Assembly: GCF_009720525.1 (NCBI RefSeq) | Contig: NZ_CP043930.1 | Span: 6,150,001-6,214,000, forward strand | Reading direction: 5' to 3' | Length of the DNA: 64,000 nucleotides | From: Gimesia benthica | GTDB taxonomy: Bacteria > Planctomycetota > Planctomycetia > Planctomycetales > Planctomycetaceae | Shown: positions 1 to 64,000 of the stretch, one piece after another | Layout of the letters: each line of letters opens with the position of its first letter | Position numbering within the stretch: the first letter of the stretch is position 1 | The notes under the pieces: generated by a model | What the model saw: only the letters and a program-made list of their open reading frames with translations | Database searches by the model: none | What the model was told of the DNA's origin: nothing | Position numbers and translations under genes: made by a program

Positions 1-294
1 AACGCTCTCAATGCTGAGACAAAGCATCCCCTGGCGAAAACGACGTTCTTCCATCGCGTACAGTCCGTGCGGTTTAAGAAAGGGGTGCTCAACTTTGTGA
101 CTGTCGGTGAAGAGGGGCTGGAGGATCACTTTTTCCTGATCCGGGACAAGAACGTGATTCTCGTCAAAGCGGCCGGAGGAAACATGCCCCGCAATTCTCT
201 CAAATTCGAAGACGACGGCCATAATACGCTGCTCGTGACCATTCCGAACACCTTTGACGTGGACCTCATGAAAGAACTGACTGCCCAGTTCTAA
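1..294 (+). CDS. C-terminal part of an unrecognised protein (5' end outside window)
   Basis: An open frame runs from the first base to a TAA at 292-294, giving 97 codons with no stop. The start is probably upstream of the window, because the coding pattern continues upstream of the first possible GTG/ATG codons (GTG at 67). The visible part is a soluble alpha/beta-like stretch with alternating hydrophobic strands (FFLIRDKNVILVKA, TLLVTIP) and no membrane segment or known motif. I do not recognise the family. It ends about 175 bases before the dioxygenase-like gene, so the two are probably separate units. Confidence 0.6.
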   Translation, partial: NALNAETKHPLAKTTFFHRVQSVRFKKGVLNFVTVGEEGLEDHFFLIRDKNVILVKAAGGNMPRNSLKFEDDGHNTLLVTIPNTFDVDLMKELTAQF

Positions 295-470
295 CCGGCT
301 GTTCCAGGGACACTTAAAGTCAGAAGAGATCAACCATAGCCGATGGATGATCTTTCCGTGAAATTGCCGGAAATTACTTTTTTTGACGAAACATTCGCCG
401 AAAATACCCGTTAAATGTTAAAATAGTTGACAGATAAACTTTTTTAACTCTGAGAGACAGGGAGCAGGTA

Positions 471-1217
471 ATGCAACGTCAATCGACAAGCGCTGGTCGG
501 CGGGATTTTCTTAAGTGGTCTTCTTTCAGTCTGGCGGCATTTACCACCCCCGGGTTAATGGCAGAGGAACTGATCAGGACGCCTTCCATGACCGAAGGGC
601 CGTTCTACCCGGATAAAATGCCCCTGGATACCGACAATGACCTGCTTGTGATTAACGATTCCATTACGCCTGCAGTCGGAGAGATCACGCACCTGACCGG
701 TAAAGTTCTGGACAGCAAAGGGAATCCCCTGCGGAATGCCTTTGTCGAAATCTGGCAGGTGGACAATAAAGCCTCTTACATTCATACGCGTGGCGAAAAT
801 AAAGAGGGGCGTGACGGGAACTTTCAGGGTTATGGCCGCTTCCTGACCGATTCCCAGGGGAAGTATTATTTCCGCACGATCAAGCCGGTTCCCTATCGGG
901 CGGGACGCGGATTCCGCACGCCGCACATTCACGTCGCCGTCAGTCAGAACGGACACCGGATTCTGACTACGCAGCTGCTGGTCAAAGGGCATGAGATGAA
1001 CGCGGAAGATGGCGTCTACCGTCAGATCCGCGATCCTCGGCAGCGGGAAACGATTCTGGTCGATTTTAAACCGCTGCCCGATTCGAAGCTGGGAGAGCTG
1101 GCGGCGAACTTTGATATCATCCTGGGGAAAACCGCAGAAGAAAATCCGGATGGCACCATCAAGGGGGGCATCGGGAAATCCGAGTTCGGCAGCAGACAGC
1201 GTCCGCCCCGCAGGTAA
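471..1217 (+). CDS. Intradiol ring-cleavage dioxygenase-like protein, Tat-exported
   Basis: The 248-residue product resembles the catalytic beta-subunit of protocatechuate 3,4-dioxygenase and related exported intradiol dioxygenases. Fe(III) ligands fit the family spacing: Tyr103 and Tyr142 (39 apart, as in protocatechuate dioxygenase) with His152 and His154 in the TPHIHV motif. The family signature TEGPFYPD is at 41-48 and the GNPLRNAFVEIWQVD strand at 84-98. The N-terminus RRDFLKWSSFSLAAF is a twin-arginine signal, so it should act in the periplasm or paryphoplasm. GGGAG lies just before the ATG. Planctomycetes carry many such stand-alone exported proteins, and their real substrates are mostly unknown; catechol cleavage is inferred only. 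No partner alpha subunit or aromatic-degradation genes lie nearby. Confidence 0.85.
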   Translation: MQRQSTSAGRRDFLKWSSFSLAAFTTPGLMAEELIRTPSMTEGPFYPDKMPLDTDNDLLVINDSITPAVGEITHLTGKVLDSKGNPLRNAFVEIWQVDNKASYIHTRGENKEGRDGNFQGYGRFLTDSQGKYYFRTIKPVPYRAGRGFRTPHIHVAVSQNGHRILTTQLLVKGHEMNAEDGVYRQIRDPRQRETILVDFKPLPDSKLGELAANFDIILGKTAEENPDGTIKGGIGKSEFGSRQRPPRR

Positions 1218-1327
1218 TGACGGGGAGTGAACCGGTTTCGTACTCCTGACCGCTGCGAGAGTTGATCAACGGGAATGAGATCCCCATAATCGACACCAGC
1301 AGTGATCAACCGATTTCACTCCCGTCA
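1218..1327. repeat. Long-range inverted repeat between dioxygenase and DinB genes
   Basis: Bases 1218-1237 (ATGACGGGGAGTGAACCGGTT region) can pair with 1308-1327; the reverse complement of the right arm reads GTGACGGGAGTGAAATCGGTT. The arms are about 20 bp with a few mismatches and flank about 70 bases, which also contain GTTGATCAAC. This might be a structured leader of the DinB gene or the remains of a small mobile repeat. There is no T-run, so it is not a typical terminator. Confidence 0.3.
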
Positions 1328-1350
1328 CACATTCTGCAGGAGCGCCTCAT

Positions 1351-1818
1351 ATGGATATCAGACAGCGGATCGAAGACTACCTGGCCGGACCGGAACAACT
1401 ACGACAGGCCATCCAGGGGATGACTGACGCTGAACTGGATGCTGCCCCAATTCCTGGAAAATGGTCGACGCGGCAGGTGGTGTGTCACATCGCGGACTTC
1501 GAACCCGTGTATGCAGATCGGATGAAGTGGGTGCTGGTAGAAGAGAATCCCCCGCTGCCGGGAGGCGATCCCGATCAGTTCGCTGAAAAACTGGCGTATG
1601 ACCAGCGCGATCTGGAAGAGGAACTGCAGCTGATTTCCGCGGTACGCAATCACCTGGGGCGGATCCTGAAGACATTGGAACCGGCTCAGTTCGAACGCAC
1701 AGGCATCCATACCCGTGATGGGGAATTGTCGCTGTGGACTCTGCTCGACCGGATCACGGGTCATATCCCGCACCATATCAAACTGATTCAGGAAAAGCGG
1801 GACGCGCTGGCCTCTTGA
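1351..1818 (+). CDS. DinB/YfiT-family metal-dependent four-helix protein
   Basis: The 155-residue product has the DinB_2 layout: a four-helix bundle with a metal triad of His46 (VVCHIADFE), His138 and His142 ([11 protein letters not shown]). Members are cytoplasmic and act as thiol-dependent transferases or hydrolases (mycothiol- or bacillithiol-linked) or have no assigned reaction. The motif [16 protein letters not shown] at 36-51 is typical. The ATG is preceded by GGAGCGCC. The gene stands alone between the dioxygenase-like gene and a small DUF542-like gene; no specific substrate can be named. Confidence 0.85.
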
Positions 1819-1918
1819 GCCCCGAGAGAAACACGCGTTTGATTCCGCATCGGATATGCTATCATAGAATCTAAATCAGGTTTCTCTGATGAACCGTGGT
1901 CCCGTACCAGGGAAGTAA

Positions 1919-2128
1919 ATGATGACCAGTCTAGAACTTGAATCCAGTGTTGTTGAATGGGTGATTGAGCATCCCGAAGTGCAGGGGGTACTTGAATCTC
2001 TGGGGATCGATCAGTCCTGCCAGGGGAAATCACTGGATTATGTCTGCCGACAGATGGGGCTCGACCCTCATTTTGTGCTGAAACAGCTGCATGAAGTGAT
2101 CGAAGCAGATTCCGGCGTGGATGAGTGA
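1919..2128 (+). CDS. Small DUF542 / ScdA N-terminal-like protein
   Basis: The 69-residue protein resembles the N-terminal DUF542 domain of ScdA/YtfE iron-sulfur repair proteins: VVEWVIEHPEVQGVLESLGID then CQGKSLDYVCRQMGLD and a final helix. The family core GIDYCC is here GIDQSC, so one of the two cysteines is missing. There is no hemerythrin domain, so it cannot be the complete repair protein. Free-standing DUF542 proteins are common in planctomycetes; their role is unknown. Two adjacent ATG codons (1919 and 1922) follow a weak GGGAAG site; either may be used. Confidence 0.6.
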   Translation: MMTSLELESSVVEWVIEHPEVQGVLESLGIDQSCQGKSLDYVCRQMGLDPHFVLKQLHEVIEADSGVDE

Positions 2129-2241
2129 CTGAATGATCACTGTCTGGGCCTGCGGAGACGTCTTTACCCATTTCGCCCGATCGCATAAACTCCCGCTTCT
2201 CGAAACAGGGAGGGTTTCGGTTCAACGAGGCGAATGGAGCG

Positions 2242-3120
2242 ATGCAGAATTTAATTGGTAAAACAGCACTCATCACCGGTGCCGCTGCGGGGATTGGCAG
2301 AGAGATTGCATTGCAGCTGGCTGCGGAAGGTGTGGATCTGTTTCTGCTGGATGTCAATGAAAGTGGCCTGGCAGATACAGCGGAAACGGCATCTTTGCTG
2401 GGTGTGAAGGTCGCCAGCCGACGTTGTGATCTGACCGACTCACAACAGATTTCCGCCACGACGCAGGAAGTGCTGAGTACCTGGGGCGGCGTCGATATTC
2501 TGGTGAATAACGCGGGCGTTGCCTTTTACGGTCCGACACATACGATGACTGCCGAGCAGTGGGACTGGCTTCTGGGGATCAATCTGCTGGCACCAATCCA
2601 GATTACGCGGGAATTACTGCCCAGTCTGTTAAACCGCCCTGAAGCCCATATCGTCAACGTTTCCAGCATTTGCGGCCTGGTGCAAGGCAATCGTTTCAGT
2701 GCTTACCAGGTTAGTAAATATGGCCTGCTGGGTTTCAGTGAGGCACTTCGTGCCGAGTACAGCCGGCAGGGACTGGGCGTCTCTGCTATCTGTCCCGGGC
2801 CGGTGACGACACGTTTGTTCGAGGTGGCTCCGTCAGGACGTGACGGCAAGCAAACCCCGATTCCTCCCCGCTGGATTTGTACGACCCCCGAAATGGTGGC
2901 GCAGAAAGCGGTCAAAGCCATCTACCGTGATCAGGGAATTTGCCTGGTGGGCTGGGTGGCCTATGTGCTTTATTATCTGAAGCGGATTGCGCCCTGGTCA
3001 TTGGATCTTGCTTTTCGATTCGGCCGCCGTCGACGCATGAAGAAGAAGGCTCAGCAGCTGGCACTTCAGGCCGAACAACAGTTCGAAGGGTCTACAGAGT
3101 CCTCTTCGAAGGCTGCGTGA
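2242..3120 (+). CDS. SDR-family NAD(P)-dependent oxidoreductase
   Basis: A classical short-chain dehydrogenase of 292 residues: the cofactor-binding TGAAAGIGRE at 12-21, NNAG at 89-92, catalytic Ser141/142 and Tyr155-Lys159 in YQVSK. The C-terminal extension beyond about 235 has a hydrophobic stretch (VGWVAYVLYYL) followed by an Arg/Lys-rich tail, suggesting peripheral attachment to the membrane, as in SDRs acting on lipids or sterol-like substrates. The substrate cannot be deduced. It begins 114 bases after the DUF542-like gene and is probably a separate unit. Confidence 0.85.
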   Translation: MQNLIGKTALITGAAAGIGREIALQLAAEGVDLFLLDVNESGLADTAETASLLGVKVASRRCDLTDSQQISATTQEVLSTWGGVDILVNNAGVAFYGPTHTMTAEQWDWLLGINLLAPIQITRELLPSLLNRPEAHIVNVSSICGLVQGNRFSAYQVSKYGLLGFSEALRAEYSRQGLGVSAICPGPVTTRLFEVAPSGRDGKQTPIPPRWICTTPEMVAQKAVKAIYRDQGICLVGWVAYVLYYLKRIAPWSLDLAFRFGRRRRMKKKAQQLALQAEQQFEGSTESSSKAA

Positions 3121-3343
3121 CAGCCCGCAGTGTGAATCGTCGGTCTTTTCTGTTCAAAGCAGCTGGCTGCAGCTCTGCCTCGTACCGGCTGTGTTCATTC
3201 TAAACGGGGTAAGACGATTTCACTCGCTTCTGGAAATCGTCTGAAGGTACTTTCCTGTCTACACTTCCGGTAATTCCGTTCTCGGTTGCCCGCTGATTTT
3301 CTAATTTATGATTGACAGTCCTAAAGTTAATATTATATATAAT

Positions 3344-3359
3344 GCATAATGCATTATGC
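3344..3359. promoter_or_regulatory. Perfect 16-bp palindrome, probable operator of the GntR gene
   Basis: GCATAATGCATTATGC is a perfect 16-bp palindrome in an A+T-rich stretch (TATTATATATAATG) 85 bases upstream of the GntR/FCD gene start. FadR-subfamily regulators bind short palindromes as dimers and often repress themselves. The overlap with a TATA-like sequence (TATATAAT at 3334-3341) fits an operator over a promoter. The regulator-operator pairing is inferred from position. Confidence 0.5.
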
Positions 3360-3444
3360 GTAGAAATGAACAGGCTACGCACGTTTCGGGAGGGGGTACG
3401 GAAATACCGAACCCATCTACACGAGGAAAAACAGGCAACACCAG

Positions 3445-4155
3445 ATGAGCACATCGATTCCTGAAGCAACCCGGCTCCTGCCCGTCAGCACTTTACGACT
3501 GGATATTTTCAGTCAGATACTGCTCTCGATTTTTACTGGCGAATACCCTTCGGGAACGCGACTCAAAGTGCAGCACCTGGCGCAGCGGTTTGGCGTCAGC
3601 AGCACGCCGGTTCGCGAAGCGATTGTTGAATTGAGCGGAATCGGAGTCGTCGAGATGATTCCCAATCGTGGGGCGGTTGTGACACCTCTGGGGATTTCTG
3701 AAATACGCGAGATGTACCATATCCGGCGGATTCTCGAAGTGGAATCTGCCCGCTGTGCCTGTGAGTGCGCTGACCTGGAGGAAATTCGACAGCTGCTGGA
3801 GGAAACCCGGGCATTACAACAGGGGCCTCGGGGAGCGGACTGGAGTCTCCTCTGTTCGGACAATGACCAGCGCACCCATACCGCGATCGTTAAGGCATCC
3901 GGAATCAGGCGATTGAAGACCGAACTGCAGCGATACGATCGACTGATGCATATGATTCGCGTGTTGCTCAAAGACTGGGAGCCTTACCTGGACCAGATTC
4001 TCACTGAGCATCTGCAGGTTCTGGAAGCGATCCTGCAACGAGATAAAGATGCTGCCGGGGCGGCGATGGAGCGCCATTTGAAAGGCACGTGTGAGCGGGC
4101 CGTCGAAGGCATTTTTGTGCGACGGATTCCGGAAACCGAAACCAGGCAGAATTGA
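3445..4155 (+). CDS. GntR-family transcriptional regulator, FadR/FCD subfamily
   Basis: The 236-residue product has a winged helix at about 15-80 (LAQRFGVSSTPVREAIVELSG, then the wing IPNRGAVV) and an all-helical FCD ligand-binding domain at about 85-225. FCD regulators sense small carboxylic acids using a metal bound by Asp/His residues; the ligand is unknown here. The gene leads a same-strand run with a small hypothetical gene, a c-cytochrome protein and a DUF1552 protein, which may be its targets. A perfect palindrome lies upstream. Confidence 0.88.
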   Translation: MSTSIPEATRLLPVSTLRLDIFSQILLSIFTGEYPSGTRLKVQHLAQRFGVSSTPVREAIVELSGIGVVEMIPNRGAVVTPLGISEIREMYHIRRILEVESARCACECADLEEIRQLLEETRALQQGPRGADWSLLCSDNDQRTHTAIVKASGIRRLKTELQRYDRLMHMIRVLLKDWEPYLDQILTEHLQVLEAILQRDKDAAGAAMERHLKGTCERAVEGIFVRRIPETETRQN

Positions 4156-4192
4156 AAGCAGAAGCACACACTGAATCCAGATCAGATTCGAT

Positions 4193-4456
4193 TTGTCATC
4201 TCATATATCAGCCGCCCGGAGGAAAATTGAACAGGGAGAGTATCTCGTCAACGTTCCGATTGGGAATAAGCGGGTGGAAATTCATGCCTCCCGCTGGACA
4301 GGGAAGCCGTATGAGAAGTACGGTATAAAAGAGACCGAACAATACCTGCCTGCGATTTATAACGAGCAGAGTCAGTTAACTGCAGATATTAAAGCCGATC
4401 AGAGTCTGCAACTGGACTTTGATTTAAAGTCCGATTCTCAACCGTCCGGGGAGTGA
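4193..4456 (+). CDS. Hypothetical protein, 87 aa, start uncertain
   Basis: A small acidic open frame from a TTG codon. No ATG or GTG occurs in the first third, so the start is uncertain; an initiator around 4193 with weak ribosome-binding support is assumed. The middle (YLVNVPIGNKRVEIHASRW) looks like real coding sequence, and the tail is Asp/Ser-rich. No family recognised. It sits between the GntR gene and the c-cytochrome gene on the same strand, 38 bases after the former. Confidence 0.45.
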   Translation: MSSHISAARRKIEQGEYLVNVPIGNKRVEIHASRWTGKPYEKYGIKETEQYLPAIYNEQSQLTADIKADQSLQLDFDLKSDSQPSGE

Positions 4457-4546
4457 TTTGTGTCCGTATTTCATCCGTATCCTGAATCCCGGGTTCTGCC
4501 TGACCGCTCTCCGGATCACTGCCATTGCGCTGCAGGAACACGGTCT

Positions 4547-7161
4547 ATGATTGATGTTTCTTCTTTGTTCGCGCGGTTACTCATGTGGGCCGTCCTGATT
4601 TTATCAGCGTGGTGTGATGCTCAGGCTGCTGAAGCGACTCCGGCTGGTATTGGACAAAATGAGCGTGCACTGTTGAAGTCAACCTGTGTGGACTGTCATT
4701 CGGGAGAATCGGCAGAGGCGAAGCTGGATCTGCAGCAGATCTCGTTCGACCTGAAAGACAAAACGGCTCGCCACCGCTGGGTTCAGATCTATGATCGGAT
4801 CGCGGCGGGGGAAATGCCCCCTGATCCGGCAGACCTGTCCGCGGAGAATCGGCAGGCGTTACTTGAGTCGTTGTCGACTGCGCTGCTGCAGGTTGATCAG
4901 GCGGAAGTCAGCAACCACGGACGGGGGCCTCTGCGGCGGCTGACGCGTCAGGAATATGAACAGAACCTGCTTGATCTGCTCCGGTTACCCGAACTGGATA
5001 TCCGCGACATGCTGCCCGCCGACCGGGAACGGCTGCATTGCAACAAGGTGGCTGAAGTGCTGGACATGTCCCGGATTCAGTTGGAAGCCTATCTCGATGC
5101 CGCCGATGCTGCATTGCGGCAGGCGGTCGCTTCTGGAGTCAAACCCCGGCCCCGAAAACAGGAACGATTGCCGGCCACGCGGATGTTTTTAACCGCGCAA
5201 ACCTTTGGCGAGCGGGAGGCGATGTTCTATGCGAAGGATTCGAAACTGGTGCCACTCTCGATGGCAGACCTGAACCGGATCCGCAAGGAGAACAGCCATG
5301 ATCCGGACATGGAACTTGCCATCTTTCGTTCTGCCTCCTGGCCTTATTATGGATATCCAGATCAGTTCAAAGCAGTACAGCCCGGCACTTATCGACTGCG
5401 ATTTTCAGCCCGTGCGGTGCGACAGTTACGAGATTTCAGTCTCAAGCCGGCTCAGTCTTCGATTCCCATGAACTTCCGCGCGCGGAAACGGTCGGGGGCG
5501 GATGTCTCCGGTGATGTGCGGGCCACAAAAGAGATTCTGGACATTCAACCGGAGCCCGCGATTTATGAAACGACGATACGGCTGAAACAGAACGAGACAT
5601 TCGAGTATAGCCTTCTGGGACTTCCGGTTCCCCGGGCGATCAATCCGCCCAATGCGCCGCTCTACTATGACTTTCCCCCACGCCCGGAAGGCGGCCACCC
5701 GGGAGTTGCCTTTCAGTGGCTGGAGATTACCGGCCCTCTCGATTCTGAAGTCTGGCCGCCCGCTTGTCATCGGCGGCTGTTTGGAGATCTACCGATTCGT
5801 GCGACACAGGCAGGGCCTCTGCCTGTAGAACTGGTGACAGATCAACCTGAGCAGGAAGCACGCAGGCTGCTCAGACGATTTATTAAACAGGCCGAGCGGG
5901 AGCCCACTCCCGAAGAGGTGATCCTGATTTATGAACGACTGGTACTGGGAGAACTGAAGCGGGGGAACCGCTCGCAGAGGCACTGCTTTCTGCGTATAGT
6001 GCCTTTCTCTGTTCGGGACAGTACCTGTACCTGCCTGAGCCACAGCAGAATTCTGAGCAACTGCCTTACGCGGTGGCGTCCCGGTTGTCACACTTCCTGG
6101 GGAATACCTGTCCTGACGCCGAGCTTAAGTCACATGTGGCTGACGGTGATCTGCTGCAGCCGACGGTATTGCGCTCAGAAACAGAACGCCTGCTGAAGGC
6201 GGAATCATCCGAGGCGTTTGTGAACAACTTCACGGATTACTGGCTATCGCTGAAAGACATTCGGCGGGACGAACCCGATGCGCGGCTCTATCCCGAATAT
6301 CGTTTCGACGATTACCTGATCGATTCCCTGGCGATGGAGACACGTACTTTCTTCCGCTATCTGCTTGAACAGAACCTGCCGATCACTGCCCTGGTGCAGA
6401 CCGACTTTATTTTTGCGAACGACCGACTGGCCCGGCATTACGATCTGCCGCCGCTGGAAGGATCAAAGCTCCGTCGCGTTGCGTTGCCTGCAAACAGTCC
6501 GTACGGGGGATTGATCACACAGGGAGCGATTCTGAAAGTGACAGCGAACGGGACGACGACCTCACCTGTGATTCGGGGCGCCTGGATCATGGAGCGGATT
6601 ATGGGCGAACCCCCGCCTCCGCCACCGCCGTCGGTGCCTGCGGTCGAACCCGACATTCGGGGGGCGAAGACCATCCGCGACCAACTGGCGCAACACACGC
6701 GCGATCCGGTCTGTGCGAACTGCCATGCCCGCTTTGATCCGGTCGGCTTTGCGCTGGAAAATTATGATATCATGGGTGCCTGGCGGAACCGTTATCGCAG
6801 CCTCGGGCAGGGAGAAAAAGTGACAGGCATCGATCGAGCCGGTCACGATTATGCTTATTTCATAGCTGGTCCTGTGGACGCCGGTGGTCAGCTCCGCGAT
6901 GGTCGTGCATTCCAGAACATCCGGGAATTAAAACAGCTGCTGGTGCAGAACCCGCGGCAGATGGCCCGGAATTTTCTGCAGCAGTTGACCGTGTATGCCA
7001 CAGGCACCCCGGTTCGATTTTCAGATCGACCCGTGATTGAATCCATTCTCGATCAATGCGAGGCCGAACGATATCGGGTTCGCGATTTACTGCTGGCGCT
7101 GGTTCAGAGCCGCATTTTCCTGGGGACCGAACCTGTTGCAGCAAAGGGAAGCGAATCATGA
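4547..7161 (+). pseudogene. Planctomycete c-cytochrome protein (DUF1587/1595/1592/1588/1585), frameshifted
   Basis: An exported protein of about 870 residues, split by a single-base shift. The first frame starts at ATG 4547 (signal peptide MIDVSSLFARLLMWAVLILS..., cut near AQAA), with heme motif CVDCH at about 48-52 and DUF1587 (LRRLTRQEYEQNLLDLL), and reads to G-run 5961-5965. After it, frame 1 carries the continuation EPLAEALLSAYSAFLCSG, DUF1592 (SRLSHFLG), DUF1588 with a second heme motif CANCH, then DUF1585. One extra G would restore one frame (KRGEPLAEA). This is either a real mutation or a homopolymer sequencing error. Such proteins are typically paired with DUF1552 proteins, as here, where the stop overlaps the next ATG. 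An upstream GTG at 4460 is less likely as start. Confidence 0.85.
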
Positions 7162-8471
7162 GGAATCACTCAGCCAGAAGACGGACAGTGGATTATGCCC
7201 GCAGGCGTTTTTTACGCGGTGCCGGTGTGGCTCTCGCATTACCTCTGCTGGAGAGTCTGCAGCGTTCTGCGCTGGGGAAGGGGTCTTCCGCTGCGACGCC
7301 TGGTCGCATGCTGTTGATTTCGAATAACCTGGGAGTCTTGCCACAACACTTTTTTCCGAAAGAGAGTGGCTCCAGGTACCAGCTTTCGCCTTATCTGAGT
7401 GAGCTCAAGGAGTTGACTTCTGATTTTACCGTCTTCAGTGGTTTATCGCATCCGGCCTGCGAAGGCGGGCATTCTACTGAGAACTGTTTCCTGACCGGTG
7501 CCAAACATCCGACGAGCAGCGGTTTTCGCAATACGGTCTCTCTCGATCAATATGCGGCCGAGCATCTGGGACGCAAGACCCGCTTCGCCACCTTGAACCT
7601 GGGAGTGAACATCGACAAGGCGAATCGTAGTTTATCGTGGACGCGTGACGGCGTTCTGTTACCTGCGGAAGACAGTCCCGGCCGGCTGTTTCAGAAGATG
7701 TTCATTCAGGGAGACTCGGCGCAGATCAAGCGGCGGCTGGAACATCTGAAACGGCGGGGCAGTATTCTGGATGCGGTTACCGAGTCGACACAGCGATTGA
7801 ACCGTGAACTGGGTCCGGAAGACCGTTCGCGTCTGGATCAGTATTTTACATCGATCCGCGAACTGGAACAGCGACTGGTGACTGCAGGGGAATGGGAGCA
7901 GAGTCCCAAGCCGAAAACGGTCACGGAATTGCCGGAAGATATTCTGGATCGGGGGCTGCTGTTCGACAAGCTGGAGCAGATGCTGGCGATGGCGGTGCTG
8001 GCGCTGCAGTCCGACTCGACGCGGATCGTCACATTGATGGTGGATGCCTTCGCGACGCCCGTCTTTCAACTGTCGGAGCAGGAAAAGAGTCTGACCAGTT
8101 ATCATCCATTGAGTCATCACGGGATGCGGTCTCATCACCTGGCGCAGCTGGAGAAAGCGGATCGCCGCCAGATGCAGTTGTTGAAGCAGGTACTTGAAAA
8201 ACTGCAGACCGTGCAGGGCAATACGGGACGACTGCTGGACAGCACGATGGTGCTGTATGGCAGCAACATGGGGGACGCGAATACCCATGATAATACGAAT
8301 CTCCCGATTCTCCTGGCAGGGGGCGGCTTTCAACATGGCCAGCATCTCGCGTTTAACCGGGAAGCGAACGCACCATTGTGTAATCTGTATCTGAGTATGC
8401 TGCAGCGGATGGGAGTGGAGACCGATCGCTTCGGTTCCAGCAGCAGCACGCTGACGGGCCTGAAAGGTTGA
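7158..8471 (+). CDS. DUF1552 domain protein, Tat-exported
   Basis: A 437-residue protein with an N-terminal twin-arginine signal (ARRRFLRGAGVALALPLLES). The ATG at 7158 overlaps the stop of the c-cytochrome gene (ATGA), which decides the start and indicates translational coupling; AAAGGGA precedes it. DUF1552 proteins resemble the DUF1501/sulfatase-like alkaline phosphatase fold and are nearly always next to DUF1588/1592 c-cytochromes in planctomycetes. Typical segments are LLISNNLGVLPQHFFP, SGLSHPACEGGHSTENCFLTG and a C-terminal GSNMGDANTHDNTNLPILLAGGG. The biochemical function of the pair is unknown. Confidence 0.9.
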   Translation: MRNHSARRRTVDYARRRFLRGAGVALALPLLESLQRSALGKGSSAATPGRMLLISNNLGVLPQHFFPKESGSRYQLSPYLSELKELTSDFTVFSGLSHPACEGGHSTENCFLTGAKHPTSSGFRNTVSLDQYAAEHLGRKTRFATLNLGVNIDKANRSLSWTRDGVLLPAEDSPGRLFQKMFIQGDSAQIKRRLEHLKRRGSILDAVTESTQRLNRELGPEDRSRLDQYFTSIRELEQRLVTAGEWEQSPKPKTVTELPEDILDRGLLFDKLEQMLAMAVLALQSDSTRIVTLMVDAFATPVFQLSEQEKSLTSYHPLSHHGMRSHHLAQLEKADRRQMQLLKQVLEKLQTVQGNTGRLLDSTMVLYGSNMGDANTHDNTNLPILLAGGGFQHGQHLAFNREANAPLCNLYLSMLQRMGVETDRFGSSSSTLTGLKG

Positions 8472-8498
8472 GACCAGCGTAACACTTACTCGTTATGA

Positions 8499-9398
8499 TT
8501 ACTTTGCGGCGGGAGTTACCGGTTCTTCCGGTGCGACGTCCACAGAGACGGTCATGCGATGTTCGCCGCCACCAACGATCGTGCCCTGGATGGGACAGAC
8601 GTCGTAGTAATCGCGGCCCCAGGCGACTGTGATGTGATCGGTGGAAGCGGGTACGTTGTTCGTCGGGTCGACGTCGATCCAGCCTGCTTTTTCCCCGCAG
8701 TAAACCGAGAGCCAGGCGTGAGAGGCATCTGCTCCAACGAGGCGTGGCTTGCCCGGCGGGGGGATCGTGCGTAGATAACCGCTGACATAGCGGGCGGCCA
8801 GACCCAGGATGCGCAGGCAGCCGATCTGGAAATGGGCGAAATCCTGACAGACGCCGTGCTTTTGTGCGTAGACCTCATCGATCTGCGTGTTGACATTCGT
8901 GGCACGGGGATCGTAGCGGAATTCCTTGTGGATCCGCGTGGTCAAGTCGAGAACCGCCTCCAGGATCGGACGTCCCTTCGTAAATGAGACTTCTGCATAA
9001 TCAATGAGTTTGGGAAACAGCTTCACTCCCGGCGACTGAAATACATACTGATACGCGTCGAGTAATGCGGGACTCTGATCACTTTTCAGTGCCAGGGAGA
9101 TGGTTTCCCAGGCAGGCGTGCTGTCGGGAGGGATGACTGGCGTTGCCATCACGGAGACTTGACTGGTGGCAGTTACGCTGAGTCCCGTATGAGGCTGGTC
9201 GATGGAGAAAAACGAGATATTGTTCCCGAAATAATCTTTGCGATGAGTGATGCTATAGGGATCGGGGTGAATCAGCAGCTGAAAATCATCGCACATCTGA
9301 TGAGGTAATGCGCGTGGCGCCAGGTGGACCACGTTTTGACAGACCGGTACCGCCTCGGAGTACGCATATTTCGTGATGTGAGTGATTTTGTATTTCAT
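8499..9398 (-). CDS. Transglutaminase-like cysteine protease-fold protein
   Basis: A 299-residue protein with the bacterial transglutaminase N-terminal beta domain (1-80) and a transglutaminase core with the triad Cys184 (HGVCQDFAH), His227 (ASHAWLSVY) and Asp244 (WIDVDPT). Such enzymes usually hydrolyse or transfer amide bonds. It is the last gene of the five-gene minus-strand cluster, and its start overlaps the stop of the ATP-grasp/alpha-E gene by 4 bases (9395-9398), so they are translationally coupled. Known conserved neighbourhood analysis of amidoligase systems links alpha-E, ATP-grasp and transglutaminase proteins, suggesting synthesis and trimming of an unknown peptide tag. Confidence 0.9.
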   Translation of the reverse strand: MKYKITHITKYAYSEAVPVCQNVVHLAPRALPHQMCDDFQLLIHPDPYSITHRKDYFGNNISFFSIDQPHTGLSVTATSQVSVMATPVIPPDSTPAWETISLALKSDQSPALLDAYQYVFQSPGVKLFPKLIDYAEVSFTKGRPILEAVLDLTTRIHKEFRYDPRATNVNTQIDEVYAQKHGVCQDFAHFQIGCLRILGLAARYVSGYLRTIPPPGKPRLVGADASHAWLSVYCGEKAGWIDVDPTNNVPASTDHITVAWGRDYYDVCPIQGTIVGGGEHRMTVSVDVAPEEPVTPAAK

Positions 9399-11932
9399 TG
9401 CGGAATGATATCTGCCAGCTGGTGAGAGGGAACCGCGTGAACCAGATAACGATGTGAGATCGCTTCCGAGAGCTTGGGCAGCTGAGCGTCCCAGGATTCG
9501 GTCAATTGCTCCAAAGGGGCATAGTCACCCAGGCAGTGCGTGTCCGACACTTCCTGGATATCCAGCATACGTACCGAGTGCAGGAGGGTCATCGCCAGAC
9601 GCTGCTCGGCTGAGTAACCGGGCAGTTCCCGGTTACGCGGCAGACGTTCCACCTGCTTGGAGAGCTGCATGAACTGGAAGACAAGCGACCGGGGATTACT
9701 TTCATCGGTCAACAGCAGATCCAGAACAGCCGCCAGTTGCAGGTTTGAGAGATATCGCGAGCGATACGTCATCAGGCTGTCGGCGACTTCGAGTACCGTT
9801 TCCAGAACCGGTGCCTGGATTTCAGGCATCGGGATAAAGCTGTTTTTGACGAGGCTGATAATCTGCAGCGAACGTTCGAGCCGGCGTCCCAGTTCGAGGA
9901 AGCGGAAGGCCTGGGTTCGCGTCATGCTTTCCATGATGATCCCGCTGAATGCAGAGAGTTCTGTAATCAGGTCGTTCATCATCGTCAGTACGTCGGACAG
10001 GTTGGTGACGCCAAAGCGGGCCGGCTGGAAGCCTTTGTCGATGCGACGGATAATCCGCCAGGTGTCGAGCGAGACCCGGTCGCGGACAATCGAGCCCAGA
10101 CGGAACAGTTCATTGATGATCGAGCGGAGCGAAGCCGACTGAGTTTCATCGAAGACCGCGGTAGGCAGAACATGTTCGATGGCAGGCAGCTGGTTCCGCA
10201 TTTTGTCGATTGCGTAGCCGGGTTCAATCTGTCCCTGGTCGGCCAGGCAGCGGAGCAGGATGGGAACTTCCAGATCGCTGTTTGAACGTGTTTCACCGCC
10301 GAGTCGATTGACCAGGCTGCGCAACAGCCGGGCCAGCGATTCGGCCCGTTCCAGCTGTCGTCCCAGCCAGAAGAGGTTGTCTGCTGCGCGACTGGGTAAT
10401 TCCGATCCGCTGCGGCGGAGGGAGATAGTGCGGCCCTGTTCTTTGAGGAGCGAAATGTGTTCGACGGGCTGGTCGGAGAGAATCCAGGTATCCTTGCTGC
10501 CTTCCCCTTTGCGAATGGAGACTTCCAGCGGATCGAGTGACTTTGCAGTCCGGGCCAGAGCCCCCTGCATTACGGTGTAAGAATCTCCGGCGGAGACCGC
10601 ATAGGCTCTGAGCGAGAGATGGGCGGGCGTCGTTTCCCCTTTCCAGACCGGGACGCTGGAGCGGATGACTTTTTCCTGGGCGACAAACTGTTTGGGGTTG
10701 GCCTGAATCAGCTCGGCCCGTTTCTTGAGGGGGAGCTGATTCCAGCTTTCCATTGCGGGGTGATCCTGACCCCGAATGCGGAAGGCAGACTGGATGGTCA
10801 GCTTCTCCAGGTTCTTCAATACGTAATTCAGTCCCTGTGGGTCTCCACACCACCAGGTGGCGACGCCGGGCAGTTTGAGTTCCTCCCCGAGCAGCGCTTT
10901 ACAGAGACGGGGCATGTAGGACATGAACGCCGCAGATTCGATCAGTCCGCTCCCCAGTGAATTGGCGATGCCAACCTGTCCGGAGCGGGCAGCCTGAGTC
11001 AGCCCCGAAATGCCGCGGCCGGACGTGGATCTCAGTTCCAGGGAATCACAGTCGCCGCTGTTTTGTCGCCGGAAGATGACGTCAACGGGAATCAGTCCTC
11101 CCAGTGTTTTGAGCATCACCTGATTACGGCGAATCGCGAGGTCACCGCCTTCGACCAGCGTGTAACCGAGGTAGCGTGCCAGGTAAGCGTCTTCAAAATA
11201 GTTCGGGCTCTGAGGACCATGACTGAGCAGAACCACGCGTGGGTTTTCCAAACCCTGGGGCGCCAGGCTGCGCAGGCGATCCTGAACGGCAATAAAGAAG
11301 GGGGCCAGTCGTTTGACATGGCACTGGCTGTACAGCTCCGGAAACATCCGCGAAGTCAGAATTCGATTTTCGAGGGCAAAGCCGATGCCTGACGCTGCTT
11401 CGGTGCGGTCGGCCAGCACCCACCATTTCCCGTTAGGCGAACGGGCCAGATCGGCTGCGTAAAAGTGCAGGAAGCAGTTATCGCGGGGGACCTGTCCATG
11501 GTAGGCCCGCAGGAAGCCCGGGTGAGAGAAGACGAGTTCGGCAGGCAGCATTCCCTGTGTGAGTAGAGTCTGTTGGCCATACAGGTCGCTCAATACCAGG
11601 TTCAGCAGGCGTGCCCGTTGTTTTAACGCAGTGGCGATGACATCCCATTCGGTAGACGAGATCAGAAAGGGGATCGCATCGAGCTCCCAGGGGCGGGGCT
11701 GATCGCCGGGAGTAATATGTCCACTGTAGGCGAAATCATTGGCCTGGACAGTGCGTTGTGCCTGTTCCCAGCGGTGATCGAATTCTTCGCGGCCGATACG
11801 GGAGAGCGCATCCAGAAAGAGTTTGGCTTGCGGGCGGGGCTGCCCACCATCCAGCAGGAACTCATCAAACACGCCGGGGGGCGGCGTGTATCCTTGAAAC
11901 AGATGGTTCACAGAGAGTGGGGAGGTTGTCAC
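9395..11932 (-). CDS. Fused circularly permuted ATP-grasp (degenerate) and alpha-E protein
   Basis: The 845-residue product joins a circularly permuted type-2 ATP-grasp domain (about 1-490; DUF404/407) to an alpha-helical alpha-E domain (about 520-840; DUF403, beginning SELPSRAADNLFWLGRQLERAE). Compared with the stand-alone paralogue at 16488-17972, the Lys-Pro/glycine-rich loop ([12 protein letters not shown]) is replaced by TIQSAFRI and the DLRPF motif by [13 protein letters not shown] is kept. Thus ATP binding is doubtful and it may be structural or regulatory. It starts from GTG behind GAGGAA. It overlaps the next gene by 4 bases. Confidence 0.88.
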   Translation of the reverse strand: MTTSPLSVNHLFQGYTPPPGVFDEFLLDGGQPRPQAKLFLDALSRIGREEFDHRWEQAQRTVQANDFAYSGHITPGDQPRPWELDAIPFLISSTEWDVIATALKQRARLLNLVLSDLYGQQTLLTQGMLPAELVFSHPGFLRAYHGQVPRDNCFLHFYAADLARSPNGKWWVLADRTEAASGIGFALENRILTSRMFPELYSQCHVKRLAPFFIAVQDRLRSLAPQGLENPRVVLLSHGPQSPNYFEDAYLARYLGYTLVEGGDLAIRRNQVMLKTLGGLIPVDVIFRRQNSGDCDSLELRSTSGRGISGLTQAARSGQVGIANSLGSGLIESAAFMSYMPRLCKALLGEELKLPGVATWWCGDPQGLNYVLKNLEKLTIQSAFRIRGQDHPAMESWNQLPLKKRAELIQANPKQFVAQEKVIRSSVPVWKGETTPAHLSLRAYAVSAGDSYTVMQGALARTAKSLDPLEVSIRKGEGSKDTWILSDQPVEHISLLKEQGRTISLRRSGSELPSRAADNLFWLGRQLERAESLARLLRSLVNRLGGETRSNSDLEVPILLRCLADQGQIEPGYAIDKMRNQLPAIEHVLPTAVFDETQSASLRSIINELFRLGSIVRDRVSLDTWRIIRRIDKGFQPARFGVTNLSDVLTMMNDLITELSAFSGIIMESMTRTQAFRFLELGRRLERSLQIISLVKNSFIPMPEIQAPVLETVLEVADSLMTYRSRYLSNLQLAAVLDLLLTDESNPRSLVFQFMQLSKQVERLPRNRELPGYSAEQRLAMTLLHSVRMLDIQEVSDTHCLGDYAPLEQLTESWDAQLPKLSEAISHRYLVHAVPSHQLADIIPQ

Positions 11933-12064
11933 GGTAGTCTTTATTCCTCAAGTTGAGATGTACCTCAAGTGTTCGGTTGAAGTATACCTCGTCGCTGATC
12001 GTGTTTCGGTATTTATAATTCGGGAGTGGTTTGCCCCCGGAGGCCCGGATGGGATCAGATTATT

Positions 12065-15000
12065 TTACACGATGCCCCGGTTTCGGCGAAGGTCAAGCGT
12101 GAAGGGAAACAGTGCGTTTTTTTCCTCTTCCGGAACGGATCGGAAACCGCCTGTATGTCCCATTTTGAAAAATCGGGTAGCCCGACGGCTCTCTGCTTCA
12201 TAAGCGTTCACTGGAAAAGTGCCTGGATTCAGCCCGCCAGGGTGGCCCACGTGGTAGGTGCAGCCGCCGATGGAGCGTTGATTCCAGGTGTCGACCAGGT
12301 CGAAGACCAGCGGTTCATCGACGGGAATGGTCGGGTGGAGGCAGCTGGGAGGCTGCCAGGCACGATAGCGGACGCCGGCGATGGCCTCTCCTTCGGTTCC
12401 AGTCGGATGCAGCGGGATGCGGCGGCCATTACAGAGCAGGACGTGACGACCTGCGGCTAATCCCTGTACTTTCACCTGCAGACGTTCGACGGAGGAATCG
12501 ACATAGCGGGCGGTTCCTCCCCCAGCCGCTTCTTCACCGAGGACGTACCAGGGTTCGATCGCAGTCCGTAATTCGATATGGACACTGCGATATTCAATTT
12601 CTCCGATATGGGGAAAACGGAATTCAAAGTGTGGACCGAACCAGCTGCTTTCCAGTGGATAGCCTGCCTGCTGCATTTCCGCGATGACATCTTCGAAGTC
12701 CTGCTGGATGAAATGCGGGAGCAGCCAGCGATCGTGAATCGAGGTGTTCCAGTCCATCAGCGGGATGTTATACGGGTTGTTCCAGAAACGGGCGACGAGT
12801 GCCCGGAGCAGCAACTGCTGTGTGAGACTCATCTGCCAGTGCGGAGGCATTTCGAAACCGCGGAACTCGACCAGCCCCAGTCGGCCGGTGGCACTGTCGG
12901 GAGAATAGAGTTTATCGATACAGAATTCGGCACGGTGGGTGTTACCGGTCAGGTCGACGAGCAGATGTCGAAAGACACGGTCGACGAGCCAGGGGGGAAC
13001 GGGACCCGATTCGGGAATCTGTTCGAAGGCGATCTGCAGTTCGTAGATCGCATCGCGGCGGCCTTCATCGACACGGGGCGCCTGACTGGTCGGACCAATG
13101 AAGCGACCGGAGAAGTAATACGACAATGATGGATGATTGTGCCAGTAGGCAATCAGACTCCGCAACAGGTCGGGACGCCGCAGGAATGGACTGTCCTCGG
13201 GAGTATGAGAGCCCATGACGATATGGTTTCCGCCTCCGGTTCCGGTATGGGTTCCATCCAGGTCGAACTGTTCGGTTCCGAGTCGCGACATGCGGGCGTC
13301 TTCGTAGACGCCGGAAGTGATCTGCACCAGTTCCTCCCAGTTGCTGGCAGGATGCACGTTGACTTCAATCACGCCGGGATCCGGGGTGGCCTTGATGTAC
13401 TTGATGCGGTAATCGGGGGGCGGCAGATATCCTTCGATGATGACGGGCATATCGAGTTCTTCCGCAGTCTGCTCGATAGCGGTCAATAATTCGAGGTAAC
13501 CTTCGAGCCGATCGACTGGAGGCATGAAGATGTGCAGACACCCGTCGCGCGGTTCGAAGCACATCGCAGTGCGAATGATCTCAGAGAGTTCGTCTGTTTT
13601 ATTTTCATCGGGAGAAGTACTTTCGTGGGGACTGCTCTCTCCCCCATCGCCTGTTCCGGATGAGCCGACGCGTTCCAGAATCTGATGCTGGACCAGGTTA
13701 CTGGTTTGCCTGGTGGTACGGTGAGAGACGGCCTGCTGTTTGAGTCCTTCGTAGTCGGGCAGTGGTTCAGTTGCTTCGAACGGGACCACGGGTACGGACT
13801 GAAATTCGCCTTCCAGTGCGGGAGGCAGCGAATCCAGGGGGAGGCGGAGTCCCATGGGGGAGTCGCCGGGAATCAGGAACATGTGTTCGGAGCGAACGGG
13901 CCAGGTGCCGCTTTTCCAGCGGGGACGGGCGTTCCACCACTGATGCGTCAGGGGGAGCATGCAGCCGACCGGGTTGTTGAGTCCCCGTTCGAAGACGCGG
14001 GCCAGGCGGGCCCGTTCTTCTGCATCGTCGAGATCCGCATCAAGGACATCTACGTTGACGGCCAGGCGACGTTCTTTCCAGAGGTAGTACATCGCGTCTT
14101 CGTATGCCAGCGAAACGTGATCGGGATTGAGGTCGAGTCGTTCTGACAGCAGTCGCGAGAACTGCTCTGCCTGGTCGATGTCGTGTCCGTAATTCTTGCC
14201 TGGTTCGGCCAGGAGTTTTGTGTTTTTCCAGATGGGCTGTCCGTCGGTCCGCCAGAGGCAGGTGAGTGCCCAGCGGGGCAGTGATTCGCCGGGATACCAT
14301 TTTCCCTGACCGTAGTGAATCAGGCCGTCGGGGGCGAAGCGTTCGCGGAGGCGTTCGATCAGCTCTCCTGCCAGAATGTGTTTTGTGGGGCCGACGGCAG
14401 CGGTTTTCCATTCGTCCGAATCCATGTCGTCGATGGAGACGAACGTCGGTTCGCCCCCCATCGTCAACCGGACATCATGTTTTTCCAGATCGACGTCAAC
14501 CTGGTGTCCGAGTTGTTTGATCTGCTGCCATTCTTCTTCGGTGTAGGGTTTGGTGATGCGCGGATCTTCGTAGACCCGGGCGATCGACATTTCGTGGTGA
14601 AACTCAACTTCGCATTTTTCGACTGTTCCGCTGATCGGGGCCGCGTTGAGTGGTTCAGGCGTGCAGGCGAGGGGAATGTGGCCTTCGCCAGCGAGCAGTC
14701 CTGAGGTCGGGTCGAGACCAATCCAGCCGGCACCGGGGAGAAAGACTTCAGTCCAGGCATGCAGGTCGGTAAAGTCCACTTCTGTACCAGAGGGACCATC
14801 GAGAGATTCGACATCGGGTTTGAGCTGGATCAGGTAGCCCGATGCAAAGCGGGCCGCCATCCCCAGATGGCGGAGGATCGTCACCAGCAGCCAGGCACTG
14901 TCGCGGCAGGAACCGCGGCCCAGCTTCAGAGTTTCTTCCGGGGATTGTACGCCGGGTTCCATACGGATGACGTAACCGATCATTTCTTGCAGCCGCTGGT

Positions 15001-15442
15001 TGATCTGTACGAGAAAATCGATGGTTTTGCATTCGCTGCGATCGATGGATTCGAGCAGAGCCGTCAGTTCTGGGCCGGGTGTGATCGGATCGAGAAACGG
15101 TTGCAGATCCTTGGCGAGTCCCGGTTCGTAGGTGAAGGGGAATTGGGTTGCATCCGGTTCGAGGAAGAAGTCAAACGGATTGACGACCGTCATTTCGGCG
15201 ACGAGATCAATCTCGACTTCGAGATTGCGAGTCTTCTCTGGAAAGACCAGTCGCGCCAGATGATTACTGTGCGGGTCCTGAAGCCAGTTAATGAAATGTT
15301 TTTCCGGTTCGACCCGCAGGGAATAGCTGCAGATGGGTGTGCGGCAGTGGGGGGCGGGACGGAGTCGTACGAGCTGGGGGGCCAGTTCGACGAGGCGGTC
15401 GTACTTATAAATTGATTTGTGGTTGAGAGCGACGCGGATCAT
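12065..15442 (-). CDS. Transglutaminase with DUF2126 domain
   Basis: A large 1125-residue protein. Residues 1-300 are a transglutaminase-like domain with N-terminal beta region and triad in GRGSCRDSAW, DLHAWTEVF and GWIGLDPTSG. The rest is DUF2126 (GEPTFVSIDDMDSDEW..., HIFMPPVDRLEGYLELLTAIE, GTGGGNHIVMGSHTPEDSPFLRRPDLLRS), an amidoligase-related domain of the glutamine-synthetase fold. Both domains together point to ligation and cleavage of amide bonds. It lies between the two alpha-E/ATP-grasp gene pairs: 56 bases after the alpha-E gene and 132 bases before the fused gene. The 12-nt G+C-rich spacing and order suggest one operon. Confidence 0.92.
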   Translation of the reverse strand: MIRVALNHKSIYKYDRLVELAPQLVRLRPAPHCRTPICSYSLRVEPEKHFINWLQDPHSNHLARLVFPEKTRNLEVEIDLVAEMTVVNPFDFFLEPDATQFPFTYEPGLAKDLQPFLDPITPGPELTALLESIDRSECKTIDFLVQINQRLQEMIGYVIRMEPGVQSPEETLKLGRGSCRDSAWLLVTILRHLGMAARFASGYLIQLKPDVESLDGPSGTEVDFTDLHAWTEVFLPGAGWIGLDPTSGLLAGEGHIPLACTPEPLNAAPISGTVEKCEVEFHHEMSIARVYEDPRITKPYTEEEWQQIKQLGHQVDVDLEKHDVRLTMGGEPTFVSIDDMDSDEWKTAAVGPTKHILAGELIERLRERFAPDGLIHYGQGKWYPGESLPRWALTCLWRTDGQPIWKNTKLLAEPGKNYGHDIDQAEQFSRLLSERLDLNPDHVSLAYEDAMYYLWKERRLAVNVDVLDADLDDAEERARLARVFERGLNNPVGCMLPLTHQWWNARPRWKSGTWPVRSEHMFLIPGDSPMGLRLPLDSLPPALEGEFQSVPVVPFEATEPLPDYEGLKQQAVSHRTTRQTSNLVQHQILERVGSSGTGDGGESSPHESTSPDENKTDELSEIIRTAMCFEPRDGCLHIFMPPVDRLEGYLELLTAIEQTAEELDMPVIIEGYLPPPDYRIKYIKATPDPGVIEVNVHPASNWEELVQITSGVYEDARMSRLGTEQFDLDGTHTGTGGGNHIVMGSHTPEDSPFLRRPDLLRSLIAYWHNHPSLSYYFSGRFIGPTSQAPRVDEGRRDAIYELQIAFEQIPESGPVPPWLVDRVFRHLLVDLTGNTHRAEFCIDKLYSPDSATGRLGLVEFRGFEMPPHWQMSLTQQLLLRALVARFWNNPYNIPLMDWNTSIHDRWLLPHFIQQDFEDVIAEMQQAGYPLESSWFGPHFEFRFPHIGEIEYRSVHIELRTAIEPWYVLGEEAAGGGTARYVDSSVERLQVKVQGLAAGRHVLLCNGRRIPLHPTGTEGEAIAGVRYRAWQPPSCLHPTIPVDEPLVFDLVDTWNQRSIGGCTYHVGHPGGLNPGTFPVNAYEAESRRATRFFKMGHTGGFRSVPEEEKNALFPFTLDLRRNRGIV

Positions 15443-15498
15443 GTTGGTTTATCATTCGGTGTTAACTGAAAACGGTGCTGCCAGACAGAGGGCAGAAA

Positions 15499-16488
15499 TC
15501 AACTCGTTTGTGATTGCGTTTGCGTAGAGGATGTCTGTGACTGATATTGAGGCGTGAAGAATACATCCTGAATCGCTTCGCCTACCAGATTGAGCTGCTT
15601 TTGGAATCCGTCGATGTACTGGTGCAGTCCCTGATCGATGATGTCATCGATGCTGGTATAATCCATATTGGAGCATAAGAGCCCCATCCTTTGTTCGGCG
15701 AGGTTCTGGAAAGTGCCTGCGGTACTGCCGGTGATGTAGCGCAGTGACTGTTGAGCTTTCCGCAGGCAGAAGTGCATTGCCCGGGGGAACTGAGAATCCA
15801 GAATCAGAAAGTCCGCGACGCGCGAGGGGGTGATTTTGCCGTATTGTCTGCGATACATGGCCAGGGCACTGGCTGAGCGGAGCAGGGCCGACCAGCGGAC
15901 CACATCGAGGGCACTTCCCACGTCCCGGGCATCGGGGAGCAGGATATAGTACTGCACATCGACAATGCGCGAGGTCTTGTCGGCCCGTTCAATCAGGCGA
16001 CCTGTGCGGGAGAAATGCCAGGCTTCTCCATGCGACATGGTGGCATCCGTGGCACCAACCAGCATGTGGCTGGCGAGGCGGACACGTTCACAGAATTCCT
16101 GTGGCTGATCCATCAGTCCGGGCTGACTGGCTGCCGAGCGGACCATGAAGTAGAACTGATTCAACTGTTCCCAGACGACCGTGGGGATAATTTCACGAAT
16201 GGTGCGGGCGTTTTCCCGCGCCAGTGAGACACAGGAGATGATCGAGTTCGGATTTTTCTTGTCAAACGAGAGAAACTTGAGGACGTTTTCCCGCGTGGGT
16301 TCGCCGTAGAGTTTTTCGTAGGGAGCCTGATCTCCGGTGGTATAGACGAGCGGCGCCCACTGATTGGCGAGGGTGTCCGTTTCTCCGAGGGTGAGGTTGT
16401 AGTTGACGTCTATAAATCGCGCGACGTTTTCTGCACGTTCCACATAGCGACTTAACCAGTAAACGGAACTAGCGACACGACTGAGCAT
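15499..16488 (-). CDS. Alpha-E domain protein (DUF403)
   Basis: A 329-residue all-helical alpha-E protein. It begins with the family hallmark [21 protein letters not shown], has helices such as SHGEAWHFSRTGRLIERADKTSRIVDVQ near the middle, and ends in a Gln/Ser/Thr-rich tail. The start is ATG at 16488, whose A is shared with the TGA of the ATP-grasp gene (TGATG), so the two are coupled; a TTG one codon upstream is less likely. Alpha-E proteins almost always occur with circularly permuted ATP-grasp enzymes and are thought to be partners or acceptors. No catalytic motif is known. Confidence 0.93.
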   Translation of the reverse strand: MLSRVASSVYWLSRYVERAENVARFIDVNYNLTLGETDTLANQWAPLVYTTGDQAPYEKLYGEPTRENVLKFLSFDKKNPNSIISCVSLARENARTIREIIPTVVWEQLNQFYFMVRSAASQPGLMDQPQEFCERVRLASHMLVGATDATMSHGEAWHFSRTGRLIERADKTSRIVDVQYYILLPDARDVGSALDVVRWSALLRSASALAMYRRQYGKITPSRVADFLILDSQFPRAMHFCLRKAQQSLRYITGSTAGTFQNLAEQRMGLLCSNMDYTSIDDIIDQGLHQYIDGFQKQLNLVGEAIQDVFFTPQYQSQTSSTQTQSQTS

Positions 16489-17972
16489 CAAATCTTCTCC
16501 AGAGCTGCGGGTGAAAAATGCGGATCAGACAGCGTGTGTCCGTTTCGCAGAATCCACGTATCCTTGCTGCCTCCCCCCTGTGAAGAGTTAACGACCATTG
16601 ATCCTTCTCGCAGCGCTACACGCGTCAAGCCTCCCGGCATTACGTAAATATCTTTTCCGCAGAGCACAAACGGTCGCAGGTCCACATGTCTGGGGCAAAG
16701 TTCATCGCCAATCAGGGTGGGGACGGTTGAGAGTTTTAACATGGGCTGGGCAATCCATTCGCGGGGATTGGCACGAATGGCGTCGGCACATTTATCACGT
16801 TCTGCCTGTGAGGACTGAGGCCCCATCAGGATGCCGTAGCCCCCTGATTCGTTGGTGGGTTTAACAACGAGCTGGTCCAGGTTCGCCAGTACGTGATCGC
16901 GCTGTTTCTGATCAGAACAGAGGTAAGTCGGCACATTCGGCAGAATGGCCTCTTCCCCCAGGTAGTATTTGATGATCTGCGGCACGTAGGCATAGACGGC
17001 TTTATCGTCAGCGACGCCTGTTCCCGGTGCATTCGCCAGGGTGACGCGACCGGCGCGACAGACTTCCATCAGGTTTTCGACGCCGAGGGCGGAATCGGAA
17101 CGGAAAGATTTCGGGTCCAGGAAGTCATCGTCGATGCGGCGATAGATGACGTCGACGCGACGCGGTCCCTGTGTGGTCTTCATGAAGACATAGCCGTCTT
17201 CCACGAACAGGTCGGTACCCTGGACAAGTTCCACGCCCATCTGCTGAGCGAGGAAGGTGTGTTCAAAATAGGCCGAGTTATAGATGCCCGGTGTCAGTAC
17301 GACCGCGGTGGGATCGCTGACGCCTTCGGGGGCACAGTCGAGCAGTGTTTTGAGCAGCTGTTCGTTGTAGTCTTCGATGGGGGCGACTGACATGCCCTGA
17401 AAGACGGGGGCGAAGGTCCGCTTCATCAGTTCGCGGTTTTCCAGCACGTAGGAGACGCCGGACGGACAGCGGAGGTTGTCTTCAAGAACGTAGATCTGTC
17501 CATCAGCATCGCGGATCAGATCGACGCCGGTGATGTGGCACCAGACTCCCTGAGGAGGCTGATAGCCCTGGCACTGCTGGCGGAGTGTTTTGGAGCTGCG
17601 GATCAGGTCTTCGGGGACGGCTTTATCTCTGAAGATCTTGCAGTCGTTGTAGACGTCGTCGATGAAGAGGTTCAGAGCGTGGATGCGCTGCTTGAGTCCG
17701 CTTTCTACGATCTCCCACTCATGGGCGTCGATAATGCGGGGGAGCAGATCGAAGGGCCAGACCTTTTCGGTGCCCGCTTCATGTCCGTAGACGTTGAAGG
17801 TGATACCCATGTTCTGCAGGGAGAGCTCGGCCGCTTTCTGGCGTTGCTGCAGACTGCCTTCAGTCAGGGTCTGCAGGCGTTCCACGAATTTTTTGCCACT
17901 GGGCCGGGGCTGGCCATCGGGCGCGAACATTTCATCAAAACAGTCTACTGACTGATAGGGAGCTAACCTCAT
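16488..17972 (-). CDS. Circularly permuted type-2 ATP-grasp enzyme (DUF404/DUF407)
   Basis: A 494-residue amidoligase-type ATP-grasp protein that looks catalytically intact: [13 protein letters not shown] (ATP-binding Lys and flexible loop), VDLRPFVL and [14 protein letters not shown], plus the N-terminal family block ([13 protein letters not shown]). ATP-grasp ligases join a carboxylate to an amine through an acyl phosphate. The ATG at 17972 has GAGGAA nine bases upstream, which makes it better than the TTG at 17987. It is the first gene of the cluster and transcription probably begins in the 360-base region up to 18350. The substrate is unknown. Confidence 0.93.
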
Positions 17973-18358
17973 CTTACGATTCCTCAACGAGCCTTCTAGT
18001 TGGAATTGCTTCGGGGTTTTCGGTCTGCTTTAAGATTTAAGCAGATTGCGTGCCGTACTCAGCAAGTAATCGTTGATTGCCTGAATCTATGATGAAATCA
18101 CAGCTTTTGGTGTTTGCGTGTTCAAAATCACGCGCAGGAAGTCAGCAGGCAAAGAAAGCCATGCCTATTTATCGCGCAGCGTGATTTTCAACAGCAAAAC
18201 GTCTTTTCGACTCCAAAACTGTGATTCACAGCGGGAGTTCTCCGAATTGACTGTTTCCATCTTACCAGAGAGAACTTCGATTCGGCTAGACCAGCTCCGT
18301 GATCTTAGCGAGAAGCAGACAATTATTTGTGCTGCTACAGAATCGGGTGCTGGTCTGC
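17973..18358. other. Intergenic region upstream of the ATP-grasp cluster
   Basis: About 385 bases between the ATP-grasp gene start and the stop of the small lipoprotein gene, both on the minus strand. It should hold the promoter of the ATP-grasp cluster and the end of the lipoprotein transcript. I see A+T-rich tracts (TTTAAGATTTAAGCAG at 18029) but no strong hairpin with T-run and no convincing gene. Confidence 0.4.
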
Positions 18359-18808
18359 CTACTGGATCTCTTTGAGGTCGAAGGTGAATTCATTGGCCCC
18401 GGATTGCACATCGACGGTCAGTGGGCTGGTCTGAATCTTGCGAACCTTCGCAGGAATGTTCGGGTATTCTTTGGGTTGTGCCGCGGGTTGATCCATACCG
18501 GGAGCAATTGGTTCCTGCGGTGGAGGATTGATTGTAACTGTGTATTTACCGACGGCGACCATTTCGATCGTGGCAGTTCCCGATTCATCCAGCGGGCCTC
18601 CTCCGCCTTCTCCCGTCTCTTCATTGGCCAGGTCGACTTGTCCTTCGGGGACGGGGGTGCCGCCGTTGGTGATTGTGATTGAGATTTCACCGCGGGGCTT
18701 GTCTGCACCAGGGGTACGACTGCAGGCCGTATTCAGGGTGATCAGAAACAGACTGACCGCGATTAACGCGGTGAAACGGACACTATGTCGCAGGATGGAC
18801 TTGTTCAT
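18359..18808 (-). CDS. Small lipoprotein with carboxypeptidase-regulatory-like beta domain
   Basis: A 149-residue exported lipoprotein: signal helix FTALIAVSLFLITL followed by lipobox LNTAC, then a single beta-sandwich-like region (GEISITITNGGTPVPEGQVDLAN ... AVGKYTVTINPPP). Small proteins of this kind (carboxypeptidase regulatory-like) regularly follow DUF1559 pilin-like genes in planctomycetes, as here, about 95 bases after that gene on the same strand, separated by a terminator-like hairpin. Function unknown; probably surface or periplasmic. Confidence 0.8.
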   Translation of the reverse strand: MNKSILRHSVRFTALIAVSLFLITLNTACSRTPGADKPRGEISITITNGGTPVPEGQVDLANEETGEGGGGPLDESGTATIEMVAVGKYTVTINPPPQEPIAPGMDQPAAQPKEYPNIPAKVRKIQTSPLTVDVQSGANEFTFDLKEIQ

Positions 18809-18851
18809 CGTGATACCAGGGAGATTAAAAGGGAGGTCTCATGCGGGAAAG

Positions 18852-18880
18852 CCTCCCCCGGACCGGAGCCTCGGGGGAGG
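18852..18880 (-). terminator. Strong hairpin between DUF1559 gene and lipoprotein gene
   Basis: CCTCCCCCG (18852-18860) pairs perfectly with CGGGGGAGG (18872-18880) across an 11-base loop. On the minus strand it is followed by CTTTCCC rather than a clean T-run. It probably acts as a partial terminator or mRNA-stabilising element, letting the DUF1559 gene be expressed more strongly than the downstream lipoprotein gene. Confidence 0.55.
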
Positions 18881-18901
18881 GGGTTTGGTCACAGGTGTGG
18901 A

Positions 18902-19903
18902 TTAAAATTCTCCGATGACCTGTCCGTCGTCACGTACACACAGTTGACGGAGTGTGTTCATGTCGATGTTTTCAGACAGGAAGCGAACGGAGCCATCGGT
19001 CAGCACGGCGTGAATGCCACCCACGTGATGCGAGTTGAGTACCGTGTTAGCAGAATAGGCACTGTTGGCGTAAGTCGGTGCACCGGAAGTCCAGAAAGCA
19101 TTGGGAGGATTCCGTACGGTCGTGGTTCCGGCTGCATACCAGTAGCCACCCGAACTGAGGGGCAGCGGCGTGCCTGCATTCCAGGTGGAGAGACTGGCGT
19201 TGGCCCAGCCGTGCCAGGCACCCAGTGCATTCGCACCCTTCTGAGCTCCATTCACCTGACCGGACTGTTCGGCGAGGATGATGGTATTCGATGTTCCGTC
19301 GGTACAGTCGCGGAAACGGACACTCTTGTAGGGGATCATCATCCCGGTGTTACAGTTGCTGGAACTGCTCGCCAGCACATCACCGGTACAGACACTGGTG
19401 CGGCCCACGGGATCGGGGGTGGCACCGGAGATGCCAACGTAGTCGATGATCATACTCTGCAGACTGGGATCTGAGTTACTGTCAGACAGAGTGTAGTCAG
19501 TTGTGTTGGTCATGCCGTAGGGATTGGACGGACATTTGTAAACGGGGATACGGACCGAATACAAAATGGTGTTTCCCGGAAAACCGGAGTGGGCCCAGTA
19601 ACCATTGGGACGGGTCAGCTGCGAGTAGACATTGGCCTGATCGATGTAGGGCAGGATGGCAGCACGCCAGTTAGAGTAGGAACCGGTCTGTGTTCCGATG
19701 GGGAGCGCCAGAAAATTATCGTTGTAGTTGTGGAGTGCGAGTCCCAGCTGTTTCATATTGTTCTTACAGGTGGAACGGCGGGCTGCTTCGCGGGCCTGCT
19801 GGACAGCCGGCAGGAGCAGGGCGATCAGAATCGCGATGATGGCAATTACGACCAGCAGTTCAATGAGCGTAAAGCCACGTTTCGGGAGGGTACGTTTCAA
19901 CAT
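18902..19903 (-). CDS. DUF1559 protein with type IV pilin-like N-terminus
   Basis: A 333-residue planctomycete DUF1559 protein. The N-terminus KRGFTLIELLVVIAIIAILIALLLPAVQQAREAARR is a prepilin methylation signal and hydrophobic helix, and the C-terminus has the H-X9-DG module (HAVLTDGSVRFLSENID). ATG 19903 has AGGAA 8 bases upstream and is chosen over 19957, whose added residues would precede the prepilin leader. The family has many paralogues per genome, probably secreted through a type II/IV-like pseudopilin system; roles are unproven. Confidence 0.93.
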   Translation of the reverse strand: MLKRTLPKRGFTLIELLVVIAIIAILIALLLPAVQQAREAARRSTCKNNMKQLGLALHNYNDNFLALPIGTQTGSYSNWRAAILPYIDQANVYSQLTRPNGYWAHSGFPGNTILYSVRIPVYKCPSNPYGMTNTTDYTLSDSNSDPSLQSMIIDYVGISGATPDPVGRTSVCTGDVLASSSSNCNTGMMIPYKSVRFRDCTDGTSNTIILAEQSGQVNGAQKGANALGAWHGWANASLSTWNAGTPLPLSSGGYWYAAGTTTVRNPPNAFWTSGAPTYANSAYSANTVLNSHHVGGIHAVLTDGSVRFLSENIDMNTLRQLCVRDDGQVIGEF

Positions 19904-20281
19904 TGGTGGGTTCCTGGGAAAGAAAATGAGGCGGGAAAATTTCAGTTGTTGAAACATAAATGCAAAGCGGATGCCATATTTAACGATTATTAAAAAATAA
20001 AGTTAAATTGCACCTGATGTGATTCTGTCAGGACAGATTTTAATGATTATATGCAATGTGCTTGATGTGTTCTCGTGCTGTCATACATATGCTAAAACGC
20101 TTATTGAAAGGTGTTTAGGTGAGATCGGCGAATTCAGATTCTGTACAAAGGAGCAAAACGGAGTTTGATCGTCCATCATTGCAGAGGGGCGCGCAACTTG
20201 CCTGTTTTCTAATCAGAGCCTGCGCGGATTTTGGCATCAGGGTTCTGATCAATCGTTCTCTCTCTCTCTCAGAAATCCGGT
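19904..20281. other. A+T-rich intergenic region upstream of the DUF1559 gene
   Basis: About 378 bases between the DUF1559 start and the end of the LonB-like gene. The first 200 bases are very A+T-rich (ATTTAACGATTATTAAAAAATAA region), suiting a promoter for the DUF1559 gene. A (TC)n microsatellite of about 18 bases lies at 20254-20272. No gene is supported; small open frames here lack ribosome-binding sites and family features. Confidence 0.4.
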
Positions 20282-22756
20282 TCAATTTCCCGGGAGAGGG
20301 GGACGGGGATCCGAGGGCATGTCGAGTGGCGTTCCGGGGATCCAGAGCAGCCGTCCGGTGTCGGTCATTTTCTGTTCGAGCAGGAGCTCTGCAATTTCTG
20401 AAAGCCGGTCCATGACTTTGCCGTGGAAAGTCTTGGGGTTGGAAACATCGCCGGCGGGTAGACCGGTGAAAAGTTCGATAGCCTGGTTCACATTCGAGAT
20501 CGCATAGATGTGGAACTGTTTCATCCTGATGGCTTCGATGACATCGGAACGCAGGACGAGATTCTGCACATTGGAAACGGGGATACAGACTCCCTGAGTC
20601 CCTGTGAGCCCGTGGGCACGACAGACGTCGAAGAAACCTTCGACCTTTTCGTTGACGCCGCCGATCGCCTGGACTTCACCCCATTGGTTGACTGATCCGG
20701 TGACGGCCAGATCCTGGCGGAGGGGGACTTCTGAAATGGCGCTGAGCAGGCAGAGGAACTCGGCGACAGTGGCGCTGTCACCATCGATGCCGCCGTAACT
20801 CTGTTCCATGGCGATGCTGGCGGAGAGGGTCAACGGTTGTTCGCTGGCGTAGAGGTTCCGCAGGAGTCCTTCCAGGATCAGCATGCTTTTGTCGTAGGTA
20901 TTCCCGCTCAAGCGGCTTTCCCGTTCGATGTTGATGATGCCCGCGGTTCCAACCCCCACACTGGCGGTGAGTCGAGACGGGCGGCCGAAAGCGTAATCTC
21001 CCAGATCGGCGACGGCGAGCCCGTTGATCTGGCTGGTTTCGGAGCCTTCCAGTTGAAACAGCAGAGTGCCATCAGAGATGAGTTCTCGTATCTTTTCGGC
21101 AACGAGGTCGGAGCGGTAGATGCTTTCCTGGACTGCCTGATGCACGTATTTCGCTTTGACGACTTTCTGTTTGTCTTGCTCTGCCCAGAAGCCGGCTTCG
21201 CGGGCGACGTCGGCGACGTGGCTGAAAATGGAAGTCACTTTTTTCTTGTCGTCAGCCAGACGCGAGCCGACACGGACCAGTTCAGCGACCGCACCCGCAT
21301 CAAAGGGGATCAGCCCTTCTCTGTCACTCAACTGGCGAACGAGCATGCCGTAGATCTGCCCGGTTTCGCCGTTCCGGTCGATTTCGGTATCGAACTCGGC
21401 TTTGACGCGGAAGATCTCGCGGAAGTCTTCATCGTGCAGATAGAGCAGATGGTAGATCAGCGGCTCCCCCATTGCGACGAGTCGGATATTGAGGGGAATC
21501 GACTCAGGCTGCAGGGCAGAGGTGGAAAACATGGAAAACGGATCCTGGATCTGGATTTCCAGGGAACGGCTTTTGAGCGTGCGTTTGAGTTCTTTCCAGA
21601 CGAATGGTTCGATTAGGGCATCCATGAGATTGATGACCAGGTAACCCCCGTTAGCTTTGTGCAGGCTGCCCGATTTGATACGGGTGAAATTGGTCATCAT
21701 GCGGCCGGCACGGTCGACGATGCGTTCAATGGTTCCAAACAGGTTGCGGTAGTTGGGGGCATCCTCAACGATGATCGGCGGCTCTTTGAGCTGGCTGTTG
21801 TCGACGACCACATTGACGCGATATTCGAGGAAACGCTGCTGGGCATCCTGTCCTTCAACCGCCATCATCTGCGCCATCTGGGGAGGCATGTCTGAGATAT
21901 CGCGAAACAGGTTGAGATGTTCGATGACATGCTGCTTGAAACGGGGAAACCAGTCTTTGAGTCGCGGGGATTCGAATTTCTGCTGCAGTTCATTGATCAT
22001 GGGTTCGATGATCTGCGTGGCAAACTTACGGGCGACTTCGCGGACGTCTGTCGACAATTGGCGCTGGATCTCCCGCTGTTCCTGCAGGACCCGCCCGGCC
22101 ATCTCGACGAGTTCATCCTGGTGGCTTTCAATTTCCTGCATTTGCTCCGGCGTGAGCTTTTCAATTTCTTCCTGGGTCATGGGACGACCCTCGGTGAGCG
22201 GGATGAACAGCATCTGACCGTCGGGTAGCTGTTGCACGGTCATGTTGTGTTCGCCCGCCAGCTTCTGCAGTTTGTCGAAGACTTCGTCGCCCCGTTTGCG
22301 GTAGACCTGGCGGAGTCGCTCTTTTTCCTTGCCGAAATCTTCCTCTTTAAATGCCTTGGGAAGCAGTTCCTGCAGCTGCTCGATCAGGTTTTCCATCTCC
22401 TGTCGCAGCTGGATCCCCTGGCCGGCGGGAAGGTTAATGGCGTGCGGACAATCGGGCTCATCGAAATTATTCAGATAGACCCAGTCGTCGGGAATCGAAT
22501 CGTCGAGTACGCGCTGTCGGACGGCATGGGTGATGAGTTCAGTCCGACCGGTCCCGACCAGTCCTGAAATATAGATATGGTAATTGGGATGTTTGATTCC
22601 CGTCCCCAGGTCGAGGGCCCGCAAGGCGCGGGGCTGGCCGATGATATCGGTCAGCGGCTCGAGTTCTTTCGTGGTTTTGAATCCGAAGGATTTGGGATCA
22701 ATATCGAGAGTGACTTCGTCAGCGCTGAGCGCGCGATACTGCGGAGTGTCCGTCAT
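20282..22756 (-). CDS. LonB-like ATP-dependent protease (AAA_32/Lon_C family)
   Basis: An 824-residue Lon-family protease. The C-terminal protease domain has Ser661 (GIDGDSATVAEF) and Lys704 (GVNEKVEGF), 43 apart, the same spacing as Ser679/Lys722 of E. coli Lon. The N-terminal AAA module has GLVGTGRTEL, where the Walker A lysine is replaced by Arg, seen in this AAA_32 group; a long helical region lies around 120-300. There is no membrane segment, so it is cytoplasmic. It follows the Hsp20 gene by 26 bases, indicating a protein-quality-control operon. Confidence 0.9.
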   Translation of the reverse strand: MTDTPQYRALSADEVTLDIDPKSFGFKTTKELEPLTDIIGQPRALRALDLGTGIKHPNYHIYISGLVGTGRTELITHAVRQRVLDDSIPDDWVYLNNFDEPDCPHAINLPAGQGIQLRQEMENLIEQLQELLPKAFKEEDFGKEKERLRQVYRKRGDEVFDKLQKLAGEHNMTVQQLPDGQMLFIPLTEGRPMTQEEIEKLTPEQMQEIESHQDELVEMAGRVLQEQREIQRQLSTDVREVARKFATQIIEPMINELQQKFESPRLKDWFPRFKQHVIEHLNLFRDISDMPPQMAQMMAVEGQDAQQRFLEYRVNVVVDNSQLKEPPIIVEDAPNYRNLFGTIERIVDRAGRMMTNFTRIKSGSLHKANGGYLVINLMDALIEPFVWKELKRTLKSRSLEIQIQDPFSMFSTSALQPESIPLNIRLVAMGEPLIYHLLYLHDEDFREIFRVKAEFDTEIDRNGETGQIYGMLVRQLSDREGLIPFDAGAVAELVRVGSRLADDKKKVTSIFSHVADVAREAGFWAEQDKQKVVKAKYVHQAVQESIYRSDLVAEKIRELISDGTLLFQLEGSETSQINGLAVADLGDYAFGRPSRLTASVGVGTAGIINIERESRLSGNTYDKSMLILEGLLRNLYASEQPLTLSASIAMEQSYGGIDGDSATVAEFLCLLSAISEVPLRQDLAVTGSVNQWGEVQAIGGVNEKVEGFFDVCRAHGLTGTQGVCIPVSNVQNLVLRSDVIEAIRMKQFHIYAISNVNQAIELFTGLPAGDVSNPKTFHGKVMDRLSEIAELLLEQKMTDTGRLLWIPGTPLDMPSDPRPPLPGN

Positions 22757-22782
22757 GCATTCCTCACCAGATCAGTCAAAGA

Positions 22783-23202
22783 CTAGGGTTGTTGTTTCAG
22801 TTTCTGTTTGGGGATTCTCAATGTCAGAGTTCCCGCTTTGTTTTCGCGTTCCACCCGATGCGGGTCGACGGCGTGTTCGAGCGGGAAGCGACGGAAAAAA
22901 CTGCCTTTGCGGCGTTCGATGCAGACCCCCTGGGCAGATTTCTCAACACAGCCGGACTGACGCCAGCCGGAGATGCTGAGGGAATGCGGGGTGACTTCGA
23001 TATGAATTTCATCCGTGGGGACGCCGGGGATATCGGCTTCCACGAAATAGGAGTCCGGGGTTTCATAAATATCGATTTCGGGTTGCCAGCCTCCCGAGGG
23101 GCCACAGATGCCCCACTGGCCGTGGAGTAAATCGTCGAAGGCCTGATCGATCTGCTGTTCGATGTTGCGGACCCGGATGGGCTTCCAGGGAAGTTGTGAC
23201 AT
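22783..23202 (-). CDS. Hsp20/alpha-crystallin family small heat-shock protein
   Basis: A 139-residue holdase chaperone with an alpha-crystallin domain: PEIDIYETPDSYFVEADIPGV, DEIHIEVTPHSLSISG and the closing FRRFPLEHAVDPHRV ... AGTLTLRIPK. The conserved A/G-x-L motif is GTLTLRI. ATG 23202 has AGGTG upstream and is chosen over an ATG ten codons earlier (23232) with no site. It precedes the LonB-like protease gene, so chaperone and protease are co-transcribed. No CIRCE or sigma-32-like element was recognised in the 225-base upstream region. Confidence 0.9.
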   Translation of the reverse strand: MSQLPWKPIRVRNIEQQIDQAFDDLLHGQWGICGPSGGWQPEIDIYETPDSYFVEADIPGVPTDEIHIEVTPHSLSISGWRQSGCVEKSAQGVCIERRKGSFFRRFPLEHAVDPHRVERENKAGTLTLRIPKQKLKQQP

Positions 23203-23427
23203 GAGAGCACCTGTCGATTCTCGATAGTACATGAGAAGTAAGTCGCTGCCGACATACTGTTCAGTTTACCTGCTGGAGGAGACTTCGTCCAGAATCGGGA
23301 AGGGAGAGAGGGACTCTGATTGTATGGCGAGAGTCCAGCGCCTGTCTCAAGCCGGAAAAGAAAACACGGAAAACAGAGCAGGCGGGTTCCTGGTGGAAAG
23401 CGCCTGTCTGTTTCCCGTGGGCAGGCC

Positions 23428-25056
23428 TTAGCGGGCTGGTCGCTGCTGCGTCGGAGCGGTTGAATCCGACTTGAGTGGAATGATGCCACGGACGCCGAAA
23501 CCACCGTTGGCTTTATTCATGTCGGTCCAGAGCGTTCCTTCACCCGCGTAGAGAAAGTTCAGTTCGACATTGTCGGGCAGGTTGGTGGCAAAATACCAGT
23601 TGTTGTAGGCCTGGGGAGAACCGAAGGCATCGACGGCCAGTCGGAAGCGGTCTGATTTGGCTTCCTCAACCATCTTCTTACCTTCGTTGGTCGCTTCCCC
23701 CAGAATGGTTACAGCCTGGGCCTTCAGTTCTTCGGTCTCTTTGTCGATGGCGGCGACCAGCTTTTCGGTTTCGGCTTCAATCTTAGCCGCTTCACGCTGA
23801 CCGCCGGCCTTGGCTTCTTCCACCTGCTTTTCCGTGTCGGCGTCCACGGTGTCGGTGGCCAGTTCAACTTTGTTTTCGGCTTCCCGAAGTCGGGCTTCTT
23901 CTTTGGCGGTGGATTGTTCTTCTTCGCGGGTGAGTTTTAATTCATCGGCGATGAAGGCCCGCTGGATCGGTTCGCGGACCTGTTTGGGAATGTAAACATG
24001 TCGCACCAGGCCGTAGAGCAGGGTGATCTCCTTATCGTCCAGGACGCTGTGGAACTGGTCGAGGCAGGTCTTCTGGTAGACTTCACGATCGCTGCCGACC
24101 AGCAACTGGACCGCCTTGTATTCCGAACCGTTGTTACGACAGATCGATTCGATCTGGGGCAGGACCACTTTCTTTTCGACCTGGTCCACGTTTCCGAATG
24201 TTCGGACAGCGTGAGCCGCCTGGTCGGGCATCAAACCCCAGATGCCGGTGAAGTCGATATGGATCGGGAAGCCGTCCGCACTGGGGAAGGCGATTCCACT
24301 GCGGGGATCGGAGATCTGTGGTTCGCCGTTTTCGTCCACGACGGTTTCTCCGAGTTGGTCATGTTTGACTTCTACGGAGATGGTACTGTGACGGTAACCG
24401 ATTTCCACGATATCGATCTGCTGTTCGCGTCCATTGACGGGATAATTACCCGGGGGCAGTACTTTTTCCTGAACACCTTTCTTCACGCCGGTTGCCTGGT
24501 TGTCAGAGAGCTGCGTGACCACACCGACGTAACCGGTGGGGATCTCGACCCAGCCAGCGACTTTCTGGGACTGTCCCGAGGTGAAGTCGATTCGTTTTTT
24601 GACTTCGACTGTGTAGCCGTAGGGATTCACGCGATAGCGGCCCGGGTGCAGTACTTTGCGGAGCACGCCTTTGTATTCCGTATGACCGATGTCGCCGTCG
24701 ACGAGGAAGTTAGCTCCTTCCTGGTTCTTTCCGAGTTTACAGGTGACTTCACCGATTTCACCCGGCTTGATGACCACGTCATCGACGAGTTTGCGTTCCC
24801 ACCAGATGGGGCAGTAGAAGTGCCGTCCAGGGCCACGCATTTTTTCGAGGATGCCCATCTGGCCTTCTTTGGCCCACATGCCGGGTTCAGCCTGAATTCG
24901 ATCTCCAAAGATCAGCGGACCTTTGTAACGGAGCTGCAGGCTCTGTCCTTCGGGGACGTAAATGCGGTCGATGGTCCAGTGGAACAGGAAAGCGGCGATG
25001 GCCAGCATCATCGACAGCACGACAACAGGGATGATGATCAATTTACTGCGTTGCAT
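23428..25056 (-). CDS. SPFH/band 7 (prohibitin-homology) membrane protein
   Basis: A 542-residue protein with one N-terminal membrane helix (KLIIIPVVVLSMMLAIAAFLF) followed by an SPFH-type region and a long charged coiled coil at about 370-470 (EEEQSTAKEEARLREAENKVEL ...). SPFH proteins oligomerise at membranes as scaffolds. ATG 25056 has GGAG nine bases upstream and is chosen over 25071. It lies 59 bases after a related SPFH gene; the two probably form a hetero-complex like HflK/HflC, without FtsH nearby. Confidence 0.88.
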   Translation of the reverse strand: MQRSKLIIIPVVVLSMMLAIAAFLFHWTIDRIYVPEGQSLQLRYKGPLIFGDRIQAEPGMWAKEGQMGILEKMRGPGRHFYCPIWWERKLVDDVVIKPGEIGEVTCKLGKNQEGANFLVDGDIGHTEYKGVLRKVLHPGRYRVNPYGYTVEVKKRIDFTSGQSQKVAGWVEIPTGYVGVVTQLSDNQATGVKKGVQEKVLPPGNYPVNGREQQIDIVEIGYRHSTISVEVKHDQLGETVVDENGEPQISDPRSGIAFPSADGFPIHIDFTGIWGLMPDQAAHAVRTFGNVDQVEKKVVLPQIESICRNNGSEYKAVQLLVGSDREVYQKTCLDQFHSVLDDKEITLLYGLVRHVYIPKQVREPIQRAFIADELKLTREEEQSTAKEEARLREAENKVELATDTVDADTEKQVEEAKAGGQREAAKIEAETEKLVAAIDKETEELKAQAVTILGEATNEGKKMVEEAKSDRFRLAVDAFGSPQAYNNWYFATNLPDNVELNFLYAGEGTLWTDMNKANGGFGVRGIIPLKSDSTAPTQQRPAR

Positions 25057-25115
25057 TGGTTTTATCTCCATTCTGGAGTGGTTGTGTTTTCTGAATCAAA
25101 TGTGTTTCTGATAAA

Positions 25116-26756
25116 TCACTTTTCCGTAGACACGGCGGTCACCGGTTGTGTCTTTGCTGGTTGCGGTGTGACTGGTGCAGAATCGGCGAAGTGATCGAAG
25201 ATTCGCATCAGCGGTGAGTCTGCCGTGTTGGTCATGATCTTTTTGAATCCGGGGGCCAGCTTCTGGTAGAGGACATAGCGTCCGAAGCTGGAACCATCTC
25301 CGCCAAATGCTTCCACGGCCCTTTTCCAGCCCGCGGCATCCGCAACGTTCTCAAAGCCGATCACGGCTGCTTCCGCACGGGCCTTGGCAAGAATCGCCTG
25401 GGCTTTGTCTTTGGCTGCTTCCAGTTGTTCCTGGGCGACTTCCTTATCCCGCTCTGCCTGTTCGAGAGCGACCCCCTGTTCCTGACGGGCGAGGGTGATC
25501 TTTTTGATGATCTCCCGATCTGCGGTCACGAGGGCTGTCTTCTGTTCGATGAGCGCCGTCTCGGTGGCGAGGACGGCTTCCTGTTCTTTCTGCAGCGTTT
25601 CCCGGCCGTACTGTCCTTTTTTCTGGACGGCAATTTCGCGGTTTCGGAGCGGTTCCGCGATGGCTTCCGGAGGTGTGATCGTGGTGATCAGGGCCTGCAC
25701 GATTTCGATGCCCTGTTCTTTACAGGTTTCGGTGATCTTGGTCTGGAACTCCTTCTGGAAAGCCGCACGGGTTTCACCGCCGATGAATTCGCGGGCACTG
25801 GTGTTAGAACCCCGCAGGCGACAGAAGGCCCGGGCGTTGGGCATGATGACCTTGTTGATGATTTCGTCGGCAATTGCCGTCGAACCTGTTTCGTCGTTCG
25901 AAACATCGTTGTAGGTTACGTAAGTCTGAGCCGCGGTGGTGGGGATGACGCGGAACTCGATGACGCCGTCGAGGGTAATCGGGAAACCGTCCTTACTGGG
26001 GAACATCATCACGCCCCCCTGGGAGAGGTCGAACCGGAGTGAACGCGTATCGATGGCGTTGATGCGGATCGTGTACGGATTCAGGTAGTACGTACCTTCG
26101 TCCAGGGTTTCTTTTTGTGGACCACGGTGGCCGGTATCAACGAGTAACTGGTTGGGATCTTCGGGCATGGGGCCGGCCAGGTTCGTGACGATGCCTTTGT
26201 AACCGGCGGGAATGACCTTGGGTTCCCAGAGCTCGATGATTTCGATGTAGTCGTTCTTGAGACGGGGTGCACCAACGGGCTGCTTCGAATTACGATCGAT
26301 GACCAGGGCGTTGATGGCATAGCGACCTGGTTTGAGCACTTCCTGGATGATACCTTTGTGCTTTTCGCTGGTCGACATGAAGTCGCCGGGGGGCAGATCT
26401 TCGCCATAGAGTCGAATGCGGACGCCCATCGCGTCGGCGGGAATTTCGACCATCGGATAAATTTCCCAGTCCCACGTGTAGCAGTTGTAGAAGTAGCGTC
26501 CTTCGGGCAGGACTTCCCGCTGGAGTCCTTTGTGAGTGGCTTCTTTCAGCGTGAGGTCTGGCGAGATTTCCTGATCGTTGCTGAGGTCGTTACCGGTCTT
26601 GCGTGTCAGGACGGCAAAGTGCCGGGCGGGGACGTCGATGCGAAACTGGGAGTAGACCACGTACCCGAAAATCATCAGGAATAATCCGCCAACGAAGAGG
26701 CCGGTGATCCCGAATTTCAGCAAAAGAAGTCTGGCTTTGAATCGTTCGTCGCTCAT
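25116..26756 (-). CDS. SPFH/band 7 membrane protein, first of pair
   Basis: A 546-residue protein with a single N-terminal helix (LLLLKFGITGLFVGGLFLMIFGYVVY), an SPFH core (PSKDGFPITLDGVIEFRV, 270-300) and a coiled coil at about 400-480 (TALIEQKTALVTADREIIKK). ATG 26756 follows AGGAG by 7 bases, so the upstream ATG at 26825 is rejected. It resembles the next gene over its length, so the pair arose by duplication and likely assembles together in a membrane microdomain. Its regulatory region is the long gap up to 27180. Confidence 0.88.
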   Translation of the reverse strand: MSDERFKARLLLLKFGITGLFVGGLFLMIFGYVVYSQFRIDVPARHFAVLTRKTGNDLSNDQEISPDLTLKEATHKGLQREVLPEGRYFYNCYTWDWEIYPMVEIPADAMGVRIRLYGEDLPPGDFMSTSEKHKGIIQEVLKPGRYAINALVIDRNSKQPVGAPRLKNDYIEIIELWEPKVIPAGYKGIVTNLAGPMPEDPNQLLVDTGHRGPQKETLDEGTYYLNPYTIRINAIDTRSLRFDLSQGGVMMFPSKDGFPITLDGVIEFRVIPTTAAQTYVTYNDVSNDETGSTAIADEIINKVIMPNARAFCRLRGSNTSAREFIGGETRAAFQKEFQTKITETCKEQGIEIVQALITTITPPEAIAEPLRNREIAVQKKGQYGRETLQKEQEAVLATETALIEQKTALVTADREIIKKITLARQEQGVALEQAERDKEVAQEQLEAAKDKAQAILAKARAEAAVIGFENVADAAGWKRAVEAFGGDGSSFGRYVLYQKLAPGFKKIMTNTADSPLMRIFDHFADSAPVTPQPAKTQPVTAVSTEK

Positions 26757-27185
26757 TTCTGCTCCTTTGATCGAATCCGTCTCGACCGTGAATGAAAGCA
26801 ATGCGTTTCTACAAGTCACTATCAATGTAGAAGATAGGTTGTTTTGATTTGCTGTATTACTTCACAGACAGGCTCTCAGGAATCTGAAGCATGTCTCTGT
26901 TGTTATTGAAAACGCAGGGGATTTCGGAGAGATCAAAAAATCGGTTCATCGAATGACCGATTTCGGTCGGTTTTCGCTAACCTGAATATCTGCAAGAGGT
27001 AAGGAAACTGGTTGTTTCTGTCGACAGGATTTCCGAAAAATAAGCGGATTTTTCTCTCTCAAATCACCCTGAAAACGTATTAAGTATGGAAGGAAAAAAG
27101 GGATCATGAGGATCCGAAAGGGTTGCGAGGAAAGGACTCGTCATCCGCCTCGCCTGTTGAAAGTGTGAGAAAGGAGGCTGGCTGT
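26757..27185. other. Intergenic region upstream of SPFH pair
   Basis: About 430 bases without a credible gene on either strand. It should contain the minus-strand promoter of the SPFH pair and the plus-strand promoter of the adjacent RNA (TTGAAA at 27157-27162 is a weak -35 candidate). I recognise no terminator, known riboswitch or sigma-54 site here. Confidence 0.35.
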
Positions 27186-27189
27186 TAGT

Positions 27190-27348
27190 ATCTCATATCT
27201 AAATTGGAAGGCAGCTCCATAATCGAGGGCGAATTTCGCAATAAGTGGGCTGAGGTCGTTGGGCCGAGGCATCCTGCATACGGGGAACTGTGATTCGCGC
27301 GCTTATGGAGCTGATTGGCTGGTGCCGGGAAGGGCAGCAGCTTTTTTT
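27190..27348 (+). ncRNA. Candidate structured small RNA with intrinsic terminator
   Basis: No open frame ends here, yet a clear Rho-independent terminator closes the segment (27318-27348). Upstream, AGCTCCATAA (27213-27222) pairs perfectly with TTATGGAGCT (27303-27312), and GCGAAT (27229-27234) with ATTCGC (27293-27298), across an asymmetric internal loop. The apical part is G+C-rich (GGGCTGAGGTCGTTGGGCC). This rod-like shape with an internal bubble recalls 6S RNA, but I cannot match 6S consensus with confidence, and SRP, tmRNA and RNase P signatures are absent. The 5' end is estimated. Confidence 0.5.
27318..27348 (+). terminator. Intrinsic terminator ending the RNA candidate
   Basis: GCTGGTGCC (27318-27326) pairs with GGCAGCAGC (27333-27341), with one G-G mismatch and a 6-base loop, followed directly by seven Ts (27342-27348). 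No plus-strand gene lies upstream, so it must end a non-coding transcript. Confidence 0.75.
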
Positions 27349-27524
27349 ATGCGCGGTACAAAATCTTTGTGCAGTGGCAACGCGAATCTTTGCTTTGTTT
27401 CTTAATGTTCCTGTGCAGGCAAGCCGCTGCCTGACGAGCTTCCAGTGTGGGCGCTGAGCGACCAGATTTCTGTGATCATGGCTGTTAAAGCGGCTCTGGC
27501 GGCTGTATGGGCGATTTCAGACAC

Positions 27525-27540
27525 TGGCATATGAATTGCA
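27525..27540 (+). promoter_or_regulatory. Sigma-54 promoter upstream of 27579 gene
   Basis: TGGCATATGAATTGCA matches the -24/-12 consensus TGGCACG-N4-TTGCA: GG and GC are separated by exactly 10 bases and the -12 half TTGCA is perfect. The predicted start near 27552 leaves a 27-base leader with AAGGAG. Confidence 0.7.
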
Positions 27541-27578
27541 CCTTAATCTGGCTGGTCCATTATTAAGGAGAACCCATC

Positions 27579-28067
27579 ATGGCATATCGCAAAGTAGAAG
27601 ATATTTTAGGACTGGTCGAGTCTTTTCATAAACGGATGCGTCAGGCTCTGGAACGCGTGGAAGTGGAATCCCGATCCGAAAGCGTAGAATGGCTCTCTAA
27701 ACAGTTACGGGCGCACGAACTGCACTGGCAGGCTGCTTTGAACGGATACGGGAAGCGGGTGGCAGAAGGCGTATTGGATACGTGGTTGCAGTACATTCCG
27801 GATGAGGATGTGCGCGAGCAGCTGGATTCAATCCGGGTACAGCGTGATATGACGCTGGACGAGTTGAATGATATGAATATCCGGTTTCGCCAGGCATTGA
27901 TTCAGTTGTATGAATCACTGGCCAATGGTTCTTCCGCACCGCGCGTCAAAGAACTGTTTGAGCAACTGCTGGAGTATGAAAAATCAGTGATCGCAGACCA
28001 GAGTCAGAAGTCTCGAGAATCGGACCTGGTGGATTCAGAGAGTCTGCCTCGGTCGCAGTCATCTTGA
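27579..28067 (+). CDS. Helical hypothetical protein, probably sigma-54 dependent
   Basis: The 162-residue product is almost entirely helical and charged (ILGLVESFHKRMRQALERVEVE, ESVEWLSKQLRAHELHWQAALNGYGKRV, VRELFEQLLEYEKSVIADQ), with a Ser-rich tail. It resembles bacterial four-helix stress or ferritin-like bundles in outline, but iron-binding residues are not evident, so no function is assigned. AAGGAG is 8 bases before the ATG. A near-consensus sigma-54 promoter precedes it and a strong bidirectional terminator follows it, so it is a single-gene transcript, presumably part of the local sigma-54 stress set. Confidence 0.75.
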   Translation: MAYRKVEDILGLVESFHKRMRQALERVEVESRSESVEWLSKQLRAHELHWQAALNGYGKRVAEGVLDTWLQYIPDEDVREQLDSIRVQRDMTLDELNDMNIRFRQALIQLYESLANGSSAPRVKELFEQLLEYEKSVIADQSQKSRESDLVDSESLPRSQSS

Positions 28068-28090
28068 TCGGCTCATGATTTAATGAAACG

Positions 28091-28136
28091 AAAAAAGCCC
28101 CGTGAAGCAGGTTGTGTTGCTTCCCGGGGCTTTTTT
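28091..28136. terminator. Bidirectional intrinsic terminator
   Basis: AAAAAAGCCCCG (28091-28102) and CGGGGCTTTTTT (28125-28136) form a perfect stem continued by GAAGCA/TGCTTC. Flanked by A6 and T6, it can terminate both the plus-strand gene ending at 28067 and the minus-strand gene ending at 28174. Confidence 0.92.
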
Positions 28137-28173
28137 GTATCTGCCGGACTTTGCAGACTGGTCTTCAATCAGA

Positions 28174-28686
28174 TCAGGACGGCGTGTCTGACCATTCCAG
28201 CTTATCGTGTTTCGGTGCTGTCGAAGTGAAGAAGAGTGCTCTTACCGCATCGGAGAGGTTTTGCACATTCGCATCCCAGTACTCAGCTTCTGCGACATGC
28301 ACGCAAATCAGCATCAGGCTGGGGTCTTCCGGACCGCCTGAAAACCATTCATTCAGGCTGTCGGTCCAGAGCAGCTCTGCTTTCTGCTTGTTCTGGATGA
28401 GTTGTGCCTGGCCAGCGATAGAGATGTATCGGTCTTCTTTCGGTTCTGAGTAAACAAGGTTGACGGTCGGGTCTCGTTCGATTTCCTTGACCTTGGGATC
28501 ATCGGCGTGGGTAAACAGCCAGAGTTCACCATCGAACTCATGCCGGGCTGTGATCATGGGTCTGCTTCTCAGACCCTGTTCGGAAGAGTGGGTTGTAAGC
28601 ATGCAGATTTTAATATCGCGGATCAGTTCACGCAGTGTCTCGATGGACTGCTGACGTTCCTGTTGTTTCGGTTCTTGCTGATTCAT
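28174..28686 (-). CDS. PPOX-class flavin-binding general stress protein
   Basis: A 170-residue pyridoxamine-5-phosphate-oxidase-fold protein of the general-stress-protein-26 type: IKICMLTTHSSEQGLRSRPM (first strands), GELWLFTHADDPKVKEIERDPTVNLVYSE, DRYISIAGQAQL, and a C-terminal WSDTP ending. Proteins of this kind bind FMN/FAD or F420 and act in redox stress; the substrate is unknown. ATG 28686 follows AGGTGA and replaces longer upstream starts. It follows the rhodanese gene on the same strand, separated by a hairpin. Confidence 0.85.
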   Translation of the reverse strand: MNQQEPKQQERQQSIETLRELIRDIKICMLTTHSSEQGLRSRPMITARHEFDGELWLFTHADDPKVKEIERDPTVNLVYSEPKEDRYISIAGQAQLIQNKQKAELLWTDSLNEWFSGGPEDPSLMLICVHVAEAEYWDANVQNLSDAVRALFFTSTAPKHDKLEWSDTPS

Positions 28687-28793
28687 TGATTCACCTGTTG
28701 ATTCTTTAATAATAAGCTGACCGATGAGAATGAATGAATTGGCAGGAAACATTTCCATCGGCCAGCGAGAAAGCGTAAGACGAGTGATCACCG

Positions 28794-28834
28794 GATGCGC
28801 TGGTTACTGATGGCATTTGAGTAACCAGTGCATC
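28794..28834 (-). terminator. Hairpin between rhodanese and PPOX genes
   Basis: GATGC-G-CTGGTTACT (28794-28808) pairs with AGTAACCAG-T-GCATC (28820-28834), 14 pairs with one mismatch and an 11-base loop. There is no T-run after it on the minus strand, so it may be a weak terminator, an mRNA-stabilising element or a processing site. The left arm on the minus strand also contains TGGTTACTCAAATGCC, a poor sigma-54-like match. Confidence 0.5.
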
Positions 28835-28857
28835 TCACTCAGTAAGGATCACTCGAA

Positions 28858-29193
28858 TTACGCTCCTGCAACGAGCTTTTCTCCGGCTTCGCTCCATGAC
28901 TTCGATCCCCCTTCGTAGTCATAGACATAGGAGAAGCCTGCCTCTTCCAGCTTTTGTGCAGCCTGCTCGGAGGAACCGCAATCCTCGCTCGCACAATAAA
29001 CGATAACGGTCTGTTCTTTACTGCCAGCCGCCTGTTCCACCTGCGAGACGAAATCGTCCTGCTGTTGAGGGATGTTCATGGAATTCGGGATATGTGCCTT
29101 CTGGAAGTCATCCTGTGACAGGGTGTTGACCAGAATACCTTTTTCATTACGCTGCATTTTGCCGCGGAGTTCTTCGGTCGAGATCGTTTGCAT
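28858..29193 (-). CDS. Rhodanese-like sulfurtransferase domain protein
   Basis: A single-domain rhodanese of 111 residues with active-site Cys67 in YCASEDCGSS and the family core AHIPNSMNIP at 33-42. Such proteins carry persulfide sulfur in cyanide or sulfide detoxification or sulfur delivery; the partner is unknown. ATG 29193 has a perfect AGGAGG 7 bases upstream, which rejects the longer ATG at 29262. A near-consensus sigma-54 promoter (29246-29261) precedes it, placing it in the local stress regulon. The second cysteine, C-E-D-C, in the active loop is unusual. Confidence 0.9.
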   Translation of the reverse strand: MQTISTEELRGKMQRNEKGILVNTLSQDDFQKAHIPNSMNIPQQQDDFVSQVEQAAGSKEQTVIVYCASEDCGSSEQAAQKLEEAGFSYVYDYEGGSKSWSEAGEKLVAGA

Positions 29194-29245
29194 GATCGTC
29201 CTCCTGAATTGATTAAAAACTTTTGTAGTAACAGTCGGAGAAGAG

Positions 29246-29261
29246 TGCAAAACGCATACCA
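29246..29261 (-). promoter_or_regulatory. Sigma-54 promoter of the rhodanese gene
   Basis: Reverse strand TGGTATGCGTTTTGCA: GG and GC are exactly 10 bases apart, the -12 half TTTGCA is perfect, and the -24 half TGGTATG differs slightly from TGGCACG. Predicted transcription start near 29234, about 40 bases before ATG 29193. Confidence 0.65.
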
Positions 29262-29379
29262 CGACGGTACCGCTTTTGCTGATATTGAGGAAGGGCTGGT
29301 TAATACCACGAATGCCCCTGCTTCAGCAGAGATGAGTTTCATTTATCAGGGATTCATCTCGGGCCTGATGAGTTGATCG

Positions 29380-29411
29380 GACAGACTGTCGCATCGGTGC
29401 GACAGTCTGTC
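29380..29411 (+). terminator. Perfect 14-bp stem with TCGG loop and T-tract
   Basis: GACAGACTGTCGCA and TGCGACAGTCTGTC are perfectly complementary across a TCGG tetraloop, followed by GTGGTTTTTG on the plus strand. It looks like a terminator, although no plus-strand gene lies upstream (the rhodanese gene is divergent). It may end an unseen small RNA from 29262-29380, or act as a protein-binding site upstream of the exchanger gene at 29515. Confidence 0.5.
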
Positions 29412-29514
29412 GTGGTTTTTGTGGGATGGGATTGTGGTCTGAGCGTTCGTTCTGGTCGTTTGTCAGTCTTATCGCAAGCTAAGTTATTTCAGATAGAAAG
29501 AAGTTGTTGACTCA

Positions 29515-30579
29515 ATGTCATTAATCGAGTTGCAGACAAATCCGCTGGTTTTGAATGTGGTCCTGTTCAGTCTCGCAGCCGGGGGAGTCTGGTTATGTGG
29601 TTCCAGGCTGAGTTATTACGTTGATCTGATCGCAGAACGCACGGGGATTGGAAAAGCGTTCGCCGGGGCGTTGCTGCTGGGAGGTGCGACCAGCCTGCCT
29701 GAACTGGGGACTACACTCAGTGCCTCTGTCTCGGGGGCTGCGGAGATGGCGGGGAACAATCTGCTGGGCGGGGTGGTGATGCAGATCGCAGTGCTGGCCG
29801 TACTGGATGCGATTTTCCTGCGGAACAAACCGCTGACCCTGTTCTCTCCTAAAGCAACGCTCCTGGTGCAGGGGGTGTTTTTGATCCTGATGTTGAGCTT
29901 CAGTATCATTACGTTGGTGACCGGCGAACTGCTAGTGGTCTGGGGAGTGGGGCTCTGGCCCGTGCTGCTATTCCTGGCCTATCTGTTTTGCCTGGGAGTA
30001 TTTCATCGCTATGAAGGGGAACCGCGGTGGGAACCAGCGGGAGAATTCAAGCAGCCGATTGAATCGCCTCGTGATGTAAAAAATGCGCATCCCGAATATC
30101 GAGATCTGAGTACCCGGCAGCTGGTGATACGCTTTGTTCTGGCTGCGGCTGGTGTGCTGGTGAGCGGCTTTGTCGTGGCGCGGACGGGAGAAGTGCTGGC
30201 GGATCAAAGTGGTCTTGGCCAGAGCCTGATCGGTGCGACGCTGGTCGCGCTGGCGACCAGTCTGCCGGAGTTGAGTACTACGTGGACGGCAGTTCGTTTC
30301 GGTGCTTACAGTATGGCGGTGGCAAATATTCTGGGGACGAACCTGCTGGAAGTCGCGCTGTTTCTACCTGCCGACTTGGCTTATCGGGAGGGAGCAATTA
30401 TTGACAGCCTGGATCCCTCTGCAAGTTTTCTGGCAGCGCTGGGAATCATTTGCACTGGACTGTATCTCTGGGGGATACTCGAACGCCGCGATAAGACCAT
30501 CCTGGGGATGGGCTACGATTCGGCCATGATTTTGCTGGTTTATTTCAGTGGCATGGGCCTGTATTACTATGTGCTTTGA
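29515..30579 (+). CDS. CaCA-family cation exchanger (Na+/Ca2+ antiporter-like)
   Basis: A 354-residue inner-membrane protein with about 10-11 helices and two CaCA alpha-repeats: GGATSLPELGTT at about 60-71 and ALATSLPELSTT at about 242-253. The acidic Glu in each SLPE supports cation binding. The family exchanges Ca2+ for Na+ or H+; the ion here is not decidable. A hydrophilic loop (RYEGEPRWEPAGEFKQPIES) separates the halves. A perfect hairpin lies 100 bases upstream. A paralogue is at 36752. Confidence 0.9.
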   Translation: MSLIELQTNPLVLNVVLFSLAAGGVWLCGSRLSYYVDLIAERTGIGKAFAGALLLGGATSLPELGTTLSASVSGAAEMAGNNLLGGVVMQIAVLAVLDAIFLRNKPLTLFSPKATLLVQGVFLILMLSFSIITLVTGELLVVWGVGLWPVLLFLAYLFCLGVFHRYEGEPRWEPAGEFKQPIESPRDVKNAHPEYRDLSTRQLVIRFVLAAAGVLVSGFVVARTGEVLADQSGLGQSLIGATLVALATSLPELSTTWTAVRFGAYSMAVANILGTNLLEVALFLPADLAYREGAIIDSLDPSASFLAALGIICTGLYLWGILERRDKTILGMGYDSAMILLVYFSGMGLYYYVL

Positions 30580-30600
30580 GCAATAGATAACCGATGTCTG

Positions 30601-32553
30601 TCAGGCCTGTTTCTGCCGGGACGAACGTGCCCAGTTGATCAATCCGCCTGCGAGCAGGATCTCACGCTGACGTTCTGAGAGCCCATGTCGAGCTGTGATG
30701 GTGTTGTGACCATTGATATGGACCTGGATTGTCGGCTGATCTGCGACCTGATGCCTGAGTGATTCCATATGCAACAGTACGTTCTGCTCAATCTCTGCGT
30801 AATCGTCCGGGTTTTCAAACGTGAGGGGGATAATGCCGAAGTTGACGAGGTTCTGCCAGTGGATGCGGGCAAAGCTTTTGGCGATGACCAGTCGCAGCCC
30901 GAGATAGCGTGGAGCGAGCGCTGCATGTTCGCGACTGGAGCCCTGTCCGTAGTTTTCTCCGGCGACGATTGAATGACCGCCCGCTTCGCGAACGTCCTGG
31001 GCGTCTTCTGCATAATGGGAGTCGATCTGCTCGAATGCGAAGCGACTGATTTCGGGAATATTGCTGCGATAGGGGAGGACTCGGGCACCCGCGGGCAGGA
31101 TTTCGTCCGTCGAGATGTTATCGCGCATTTTGAGTAGTATGGGAACCTCGAGTTCATCGGGCAGGGGTTCAAATTCCGGGATGGATTTAATATTTGGTCC
31201 TTTGCGGAGTTCGAACTGAGTGAGGTTGTCGTCCGTAGGCGGTGCCTGAAAGAGTTCGTCGCGACTGGTCCGAACCTGGGGGATCTCGATTGAGGGGCAG
31301 GGCATTTCCAGGGTACGGGGGTCGGTAATGCATCCGGATAATGCGGAAGCGGCAGCCGTCTCGGGACTGACCAGGCAGACCTTGTCTTCCCGGGTTCCAC
31401 TCCGCCCGGGAAAGTTGCGAGGAACGGTTCGCAGACTGATCTGATCGGTGGCGGGCGCCTGCCCCATGCCGATGCAGCCATTGCATCCCGCCTGGTGAAT
31501 GCGGGCACCAGACTGGATCAACGCACCCAGAGCACTCTGTTCGACCAGGGACATCAGGATCTGCCGTGAACTGGGATTGATGTCGAGTGATACGCGCGGA
31601 TGAATGCGGCGGCCTCGGACGATTTCGGCAGCGATGGCGAAGTCGCGATAGCCGGGATTGGCAGAGGAACCGATGTAGGCCTGGTAGATCGGTGGGCCGG
31701 CCTGTTCGCGAACAGTGTGCACATTGCCCGGACTGGAGGGGAGTGCGATCAATGGTTCGAGGGCCCCCAGATCGATTTCGTCCTCAATGTCATAGCTGGC
31801 ATTCGCGTCGGCTGTCTGTTCCGTATAATCGTCCGCGCGTCCCTGTTCGTGCAGGAAATGCTGAATCTCTGTGTCAGCCGGGAAGACCGTGGCGGTTGCG
31901 CCAAGCTCCGCACCCATATTGGCGATCACGTGACGGTCCATGGCCGAGAGCTGTTCCAGACCGGGACCGTGGTATTCGATAATGCGATTCACGGCTCCTT
32001 TGACGTCGTGCCGACGCAACATTTCGAGGATCACATCTTTCGCACTGACCCATTCGGGGAGTGTGCCCGTGAGATGAACGCCCCAGATCTCGGGCATCTT
32101 GAGATAGAAGGGAAAGCCTGCCATGGCCATCGCGACTTCGAGTCCACCTGCGCCGATAGCCAGCATGCCGAGTGCACTGGCGGAACAGGTATGGCTGTCT
32201 GAACCGAGCAATGTTTTGCCTGGCTTGCCGAAATATTCCTGATGCAGGGGATGACTGACGCCATTCCCGGGACGACTGAACCAGAGGCCGAAACGCTGAC
32301 AGGCGCTTTGCAGGAAGAGATGGTCATCGGGATTTTTGAAGTCTTCCTGCAAGAGATTATGATCGACGTACTGCACGGAAACTTCGGTCTGCACGCGATC
32401 GAGCTGCATCGCTTCGAGTTCCAGCATGACCAGGGTGCCGGTGGCGTCCTGAGTGAGTGTCTGATCGATGTGGAGACCGATTTCTTCTCCCGGTTTCATA
32501 GAACCTTCGACCAGATGCGAGCGGATGAGCTTTTGAGCAAGATTAGCGGCCAT
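30601..32553 (-). CDS. Aconitate hydratase (short bacterial aconitase)
   Basis: A 650-residue aconitase/homoaconitase-superfamily protein, shorter than AcnA (about 890). The [4Fe-4S] cluster cysteines are in GSDSHTCSASA (about 136-146) and GCNGCIGMGQAPA (about 378-390); the swivel domain has the active-site loop YGQGSSREHAALAP. It should isomerise citrate to isocitrate in the cytoplasm or act on a related substrate. AAGGAG precedes the ATG by 8. A convergent exchanger gene ends 21 bases away. The size fits short aconitases of planctomycetes and thermophiles. Confidence 0.9.
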   Translation of the reverse strand: MAANLAQKLIRSHLVEGSMKPGEEIGLHIDQTLTQDATGTLVMLELEAMQLDRVQTEVSVQYVDHNLLQEDFKNPDDHLFLQSACQRFGLWFSRPGNGVSHPLHQEYFGKPGKTLLGSDSHTCSASALGMLAIGAGGLEVAMAMAGFPFYLKMPEIWGVHLTGTLPEWVSAKDVILEMLRRHDVKGAVNRIIEYHGPGLEQLSAMDRHVIANMGAELGATATVFPADTEIQHFLHEQGRADDYTEQTADANASYDIEDEIDLGALEPLIALPSSPGNVHTVREQAGPPIYQAYIGSSANPGYRDFAIAAEIVRGRRIHPRVSLDINPSSRQILMSLVEQSALGALIQSGARIHQAGCNGCIGMGQAPATDQISLRTVPRNFPGRSGTREDKVCLVSPETAAASALSGCITDPRTLEMPCPSIEIPQVRTSRDELFQAPPTDDNLTQFELRKGPNIKSIPEFEPLPDELEVPILLKMRDNISTDEILPAGARVLPYRSNIPEISRFAFEQIDSHYAEDAQDVREAGGHSIVAGENYGQGSSREHAALAPRYLGLRLVIAKSFARIHWQNLVNFGIIPLTFENPDDYAEIEQNVLLHMESLRHQVADQPTIQVHINGHNTITARHGLSERQREILLAGGLINWARSSRQKQA

Positions 32554-32734
32554 GACTGACTCCTTGGAAAGGGCGGGCGCTGAGAGCCCATTGATCTTGG
32601 CGCGAGTGGATCGTGCTTTGATTCAGTGAACCCGCTTAAAAATTGATTGTAAGTTGTAATGTTGCACCAGGGCCGGACCCTGCCTTATCGGCCGCGGAGC
32701 TGAATTGTCTCCTCGAAGTGTTGTGTTCCTGTTG

Positions 32735-33091
32735 TTACGACATCCCCGGTGTTTGTTCGTACCAGCAGCGGGGAGGCTGACTGGCCCGGTTGGGCACCAG
32801 GGCAAACATCAATAATAATAAGCCGGTCATGATCAGGTTCTGGAGTGCGGGGGGAATAGGAGCCGGGACGGCGAAACGTCCATAGCCGATCATGGCCAGC
32901 GCAAGAAAGAAGATCGCTAAATGTGCGTGGCGCAGTGGCGGCCAGTAAGAAACCAGGCTGAGGCAGATGACCAGTAGGGCACTGACCCAGGTTACTGTTG
33001 TCAACGCAGGCACCTGTTCTCCCGCAGGGAAGATAAAGGGACTGATGGCCAGCCAGCAGCCCAACATGAATTCAATGACGCGCGACCACAT
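32735..33091 (-). CDS. SPW-repeat-like small membrane protein
   Basis: A 118-residue membrane protein with four helices. It starts MWSRVIEFMLGCWLAISPFIF, resembling SPW-repeat proteins (W...G.WL..SPF). ATG 33091 follows AAGGGAG and replaces an upstream start that would lie inside the VKOR gene. It is the third gene in the epimerase-VKOR-SPW run and starts just after the VKOR stop (33111). Function unknown; SPW proteins may stabilise membranes under stress. Confidence 0.7.
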   Translation of the reverse strand: MWSRVIEFMLGCWLAISPFIFPAGEQVPALTTVTWVSALLVICLSLVSYWPPLRHAHLAIFFLALAMIGYGRFAVPAPIPPALQNLIMTGLLLLMFALVPNRASQPPRCWYEQTPGMS

Positions 33092-33110
33092 GCGATTCTC
33101 CCTTGATAAC

Positions 33111-33752
33111 TCAGGTTCTCTGTACCATCTCACTGGCGATTTCATCGGCGATTTTTGTGGGACGTCCCCAGAGCACCTGCCAGAGCACTTTTTTGTCGTG
33201 TGTCCGCTGCCAGACGCGATAGAGCAGCTTGAGTGAGGCGTAGACTTCGTCATAAGCCATCACGACCAGTACCAGTGAGATGACCGCGGTGATCAGACAG
33301 AGCAGACACCAGTTGCCGACAATCGTTGCCTGGCAGACGACGAGAATCGCACTGACGATTCCCAGCGGAATGACATCGATCCCAAACAGAATGACCAGCC
33401 AGGGACGGTATTGCCAGCGACGGGTCGAGCCTGCCAAACCGAAGATCGCATCACCCAGATACGCGAGCGCACCGAGAGCTGCGTCCGGCACCCCGAACCA
33501 GTAATGCATTTTAAGAGCGACATCTGAGGTCAGTACCTTACGCGTCTGTTCGCCGAAGACCGGATCCCAGGGAGCTTCAATCAGCCCCCACTGAAAGAGG
33601 GCCATATGCCCTGCCAGTAAGAAGGCGATGCTGGCCAGAATGCAGATCGGAATTCGCTGACTCCAGGTGGACGGGTTATAATCGAACGGCGGAACTGCGA
33701 CCTCAAGGTCAGCCTGTTCTGCGGGATACCCTTTGAGCGATAACTGGCTCAT
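33111..33752 (-). CDS. VKOR-family disulfide-generating membrane protein
   Basis: A 213-residue vitamin K epoxide reductase-fold protein with 4-5 helices and an active-site CLLC at 149-152 preceded by Cys140. VKORs oxidise thioredoxin-like partners and pass electrons to quinone. Loop cysteines expected between helices 1 and 2 are absent here, so the internal relay to partner proteins may differ. No fused thioredoxin domain is present. The start overlaps the upstream epimerase stop (ATGA, 33749-33752), so they are coupled. Confidence 0.8.
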
Positions 33753-34852
33753 TTCCGGGCTCCCGTGGCTTCGAGCTGCGGTAAGTCATCTGGGACCGGC
33801 AGACCGTTTTCTTCATACCAGGCTTTGGGATCGTCGAGCAGCGCGTCGATCATGTCGGGCAGTGTTTCGCGGAGCAGGTGCCGGGGTTCCCAGCCGAGCT
33901 GTTCCCGGGCCCGTTCCGCGCTGACCGGATAGTTCTGGTCGGCCAGATCGATCATCCAGGGTTTGATGAACGGGGCGTCTGAGTCAGCTGCGAGCTGATC
34001 TTTCACCCACGCACCTGCCTTGGCGGCTGCTTTGGGAATCCGAATGGCAGGCCACTGGTCCCCATGGAGATAGAGTCCGATTTTTTCCTGCAGTTCTTCA
34101 TAGCTCATGACGTCTTCTTCACCGATAACGAACAGACTGTGTTCCGGAAGTCGGCGGCGATGACCGATGACTGCTTCGAAACAGCCGACCAGATCGTTCA
34201 GATGCAGAAAGGCCTGGCCGTGTGTTTTGTCGCCGGGGAAGAAATAACTTTCCAGCTTCTTCTGGAAGATACGAGAGATCTGCTGCCCGATGGGAATCGA
34301 GTGACACTGCTCATCATAGACGCCGGCCAGTCGCAGAATGACGGTCGGAATCGATCCGGCGTACTGCCGAATGGTGGACTCGGCTTCCAGCTTGGACTGG
34401 GGATATTGCCATTCCGCTTCGACGGGTGAGGAAGCCTGAATAAGCTCCCCTTCGTCGGCCGACTTTTGCACCAGCAGAGAACTCGAGAAGATAAACTGCT
34501 CGACGTCAAAATCCTGCAGTCCCTGTAGGAGCCGCCGGGTGCCAGCCACGGTCAGGTCCTGGTACAGCGGGCTCGGCTCGCCGGAAAAGTCGTAGTAGGC
34601 GGCCAGGTGAACCACGCTGGCGATTTTACTGCCGTGCTGAGCCTTGAGGTCTGACAGTGCGCGGGCGACCGAATCATCGTCTGTCAGATCACAGGAAATC
34701 CACTCTGCGGAATGCTGCTCTTCGGGCAGTGGTTTGACATCAAAGGCGACCACCTGGAACTGTTCTGAGAACGCTTGTACGAGTCGTGTGCCGATCAACC
34801 CGGCTGCTCCGGTAACCAGAATAACGGGTTTCTCTATCGATGTGCCATTCAT
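33749..34852 (-). CDS. NAD-dependent epimerase/dehydratase-family protein
   Basis: A 367-residue extended SDR-type protein: Rossmann motif [14 protein letters not shown] at about 14-27, [24 protein letters not shown] (catalytic Ser region), then [11 protein letters not shown] with YxxxK. Substrate unclear; sugar-nucleotide or sterol-like. ATG 34852 follows GGGAGG by 8, so 34918 is rejected. It heads an operon with VKOR and SPW-like genes under a sigma-54 promoter at 34902-34917, divergent from the regulator. Confidence 0.88.
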
Positions 34853-34901
34853 GCTCTGCCTCCCTTCTGTCGGTTTCGATTGAAATTCAGAGAAAGAACG
34901 C

Positions 34902-34917
34902 CGCAACTGGGATGCCA
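34902..34917 (-). promoter_or_regulatory. Sigma-54 promoter of the epimerase-VKOR-SPW operon
   Basis: Reverse strand TGGCATCCCAGTTGCG: -24 TGGCATC and -12 TTGC, with GG and GC 10 bases apart. Predicted start about 34889, giving a leader of about 38 bases to ATG 34852. Confidence 0.7.
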
Positions 34918-35101
34918 AGCAGGGATTTTTCCACTGGTTTGCAACAATCTGCAGAGAATGCAGTCATATTGCCGTACTTATGACTTTCGGCATGTCAGAT
35001 TGACTTTCCCGTTGATCGCTGAGCCGTCAGGCTGATTGCTGACCAGCCCGAGAACAGGGCGGAATAATGCTAAAAGAAACGATTCTATGTGCAATTCTCC
35101 A

Positions 35102-35117
35102 TGGCACGGGCTTTGCG
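35102..35117 (+). promoter_or_regulatory. Sigma-54 promoter of the regulator gene
   Basis: TGGCACGGGCTTTGCG carries a perfect -24 half (TGGCACG) and -12 TTGC, 10 bases between GG and GC. The start is predicted near 35128, 38 bases before the ATG. The gene for a sigma-54 activator is therefore itself under sigma-54, suggesting positive autoregulation. Confidence 0.75.
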
Positions 35118-35165
35118 AAACTGAAAAGTAACGTAAGTCTGTTCAGAAGGGGGGAGAACAAAAAC

Positions 35166-36608
35166 ATGTCTAACAACCACTTATTGCTCATTTCAGAAGA
35201 ACAATCTTCAGACTCAAAAATATACAACTGGTTTTCAAAACAGGATTTCTGTCAAACTCAGTGCTGTGTGCCGAGTGAGGTATCACAGCACCTGGAACAG
35301 AGGGTCGACCTGATTCTCTGTGATACCGGAGAGGATGTCAGTATCTCGCTGGAACTGCTTTATCTCGGTAAACAACAGGCACCTGAAGTGCCTTTTCTGA
35401 TTGTGTCACAGACCAGTGATGTCGCGACAGCGGTCGCCGCGATGAAACAGGGGGCAGACGAATTTCTGGTCAAGCCGTTGCAGCCTGAATCGCTGGTCAA
35501 ATTAATTAAGGGATATCTGCAGGCTCGACAATCGCGAGTCGCTGTAGAAGAGCAGCACGGATCCAGCACTGCGCGACTGGGGCGTTACGTGGGGTTTGAA
35601 ACAATGGTGGGGGCGACCCAGGTCATGCAGCAGCTGTTTGAGCGGGCGCAGCGTGTCGCCGACACAGACAGTACGGTATTGATTACGGGAGAATCGGGAA
35701 CCGGAAAGGAACTGCTGGCCGAGGCGATTCATCGTAACAGTCTGCGTGCAGAACATCCCTTTGTGACGATCAACATGGCTGCGGTGCCGGAACACCTGGT
35801 GGAAAGTGAACTGTTCGGGCATGTGAAAGGTTCCTTCACCGACGCCAGTGAATCACGGGTGGGCCGTTTTGAGGCAGCGCATGGCGGAACCCTGTTCATC
35901 GACGAAATCGGAGACTTCAAACTGGAGTCGCAGGCCAGACTGCTACGAGTGCTGGAGAATCACCGGGTGACCCTGATCGGCAGTAACCGCGACCGGGAAG
36001 TGGATGTGCGTGTCATCGCGGCGACCAGTCATCCATTACAGCAGATGGTACAGACGGGAGACTTTCGCGAAGATCTGTTCTATCGGCTGAATGTCGTCAA
36101 TCTGGCCTTGCCGCCTCTACGCGAACGGCGGGATGACATACCGGTGCTGGTGAACTTTTTTCTGACACAGCTGTGTCAGGATCTCAAACGTGATGTGCCG
36201 CAGCTGGATCCCGAGCTGGAGGCCTGGCTGCGGAATGGCCACTGGCCGGGCAATATTCGGCAGCTGCGTAACTGCCTGGAGAGTATGCTGGTGCTGTCGC
36301 GGGAAGAAGTGCTGACGCTGGCCGATCTGCCCGAGATGATGAACGGGGGGCAGCTGGCAGCAGGCCAGATTGCGATTCCTGCAGGAACCCGGCTGGAGGA
36401 TCTGGAACGCACGGCGATCGAGCAGACGCTCAAACGTTATCGGGGAAACCGGACCCAGTCGGCCCGCTCACTGGGAGTTTCCGTGAGGACGCTGCAGAGA
36501 AAGTTGAAAGCCTGGGGGGTGATGTCGGACTCTCGCGGGAATGGTCAATCGGAGGAAACAGCGAAGCTCGGGCTGCAGGGATCGGGGACGATTTCTACTT
36601 CGCGTTGA
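35166..36608 (+). CDS. NtrC-type sigma-54 enhancer-binding regulator
   Basis: A 480-residue regulator with an N-terminal receiver-like domain (about 1-120; [12 protein letters not shown] and [11 protein letters not shown]), an AAA+ domain (about 140-370: GESGTGKE Walker [10 protein letters not shown] Walker B) and a Fis helix-turn-helix (about 430-460: [22 protein letters not shown]). The sigma-54-contact loop GAFTGA reads GSFTDA, a variant keeping the key Thr. ATG 35166 has GGGGAG upstream. It is preceded by its own sigma-54 promoter and divergent from the epimerase operon; other sigma-54 promoters nearby suggest it controls them. A sensor kinase is not in the window. Confidence 0.93.
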
Positions 36609-36751
36609 ATTGTTTCTAAAGGCGGAGATCGGTAACTGCGAGACTGCGTTGCCATCGCTGTACTCAACCGGTACAACAGAGCATGAACTAAATCAACGTG
36701 ACATGCTGAAGAATTCTACTGTTGAACTTCCGCTAGAAGAACCACTGCACC

Positions 36752-37789
36752 ATGTATGAATTAAATCTGCCACTCTGGGGCGATGTCACCGTGTTTATCA
36801 TGGCGGCTGTGGTGATCGGTGTTTCGGGAGTCAAGCTGGCGGAATATGCGGATCGGCTGGCAGATCGGACCGGTCTGGGTGAAGCGGTGACTGGAACGAT
36901 CATGCTGGGGCTGATCACTGCGCTGCCTGGACTGGCGGCTTCGGTGACGGCGGCTTTGCAGGGACATGCGGTGCTCGCGTTGAGTAACGCGATGGGAGGC
37001 ATCGCCTTTCAGACGACTGTGCTCGCGCTGGCCGACGTGTTGCATCGTAAGGCAAATCTGGAACATGCGGCTGCTTCGGCCACGACGATGATCCAGACCA
37101 TCATGCTGATCCTGCTGATCACAATTGTGCTGCTTGGTCTGGGAAGTCCCAATGTGGTGATCGGGCCCGTGCATCCGGCAACGCTGCTGTTACTGGCGGG
37201 GGCTGTGATGGCGTTCTGGCTGACCTATCGCGTGCAGGAAGAACCGATGTGGCATCCGCGGCATACTTCTGAGACGGTACTTGATGAACCTGCACCCGGT
37301 TCACAGCACGAGCGGCTCTGGCTCTTGTGGACAGGACTGGTATTTTCAGGTTTGCTAACCTTAATCAGTGGCAGCCTGGTCGCGGAATCGGCGGGAAACA
37401 TTCAGGATAAAACGAACCTTTCCGCGCCGATTGTAGGTGGTCTGCTGATGGCGGGGGCGACTTCGCTTCCCGAACTGGTCACCTGCCTGGCAGCGGTCAG
37501 GCGCGGAGCACTGACACTGGCGGTGAGCGATGTGGTCGGCGGTAATTTCTTTGATGTGCTGTTCATCGCGGCTGCCGATTTTACATTTCTCAGCGGTTCG
37601 ATCTATCACGGCCCGGGGATGGGGACACGGGAGATTCTGCTGACGACGATCACACTCTTGCTGAATGTGGTTCTGCTCTCCGGATTGATCTACCGACAGA
37701 AGCATGGTCCGGGTAATATCGGTTTCGAAAGTCTGTTGATGCTCGTCATTTACCTGGCTGGTTTCATTGTGCTGTCGCTGATGCAGTGA
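36752..37789 (+). CDS. CaCA-family cation exchanger paralogue with altered alpha-1 repeat
   Basis: A 345-residue membrane protein like the one at 29515. The second alpha repeat is canonical (MAGATSLPELVTCLAA), but the first reads LITALPGLAASVTA, with Gly in place of the Glu of SLPE, so cation coordination may be altered or the protein may work in another mode. About 11 helices. It lies 143 bases after the sigma-54 regulator on the same strand and may be co-transcribed. Two convergent exchanger-like genes in one island is unusual. Confidence 0.85.
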   Translation: MYELNLPLWGDVTVFIMAAVVIGVSGVKLAEYADRLADRTGLGEAVTGTIMLGLITALPGLAASVTAALQGHAVLALSNAMGGIAFQTTVLALADVLHRKANLEHAAASATTMIQTIMLILLITIVLLGLGSPNVVIGPVHPATLLLLAGAVMAFWLTYRVQEEPMWHPRHTSETVLDEPAPGSQHERLWLLWTGLVFSGLLTLISGSLVAESAGNIQDKTNLSAPIVGGLLMAGATSLPELVTCLAAVRRGALTLAVSDVVGGNFFDVLFIAAADFTFLSGSIYHGPGMGTREILLTTITLLLNVVLLSGLIYRQKHGPGNIGFESLLMLVIYLAGFIVLSLMQ

Positions 37790-37830
37790 TGAATTCACCA
37801 AAGAGAACGCGATCAATCACCTGTATTCGA

Positions 37831-39240
37831 TCAAAGATCAATTACGGCACGTAAGCCGACGAGCAGGGCGGTGTCGACGGTTTGACGGGCGGGGCGGATG
37901 ACCTGCATGTCGGTGGTCAGGTGGAACCATTTGGTGACTTCTACGTTGTAGAACAGTTCAACGCCGTATCCGTCACCGACGCCTCCCAGCACCTTGTCGA
38001 TGAAGGGGGTCAGGCGGTCGCTGGTGGCGGAATAATACCAGCCGATACCGAAGGTGTCTGCTTCGCGGCTGGCAATGGGACTGCTGCCGCCGATCCCGAG
38101 GCTGAGGAACCACTCGATGGGATTCGTCTGCTTATCGGCGATCCCGGCACGGCCGAACAGACCCCAGCCACGCTGGGGATTGTCGGGATCGATCACCAGG
38201 TATTGATCGAAGTTCCAGTAAAATGACCAGGACTCGGATTCTCGGTCGATGGGCACAGTGGGCAGAACGAACAGGGGGTCCTGTTCCAGCGAAGCGAACG
38301 ATCGAGTGCTGTAGCTGGCTCCGAACAGGAAGTGTCCCGGTTTGCCGAAGAGATTCGTGGGGAGACGCAGTTCGGGAATGATGGCAGCACCGTGGGCGAA
38401 CAGTTCATCGAAGCCACTGGTGCGGGTGGTATCTGTCGCGTTGAGGACGGTGAAGGTGAAGATCGGTTCGCCTTCTCTGAGGATCAGAAAGCCGGTTCCA
38501 AGTGTTGAATAGACGATGGTTCGCAGACCGATGGGCGTGGCGATAAAGGCGGTATTGGAGAACTGGGTTTTGCCGCGACCATGGGCGAAGGCATTCATGT
38601 CGCCGTCGAGTGTGTCGAGTTTCCCCGCGAAGACACCAAACGATTCGGAAAACATCTGAGTAAACAGGACGTTGGTCAGATAGAGCTCGTTGCTGTAGGA
38701 GACCGGCAAATCGGGAGCCAGGGTGGCGGGGATAATTGCGCCGGTTGCATTGTTAATGGTTTCACCAAAACGGTGTTCGGCGCGGAGCTTGACGAACAGG
38801 CCCTGAGGTCCGCCCAGCTTGCCTGAGTCGATATTCATCACATAGTCGCCGTGACCTGAGTAGCGAAATTCCTGTTCCCGACCTCCCGAGGCGACTCCCA
38901 TGTAGTATTGAATCAGGTCGGCATCGAAGGTGATTCCCTGCTCAGCCAGACAGGCACGACGCGGAAACAGGTTCTGCGTCAGCGTTGTCTGCGTCCAGAA
39001 GTCGGGACCATCACAACAGACGCAGGGACCGGTGTTCTCAGCGCAGGTTGACTCAGTGCAGAGCAGATCAGACTCGGCTGTCTGCTGCATTTCTTCGTAG
39101 AGGGAGACTGGTAACGCATCGTCGGCGAAAGCAGATCGACTGAGGGGAGCAGAACAGCAGAGGCAAATCAGGCAGCAGATCGAGACGGTTAAGCGACCGC
39201 GTTCCAGGATCCAGAGTAGATTGGTAGAGCCTGGGATCAT
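37831..39240 (-). CDS. OprB-like carbohydrate porin
   Basis: A 469-residue outer-membrane porin-like protein. The signal peptide ends near SAFADDALP; then DFWTQTTLTQNLFPRRACLAEQGITFDADLIQYY is the OprB start. It ends in a beta-strand pattern LLVGLRAVIDL with a hydrophobic last residue. OprB proteins allow sugars through the outer membrane. Cysteine-rich segment CTESTCAENTGPCVCC at 61-76 is not typical and might be a metal or disulfide feature. No co-transcribed sugar gene is seen. Confidence 0.75.
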   Translation of the reverse strand: MIPGSTNLLWILERGRLTVSICCLICLCCSAPLSRSAFADDALPVSLYEEMQQTAESDLLCTESTCAENTGPCVCCDGPDFWTQTTLTQNLFPRRACLAEQGITFDADLIQYYMGVASGGREQEFRYSGHGDYVMNIDSGKLGGPQGLFVKLRAEHRFGETINNATGAIIPATLAPDLPVSYSNELYLTNVLFTQMFSESFGVFAGKLDTLDGDMNAFAHGRGKTQFSNTAFIATPIGLRTIVYSTLGTGFLILREGEPIFTFTVLNATDTTRTSGFDELFAHGAAIIPELRLPTNLFGKPGHFLFGASYSTRSFASLEQDPLFVLPTVPIDRESESWSFYWNFDQYLVIDPDNPQRGWGLFGRAGIADKQTNPIEWFLSLGIGGSSPIASREADTFGIGWYYSATSDRLTPFIDKVLGGVGDGYGVELFYNVEVTKWFHLTTDMQVIRPARQTVDTALLVGLRAVIDL

Positions 39241-39453
39241 AGTTGTTCTCGAAAAGTAGAGAGTTAAAGGAATCTGAACCTTTAGATACTTTTCGTCGCC
39301 TGTCGACGGTCGCTGAATGTTTTTTTCGTTAAGACTGGAATAAGCGGAACGTCGTCGGTCAGTTTGTAACGGTTATAGCGGTTGGGCTGACTCTTACTAT
39401 TGAGAGTCCTATGGCAGTTGAATTCCGCTGCCGAACTGCTTTTTCCTGCCCGG

Positions 39454-41862
39454 TTACCGCGACAAAGCTGCTTTGACCTGGGTTTCGCGATATTGCTGCA
39501 GTTGTTCTTCCGTGAGTGGGTGCTCGGTGATTTTGATGGTTACTTTTTTGAGGTCCCCGGTGAATTTGAAGGGGATCTTATAATCCTCACTGACCGGGGT
39601 GCCGGTGTCCTCACCGATATCGAGTGTTTCATCGAGCGACATGCGGTAGCCGACAGTTTGCGGGATCCTGCTGACAGCGACTTTGTTCCCGTCGACAGTG
39701 AGCGTGGCCTGGCCTCCTTTGCCGACGCCTCCGCCATCGTATTTGAAGTCGAGGGTGATGACGTGCTTGCCCGGCTTCAGTTTTTCTTTACCAGCGACGT
39801 TATAGCGTTCTACGCCACACAGGTTGTAATGGAAGACCGGCCTCCCCTCGAGCACATACAGTCCGAGGCCACAGAAGCGACCGCCTTGTGTCATCAGCAA
39901 GCCTTCTGCTCCTGATTCGGGAATATCAACGACTGCAGAGATCCCAAACGATTTGTTTTTAAGATCGGGGGCAGACCCTTCCGGGATCCGCAGCATTTCG
40001 TCGTAATAGGTGAAGGTATCGCGTCCCCTGGTCAGGCTGGGCCGGTTTTTGACATCGAGTCGTTCGGCTTTACTGTTATCCAGCGGGAGCACATTGTTTT
40101 TGACCGCTTCGATATAAAACAGTCGCTGGAGTTCTTTGAGTTTCTCCGGATATTTCTCGGCCAGATTGACGGACTCTGAAAAGTCATCATCGATGTTGTA
40201 GAGTTCCCACTGGTAGCCGTCGATGACATCCACCGGATCTGCCACGCTGACCCAGGGAGGCGTTGTGGGAGTCGTGCAGGCGATCCAGCCTTTATCATAG
40301 ATAGCCCGGTTCGCGAGCATTTCAAAGTACTGCGTTTCGCGTTTCGACGGGGCCTGGGGATCATCCCAGGTATAAGCCATGCTGACGCCCTGGATTGGTT
40401 CCTGAGTGATGCCGTTGATGGAATCGGGGGCAGGCAGTTGTGTGGCTTCCAGAACGGTGGGGAGAATATCGATCACATGATGAAACTGGGAACAGACGGC
40501 TCCCTTGTTTTTGATGCGCGCCGGCCAGGACATGACCAGGCCATTGCGGGTTCCGCCGAAATGGGAGGCGACCTGCTTGGTCCATTGGAAGGGCGAGTCC
40601 ATGGCGTGTGCCCAGCCGATGGGATAGTGATTAAAGGTGGTCGGGCTGCCCAGTTCATCCCTGCGGCGGTAGACCTCTTCGAAATCTTCTTTGATGTTAT
40701 TGAAGAAGGTCATTTCGTTGAGCAGTCCCTGGGCACTCCCTTCGGCACTGGCGCCATTGTCTCCCTGGATATAGATCACCAGCGTGTTGTCGAGTTGTCC
40801 CAGTTCGTCGATGGAATCGATGAGTCTGCCGAACTGATGGTCGGCGTGGGAAAGAGCAGCCGCGTAGACTTCCATCATGCGGGCATAGACTTCTTTCTGG
40901 CGGTCGTCGAGTGAGTCCCAGGCGGGAATGCCTTTGGAGCGTTCGGTCAGACGGGTTCCCTCGGGGACCACTCCGAGTTTTTTCTGACGCGCCAATGTTT
41001 CCTTGCGTACTTCGTCCCAACCCTGGTCAAACTGCCCTTTGAATTTCTCGATCCAGGCTTTGGGGGCGTGATGCGGTGCATGCGCGGTTCCCGTAGCGTA
41101 ATAACAGAGGAACGGTTTGTCGGGAGCGACAGCGTTCTGCATGCGAATCCAGTTTATCGCCCGGTCAGCCATGTCTTCATCGAAATTATAGTTCGGGTCG
41201 TTGGCCGGCGGTTCGATGGGCCGCGTGTTTTCCACCAGGGCGGGAGTCCACTGGCTCGTATCTCCCCCCACGAATCCGTAGAAGTATTCAAAACCCAGCC
41301 CCACAGGCCAGAGGTCGAAGGGACCGGCCTGTGATGTATGCCAGTCGGGGACGTTATGATTTTTACCGAACCAGGACGTATTATAGCCGTTGAATTTCAG
41401 GATCTGTCCGATAGTCCCACACGATTTGCGAACCAGAGTATTGTAGCCGGGATAGCCGACACCAATTTCCATGATGCCACCTGTGGCTGCGGTATGATGG
41501 TTGCGACCGGTGATCAGGGCAGCCCGGGTGGGGGAGCAGAGTGCCGTGGTATGGAACTGGTTGTAACGCAGCCCCGATTTTGCCAGCCGGTCAAAGGTGG
41601 GGGTGGGAATCGGGCCGCCGAATGTACTGGAGGCCCCAAAGCCGACATCATCGGTCAGGATGATCAGCACATTGGGCGCTCCCTTAGGGGCTTTGACCTC
41701 CTGGGGAAAGTCTCTGACCGATTCGGAAGCCTTAACGCCGATCTTTCCTTTGAAAGGGGGCTGGGCAATCGGCAGTTTCGTGCGATTGAACTCTTCTGCG
41801 GTAACAGAGAGAGGCAGTGTAGAGACACAGAGCAGGTAGAGGCAGCATCGAAACGAGCGCAT
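39454..41862 (-). CDS. Exported arylsulfatase (S1 family)
   Basis: An 802-residue sulfatase with signal peptide ([22 protein letters not shown]). The formylglycine motif CSPTR, in [15 protein letters not shown], and the metal-binding ILTDDVGFG near the N-terminus are intact; [16 protein letters not shown] and [12 protein letters not shown] complete the site. The C-terminal 200 residues form a beta-rich extra domain ([15 protein letters not shown]) typical of arylsulfatases of this length. ATG 41862 follows GGGAG. Planctomycetes use sulfatases on sulfated polysaccharides; the actual substrate is unknown. A formylglycine-generating enzyme is not nearby. Confidence 0.93.
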
Positions 41863-42161
41863 CGGATTTTCTCCCGAGAAGTTTGTATGGAGATACGACA
41901 CTGGACTCACGTGGCGATCCAGTGTGAGAATCATCGACAATGAGAGTCACTCAACGTTTTGTGCCCGCAGTAGCAGAGTTAAGGCGCAGCAGTGATGCCT
42001 GGCTGCATTGAGTTGAGGTCATTCACAAGTGATCTGCGACAAATCCTGGTGACACATTTAGAAAGGAGAAATATGTCACTCGGAATATATCTTAATCATC
42101 CGGAATGAGGCTGTCGAATTAATTCTGGATAAAGATTCAGGTCAGAAGTTGAGTTGTCCGC

Positions 42162-44882
42162 TTACTCGGCTGCAGCAGGCTGGCCGGCTTCTGACTGTTG
42201 CCGACAGCGACTTGCCAAGGTGACCAGAATGGGAGAGATCAGAGCGGTCCAGCCGGTCTGGTGGCTGGCCCCCAGTCCGCGTCCGGTTTCTGCGTCGAAG
42301 TATTCGTAGAACAGCACCAGGTCGCGCCAGTGCGGATCGTTGAGCAGGACATCGGTGCGGGCATAACTGGGACGATCGCCGGCTTCGTCGGAGAGGAACA
42401 GACGGGCAAGGCGGCGGCGGATTTCGTCGGCGACTTCCTGCAGGTCCATGTAGTTGCCCGAGCGGGTCGGACATTCGACGCGAAGTGTCTTGCCGTAGAA
42501 CTGGTGATAGCGTTCGAGGGCTTCGATCAACAGGTAGTTGAGAGGGAACCAGATAGGACCCCGCCAGTTGGAGTTACCGCCGAACAGGCCGCTATCCGAT
42601 TCGGCGGGCAGGTACTGGACCCTTAGCAGCTCGCCGTTGAGTTCGTATTCGAAAGGATGCTCTTCATGGAATTTGGAGAGAGAGCGAATCCCGTAGTCGG
42701 AGAGAAACTCGTCTTCATCCAGCAGGTAGCGGAGCAGACGCAACAGTCGGTCGCGCGTGGGGATCGCCAGCAGGCGATGGCCGCCTGAGGATGTTTCTGA
42801 ATCGCGTTCCATGTAAGTCATAAACTTCTGCAGATTGGGGCGGCTCTTCAGGAACCACTCCATTCGCTTACGGAAAGCGGGGAGTTTCTCGATGGTATGA
42901 TCGAAGAGAACGTCGACGGTAAACAGGGGGATCAACCCGACGATGGAACGGATTTTGAGCGGGATGCTGCGTCCGTCAAGGTGCAGGTGATCGTAGTAGA
43001 AACCGTCTTCTTCGTCCCAGAGACCAGTGCCGTCCAGGGAGTTCATCGCTTCGGCGATCGAGACGTAATGCTCGAAGAACTTGGACGCCATGTCTTCATA
43101 AGCAGGATTGCCATCGGCCAGTTCAAAGGCGATGGAAAGCATGCTCGAACAGAAGAAGGCCATCCAGGCGGTGCCGTCGGCCTGTTCCAGGTGGCCGCCT
43201 GTCGGCAGTGGTTTGGAGCGATCGAAGATTCCGATGTTATCCAGTCCAAGGAAGCCGCCACTGAAGACGTGTTTGCCGCGGATATCTTTACGGTTGACCC
43301 ACCAGGTAAAGTTGAGCAGGAGTTTCTGGAAGACGCGTTCCAGGAAATTGCGATCGCGATCTCCGTTGGAGGCGGTCATCTGGTAGACGCGCCAGCAGGC
43401 CCAGGCGTGCACGGGTGGGTTGACGTCACTGAAATTCCATTCGTAAGCGGGCAACTGTCCGTTGGGATGCATGTACCATTCGCGGAGGAACAGGATGGCC
43501 TGGTCCTTGGCGAAGTGCGGATCAATCTTGGAGAACGGAATCAGGTGAAACGCGAGGTCCCAGGCCGCGTACCAGGGGTATTCCCACTTGTCGGGCATGG
43601 AGATGATATTGCGGTTGTAAAGGTGTCCCCAGTCTGCATTGCGGGGGCTGGGCATGCCGGGCAGGCGGCGGGCTGGTTCCTTATTCCCCTTGCCGGCGTT
43701 TTCGAGCCAGCGGGGAATGACGTAGTGATAAAACTGTTTGGTCCAGAGCAGGCCGGCATTGGCCTGGCGGAGGATCTGCTGCTCGTCCGGAGAGAGTCCC
43801 GGTTCGACCAGGCAATCGGCGAACCGATCGGCTTCGTCAATTCGCTGGGCAAAGATTTCATCGAATTCCGGTCCGAAGGGGGTTTCCGGTAATTCATCAA
43901 TGGCAGACATTCGCAGGCGGAACTCAACTGATTCGCCAGCAGGAATGACGCGTTTGAAGTGCGCGGCAGCCTTGGTGCCTGTGGGGCGTGGATTGATGAC
44001 GCCTTCGACTCCATCGACGACTGCCAGGTGAAAGGCGTCTTTACAGGAGGGGCGGCGGCTGTTCGGGTCTTCAAATCGCCAGGTATTGGTTTCGTTTTCG
44101 GTAAAGAGCCAGTCGGGGGTCTCTCCATCCGGACCGAGATCGGTAAAGAGGCGGAATTCGCCCAGGGTTTCATGTTCTGCTTTCAGGCAGGTGTCGGCGA
44201 TCTGTTCCATGCTCGGTTTTTCGCTGGGGCGATCGAGCGTAGGACCCCAGCTCCAGGTGTTGCGAAACCACCAGGAGGGGAGGAAGTGCAGGGGCGCCGA
44301 TTTCGGTCCACGGTTGAAAATGGTGACGCGAATCAGAATGTCTTCGTCGGCTGCTTTGGCGTATTCCATCTGGATGTCAAAGTAGCGGCCTTCGTCGAAG
44401 ATGCCGGTATTGGTGAGTTCGTATTCCGGTTCCTTGCGGGAGCGACGCGCGTTTTCCTCGCGGAGTTCCCCATAAGGGAATTCTGACTGCGGGTATTTGT
44501 AAAGTGCCTTGAGGTAGGAATGCGAGGGGGTTGAGTCGAGGTAGTAGTAGGCTTCCTTGACGTCCTCACCGTGATTGCCTTCCGGGCCGGTCAGTCCAAA
44601 CAGACGTTCCTTGAGGATCGGGTCTTCGCCGTTCCAGAGGGCGAGCCCGAAGCAGAGTCGGCACTGACGGTCGCAGATACCCAGCAGGCCGTCTTCCCCC
44701 CAGCGATAGGTACGCCAGGTGGCCTCTTCGTGTGTGAAATTGAGCCACGGATCGCCATCAGCCGTACTTTCCCGCACGGTTCCCCATTGTCGTTCTGCGA
44801 GGTAGGGGCCCCAGCGTTTCCAGTTTGCACCCGGTTCACGATTTACTTCGGCAGCAAGACGATCCCATTCTACTTCAGCCAT
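42162..44882 (-). CDS. MGH1-like / GH63-related glycosidase
   Basis: A 906-residue protein with a (alpha/alpha)6-type C-terminal catalytic region (WYAAWDLAFHLIPFSKIDPHFAKDQ, SVMLWDEEDGFYYD, GPIWFPLNYLLIEALERYHQF) and a beta N-terminal part. It resembles mannosyl-oligosaccharide glucosidase-type (GH63/MGH1) proteins that act on alpha-glucosides. No signal peptide is evident with ATG 44882, so it may be cytoplasmic; the ATG at 44990 lacks a better ribosome site. It lies next to a sulfatase, consistent with polysaccharide use, though not clearly one operon. Confidence 0.8.
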   Translation of the reverse strand: MAEVEWDRLAAEVNREPGANWKRWGPYLAERQWGTVRESTADGDPWLNFTHEEATWRTYRWGEDGLLGICDRQCRLCFGLALWNGEDPILKERLFGLTGPEGNHGEDVKEAYYYLDSTPSHSYLKALYKYPQSEFPYGELREENARRSRKEPEYELTNTGIFDEGRYFDIQMEYAKAADEDILIRVTIFNRGPKSAPLHFLPSWWFRNTWSWGPTLDRPSEKPSMEQIADTCLKAEHETLGEFRLFTDLGPDGETPDWLFTENETNTWRFEDPNSRRPSCKDAFHLAVVDGVEGVINPRPTGTKAAAHFKRVIPAGESVEFRLRMSAIDELPETPFGPEFDEIFAQRIDEADRFADCLVEPGLSPDEQQILRQANAGLLWTKQFYHYVIPRWLENAGKGNKEPARRLPGMPSPRNADWGHLYNRNIISMPDKWEYPWYAAWDLAFHLIPFSKIDPHFAKDQAILFLREWYMHPNGQLPAYEWNFSDVNPPVHAWACWRVYQMTASNGDRDRNFLERVFQKLLLNFTWWVNRKDIRGKHVFSGGFLGLDNIGIFDRSKPLPTGGHLEQADGTAWMAFFCSSMLSIAFELADGNPAYEDMASKFFEHYVSIAEAMNSLDGTGLWDEEDGFYYDHLHLDGRSIPLKIRSIVGLIPLFTVDVLFDHTIEKLPAFRKRMEWFLKSRPNLQKFMTYMERDSETSSGGHRLLAIPTRDRLLRLLRYLLDEDEFLSDYGIRSLSKFHEEHPFEYELNGELLRVQYLPAESDSGLFGGNSNWRGPIWFPLNYLLIEALERYHQFYGKTLRVECPTRSGNYMDLQEVADEIRRRLARLFLSDEAGDRPSYARTDVLLNDPHWRDLVLFYEYFDAETGRGLGASHQTGWTALISPILVTLASRCRQQSEAGQPAAAE

Positions 44883-45248
44883 AGACTCTATTAACTCTTT
44901 TCCATTCAGGCAGAGGCAGGCGTGCCTGTTAAATTTGCAGAATGTGCGCAGGAATAATGCTCCCCTGCTGAAGAACAGGTGTTTCGGCACCAGTTACACA
45001 CTGATGATAGTCACGATGCGAATCCTGTTCCCATATATCTGCGATTTTGCGGTCAGATTTGGGCAAAAATCAATTCACTGGACAGGCCTGCATTTGCATG
45101 GGGAAAACTTGATAAGATAATCCATTATCGCGGCGCGCAGGTGATCTGCGTGCCGCTGGACAGTCGCTAATTGACTGTCTGGCTGGAATTTAGCAGAACG
45201 GCGCGGGAATGCAAAGAGGTGTATGAACCTGCAGATCCCGGGGCAAAC
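44883..45248. other. Intergenic region with two hairpins
   Basis: 366 bases between two minus-strand genes. A 11-pair stem at 45130-45156 (GCGGCGCGCAG / CTGCGTGCCGC) and a perfect 7-pair stem at 45159-45179 (GACAGTC / GACTGTC) lie side by side, probably ending the DUF1501 transcript, though T-runs are lacking. Promoter for the glycosidase gene should also be here. Small open frames are not supported. Confidence 0.45.
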
Positions 45249-46652
45249 TCAGAAGAGTTCGGTGATCGGTCTGGATTTGTCGAGCAGGAAGTAGAGTCGG
45301 CCGAGCTTGTCGTAGGCGGTCAGGTCGTGAATGCCCATCGCGTGGTAGACCGTATGCGTGATGTCGGCGGGGGTGACCGGTTTGTCCTTGGGATATTCTC
45401 CATGCTTGTCGCTGGCACCAAAGGTCTGGCCTCCCTGAATGCCGCCGCCCGCGAGGACATCAGTCAGACAGTGCGTCCAGTGGTCACGGCCTGCGCCTGA
45501 TTTGCCGCCGGAACGGGGATCGCCGATTTTTGGTTTGCGGCCCATTTCACTGGTGACGAGGACCAGCGTGTCATCGATGAGGCCCCGCTCGGCGAGGTCT
45601 TCGATGAGTGCGGAGTAAGCACGGTCGAATTCGGGCAGCAGGTCTTCTTTGAGGCACTGGAAATTGTTGCCGTGGGTATCCCAGCTGCCGGCGCTCTTGC
45701 ACTTCTTGCCGAGGGCTCTGAGATCGCCTTTCCAGAAGACGGTAATGAAGGGGACGCCGACCTCTACCAGACGGCGGGCAACGAGCAGGCTCATGCCGTT
45801 GATGGTTTTGCCGTAGCGTTCGAGTGTGGCCGGTTTTTCCTGCTGCACGTCAAAGGCGGAGGTGGACTGGGCAGACATCAACAATGACAGGGCGCGTTCC
45901 TGGTGCTGATTCATTGTGGAGATGCTGGCGAAGTCGTCGAACTGTCGTCGGGCGGAATCGAGCTGTTCGAGCAGGGAAATGCGATCGGTGAGCCGGTCGG
46001 CTGTGATGCCCCCTTCCAGCGAGAGTGCGGGACCGCGGAGCTTCAGCGGTTCTTCGCGTGTGCCCTGAATATACATCGGATCGTGTTCGACGCCCAGTCG
46101 GGCAGCGAACTGACCGGGGCGGGTATACGGGGCGCGGCTGGGCATGTGCGGCAGCGAGATGGCGTTGGGTAGATTCGGATGCGCGGGGCGTCGGGAGGCG
46201 ACCACGGAACCCATGTAAGGCCAGTCGTCCGGCTGGGGCGTGCGGTTGTTCCCTTTGGTGACGAACGTCAGATCCGGAATATGTCCTGTGAGGTTGTAGT
46301 AATATCCGGCGTGGTGATCGTTGGTGTTAACGGTGCCGCCGACCGAATTGACCAGGGCCAGATGATGTGCCTGTTTGGCGAGCAGGGGCAGATGTTCGGA
46401 GAGGTGGACTCCCGGTGCGGAGGTCTGGATCGGTTGAAACGGACCCCGGTATTCCAAGGGGGCTTCTGGCTTCATATCCCACATATCCATATGGGATGCA
46501 CCACCACACAGGAAGAACAGAATCGTTGATTTAGCGGGTTTTCTGCCTGGGGTTGTGGGAGCCGGAGCAGCGGAAACGGCGGGGGTGGGAGAGCCGAATG
46601 TCATCCCGGCAAAGCCGAGACCGGACGCGACCAGAAATTGACGCCGTTGCAT
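45249..46652 (-). CDS. DUF1501 protein, Tat-exported
   Basis: A 467-residue planctomycete DUF1501 protein with an N-terminal RRQFLVASGLGFAGM Tat signal and AVSAA cut site. Core motifs: FFLCGGASHMDMWDMKPEAP, LVLVTSEMGRKPKIGD and GGKSGAGRDHWTHCLTDVLAGGGIQGG. It resembles a sulfatase/alkaline phosphatase-fold protein with unproven activity. GAGGAA precedes the ATG. Unlike most such genes no DUF1549 c-cytochrome gene adjoins; another DUF1501 gene lies at 49091. Confidence 0.92.
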   Translation of the reverse strand: MQRRQFLVASGLGFAGMTFGSPTPAVSAAPAPTTPGRKPAKSTILFFLCGGASHMDMWDMKPEAPLEYRGPFQPIQTSAPGVHLSEHLPLLAKQAHHLALVNSVGGTVNTNDHHAGYYYNLTGHIPDLTFVTKGNNRTPQPDDWPYMGSVVASRRPAHPNLPNAISLPHMPSRAPYTRPGQFAARLGVEHDPMYIQGTREEPLKLRGPALSLEGGITADRLTDRISLLEQLDSARRQFDDFASISTMNQHQERALSLLMSAQSTSAFDVQQEKPATLERYGKTINGMSLLVARRLVEVGVPFITVFWKGDLRALGKKCKSAGSWDTHGNNFQCLKEDLLPEFDRAYSALIEDLAERGLIDDTLVLVTSEMGRKPKIGDPRSGGKSGAGRDHWTHCLTDVLAGGGIQGGQTFGASDKHGEYPKDKPVTPADITHTVYHAMGIHDLTAYDKLGRLYFLLDKSRPITELF

Positions 46653-46870
46653 AACCCGTTCCTCACTCTGAACTTCAGGCCTGTTGCTGGCCTGGAATGT
46701 GATTGCAGCGAACCAGGGACGCGTGAACTGAGACGTGGCCGTGGCGCGCAGACTGAACGCATCAATATGCTAACATGTGATGTTAGATCTGTCCAGCACG
46801 GGTTTGGGGGGAAACTCGTCACACCCAGGAATGGGGGATCTGCGATAGGAGCGGGGGAAGTATTTTAAAA

Positions 46871-46945
46871 TTCGTAGCTGCCAGTCACCTGTCATGCTAG
46901 CTACCCGCCAAAGTAAGCACATGAAGGTGACTGGCAAACTACGAA
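46871..46945. repeat. 26-bp inverted repeat in intergenic region
   Basis: Bases 46871-46896 (TTCGTAGCTGCCAGTCACCT...) are nearly the reverse complement of 46920-46945, separated by 23 bases. It lies in the 326-base gap between the DUF1501 and PII-like genes and could be a terminator-like structure, a REP element or a small mobile remnant. Nothing else is seen in that gap. Confidence 0.6.
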
Positions 46946-46978
46946 ATCTGCCGTCGCGAAAGGGGTGGTTTACCCGTT

Positions 46979-47290
46979 TCAGGCGATGAATTTATTGGGG
47001 TCTCGGACACGCACGGATTCCAGGTAGGCGGAAATCGCATACGATTCGAAGCGGGGTTGCCGACAGTAATCGACGATTGATTCTGCGATCGCTTCAGTGG
47101 TGATGATTTCAATGCGGGTCTGGGAGTGTCCGATAAAGGGCTCGTCGTAGACCTGGTGGTGACCCTGGCCCCAGCAGTTCATACAGGTAAACCCTTTGAT
47201 CCCCAGTTCGCGGAACTCGTTTAAGAGTTCCTGTTCGAAATGGGTTTCGGTGATGACAATGACTTTGGTTAATTCTGTGGTGGTAGCCAT
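46979..47290 (-). CDS. PII-like regulator, SbtB-type partner of SbtA
   Basis: A 103-residue protein with the PII ferredoxin-like fold pattern (KVIVITETHFEQELLNEFRELGI, RIEIITTEAIAESIVDYC) and a T-loop-like region CMNCWGQGHHQVYDEP with a CxxC and two His. It lies 76 bases after an SbtA-type transporter on the same strand, which identifies it as the SbtB equivalent that inhibits the transporter in response to adenine nucleotides in cyanobacteria. The C-terminal CGPxGC redox motif of cyanobacterial SbtB is absent; instead the T-loop carries Cys36/39. AGGAAA precedes the ATG. Confidence 0.8.
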   Translation of the reverse strand: MATTTELTKVIVITETHFEQELLNEFRELGIKGFTCMNCWGQGHHQVYDEPFIGHSQTRIEIITTEAIAESIVDYCRQPRFESYAISAYLESVRVRDPNKFIA

Positions 47291-47366
47291 GCCGTGGTTT
47301 CCTGTGAGACTGAGCTCGATATTTTCTCTGGTTTCAACAATGATTTAATCAGTGGGGTAAAGTTGG

Positions 47367-48620
47367 TTATGCTACGGGTAAGGTTTTCATGACCAGCTCG
47401 GCGATGAGCATGTAAACCGGGATTCCGATGGTGACGTTGTAAGTGAAGGTCAGACCGAGCGAAGCTGCCAGGGGCAGTGTCGGGCTGGCTTCGGGGATGG
47501 CCAGTCTCTGGACCGCGGGTACGGCGATGTATGAGGCTGCGGCACAGAGGACTGAGAACAGAGCGTAGGTTCCCAGGTCAAAGGGCTGTCCCAGAGCCAT
47601 GCTGTAACCGTGTGCCACGAGAATGCCGAACAACGCAAACAGGTTGGGGCAGAGCAGTGCGAACATGATGAACCGCCAGCCGGCTGTTTTCAGGTCTTTC
47701 AAGCGACGACAGGCCGTAATACCCATTTCCAGCAGGAACAGACAGAGCATTCCGTGGAAGATATTCACAAACAGGGTGTCGTCCAGGCTGGTGACTGCTT
47801 TGCCCTGCAGGCGTCCGAGAAAGCCGATGATAATCCCGCCAAACAGGAGGTAGAGGCCCGGGTTCAGGAAGACCTCGTGCAGGAGTTCTTTGCTGAAGAT
47901 CGGTTTTTTCTTTTCATCGACTTCCACTTCCAGCTGAGCAGCCAGTTCGCGATGGGTTTCCGTTTTCGCAGCGACGGCGGTCTGAGTGTGCGTTGTTCCA
48001 GAGGACTGATAGCTGACTGGTTCCCCTTCGCTGTCGAGAGTCGCTTCTTCTCCGCCGGTGCCTTCCAGGACCGGGGCGGGATGCGGTGGCTGATAGTCTG
48101 CTTCGTGAGGCATGTTTCCGTGCGCGTCCATCCCTTTCTGTCGCAGGCGCGATACGAGATAGAGGGCTACCAGACAGCCGGGAATTTCCATGACAGCCAG
48201 CATCACAGGCATGTAAGCCGCATAGGCGATCTGTGCTGCGGTTATGACACCCAGGCAGGTTACGAAGGTACCGGCTGAGTCGGATCCGTAGAAGCCGGCC
48301 ACGGTGGCGGCGTCGATCTGACGCAGTTTGGTGGTTCGTTGCAGAATGATATAGGCGAAGATCCCGATCATGAGATTCGCGAAAAAGCCGATGACCATGA
48401 ATCCGAGTGCCTGACCGAATTCGGAGATCGAGAGGGACGCCAGTTCTTCACCGCCGTGCCAGCCAATGGCGATCAGCAGGTAGAGGGTCAGACCCTGATA
48501 GACGGCTTTGGGAAACTCAAAGGGAACTTTGAGGATAGGAATCAGAAAGCCCATGTAAAAGAAAAGCAGCAGCGGTTTGAAGAGGTTATGCAGGAAATTG
48601 TCCAGAAAGGCCTCTAACAT
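47367..48620 (-). CDS. SbtA-like sodium-dependent bicarbonate transporter
   Basis: A 417-residue membrane protein of the SbtA/DUF897 family: about ten helices in two halves (LLLFFYMGFLIPILK..., YGSDSAGTFVTCLGVITAAQIAYAAYMP, GTYALFSVLCAAASYIAVPAVQRL), separated by an exceptionally long hydrophilic loop (about 165-245). In cyanobacteria SbtA imports bicarbonate with Na+. AAGGAA is before the ATG. It forms a two-gene operon with the PII-like gene. Its role in a heterotroph may be to feed anaplerotic carboxylases. Confidence 0.88.
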   Translation of the reverse strand: MLEAFLDNFLHNLFKPLLLFFYMGFLIPILKVPFEFPKAVYQGLTLYLLIAIGWHGGEELASLSISEFGQALGFMVIGFFANLMIGIFAYIILQRTTKLRQIDAATVAGFYGSDSAGTFVTCLGVITAAQIAYAAYMPVMLAVMEIPGCLVALYLVSRLRQKGMDAHGNMPHEADYQPPHPAPVLEGTGGEEATLDSEGEPVSYQSSGTTHTQTAVAAKTETHRELAAQLEVEVDEKKKPIFSKELLHEVFLNPGLYLLFGGIIIGFLGRLQGKAVTSLDDTLFVNIFHGMLCLFLLEMGITACRRLKDLKTAGWRFIMFALLCPNLFALFGILVAHGYSMALGQPFDLGTYALFSVLCAAASYIAVPAVQRLAIPEASPTLPLAASLGLTFTYNVTIGIPVYMLIAELVMKTLPVA

Positions 48621-49090
48621 GGTTGTATGTTCCTTGGGGGGCGGGTTTGGTCGGCGTCAGTGCCGCCTGGGGGCGCGTTTGTTTGCACGTTGACTGACCA
48701 ACGTGGCGAGTATGACTGGGGGAGATGCAATCAGTGTGCCGCAGAGGCAAAATAAACGGGGCTGGCACGTAAGGAGAGGGGTTTTGCCGGTTTTCTGCCT
48801 GAGATACAGATCCAGTTATCTGGAATAAATTTTGTCAGGGAGAGGATGGAACCAGATTTTGCAGCAGGGGCGTGCAAAGACTTGCAGGGTGCGTGCAGCA
48901 TCTTGCGTGTGATCTGCAGGCAAAAGTGCTGATATTCATCACTTGCTTCACAGAAAAGAAGCCAAGCTGAGTGGATTCCGGTACACCTCACAGGGCAGAA
49001 ATCGGTATCTTTTTATGCATGGTCGTTGTATCATCAGGGCACTCAATGGAGTGTGGGTTTCATTATTCCTGGTTTCCCGGAACAGGCAGC
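48621..49090. other. Intergenic region between divergent sbtA-like and DUF1501 genes
   Basis: 470 bases between divergent genes, so two promoters are expected. It holds TGCAA-AGAC-TTGCA at 48873-48886 and further TGCA-rich bases. No gene is supported; the short frames lack a ribosome site. Confidence 0.4.
48873..48886. promoter_or_regulatory. Operator-like palindrome TGCAA-N4-TTGCA
   Basis: TGCAAAGACTTGCA is an inverted repeat with a 4-base centre. The same pattern occurs at 59432-59445, and downstream bases are also alike (GCAGGGT..TGCAGcATCTT). It is about 205 bases before the DUF1501 gene start and 253 bases from the sbtA-like start. Possibly a regulator-binding site. Confidence 0.35.
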
Positions 49091-50437
49091 ATGCTGAAAA
49101 TTGAAGGCCGTGCCACGAAATTCTGTGATCAAATCTCCCGCCGCTCTTTCCTACAGATCGGCGGGCTGGCGATGGGGGGCTTATCGCTGCCTCAATTGCT
49201 GCAGGCTGAGCAGCAGAATCCGCAGCGTCAGTCTCATAAAGCGGTGATCATGATCTTCCTGAATGGGGGACCGCCGCACCAGGATATGTTTGACCTGAAG
49301 CCCGATGCGCCAGCCGAGATTCGCGGTGAGTTTCAACCGATTGCGACCAATGTTCCCGGCATTGAAATCAGCGAGTTGATGCCTCGCGTCGCGGGGATGA
49401 TGGACAAGTTCTCGATCATTCGATCGCTCGTGGGTTCCGAAGGCCGGCACGATTCCTTCCAATGCTGCACCGGGCATCAGTTCCGGGATCCCAAACCGCA
49501 GGGGGGCTGGCCGTCCATGGGGTCGGCACTCTCCAAACTGCAGGGGGCCGTTGATCCTTCCGTGCCCCCTTATATTGATCTGTCGCAGAAGATGGCACAC
49601 GATCCTTATAACATCAAGGGGCCGGGCTTCCTGGGAATGGCCCATTCACCATTTCGCCCTGATGGCGAAGTGATGAGCAACATGACGCTGAATGCGATAT
49701 CCACGGTCCGTCTGCACGAGCGGACCAGGCTGCTGGAAGAACTCGATACGTACCGGCGGAAGGTCGATCAGAAGCTGGCCGCCGAGACCAGCGATAACTT
49801 TACCGAACAGGCATTGGGAGTGTTGACTTCCTCCCGGCTGGTGGAAGCGCTGGACCTGGAGAAAGTCGATCCGCAAGTCCGGGCCCGGTATGGAATCGAC
49901 GATCCGAAAGTGCTGGGCTTTGATCCCAAAATGGGCTACCAGGCGCTGATGTCCCGGTTCCTGCAGGCGCGGCGTGCTGTAGAAGCAGGGGCCCGGATGG
50001 TGACCTGCAGTTTCGCTGACTTCGATTACCACAGCGATAACTTCGGCAGAGGCCGCAAAGTGATTCCGTTACTGGATCAGGGCGTGGCGGCGCTGGTCGA
50101 AGATCTGCACGAACGCGGGCTGGATCAGGACGTGACGGTCATCGTGTGGGGCGAGTTTGGACGGACTCCCAAGATCAATGACAAAGCCGGTCGCGATCAT
50201 TGGTCGCGCGTGCATGCGGGGTTGCTGGCGGGGGGCGGAATGCCAGCCGGGCAGGTGATCGGCTCGACGGATAAATGGGCCGAAGCAGCGGTCGACCGTC
50301 CCGTGCATATGCAGGAGGTCTTCGCGACGCTGTATCACAACCTGGGCATCGATCCTGCCACGACCACCATCCCGGACAACAATGGCCGTCCACAATATCT
50401 GCTGGAACGCCAGGCACCGATTCGGGAACTGATCTGA
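49091..50437 (+). CDS. DUF1501 protein, Tat-exported
   Basis: A 448-residue DUF1501 protein with Tat signal CDQISRRSFLQIGGLAMGGLSLPQL. Core: IFLNGGPPHQDMFDLKPDAP, DVTVIVWGEFGRTPKIND and GRDHWSRVHAGLLAGGG. ATG 49091 is chosen over an upstream ATG (48971), whose extra 40 residues would precede the Tat signal. Single gene with no neighbour c-cytochrome; exact function unknown. It is about 30% similar in layout to the one at 45249. Confidence 0.9.
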   Translation: MLKIEGRATKFCDQISRRSFLQIGGLAMGGLSLPQLLQAEQQNPQRQSHKAVIMIFLNGGPPHQDMFDLKPDAPAEIRGEFQPIATNVPGIEISELMPRVAGMMDKFSIIRSLVGSEGRHDSFQCCTGHQFRDPKPQGGWPSMGSALSKLQGAVDPSVPPYIDLSQKMAHDPYNIKGPGFLGMAHSPFRPDGEVMSNMTLNAISTVRLHERTRLLEELDTYRRKVDQKLAAETSDNFTEQALGVLTSSRLVEALDLEKVDPQVRARYGIDDPKVLGFDPKMGYQALMSRFLQARRAVEAGARMVTCSFADFDYHSDNFGRGRKVIPLLDQGVAALVEDLHERGLDQDVTVIVWGEFGRTPKINDKAGRDHWSRVHAGLLAGGGMPAGQVIGSTDKWAEAAVDRPVHMQEVFATLYHNLGIDPATTTIPDNNGRPQYLLERQAPIRELI

Positions 50438-50504
50438 CCGCGGCTGGCTTTTGTTGCCTGCCTGCATGCGGTTTGGGATCACTCCACTTAAGAAGAGGTG
50501 CGGA

Positions 50505-51236
50505 ATGGATGTCCGTTACATTGTAATCTCTGTCTCATTATTATTTGGTTCTTGTCTTTCCGGTTGTCACCGTGGATTATCGACCAGCAATTCCCCTCCA
50601 GCTGAGGAGCTACCACAGTTCTCAGATGAGTCTGATCTACCAGCTTATTTATTCAATAAGCCCATGATCGCCGTTTTTCAAACTCGATTTTCACCATATC
50701 ATAACGATCTGTTTCAGCCCGAAATTACCTTTGCAGTCTGGGATAACGGAACGTTTTTACTCAAGGAAAATCGAAACTATGTAACGGGAACGCTGTCTGT
50801 TCAATCTTTGTCAGATGTAAATAACATCATGAACAATAAAAAATATTATTCATGTTTAACTAAATCGCTTTATGTATATCCGCATTCAGATCTTTACTGC
50901 TCAATATTATCTACAGGAAACAAAGATTATTCGACCTATTCCTCTTTCAGGCTGACCGGTGCAGACGATCTCGATGACGTGAGCGGTTTTGAAATATGGG
51001 AAAGTGACAATAGGAGTTTTGAATATGTCCGTAAAACTAACGACACCATCAAGGCGCATTTGGAGAAGAGTACAGCCTCTGGGGGGGTCTCTCTGTCTGA
51101 AGGAAATGTAATGCAGATTGTCTCAAAGTGGGGTTATGGACCACCGTATCTCTCCAAGGAAGAGATTAAGGAGATGACCCAAGGGGATAACGGACCACCG
51201 TATATCACCAACGATAACAGCAGCAAGACGGATTAG
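50505..51236 (+). CDS. Hypothetical lipoprotein
   Basis: A 243-residue exported lipoprotein: helix YIVISVSLLFGSC and lipobox LSGC (Cys21), then a mixed region with no recognised domain. A short internal repeat GPPYLSKEE / GPPYITNDN closes the sequence. ATG 50505 follows GAGGTG. Base composition is A+T-richer than neighbours, and codon use is less G+C-biased, consistent with recent acquisition. No function assigned. Confidence 0.65.
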   Translation: MDVRYIVISVSLLFGSCLSGCHRGLSTSNSPPAEELPQFSDESDLPAYLFNKPMIAVFQTRFSPYHNDLFQPEITFAVWDNGTFLLKENRNYVTGTLSVQSLSDVNNIMNNKKYYSCLTKSLYVYPHSDLYCSILSTGNKDYSTYSSFRLTGADDLDDVSGFEIWESDNRSFEYVRKTNDTIKAHLEKSTASGGVSLSEGNVMQIVSKWGYGPPYLSKEEIKEMTQGDNGPPYITNDNSSKTD

Positions 51237-51308
51237 AACCTGACTGTGGTGGTACAGTAGCTCCTTTGAGGGCATCAGCAGGCGGATGCCTAAAAACAGG
51301 CAAGAGTC

Positions 51309-51755
51309 ATGACAGAATCAGTTCGTTCACAAGTGACACCCATCATCGTGTGGGGCGCAGTTGCCTTTCTTGTCATTAATGCCTTCTCATGGAATCCAGG
51401 CTGGGGTGGACGGAGGGACCGTGAGCCCGGATGGGAACTCGAACGGTATTTTGGATGGCCTGCCTGTTACTACTGCGATCTCTGGCGTTCAGATCGCCCA
51501 GACGAGATCGACCATCCTGCGTATTTTCCGCTCATCCCCTTCAGTCGGCAGATGGGTTTTGTGTACCACAGCTTCTCATTTACGGCACTCGCATTAAATC
51601 TGCTGCTGGTGGTCTGTGGCATCGTGAGCATCATTCTTTGGATCCTGTCAAAGCACGACACCGGGAAGCCGTGGATGGGGCCAGCGGGAATTGCCTTGGC
51701 TATCCTGGGGATTTTCATTGTGATGTCCGGCAACGAATTCAGTACCTACCTTTGA
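51309..51755 (+). CDS. Small membrane protein of unknown function
   Basis: A 148-residue protein with three predicted helices (VTPIIVWGAVAFLVINAFSW; ALALNLLLVVCGIVSIILWIL; AGIALAILGIFIVMSG) and a Trp-rich extracellular loop around 45-60 (GWPACYYCDLWRSDRPDEID). No family recognised. It follows the lipoprotein gene by 72 bases on the same strand and shares its A+T-rich character; the two may be one transcript. Confidence 0.6.
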   Translation: MTESVRSQVTPIIVWGAVAFLVINAFSWNPGWGGRRDREPGWELERYFGWPACYYCDLWRSDRPDEIDHPAYFPLIPFSRQMGFVYHSFSFTALALNLLLVVCGIVSIILWILSKHDTGKPWMGPAGIALAILGIFIVMSGNEFSTYL

Positions 51756-51962
51756 TTTGGCAGCGTGAAGAACAAAGGGATCGAGGCTCTTAAAGAAGAG
51801 TCCTGCCCTCTTTCAGATTCTCTTTACTTGAGGTCTCACACTTCGTTTTCTACGCTCACGTTGATATCTCGTGCGCTATTGTACTATGCTTAGGCAGGTA
51901 CAGACTTAACATCGGCTGTTTGAGTCTATCTACAATTCTTCCAGGTTCTCAAAAAATCAGAG

Positions 51963-53093
51963 ATGAAAACGATTAAGTTGCCATTGAAGTCTGCACAGCG
52001 TTTGATGGTGGCTAGTCAGAAGCTGACAGGACCAGCTTTGGATCCCGTGGAAATCATTGAGCATCTGGGGTACGTCCAGATTGATACCATCTCTGTCGTC
52101 GAACGTGCCCATCATCATGTGTTTTGGAGTCGAAATCAAAAATACAGTCCGGTTAACCTGGACCAGCTCATTGAATCACGAGACGCATTTGAGTACTGGA
52201 GTCATGCTGCCTCTTACCTGCCTATGAAAGACTACCGGTATTCTCTACCACTGAAACGAGAGTTTCAGAAACGCGAGACGTCCTGGTATCCCAAAGACCT
52301 GAAAATGATGAAACAGGTTTTAACCAGGATACGCAAAGAAGGTCCACTTCGATCAAAAGACTTTGAGATGACAAAGCAGGGGAAATCGGGATGGTGGGAC
52401 TGGAAACCAGCCAAGAAAGCGTTAGAGCGACTTTTTCTAGAAGGCAAGCTGGAAATCACTCGCCGTGAGGGATTCCAGAAAGTATACGATCTCCCGGAGA
52501 ATGTGATTCCTGGTACTGTTGACACCACACTACCGTGCGAAACCGACTTTGCTCGATACCTGATTCAACGAACGCTTCAGCATCATGGCTTGGCAACTGT
52601 AAGCGAAATTGCCTACATGCGCAAGTCTCGAACCAAAACAAGTGTCTTGACAACCCTCGACCAAATGGTAGCTGATGACGAAATTTCTCAAGTCGCTATT
52701 GAAGGAGTTGAACAGACTTATTATGCCCTCAAGCAATCACTGGAGAGCATTCCCGGGGTCAGCCAGAAAATACACATCCTGTCACCGTTTGATAATTTGG
52801 TCATTCAAAGAGATAAACTGATTACCTTATTCGATTTTGACTATAAAATTGAATGCTATGTTCCGGCGACAAAAAGAAAGTATGGGTATTTTTCACTGCC
52901 TGTCCTACAGGGCAGCCGATTTGTCGCCCGCATCGATTGCAAAGCAGATCGAACCAATCAACGGCTGATGATTCACTCGATTCACTACGAAAAAAAAGTG
53001 GATCAGAATTTAGTACAGAAAAAAATGGAATCAAAATTGTCAGCTTTCGCCAAATTCAATGGCTGTCACGCGGTGGAGTACAACAGGAAGTGA
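51963..53093 (+). CDS. YcaQ/AlkX-family DNA glycosylase-like winged-helix protein
   Basis: A 376-residue protein of the HTH_42 / crosslink-repair DNA glycosylase YcaQ family. N-terminus LMVASQKLTGPALDPVEIIEHLGYVQIDTISVVERAHHHVFWSR is typical, with the QIDTISVVERAHH catalytic QxD-like motif at 36-48 (Gln-x-Asp). YcaQ removes bulky and crosslinked bases. It is cytoplasmic. The gene is in the A+T-rich patch; its stop is followed by a copy of the 77-bp inverted repeat. Family match is fairly strong. Confidence 0.85.
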   Translation: MKTIKLPLKSAQRLMVASQKLTGPALDPVEIIEHLGYVQIDTISVVERAHHHVFWSRNQKYSPVNLDQLIESRDAFEYWSHAASYLPMKDYRYSLPLKREFQKRETSWYPKDLKMMKQVLTRIRKEGPLRSKDFEMTKQGKSGWWDWKPAKKALERLFLEGKLEITRREGFQKVYDLPENVIPGTVDTTLPCETDFARYLIQRTLQHHGLATVSEIAYMRKSRTKTSVLTTLDQMVADDEISQVAIEGVEQTYYALKQSLESIPGVSQKIHILSPFDNLVIQRDKLITLFDFDYKIECYVPATKRKYGYFSLPVLQGSRFVARIDCKADRTNQRLMIHSIHYEKKVDQNLVQKKMESKLSAFAKFNGCHAVEYNRK

Positions 53094-53150
53094 GATCCAG
53101 GCAACAAAAAGAGACCTGGTCCATTATTGTTTTTTCTACTCTGTTTTTTG

Positions 53151-53228
53151 TGAGCGGAATGGCGCTAGCCACCGGTGTTGTTCTTCGACGCCAACCTTGA
53201 TTACCGGCGGCTAGCGCCTTGCCGCTCA
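53151..53228. repeat. 77-bp inverted repeat, copy A
   Basis: TGAGCGGAATGGCGCTAGCC... forms the left arm (27 bases); the right arm TACCGGCGGCTAGCGCC... is its near reverse complement around a 24-base centre. The following GGGGAAGCGTCTGACCGG is shared with copy B. Located between YcaQ-like and three-repeat membrane protein genes. Other copies are at 55989, 58537 and 58853. Confidence 0.85.
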
Positions 53229-53351
53229 CGGGGAAGCGTCTGACCGGAGCTGACTCCCTGCGTCTCATCATGACGGTATATTGGCCAGTTAATTGATCAA
53301 TCCAAAGGATTAATAAAGGAGGCAGGTCTCATCATTAGGAGCGGCGTACAG

Positions 53352-54167
53352 ATGATTTTGAGTCTCGTCAAAACCAGACGTTTCAGCGTGATCTGGATAT
53401 TGTGTGCCCTGATCACTTTGTATGTCCTGGAAGTAAGAGGGGCTCTCTTTGGGGTTGCTAAAGGGTCGTTCGGTGATGATGGTACTCGCCTGAGCCTGTT
53501 CTGGCATGTCAGTGCAGCGTGTTTAATGGGATTTGTGCTTGCACTTGTTACGCTGCTGGCGATCGAAACCAAACGTTTTCGCGTGGTTTGGCTAATGTGT
53601 TCAATGATCGCTTTTTACACTCTGTTGTTTTCCTACCTGATTACTGCTTCGTTTCCATCGGAGTATAAAACTGAAGATGGCAGATCGGTAATCGGGAGTG
53701 ACAGTTACATATTGGGTAACTGGTATGAATTGGAAATCAGGCGTGTTTTCTATGGGGATACTCCCGTGTTTATCGCCCCTGATAATACTCTCCTGATCCT
53801 GTTCTGGCATGTTATTGCAGCGTGTTTAGTTGGCCTTGTTTTCGCACCTGTTACGCTGATGGTCATCAAAACCAGACGTTTTCGCGCGGTTTGGCTATTG
53901 TGTTCATTGATCACTTTTTGCATTCTGTGGTTTTCATACCACCTTTATAATTCGTTTCCTGTCGCCTGCTTTGTTGCTTGCTCATTGGGTAACTGGTATG
54001 AATTGGAAATCAGGCGGGTTCTCTTTGGGGAGACTCCCGTGTTGATCTTCTCTGACAATACTCTCCTGACCCTGTTCTGGCATGTCAGTGCATCGTGTTT
54101 GATTGGCCTTGTGCTCGCACTTGTTTCGCTGATGGTAATCAAACCTGGTGACGAAGAAAAAGAGTAG
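53352..54167 (+). CDS. Membrane protein made of three internal repeats
   Basis: A 271-residue integral membrane protein. The sequence KTRRFxxxWxLCxLITF...LFWHVxAACLxGLVxAxVTLM occurs three times (about 7-72, 74-172, 173-264), so two tandem duplications built the gene. The second and third units share LGNWYELEIRRVxxGxTPV and, at the DNA level, a 33-base perfect match (53711-53743 and 53984-54016, 273 bases apart). No family recognised; each unit gives about two helices. AGGAG precedes the ATG. Confidence 0.7.
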   Translation: MILSLVKTRRFSVIWILCALITLYVLEVRGALFGVAKGSFGDDGTRLSLFWHVSAACLMGFVLALVTLLAIETKRFRVVWLMCSMIAFYTLLFSYLITASFPSEYKTEDGRSVIGSDSYILGNWYELEIRRVFYGDTPVFIAPDNTLLILFWHVIAACLVGLVFAPVTLMVIKTRRFRAVWLLCSLITFCILWFSYHLYNSFPVACFVACSLGNWYELEIRRVLFGETPVLIFSDNTLLTLFWHVSASCLIGLVLALVSLMVIKPGDEEKE

Positions 54168-54255
54168 CTACAGAGGTTGTTGATAATATGAGCAGAAGAA
54201 GGTGATAGAACTAAAAATGAATTTAGAAGAAGAGCGGATTTACAATGTAAATGGA

Positions 54256-54276
54256 TTTAAGGTTCCTGACACCTTT
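54256..54276 (+). repeat. Short repeat GGTTCCTGACACC, copy 1
   Basis: AAGGTTCCTGACACCTTT in an A+T-rich setting, 53 bases before the 170-aa gene. Identical core at 54883-54900 and 55374-55388, and inverted at 55349-55365. Confidence 0.7.
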
Positions 54277-54328
54277 GACTTCTCTTAGTGGCGAATTGTA
54301 GATCGCATAGTTTTAGGATGTACGCCGA

Positions 54329-54841
54329 ATGGGACTCTACCTTGATTGCATTCTAGTGGCTCAGGATGACACTGAAGAGAGCAATTCAACGCTGGTAACT
54401 GAATTCTTCTCCGGGGTTGTGGTCATTGCGACCGACATGGAGTTTGACGAATGCTGGGAGCTGGTTGAAGAACATCCCAATCTACTCGGCGTGGCCTCCG
54501 ACGACTTGGTGAGTTGCTTTTGCGGTTCTGTATTGCAAGCAGAAGTTGGAACTGCGTTTGGGAACTGGTTAACGACAAGGCGTGTATCACAGCCAGCAAT
54601 CGAGTTCACAGTGGTTGAAAACACTGGATATGGGGCGTTTTCAGTATTTGAACATGGTGTTAAGATCAGAGAGTGGGACTCGGATGGCGAGAATGTACTG
54701 GGAGAGTTATTGCCGGAAGAACAGGAGTATGAATCCCAACCGGTGTCTCGAACTTTATCAGTCGCGTCCCGCGTCCTCGGTTGTTCATTTCTTCGATATA
54801 GATGGGAGAATCTGCGATTTAATGTTTGGAAAATCGATTGA
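54329..54841 (+). CDS. Hypothetical protein, 170 aa
   Basis: A soluble, acidic protein with Cys-rich segments (SCFCGSVLQAE; RVLGCSF) and no signal or membrane segment. No family recognised. It is bracketed by copies of the GGTTCCTGACACC repeat at 54256 and 54880, in the orphan-gene patch, which suggests movement as a unit. The ATG has AGGA 13 bases upstream. Confidence 0.6.
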   Translation: MGLYLDCILVAQDDTEESNSTLVTEFFSGVVVIATDMEFDECWELVEEHPNLLGVASDDLVSCFCGSVLQAEVGTAFGNWLTTRRVSQPAIEFTVVENTGYGAFSVFEHGVKIREWDSDGENVLGELLPEEQEYESQPVSRTLSVASRVLGCSFLRYRWENLRFNVWKID

Positions 54842-54879
54842 AGAAGAAGTCGGACAATAAAGGATGCAGGGACTAAATA

Positions 54880-54900
54880 TTTAAGGTTCCTGACACCTTT
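54880..54900 (+). repeat. Short repeat GGTTCCTGACACC, copy 2
   Basis: AAGGTTCCTGACACCTTT, preceded by AAATATTT as in copy 3. It separates the 170-aa gene from the convergent DUF3349-like gene. Confidence 0.7.
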
Positions 54901-54934
54901 TTCTTCCTACTTGCGTTTTGTCCATTCAATAACG

Positions 54935-55228
54935 TCATTCTTCATTAAGCCATTCTTCGAATCCATATTGTTTCAGGTGTTCGCGTATTTCTCCAACTCG
55001 ATATGAGCCAGCTAAGTCATCCATAGTCGAACGATCTATGAGCGGAAGCATAACAACGGGGTCGCATCCGAGTAATTCACCCAAAACCAAAGCCGTTGTC
55101 CTGATGCTCATTTCTCCATCATCTTGGAGTATCCGACAAAGCGGAACGATGTCACTTTCGTCGACTCCGTTAGGAAATCCTCTTTGTAAAAGCTCCAGTG
55201 TTGAGCGGAGCTCATTTGGAATGGTCAT
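54935..55228 (-). CDS. Small DUF3349-like protein
   Basis: A 97-residue helical protein, RSTLELLQRGFPNGVDESDIVPLCRILQ then a C-terminal helix pair, resembling actinobacterial DUF3349 (LLxxGYPxGVPxxDYxPLLALL). AGAGGT precedes the ATG. Function unknown. It sits between repeat copies 2 and 3. Confidence 0.6.
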   Translation of the reverse strand: MTIPNELRSTLELLQRGFPNGVDESDIVPLCRILQDDGEMSIRTTALVLGELLGCDPVVMLPLIDRSTMDDLAGSYRVGEIREHLKQYGFEEWLNEE

Positions 55229-55348
55229 ACTATACCTCTACCATTTCTATGGCCCTGGCGAAACATAGGGCGCAAACCACTGACGGTTGATAGATTGGCC
55301 GATTTTATTAAAAAAAGTTTTCAAGAATGTCTTGTCTGTGGATTGAGT

Positions 55349-55389
55349 AAAAGGTGTCAGGAACCAAATATTTAAGGTTCCTGACATCT
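55349..55389. repeat. Short repeat GGTTCCTGACACC, inverted plus direct pair (copy 3)
   Basis: AAAAGGTGTCAGGAACC (55349-55365, reverse) is followed after AAATATTTA by AAGGTTCCTGACATC (55374-55388), so the two copies face each other. This is a 14-bp stem with a loop of about 8. It separates the DUF3349-like gene from the next, frameshifted, gene. Confidence 0.75.
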
Positions 55390-55390
55390 G

Positions 55391-55814
55391 CTACATCCCA
55401 ATCTTCGGATCACGTATGATGTGACACTCTACGTCTGCGGGGATAGTGGCCAGCAGCTCTGCGATTGCGGAATCTGAAACATCGGTGCCGGTCACGTCGA
55501 TTTCGTCTACCGCGAGACCATGCAGCTGTTTGAGGCCCTGGTCCGTGATGTTCGTATTTCTGAGATAGACACCTGAGTACGGCTGAACCTTCCGCACACA
55601 TTTGAGATCACTGTCCGTAGCCGGTGTTTCGTTGAGATTGACGATTTCGTAGAGGGTTGACCCCCAGGCGGTGTCGGAACGAACCCCTCCCCCCCAGTTT
55701 CTCGATGCGCGAAACTGCAGAATTCGTTGTATCCAGGTGATAGATGATGAAACCGCCGCCCACGACGATGAGGCAGCCCATCATACACTCATAAATTACT
55801 TTGAGCTGTTTCAT
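55391..55814 (-). pseudogene. Small LRR-like membrane-anchored protein, frameshifted at a G-run
   Basis: Start ATG 55814 gives KQLKVIYECMMGCLIVVGGGFIIYHL (one membrane helix) and reads to IEKLGG. At C7 (plus 55689-55695; G7 on the coding strand) the frame is lost. With six Gs instead, the protein continues GVRSDTAWGSTLYEIVNLNETPATDSDLK into QPYSGVYLRNTNITDQGLKQLHGLAVDEIDVTGTDVSD, a leucine-rich-repeat-like segment, and stops at 55391. The full product would be about 140 residues. Either a real 1-base insertion or a sequencing error. Confidence 0.65.
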
Positions 55815-56135
55815 CGTAAGCGGGCCTTGTTAAAGAACTGGTGATTTCCCTGGAGTCTGGTTCAATCCCTTTAATACTACCTGTTGAATAATACTACGCA
55901 CAGGGGATTTTCGTGTCTTTCGTGACGTTCGTGGTTTGTAAACAGGAAGGGAAACCAGGGCCTGTTCCTCTTTGATACTCCGTTTTTGTGAGCGGAATGG
56001 CGCTAGCCACCGGTGTTAAATTCCGCGTCAACCTAGCTTACCGGCAGCTAGCGCTTTGCCGCTCACGGGGAAGCGTCTAACCGGGGCAACACCCTTCGAC
56101 TCATTTTGTTTGTCTTGTGATTTCGTATTGATCAG
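55815..56135. other. Intergenic region with copy B of the 77-bp repeat
   Basis: About 320 bases between two minus-strand genes. It holds repeat copy B (55989-56065) and otherwise A+T-rich unremarkable sequence. No gene is supported. Confidence 0.5.
55989..56065. repeat. 77-bp inverted repeat, copy B
   Basis: Left arm TGAGCGGAATGGCGCTAGCC identical to copy A; right arm TACCGGCAGCTAGCGCTTTG, reads as its near reverse complement; centre TTAAATTCCGCGTCAACCTAGC. Followed by CGGGGAAGCGTCTAACCGG. Confidence 0.85.
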
Positions 56136-56723
56136 TTATTTGATCAAGCCGAAATCACCGTGCCAGACTACATAGCCGATTGCTGCCACGTTCAGGAAGA
56201 CGGTCAGCCAATACACAACCAGGAATTTCTGTTTGCTGGATTTGTGTCGCAGCAGGCGTTGTGCGGCCAGGGCGCCGGGCCAGCCGCCTACCAGCGACAT
56301 CAAGTGCAGGGTCGCTTCTGCTGTCCGCCACTTTCCCCGTTGGGCCGCTGACTTATCCCAGGCGTAGGCGATAAATGTGATCACACTCGCGGCACCGTAT
56401 GCCACCAGCGCCAGCCAGGAGAGCCGGTTGAAATAAACAGAGACCAGTAGAAAGCCGATAAAGAGTACCGAAAACAGAACAGCGGGAGCGCTGCACAGAC
56501 TCTTGACTACGGACTGGTCTGAAAAACGGACATGCTCCGCCTTGGGTTTACCGTCTTTGCCCGGGGTTGTTTCGTATGAAACAGGATCGCCTGTCTGCGG
56601 CCGGCGTGCAGTTCGAGTGAAAGCGCTGATGTGCACGAAGACCTCTGTGCCGTCGTCTTGGGGGGTGATAAAGCCAAAGCCTTTTTCATCATCCCAGTGT
56701 GTGATTTTTCCCTGTGAACGCAT
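56136..56723 (-). CDS. Cold-shock domain plus DUF1294 membrane protein
   Basis: A 195-residue protein: N-terminal cold-shock domain (1-66) with RNP motifs KGFGFI and VFVHISAF, then a DUF1294 part with three or four helices (FSVLFIGFLLVSVYF, WLALVAYGAASVITFIAYAWDKSAA, VVYWLTVFLNVAAIGYVVWHG). DUF1294 C-termini have the WDKSAAQRGKWRTAEATLH signature, present here. It likely binds RNA or DNA near the membrane; role unknown. The ATG is weakly supported by an A-rich leader. Confidence 0.88.
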   Translation of the reverse strand: MRSQGKITHWDDEKGFGFITPQDDGTEVFVHISAFTRTARRPQTGDPVSYETTPGKDGKPKAEHVRFSDQSVVKSLCSAPAVLFSVLFIGFLLVSVYFNRLSWLALVAYGAASVITFIAYAWDKSAAQRGKWRTAEATLHLMSLVGGWPGALAAQRLLRHKSSKQKFLVVYWLTVFLNVAAIGYVVWHGDFGLIK

Positions 56724-56929
56724 TCAGATTACTTTTTGATTGGGGTGTGATTTTGTGTTGAATTGTGTGTCTGGTACTGGGGACTCATTGTAGCGACTGC
56801 AGAAAATGGATTCGATGATGACAGGTGAGTAAAAAACAGGAATTGCTTCCTGGTTGTATCCCGGTTGGCGGACCTTTAGGATGGATGCTTCAAATGCGTT
56901 CCGAAAACCCGCCTGTGGAGTGCCGCACC

Positions 56930-58495
56930 ATGATGCGTTTCTGTCTGCTGTTGACCGGTTGTCTTGGTTTCCTCTGTCTGGAGTCTGTCAAAAGTAATGC
57001 TGCGGAGCCGGAGAAGGCCGCGACGCCGTTGCTCAAGATTTCGGCCCGGGTTGACCTGGGAGAGGATGTCGGTCAGAGCTTCGGCTCGCTGTTTGAACTG
57101 CGTGATGCGGATGGCACCGTGATTGCCGGGGCCGGGTTTCTGGACGTCTACAACACCCGCTTTCGCGGCGATCGGCACACGCTGCAGTTTTATGTGAAAC
57201 AGCCGGGCACCACTCCAACAGCACAGACGAAACGGCTGCCTCATCCGGATCTGGACACGGGCGTGTATCTGCTGGATCTGAACCAGACGATTTCTGCCTG
57301 GAGTGGTTATCGACCCGGGGCACTGCGGACCTGGAATCCTGCAGCCGGGAAGTGGATCGATACGCCGGAGCCTCCCACGGGACCGGTGGGATCAGGGGAT
57401 GGCATTCAGAGAGTCGGTACCGGCGTGCTCACGTTTTCTTCCAACCGGGCGGCCTACAATGGGCGCATCATTCTTGAGCCGCCTGCCGAGGGACGCTATT
57501 ACAACTTTTATTATGCACAGGGCTTTCTCTGTTTCTATCATGGCATGCGGTCCGAACAGGGGGGCTTTACGAAGGTTGTGGCCTGTCCCTGGAAGCCGTC
57601 GGATGGGGGACCGGTGGATCTGTCGCGGGCAGTGAGCATCGACTGCAAATTTGTGGGCGCGACGCCGTTCGCCTGGGGGCAGTATCGGAATGAACTGCTC
57701 ACGGTTTCGAACTGGGGAGGCGTCTATGTGTTCGATGGAAACAAGTGGCGGACGATTCTGGAAGCCAGCGACAAAAGCAGCTACCAGGTTTATTCGATGC
57801 TGAACTTTCGGGACCGGCTGCTGCTGGCCCAGTATCCATCGGGCGAACTGTTTGAGTATACGGGGGGGACTGAAATCAGGCAGCTGTCCGGCTGGCCGCC
57901 CCGATTGCCGGGAGTTTCGCCGAGTGCTCGTGAAGCACAGACGCTGGCGATTTACCGGGGTGATCTGTTTGTGGGAGTCTGGCCCTGGGCCGAGTTGTGG
58001 CGGTACGACGCGGACGCGGACCGCTGGTTTTCTGAGGGGCGGATGTTTTCGCATCCCGAACTGACGGACAAGACGGTGCATCCTTACGAGGCGGAAGCGG
58101 TGCAACATAAGCTGGTGCTCAATCACTGGGGGCAGCGAATTACCGGACTGGTGCCGCAGGGGGGCGCGTTGATGGTCTCGACCTCTTCCAAGGGAACCTA
58201 TCCCTGGTCGGATCAGTACACGTTTCTGACCGATGCGCAGCGACGGGAATATGGAGCCGTGCTGGCGTTTGAGATGCCCGGGAATCTGGCAGCGCAGTTG
58301 AAGTGGAAGGATCAGCCGCTGGAACTGGAGTTCTGTATTGAACCGGGGCGACTGGTGATTCGTCAGGACGGCCAGGAGATTGGAGCGACTGCGTTTGCAG
58401 CGACGGATGTGAAGCGGTTGCAGCAGGCGCGCGTTGTCTGGGGTGAGGGGGTGTTTGGGAAGCTGAAGGGGACGGTGCAGGGAACGCGGGAGTGA
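56930..58495 (+). CDS. Exported protein of unknown function
   Basis: A 521-residue protein with an N-terminal signal (MMRFCLLLTGCLGFLCLESV...), possibly a lipoprotein through LTGC. It has a beta-rich body with repeated blade-like strands (DGNKWRTILEASDKSSYQVYSMLNFRDRLLLAQYPSGELFEY) that might form a propeller, and a final domain (LKWKDQPLELEFCIEPGRLVIR). No catalytic motif is recognised. ATG 56930 follows GGAG by 9, and is preferred over GTG 56825. A repeat copy follows 42 bases after the stop. Confidence 0.65.
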   Translation: MMRFCLLLTGCLGFLCLESVKSNAAEPEKAATPLLKISARVDLGEDVGQSFGSLFELRDADGTVIAGAGFLDVYNTRFRGDRHTLQFYVKQPGTTPTAQTKRLPHPDLDTGVYLLDLNQTISAWSGYRPGALRTWNPAAGKWIDTPEPPTGPVGSGDGIQRVGTGVLTFSSNRAAYNGRIILEPPAEGRYYNFYYAQGFLCFYHGMRSEQGGFTKVVACPWKPSDGGPVDLSRAVSIDCKFVGATPFAWGQYRNELLTVSNWGGVYVFDGNKWRTILEASDKSSYQVYSMLNFRDRLLLAQYPSGELFEYTGGTEIRQLSGWPPRLPGVSPSAREAQTLAIYRGDLFVGVWPWAELWRYDADADRWFSEGRMFSHPELTDKTVHPYEAEAVQHKLVLNHWGQRITGLVPQGGALMVSTSSKGTYPWSDQYTFLTDAQRREYGAVLAFEMPGNLAAQLKWKDQPLELEFCIEPGRLVIRQDGQEIGATAFAATDVKRLQQARVVWGEGVFGKLKGTVQGTRE

Positions 58496-58536
58496 GGTGC
58501 GGTTTCTCAATATACCGTATTTGCTCTGTGAATTTA

Positions 58537-58613
58537 TGAGCGGAATGGCGCTAGCCACCGGTGCTATATTCCACGTCGACCTTGGTTACCGGCAGCTAGC
58601 GCTTTGCCGCTCA
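58537..58613. repeat. 77-bp inverted repeat, copy C
   Basis: Arms and centre match copies A, B and D (right arm as in B). Centre CTATATTCCACGTCGACCTTGG. The 31 bases before it recur partly at 58688-58718 (about 24 of 31 alike). Confidence 0.85.
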
Positions 58614-58852
58614 CGGGGGCTGCGTCTGATCGGGGATAGTCGCTACCGCTTATGGTACTGGACAAGAACGGCTGTCTGGTGAGTATCGGTTTCTCACTCT
58701 AGCGCATTTGTTCTGCGACCTCTTGTTGCCTGCGGCAATCGTGGATTGCATTCGGGAGCACCCTCTTTGTTTTCACTGGTGGTTGATGTGCGCTGGTTGT
58801 ACGTCTGCTGTTCGTGCTGGTGCCGATCTGTATGATCTCCGGTTTGTTATTC

Positions 58853-58929
58853 TGAGCGGAATGGCGCTCGCCACCGGTGTTGTATTCCACGTCGAACCTG
58901 GTTACCGGCGGCTAGCGCCTTGCCGCTCA
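58853..58929. repeat. 77-bp inverted repeat, copy D
   Basis: Left arm TGAGCGGAATGGCGCTCGCC has one change from the others; right arm TACCGGCGGCTAGCGCCTTG as in copy A; centre TTGTATTCCACGTCGAACCTGG. Confidence 0.85.
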
Positions 58930-59073
58930 GGGGGGAGGTTTCCATGCGATATTTTCGAAGACAGCAGTGGAGGATGATGTCGTCTGGCGGGCGGACACAT
59001 GGGGCCGCCCCTACGTTGTTCTTTTGCTTTGCTGTTGTAGCATCTTGTGGATTGGCGGCTGGGGGTCAAGACA

Positions 59074-59160
59074 GAATTTTGTCCCGATGTGGCCGGATTT
59101 TGTCCTGCTCTGTCCGGGATTTTGTCCTGGTTCGTCCGGACTCTGTCCCGGTTTGCCCTG
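59074..59160 (+). repeat. Imperfect 22-bp tandem repeat, four units
   Basis: Units 59074-59095, 59096-59117, 59118-59139 and 59140-59160 share the core ATTTTGTCCTG..CGTCCGG. Units 2 and 3 are closest (GATTTTGTCCTGCTCTGTCC and GATTTTGTCCTGGTTCGTCC). Confidence 0.7.
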
Positions 59161-59431
59161 AACAGTGGGAACGCAGATGGCACAGCGGTGCGAACTGTTT
59201 GGGTGAAAACATGGTGAAAATCGATGCTGGTTCAGGTGCAGATGTATCACTGGTTCCGACTGTTTCCGTGAGCGCAAACCCGCCTCGCGCGCGAGCCAGA
59301 AGGGAACCAGCATACGATTCGGAACAGAGCGATCAAGTTCAATTTCTGCAGGTGAAAGTGCAGGCAGTTCAGGGGAACGTTCCGACAGCAAAAAGAGGTA
59401 AATTGAGTGCTGGGAATGGGATTGGATGCCC

Positions 59432-59445
59432 TGCAAGAGTTTGCA
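59432..59445. promoter_or_regulatory. Operator-like palindrome TGCAA-N4-TTGCA
   Basis: TGCAAGAGTTTGCA; the flanks CCC..CAC match the reverse of the element at 48873-48886, and a nearby GGTGCAGGGTCTGCAGAATC resembles the downstream part there. It is 465 bases before the adaptor gene. Confidence 0.35.
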
Positions 59446-59909
59446 CTCAGCGGGTGCAGGGTCTGCAGAATCTTTCAGGGTGTTGAGGCGATTCCTGGTT
59501 CCCAGAGTGAGTCAGGGGCCTGGTTCAGTGAGAACAGATTTGTTTCATAAAAAAATAAAAGTGTGGTCGAACGGTGGAAATCAGGGGGTGGATGCAGGCT
59601 GTCTGTTTACGATCAAGGCGGGAATCTCCCGAAAATCAGGGGGAATTCTCTGCATGGGACAGGAAGTGAAATTCGTCAAGTGAAGAATAACAGATTTTTG
59701 CGAACGGGTACGACGACTGTTCAGCAGTGGATGTTTTCCGCGTGCTTTGGCATTGGATATGCATATTCTCGTCAGCAGTCCGGCAGGAACGGGTTTCTCC
59801 CGTGCTGTCATCTGAGGAACGAAATTATAGCTCATACCACTACTTCCTCACTTACCGACACTCCTGACCAACCTGCCCGGGGCTTAACATCAGAGGAACA
59901 TTTAAGACC

Positions 59910-61133
59910 ATGAAATTTACAATGACTGTCGCCAGCTTTCTGGCTTTGATTTCACTCTCGCTAACCGGTTGCGAGTATCTCCCGCAGACTCACGCCGAAT
60001 CTCACACCGCAGCGCCAGGTAAGGCACATGGCGAAGAACACGCGGAAGGTCACGCCGATGAACATGGCGGTGCGCATGCAGAGTCTCACGGTGAGGGACA
60101 TGGAGAAGGGGGACATCACGCGGTTCACAAGATTATTGTGACGACTCCGGTAAAAAAAGATGTGATCAGCACCCAGCAGTATGTCTGCCAGATTCACTCC
60201 TGTCAGCACATCGAAGTTCGCGCGCTGGAAGGCGGTTACCTGGAAAAGATTAATATTAAAGAAGGACAGCACGTCAAGAAGGGGGATCTGCTGTTCAAGA
60301 TCCTGCCGACATTGTTCCAGGCCCGCATGGAATCAGAACTGGCGGAAGCCAATCGCGTACAGATTGAGTTGGATAACGCACAGTCGTTGATGGATAAGGG
60401 GATCGTTTCGTCACAGGAGATCGCGCTGAAAAAAGCGGAGCTGGCGAAGGCGAAAGCCAAAGTGCAACTGGCCCAGGCGGAACTGGGTTTTACGAATGTC
60501 AAAGCCCCCTTCGACGGGATCGTTGACCGCCAGCGGAATCAGCTGGGGAGTCTGATTGAAGAGGGAGACGTGCTGACGACCATGTCCGACAACAGTCTGA
60601 TGTGGGTTTACTTTAACGTGCCCGAGGCACAGTACCTGGAGTACAAAGCCGAGTTGGATAAGGATGGCGGGAAATCGGACCATCTGCAGATCGAACTCAA
60701 ACTGGCCAACGGCGAAATCTTTCCTCAGCAGGGGAAGATCGGTGCAATTGAAGCTGATTTTAATAACATGACGGGGAACATCCCCTTCCGTGCAGATTTT
60801 CCGAATCCGGAAGGGTTGCTGCGTAACGGTCAGACCGGAACGATTTTGATTCACCGCACCTTACAGAACATTCTCGTAATTCCACAGAGAGCGACTTTCG
60901 AGATTCTCGCCAAACGTTATGCGTTCGTTGTTGATAAGGACAACGTCGTACACCAGAGAGACATTGAGATCGAGGGCGAACAGGACGATATCTTCGTGCT
61001 CAAGAGTGGTCTCAAGGAAGGCGAGAAGATCATTCTCGAGGGAATTCGTCAGGTGAAGGACGGCGACAAGATCAAATACGATTTCCGTGACCCACAGGAA
61101 GTACTCAGTAACCTGAAATATCACGCGGAATAA
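59910..61133 (+). CDS. RND efflux adaptor (membrane-fusion) lipoprotein, His-rich
   Basis: A 407-residue membrane-fusion protein. N-terminus MKFTMTVASFLALISLSLTGC, lipobox Cys21, then a stretch at 28-72 with about 14 His and many Glu (AHGEEHAEGHADEHGG...), likely metal-binding. Then barrel-sandwich VEVRALEGGYLEKINIKEGQHVKKGDLLFKI, a helical hairpin, FTNVKAPFDGIVDRQRNQLGSL and the C-terminal beta domains. Followed after 18 bases by the RND pump gene; together with an outer-membrane factor, not in the window, they form a tripartite pump. Substrate unknown. Confidence 0.92.
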   Translation: MKFTMTVASFLALISLSLTGCEYLPQTHAESHTAAPGKAHGEEHAEGHADEHGGAHAESHGEGHGEGGHHAVHKIIVTTPVKKDVISTQQYVCQIHSCQHIEVRALEGGYLEKINIKEGQHVKKGDLLFKILPTLFQARMESELAEANRVQIELDNAQSLMDKGIVSSQEIALKKAELAKAKAKVQLAQAELGFTNVKAPFDGIVDRQRNQLGSLIEEGDVLTTMSDNSLMWVYFNVPEAQYLEYKAELDKDGGKSDHLQIELKLANGEIFPQQGKIGAIEADFNNMTGNIPFRADFPNPEGLLRNGQTGTILIHRTLQNILVIPQRATFEILAKRYAFVVDKDNVVHQRDIEIEGEQDDIFVLKSGLKEGEKIILEGIRQVKDGDKIKYDFRDPQEVLSNLKYHAE

Positions 61134-61151
61134 GCAGGTAAGATCAATAAT

Positions 61152-64000
61152 ATGTTCGCTAAATTTCTACATCGCCCGGCATTGGCGATGGTCATCTCGC
61201 TGCTCATCCTGTTTATGGGTGGGCTGGCGATCACGGCCCTGCCAATTTCCCAGTTTCCGTCTGTCGCTCCACCGAGTGTGGTTGTGGCCGTCTCCTATCC
61301 TGGTGCGAGTGCCAAAATTCTGGTTGACTCCACCCTGGTGATCCTGGAGCGAGCCATCAACGGTGTCCCCAACATGCGGTACATGAGCTCTGCCGCCACC
61401 AGTGCGGGTGAAGCCACGATCAAGATCATCTTTGAACCGGGTACTGACCCGAACACGGCGGTCTTGAACGTGAATAACCGTATTCAGATGGTGAAGAACC
61501 GTCTGCCCCCCATCGTGGAGCGTGAGGGGATTATCGTCATGCAGAACATGACGAGTATGTTGATGTACGTGAACGTCTACAGTAAAGACCCGAACGTCGA
61601 CCAGAACTTCCTCTACAACTACACCACGGTGAACCTGCTTCCCGAAATTAAACGTATTCGCGGGGTTGGCCGGGCACAGATTCTCGGTAACCGTGCATAC
61701 GCGATGCGGGTCGAACTGGATCTGGACCGGATGCGGGCCTATAAAATCTCTTCCGCAGACGTGATGGAAGCGATCAAGGAACAGAGTATGATCGGTTCTC
61801 CCGGGCGACTCGGTCAGGCGACGGGTACGACGTCGCAGACGATCGAGTACGTACTGACCTGGATCGGCCGGTACAATAAACCGGAGCAATACGAGAACAT
61901 TATCCTGCGTGCGAACCCGAACGGGGAGATTCTGCGCTTAAAGGATGTGGCCAAGGTCAACCTGGGATCATCGTTCTACGACCTGTATTCGGACATCGAC
62001 GGCTATCCTTCCGCGTCGATTGTGCTTAAGCAGATTCCGGGCTCTAACGCTGCGGACGTGATTGCGAAAGTGAAGGAGAAACTGAAAGAGATCAAGACGG
62101 AGTCATTCCCGCCGGGGATGGACTACGCGATCAGTTACGACGTTTCGAACTTCCTGGATGCTTCTATCGAGAAGGTGCTGCATACCCTGTTCGAAGCGTT
62201 TATCCTGGTGTCGCTGGTGGTCTTCCTGTTCCTGGGTGACTTCCGTAGTACGCTGATTCCGACGCTCGCGGTGCCGGTGTCGTTGATCGGGACATTCTTC
62301 TTTATGAGTCTGTTCGGCATGTCGATCAACCTGATTACGCTGTTCGCACTGGTGCTGGCGATCGGGGTTGTGGTCGACGACGCGATCGTGGTGGTGGAAG
62401 CGGTGCATGAAAAGATGCACGCCAAGCACCTCTCGCCATATGCAGCTACCAAAGAGGTGGTGGCTGAGATCAGCGGTGCGATCATCGCGATTACCCTGGT
62501 GATGACCTCCGTGTTTATTCCGGTGACCTTCATGCCCGGGGCGGTGGGTGTGTTCTATCGTCAGTTCGCATTGACGATGGCGATGTCCATTGTGCTGTCC
62601 GGTGTGGTCGCGTTGACACTGACGCCTGTGTTGTGTGCGATGATTCTCAAGCCGCATACCGGCTATGTCGAACAGAAGGGGATCGTCGGTCTGATTAACC
62701 GCCTGCTCAAGAAGATCAGTGGCCGGTATGCCTTTGTGCTGCGGGGACTGCTGTGTGTCTTCCTCGGGGCTGCAGTGGGATATGGCGTTTACGAACTGCT
62801 GCATGTGGAGATCGTGCACGAAGTGCTTTCGGAACAGGTTGAACTGACGCATCTGCGGACCGTGATTATCGGGGTCGTGATGGCGGTGTTGTTCGCCTTT
62901 ACGTTCCGGGCGGTCTTCTCCGGCAGTGAACCCAACGAGAAGAAAAAGAAGGGGCCGATCGGCATCTTTCTGTACTACTTCGACCGGGGTGTGGACAAGG
63001 TGACGAATGCGTTTACCTGGATTGTGGGTCTGATCATCACCCGGCGTATCTTCACCATGATTGTGATTGGTGTATTCGGTTACGGGATTTTGCTGGTCAA
63101 CGAAGTGCTGCCTTCCGGGTTCATTCCGCTGGAAGACCAGGGGGTAATCTATGGGATTATCCAGACGCCCCCCGGTTCCACGCTGGAGTATACGAACTCG
63201 AAGTCGCATGAACTGCAGAAGATCTGTGAAGAGTTCGATGAAATTACTTCAGTGACTTCACTGGCGGGTTACGAAATTCTGACGGAAGGTCGTGGTTCCA
63301 ACGCGGGTACCTGTCTGATTAACCTGAAGCCCTGGTCCGAGCGGAAGCTGACTTCGAAAGAGATCATTGAAGAGCTCGAACAGAAAGGGCGGGCGATTGC
63401 CAACGTGAAGCTTGAATTCTTCGAGCCGCCTGCGGTGCCCGGTTTCGGTGCAGCCGGTGGTTTCTCGCTCTGTCTGCTCGATAAGACCAACAGTGGCGAC
63501 TACGACGCGTTCGGTAAAATCACCGAAAACTTCCTGGCGGAACTGGGTAAGCGGAAAGAGTTGAAGGGTCTGTTTACCTTCTTCGCGAATAACTATCCGC
63601 AGTACGAAGTTGTGATCGACAACGACGTGGCGATGCAGAAGGGGGTCTCGATTGCAGACGCGATGGAAAACCTTTCGATTGTCGTGGGTAGTACATGGGA
63701 GCAGGGTTTCATTCGCTTCGGACAGTTCTACAAAGTGTATGTGCAGTCCGCGCCGGAGTTTCGTCGGTATCCTGAAGACCTGCGGAACATGTTCGTCAAA
63801 AATGATGAAGGAGAGATGGTACCTTACTCAGCGTTTATGAAGATCAAGAAGATGCAGGGGATGAACGAAATCAACCGTTATAACCTGTATACGACGGCGA
63901 TTATTCAGGGAGCTCCTTCGACTGGTTACAGTTCCGGTCAGGCAATCGATGCGATTAAGGAAGTGGCGGAAAAGACGCTGCCTCACGGATATGGTATCGG
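61152..64000 (+). CDS. RND efflux permease (HAE1-like), 3' end outside window
   Basis: An open frame of 949 codons to the window edge from ATG 61152, the first Met after the adaptor stop in the same frame. It has the N-terminal helix LAMVISLLILFMGGLAITALPISQFPSVAPPSVVV, the porter region, and the proton-relay Asp pair in GVVVDDAIVVVEAVHEKM (helix 4). Between helix 6 and the LPSGFIPLEDQG loop about 90 extra residues form two added hydrophobic segments (LRGLLCVFLGAAVGYGVYELL; LRTVIIGVVMAVLFAFTFRAVF). The rest resembles AcrB-type pumps. Missing end: about 100 to 150 residues. Substrate unknown. Confidence 0.93.
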   Translation, partial: MFAKFLHRPALAMVISLLILFMGGLAITALPISQFPSVAPPSVVVAVSYPGASAKILVDSTLVILERAINGVPNMRYMSSAATSAGEATIKIIFEPGTDPNTAVLNVNNRIQMVKNRLPPIVEREGIIVMQNMTSMLMYVNVYSKDPNVDQNFLYNYTTVNLLPEIKRIRGVGRAQILGNRAYAMRVELDLDRMRAYKISSADVMEAIKEQSMIGSPGRLGQATGTTSQTIEYVLTWIGRYNKPEQYENIILRANPNGEILRLKDVAKVNLGSSFYDLYSDIDGYPSASIVLKQIPGSNAADVIAKVKEKLKEIKTESFPPGMDYAISYDVSNFLDASIEKVLHTLFEAFILVSLVVFLFLGDFRSTLIPTLAVPVSLIGTFFFMSLFGMSINLITLFALVLAIGVVVDDAIVVVEAVHEKMHAKHLSPYAATKEVVAEISGAIIAITLVMTSVFIPVTFMPGAVGVFYRQFALTMAMSIVLSGVVALTLTPVLCAMILKPHTGYVEQKGIVGLINRLLKKISGRYAFVLRGLLCVFLGAAVGYGVYELLHVEIVHEVLSEQVELTHLRTVIIGVVMAVLFAFTFRAVFSGSEPNEKKKKGPIGIFLYYFDRGVDKVTNAFTWIVGLIITRRIFTMIVIGVFGYGILLVNEVLPSGFIPLEDQGVIYGIIQTPPGSTLEYTNSKSHELQKICEEFDEITSVTSLAGYEILTEGRGSNAGTCLINLKPWSERKLTSKEIIEELEQKGRAIANVKLEFFEPPAVPGFGAAGGFSLCLLDKTNSGDYDAFGKITENFLAELGKRKELKGLFTFFANNYPQYEVVIDNDVAMQKGVSIADAMENLSIVVGSTWEQGFIRFGQFYKVYVQSAPEFRRYPEDLRNMFVKNDEGEMVPYSAFMKIKKMQGMNEINRYNLYTTAIIQGAPSTGYSSGQAIDAIKEVAEKTLPHGYGI

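Follow-up and report, generated by a model that had tools for sequence, protein, structure and literature searches.

Whether the sigma-54-type promoters around the gene of an NtrC-type activator in Gimesia benthica form a compact, self-regulating stress cassette or belong to a wider programme is the question that this locus raises. We examined a window of 64,000 nt (the whole stretch of DNA analysed), the G. benthica genome (labelled own) and the genomes of relatives (G-numbers). The preliminary description had proposed a cassette with four -24/-12 promoters among redox and ion-transport genes. The gene identities that it gave (rhodanese, PPOX, two CaCA exchangers, aconitase, epimerase, VKOR, SPW and NtrC-type activator) were borne out. 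The genes that matter here are the following:

18905..19903, minus strand: DUF1559 / N-methylated pseudopilin gene (PF07596, 8.8e-57; PF07963, 1.3e-8), with its own conserved, predicted sigma-54 promoter and no tandem enhancer
27579..28067, plus strand: helical protein of 162 aa, four-helix in its AF2 model
28174..28689, minus strand: PPOX-type flavin protein (PF16242, 1.3e-44), downstream of the rhodanese
28858..29193, minus strand: rhodanese (PF00581, 6.4e-17)
32735..33091, minus strand: SPW-repeat membrane protein (PF03779, 1.9e-8)
33111..33752, minus strand: VKOR-family membrane protein (PF07884, 1.8e-19)
33749..34852, minus strand: NAD-dependent epimerase/dehydratase (PF01370, 1.3e-21), presumed first gene of an epimerase-VKOR-SPW operon
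35166..36608, plus strand: activator with receiver, AAA+ sigma-54 activator domain and Fis-type HTH (PF00158, 5.1e-69; PF02954, 1.6e-12; PF00072, 4.4e-9; all above cut-off)

The helical protein had no Pfam or NCBIfam match. Its AF2 model suggests a ferritin/Dps/YciF-like bundle, and the alignment columns that are invariant, or almost so, showed no evident full E/ExxH set.

The four promoters lie where they had been placed, each with 10 bases from GG to GC and close to TGGCAYN5TTGCW; a fifth conserved site, ahead of the DUF1559 gene, had been missed (distances are from the end of the 17-mer to the ATG, except for the fifth site):

27525..27540, plus strand: helical-protein site CTGGCATATGAATTGCA (27524+ in the scan), 38 nt
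29246..29261, minus strand: rhodanese site GTGGTATGCGTTTTGCA (29262- in the scan), 52 nt
34902..34917, minus strand: epimerase-operon site TTGGCATCCCAGTTGCG (34918- in the scan), 49 nt
35102..35117, plus strand: activator-gene site ATGGCACGGGCTTTGCG (35101+ in the scan), 48 nt
19961..19976, minus strand: fifth -24/-12 site TGGCATCCGCTTTGCA, ATG 57 nt away

When a sigma-54 weight matrix based on general knowledge of such promoters was run over the window, the four sites took ranks 1 (the helical-protein site), 3, 5 and 8; the remaining four of the top eight were 2294+, 19977- (the fifth island site), 59747+ and 10336-. Eight sites scored at least 13, whereas 10 order-2 Markov simulations yielded 2.0 on average. 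Across the 8.03-Mb genome, in which rpoN had one match, the strict pattern TGGYAYN5TTGCR occurred at 41 places, against 16 for the reversed control pattern. These strict sites were clustered: four of the 41 fell within 7.6 kb (P = 3e-4) and five within 15.2 kb (P = 4e-5; 100,000 random placements in each case).

Comparison with Gimesia-like relatives showed that the five sites are kept at near-fixed distances, even where the activator has fallen to 56-59% identity, while the intergenic DNA around them diverges. Counting only genomes that have the gene, the site was present ahead of the helical-protein gene in 11/11 same-genus genomes (weakly in G014), of the rhodanese in 8/8, of the epimerase in 8/8 of the same genus and also in the distant G057, of the activator in all seven intact orthologues (own included), and of the DUF1559 gene in 8/8. 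It also precedes the shortened activator gene of G009. The epimerase site was absent from the distant G039, and six more distant helical-family genes (in G039, G034, G019, G023 and G031, and the second G014 copy) had no site at the matching distance. These results indicate that the five predicted island sites are genuine, conserved sigma-54 promoters. The aconitase, PPOX, both CaCA, LonB, Hsp20 and SPFH genes lacked individual conserved sigma-54 sites. PPOX and aconitase could nevertheless be read through, since they lie on the same strand downstream of the rhodanese and SPW genes, respectively.

An EM search of upstream regions returned a palindromic motif of width 17 in the activator, epimerase (G009) and helical promoters, with a log-likelihood of 92.0 against 24.7-29.2 in four first-order randomisations, a comparison that flatters the motif because the input contained orthologues. 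The helical promoter pair, when held out, scored 24.4 with a matrix trained on the activator/epimerase sites alone. The predicted enhancer consists of two 17-bp palindromes TGAnCGCTnAGCGnTCA set 20 bp apart:

27428..27444, plus strand: copy 1, helical promoter TGCCTGACGAGCTTCCA
27448..27464, plus strand: copy 2, helical promoter, 20 bp from copy 1 TGGGCGCTGAGCGACCA
35013..35029, no strand assigned: copy 1, divergent epimerase/activator region TGATCGCTGAGCCGTCA
35033..35049, no strand assigned: copy 2, same region, 20 bp from copy 1 TGATTGCTGACCAGCCC
29433..29469, minus strand: weak tandem pair of similar type, rhodanese, at -208 from the -24 element (score 7.2 in own, 13.5 in G009)

The shared upstream site that had been expected before each promoter was thus found in strong form at the helical and the divergent epimerase/activator promoters and only weakly at the rhodanese; it was absent from the DUF1559 promoter. 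It begins ∼70-190 bp before the -24 element. In the aligned genomes that have the activator (own, G012, G011, G014 and G007), a strong copy occupies the space separating the activator gene from the divergent gene next to it. Single palindromes with up to two mismatches showed no genomic enrichment (60 occurrences versus 129 for the reversed control); only the tandem pair beside a sigma-54 site stands out. One strong tandem element, at 387109, has no sigma-54 site nearby. At the island, predicted promoters and tandem elements co-occur and are conserved, and the proposed self-regulation agrees with the sigma-54 site and strong enhancer ahead of the activator gene, through which the activator would control its own synthesis.

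The claim that the system is compact and local was not supported: nine of the 36 distal sigma-54 upstream regions carried the same tandem element with the matrix trained on the activator/epimerase sites only (eight of 36 with the first matrix). All nine exceeded 10.6, the highest score in 357 overlapping null windows (Fisher P = 1.7e-10, this maximum serving as the threshold), and the maximum was the same with 179 non-overlapping windows. None of 300 column-permuted palindromic matrices reached nine (mean 0.23, highest 7), and other spacings (17-44 bp) let 0-3 of the 36 regions pass. Taken together, the 36 regions did not outscore the null (Mann-Whitney P = 0.15), and the 27 that remain once the nine are set aside had a median of -6.5 versus -5.6, as expected if the regulon is a subset only. 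In G014, 9/60 sigma-54 sites had a tandem element scoring at least 8, where the null peaked at 4.7; the activator and epimerase sites, which are among these nine, had been used to train that matrix. G013 had the element at 3/41 strict sigma-54 sites and at the helical promoter, and G009 had elements of at least 8 at 5/42 examined distal sites in addition to the island ones.

By Pfam content, the distal targets include BON, DJ-1/PfpI, AI-2E, BLH phosphatase (which we take to be the former DUF442), 2TM and BrkB proteins; those of G014 include Mn-catalase and DUF326. Rho_N has a tandem and DUF1328 a single palindromic element. BON, DJ-1 and similar gene kinds are typical of general-stress regulons, and the predicted distal targets look like general-stress genes. 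Because the tandem element recurs ahead of such genes, the island appears to be the centre of a wider programme, and we consider it fairly probable that it is an autoregulated hub of a larger sigma-54 regulon rather than a compact cassette. The activator, probably phosphorylated by a kinase, would bind the two palindromes, loop to sigma-54 RNA polymerase and open the promoters of its own gene, the epimerase-VKOR-SPW operon, the helical-protein gene and, more weakly, the rhodanese, together with distant genes of general-stress kinds; the trigger, we infer, would be stress. A Pfam scan of 20 proteins of the window identified no histidine kinase.

The activator itself evolves fast, with 56-57% identity between own and G014, compared with 73-97% for 13 other activators common to own and G013. 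G013 has no orthologue of it, and the G009 gene is shortened, with the AAA+ core missing. Its best NCBIfam matches were ntrC (9e-111), AtoC (8e-102) and ZraR (5e-92); the best 25 of 65 all fell short of their cut-offs. The loop reads GSFTDA in own versus GSFTGA in the six other intact orthologues. A GAFTDA loop is also kept in another activator (own_L366/G013_L340), and hence an Asp loop need not mean loss of control.

Could these patterns arise otherwise? That the island sites match a short consensus by chance, under no common control, is scarcely credible: the comparable window sites at 2294, 59747 and 10336 and the 16 matches of the reversed pattern speak for it, but near-fixed distances in 7-11 genomes, clustering at P = 4e-5 and a tandem element ahead of three island sites out of five speak against it. 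It is also improbable that two controls are superimposed, the activator serving its island neighbours only and the distal palindromes belonging to another regulator with a similar site. Similar sites are possible among the Fis-type HTHs of this family, and no single rule covers the rhodanese and DUF1559 promoters; yet the same matrix, 20-bp spacing and distance range hold for island and distal promoters, and the independently analysed G014 agrees.

The persistence of the enhancers in G009, where the activator is truncated, and in G013, which has none, makes a second reader likely. The element is probably shared with a second, perhaps older, activator, and it is doubtful that the island activator is its sole reader. 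Possibly, though we lean against it, the element is mainly read by an older, genus-wide enhancer-binding protein, with the island activator being either a target or a young paralogue whose role is to amplify the programme by feed-forward. Own and G013 share 13 well-conserved activators; the candidates nearest in the HTH are own_L368/G013_L342 (with an identical LGVSVRTL stretch), own_L361/G013_L336 and G013 L350. However, the strong element adjoins the activator gene in the five activator-bearing genomes aligned, no G013 activator exceeds about 43% identity over the HTH, the island activator clusters with none of them in the tree (whose deep forks are poorly supported), and no strong tandem element lies near own_L368/G013_L342. 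The hub reading can be combined with such sharing in a tentative form: the general stress response of the genus may run on sigma-54 and at least two enhancer-binding proteins that share one tandem palindromic code, with no dedicated stress sigma factor, the fast-evolving, autoregulated island activator acting as amplifier and the in-frame loss of the AAA+ core in G009 leaving a DNA-binding-only competitor.

Tandem dyad enhancers and autoregulation are found in the NtrC family, as predicted for the island. Enhancers of such activators are dyad sites, often in tandem, at tens to about 200 bp ahead of -24, and the island elements agree with this. The domain order receiver-AAA+-Fis is like that of ZraR, AtoC and NtrC; the stress-type predicted targets and the GSFTDA loop of this species set the island apart. 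Sigma-S, sigma-B and EcfG responses share gene kinds such as BON, CsbD, catalase, DJ-1 and small membrane proteins. They use a dedicated sigma factor, whereas the island would use sigma-54 and an enhancer. Predicted Planctomycetota sigma-54 regulons have been described, with an enrichment of promoters ahead of chaperone, MscS, Usp and NtrC/ZraR-like genes in Planctomycetia (PMC12316311, PLoS One 2025). The accessible part of that study assigns no enhancer and names ZraR only as a kind of predicted activator gene; its main text contains none of the terms upstream activat-, catalase, rhodanese and general stress. In R. baltica, 62 genes are induced alike by heat, cold and salt, among them those of Mn-catalase, DUF442, PPOX and DUF1559 proteins, and the authors suggest rpoN control of a thioredoxin gene (PMC2754498); the overlap is by protein kind only, in an organism of a different family, and the accessible part proposes no activator or enhancer for the common set. 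Planctomycetes have many regulators, yet none is assigned to a common stress response in the available parts of the literature cited here; with the tandem enhancer and the promoter set defined and the activator named, control of such a response becomes directly testable. The enhancer matrix can be used to find the regulon in other planctomycetes, and relatives with a shortened activator or none are natural comparisons for enhancer-network rewiring. As for the loop, NorR G266D is a substitution of the same class, from the second Gly of GAFTGA to Asp, in a protein that, as described in the accessible part of the source, has a GAF sensor where the island activator has a receiver (PMC2941729).

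The window (positions 6150001-6214000) belongs to a single-contig genome of 8.03 Mb, in which we found one match to the sigma-54 gene. The sigma-54 activator domain was matched strongly 19 times (E below 1e-50), with weaker matches besides. The four -24/-12 sites claimed in the preliminary description were all present as stated, and when the window was scanned with a sigma-54 weight matrix, whose frequencies were literature values, they took ranks 1, 3, 5 and 8. Rank 4 fell to a fifth site, and ranks 2, 6 and 7 (2294, 59747 and 10336) lay away from the island. The promoters of the island and their upstream elements are as follows.

19961-19976, minus strand: fifth sigma-54 site, rank 4 in the window scan, upstream of a DUF1559 pseudopilin gene, with 57 nt to its ATG
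27428/27448: tandem element of the helical promoter
27525, plus strand: sigma-54 site of the gene for a 162-aa four-helix protein (helical gene, 27579..28067)
29246, minus strand: sigma-54 site of the rhodanese gene
34902, minus strand: sigma-54 site of the epimerase operon
35013/35033: tandem element of the divergent epimerase-activator region
35102, plus strand: sigma-54 site of the gene for the NtrC-type activator (35166..36608)

The strict pattern TGGYAYN5TTGCR occurred 41 times in the G. benthica genome (36 distal sites, outside the window, and 5 inside it), compared to 16 times for the reversed control. Counts of pattern and control in five relatives were 60/15, 51/9, 53/10, 41/25 and 45/17; the 53 sites are those of G009, where a single insertion-sequence site present 14 times inflates the excess over control. 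Under random placement, the gathering of 5 of the 41 strict sites in 15.2 kb had a P of 4e-5, and that of four in 7.6 kb a P of 3e-4. Given this clustering and the conservation of the sites, chance matches to the consensus are unlikely for the five island sites. With respect to the repeated site, the G. benthica locus L059 (6465560) is a DDE transposase gene (PF13701) whose start is preceded, at ∼57-60 nt, by a sigma-54 site close to perfect, TGGCACGTAATTTGCG; this site was found 14 times in G009 (14/53 strict sites), with the transposase present in the copies examined (e.g. L268). The unit is an insertion sequence carrying a sigma-54-like promoter.

Intact orthologues of the activator were found in 7 of the 59 genomes searched, G. 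benthica counted (E≤1e-120), three with 89-92% identity and three with 56-59%. Synteny held in relatives, where the order DUF1559-LonB-Hsp20-(SPFH x2)-helical-PPOX-rhodanese-CaCA1-(aconitase)-SPW/VKOR/epimerase-activator was maintained, except that both SPFH genes and aconitase were absent from the three distant relatives and CaCA1 from G009. The distance of the five sites to the ATG was nearly constant, and the sites were retained at the epimerase (8/8), DUF1559 (8/8), rhodanese (8/8, with TGGAAT replacing TGGTAT in the distant three) and activator genes (7/7), as well as in all 11 same-genus genomes holding the helical gene, weakly so in G014 (11.1). In alignments, the promoters stood out against poorly conserved surrounding DNA. 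Among more distant genomes, the epimerase gene of G057 had a sigma-54 site but no upstream tandem element, no sigma-54 site was found upstream of the G039 epimerase gene, and six helical-family genes had none at the conserved distance. Sites belonging to LonB, Hsp20, SPFH1/2, PPOX, CaCA1/2 and aconitase themselves were considered and rejected, the best upstream scores being at most 10, at positions not common across the clade. Within the divergent rhodanese/CaCA1 region (29386-29417) we noticed by eye an inverted repeat, GACAGACTGTCGCA-TCGG-TGCGACAGTCTGTC, mostly kept in close relatives; similar words (GACAaACTGTC) also occur upstream of the activator gene in distant relatives.

EM analysis of the DNA preceding the helical and activator promoters revealed a palindromic motif, TGAnCGCTnAGCGnTCA, with a log-likelihood of 92.0, compared to 24.7-29.2 in four first-order randomisations, a comparison that is flattered by the orthologues contained in the input. 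Odd widths between 15 and 21 gave mutually consistent palindromes and even widths a shifted form, and when the palindrome constraint was lifted the motif differed by species group and included GACAAACTGtC-like words. TGAnCGCTnAGCGnTCA was present twice per region, with copies 20 bp apart from start to start, that is, about two helical turns. The copies at 35013/35033, lying between the divergent epimerase and activator genes, can serve either direction. The shared upstream element sought for the promoters was borne out by tandem palindromes at the helical and epimerase/activator promoters; at the rhodanese gene the pair was weak (7.2; 13.5 in G009), and a search at the DUF1559 promoter yielded no tandem element.

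We then scored the sigma-54 sites outside the window. A first matrix was built from the activator sites of G. benthica, G011, G014 and G007, an epimerase site of G009 and the helical sites of G. benthica, G011/G014, G007, G005, G013 and G009, and since these promoters built the matrix, their own scores with it are not independent. With this matrix, 8/36 distal sites scored at least 8, and the highest score among 359 overlapping G. benthica windows was 4.7. In order to avoid circularity, a second matrix was restricted to six activator/epimerase sites from G. benthica, G011, G014, G007 and G009, and gave 24.4 for the held-out helical promoter. The highest score among 357 null windows was 10.6, and with this value as the threshold nine of the 36 distal sites passed (Fisher P=1.7e-10). 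The null windows are arbitrary, mostly coding 300-bp stretches of the 64-kb window rather than matched intergenic DNA. Only the 20 bp spacing gave nine sites, the remaining spacings in the range 17-44 bp passing 0-3 each, and none of 300 column-permuted matrices reached nine (mean 0.23, highest 7). The 36 distal regions as a whole showed no shift with respect to the null windows (Mann-Whitney P=0.15), and therefore the enhancer signal is limited to a subset. Single palindromes were not enriched genome-wide (60 places, compared to 129 for the reversed pattern), so that they are informative only as a tandem near a sigma-54 site. The earlier observation is confirmed and extended: the proposal of a common control holds, and that of a compact regulon proved wrong, the nine distal sites bearing the island-type element. 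A strong tandem element (24.8; 387109-387145, L161), with one perfect copy (387129), also lies ∼315-350 bp upstream of the activator gene own_L369, with no sigma-54 site within 300 bp.

The genes behind the nine distal sites encode a small lipoprotein, a DW-rich secreted protein, a DJ-1/PfpI protein, an AI-2E permease, a BLH phosphatase (presumably the former DUF442), a five-BON-domain protein, a 2TM protein, a GY-rich protein and a BrkB-family protein. Two further genes with looser sigma-54 sites encode a DUF1328 protein (single palindrome) and a Rho_N protein (tandem). All 60 strict sites of G014 were scored, and 9 had a tandem element of at least 8: epimerase and activator (both in the training set), DW-rich, Mn-catalase, 2TM, a DUF326 cysteine-rich protein, a 96-aa protein, BLH phosphatase and GY-rich; in G007 and G012 sites were only counted. 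The overlap between G014 and G. benthica targets, with distal orthology judged by eye from translations, supports what would be one conserved regulon. Such kinds of genes are typical of stress regulons. PMC2754498 describes 62 R. baltica genes induced in common by heat, cold and salt, including Mn-catalase, a DUF442 protein, PPOX and a DUF1559 protein. From the gene kinds and this analogy, we infer that the tandem-element regulon may be a stress programme. Systems of this kind are already known; the open-access literature searched did not contain this Gimesia regulon and enhancer code, and the passages of PMC3162934 that were consulted do not mention planctomycetes.

Other sigma-54 sites recurred in the genus. 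A CsbD-like gene (G. benthica L017, 1845584; G014 L191; G009 L273) has one 71-72 nt upstream, with a weak tandem enhancer or none. A gene that by eye is GroEL-like (G. benthica L032, 5270801; G009 L320; apparently G014 L224) has one ∼180 nt upstream, without the tandem enhancer. An identical site, TGGTATATGTTTTGCA, lies 66 nt upstream of a glutamine synthetase-like gene, again by eye (G. benthica L025, 3049723; G014 L196; G013 L146), as expected for nitrogen control.

Two relatives lack an intact activator. In G009 the gene is shortened in frame (G009:C1 about 5395700-5396220, within L099), so that an N-terminal stub of ∼45 residues runs into the Fis HTH without the AAA+ core; an intact sigma-54 site and the tandem element remain upstream. 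The 53 strict sites of G009 comprise 4 in the island, 7 copies of the insertion-sequence site, which were left out, and 42 distal sites that were scored together with their flanks; of these 42, 5 had a tandem element of at least 8, besides the elements at the island. A search for an activator orthologue in G013 found none, and the element was present at 3 of its 41 strict sites, all scored (AI-2E, lipoprotein and 2TM), and at the helical gene, whose site was in the first-matrix training set. Unless they are relics, the G013 and G009 elements would be read by something else there. Comparing the HTHs of the G. benthica and G013 activators, and building a tree of these activators, gave candidates for a second reader and settled none. 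A tandem element (14.5) lies upstream of the G013 locus L337, with no G. benthica counterpart at the same place. The island activator may not be the only reader of the element.

The activator combines a receiver domain (PF00072) with an AAA+ domain and a Fis HTH, and Asp53 fits, by eye, a phosphoacceptor. Autoregulation, as originally claimed, appears right as far as can be judged from the DNA. The sigma-54 contact loop reads GSFTDA in G. benthica, where the other six intact orthologues have GSFTGA; the change matches NorR G266D, which, according to PMC2941729, releases NorR from its sensor domain. By analogy, constitutive activity of the G. benthica activator is only a possibility, because a GAFTDA loop also occurs in another activator retained in G. 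benthica and G013. Finally, the activator diverges fast (56-57% identity between G. benthica and G014, compared to 73-97% for 13 other activators between G. benthica and G013), a pattern that would suit an accessory or amplifying regulator.
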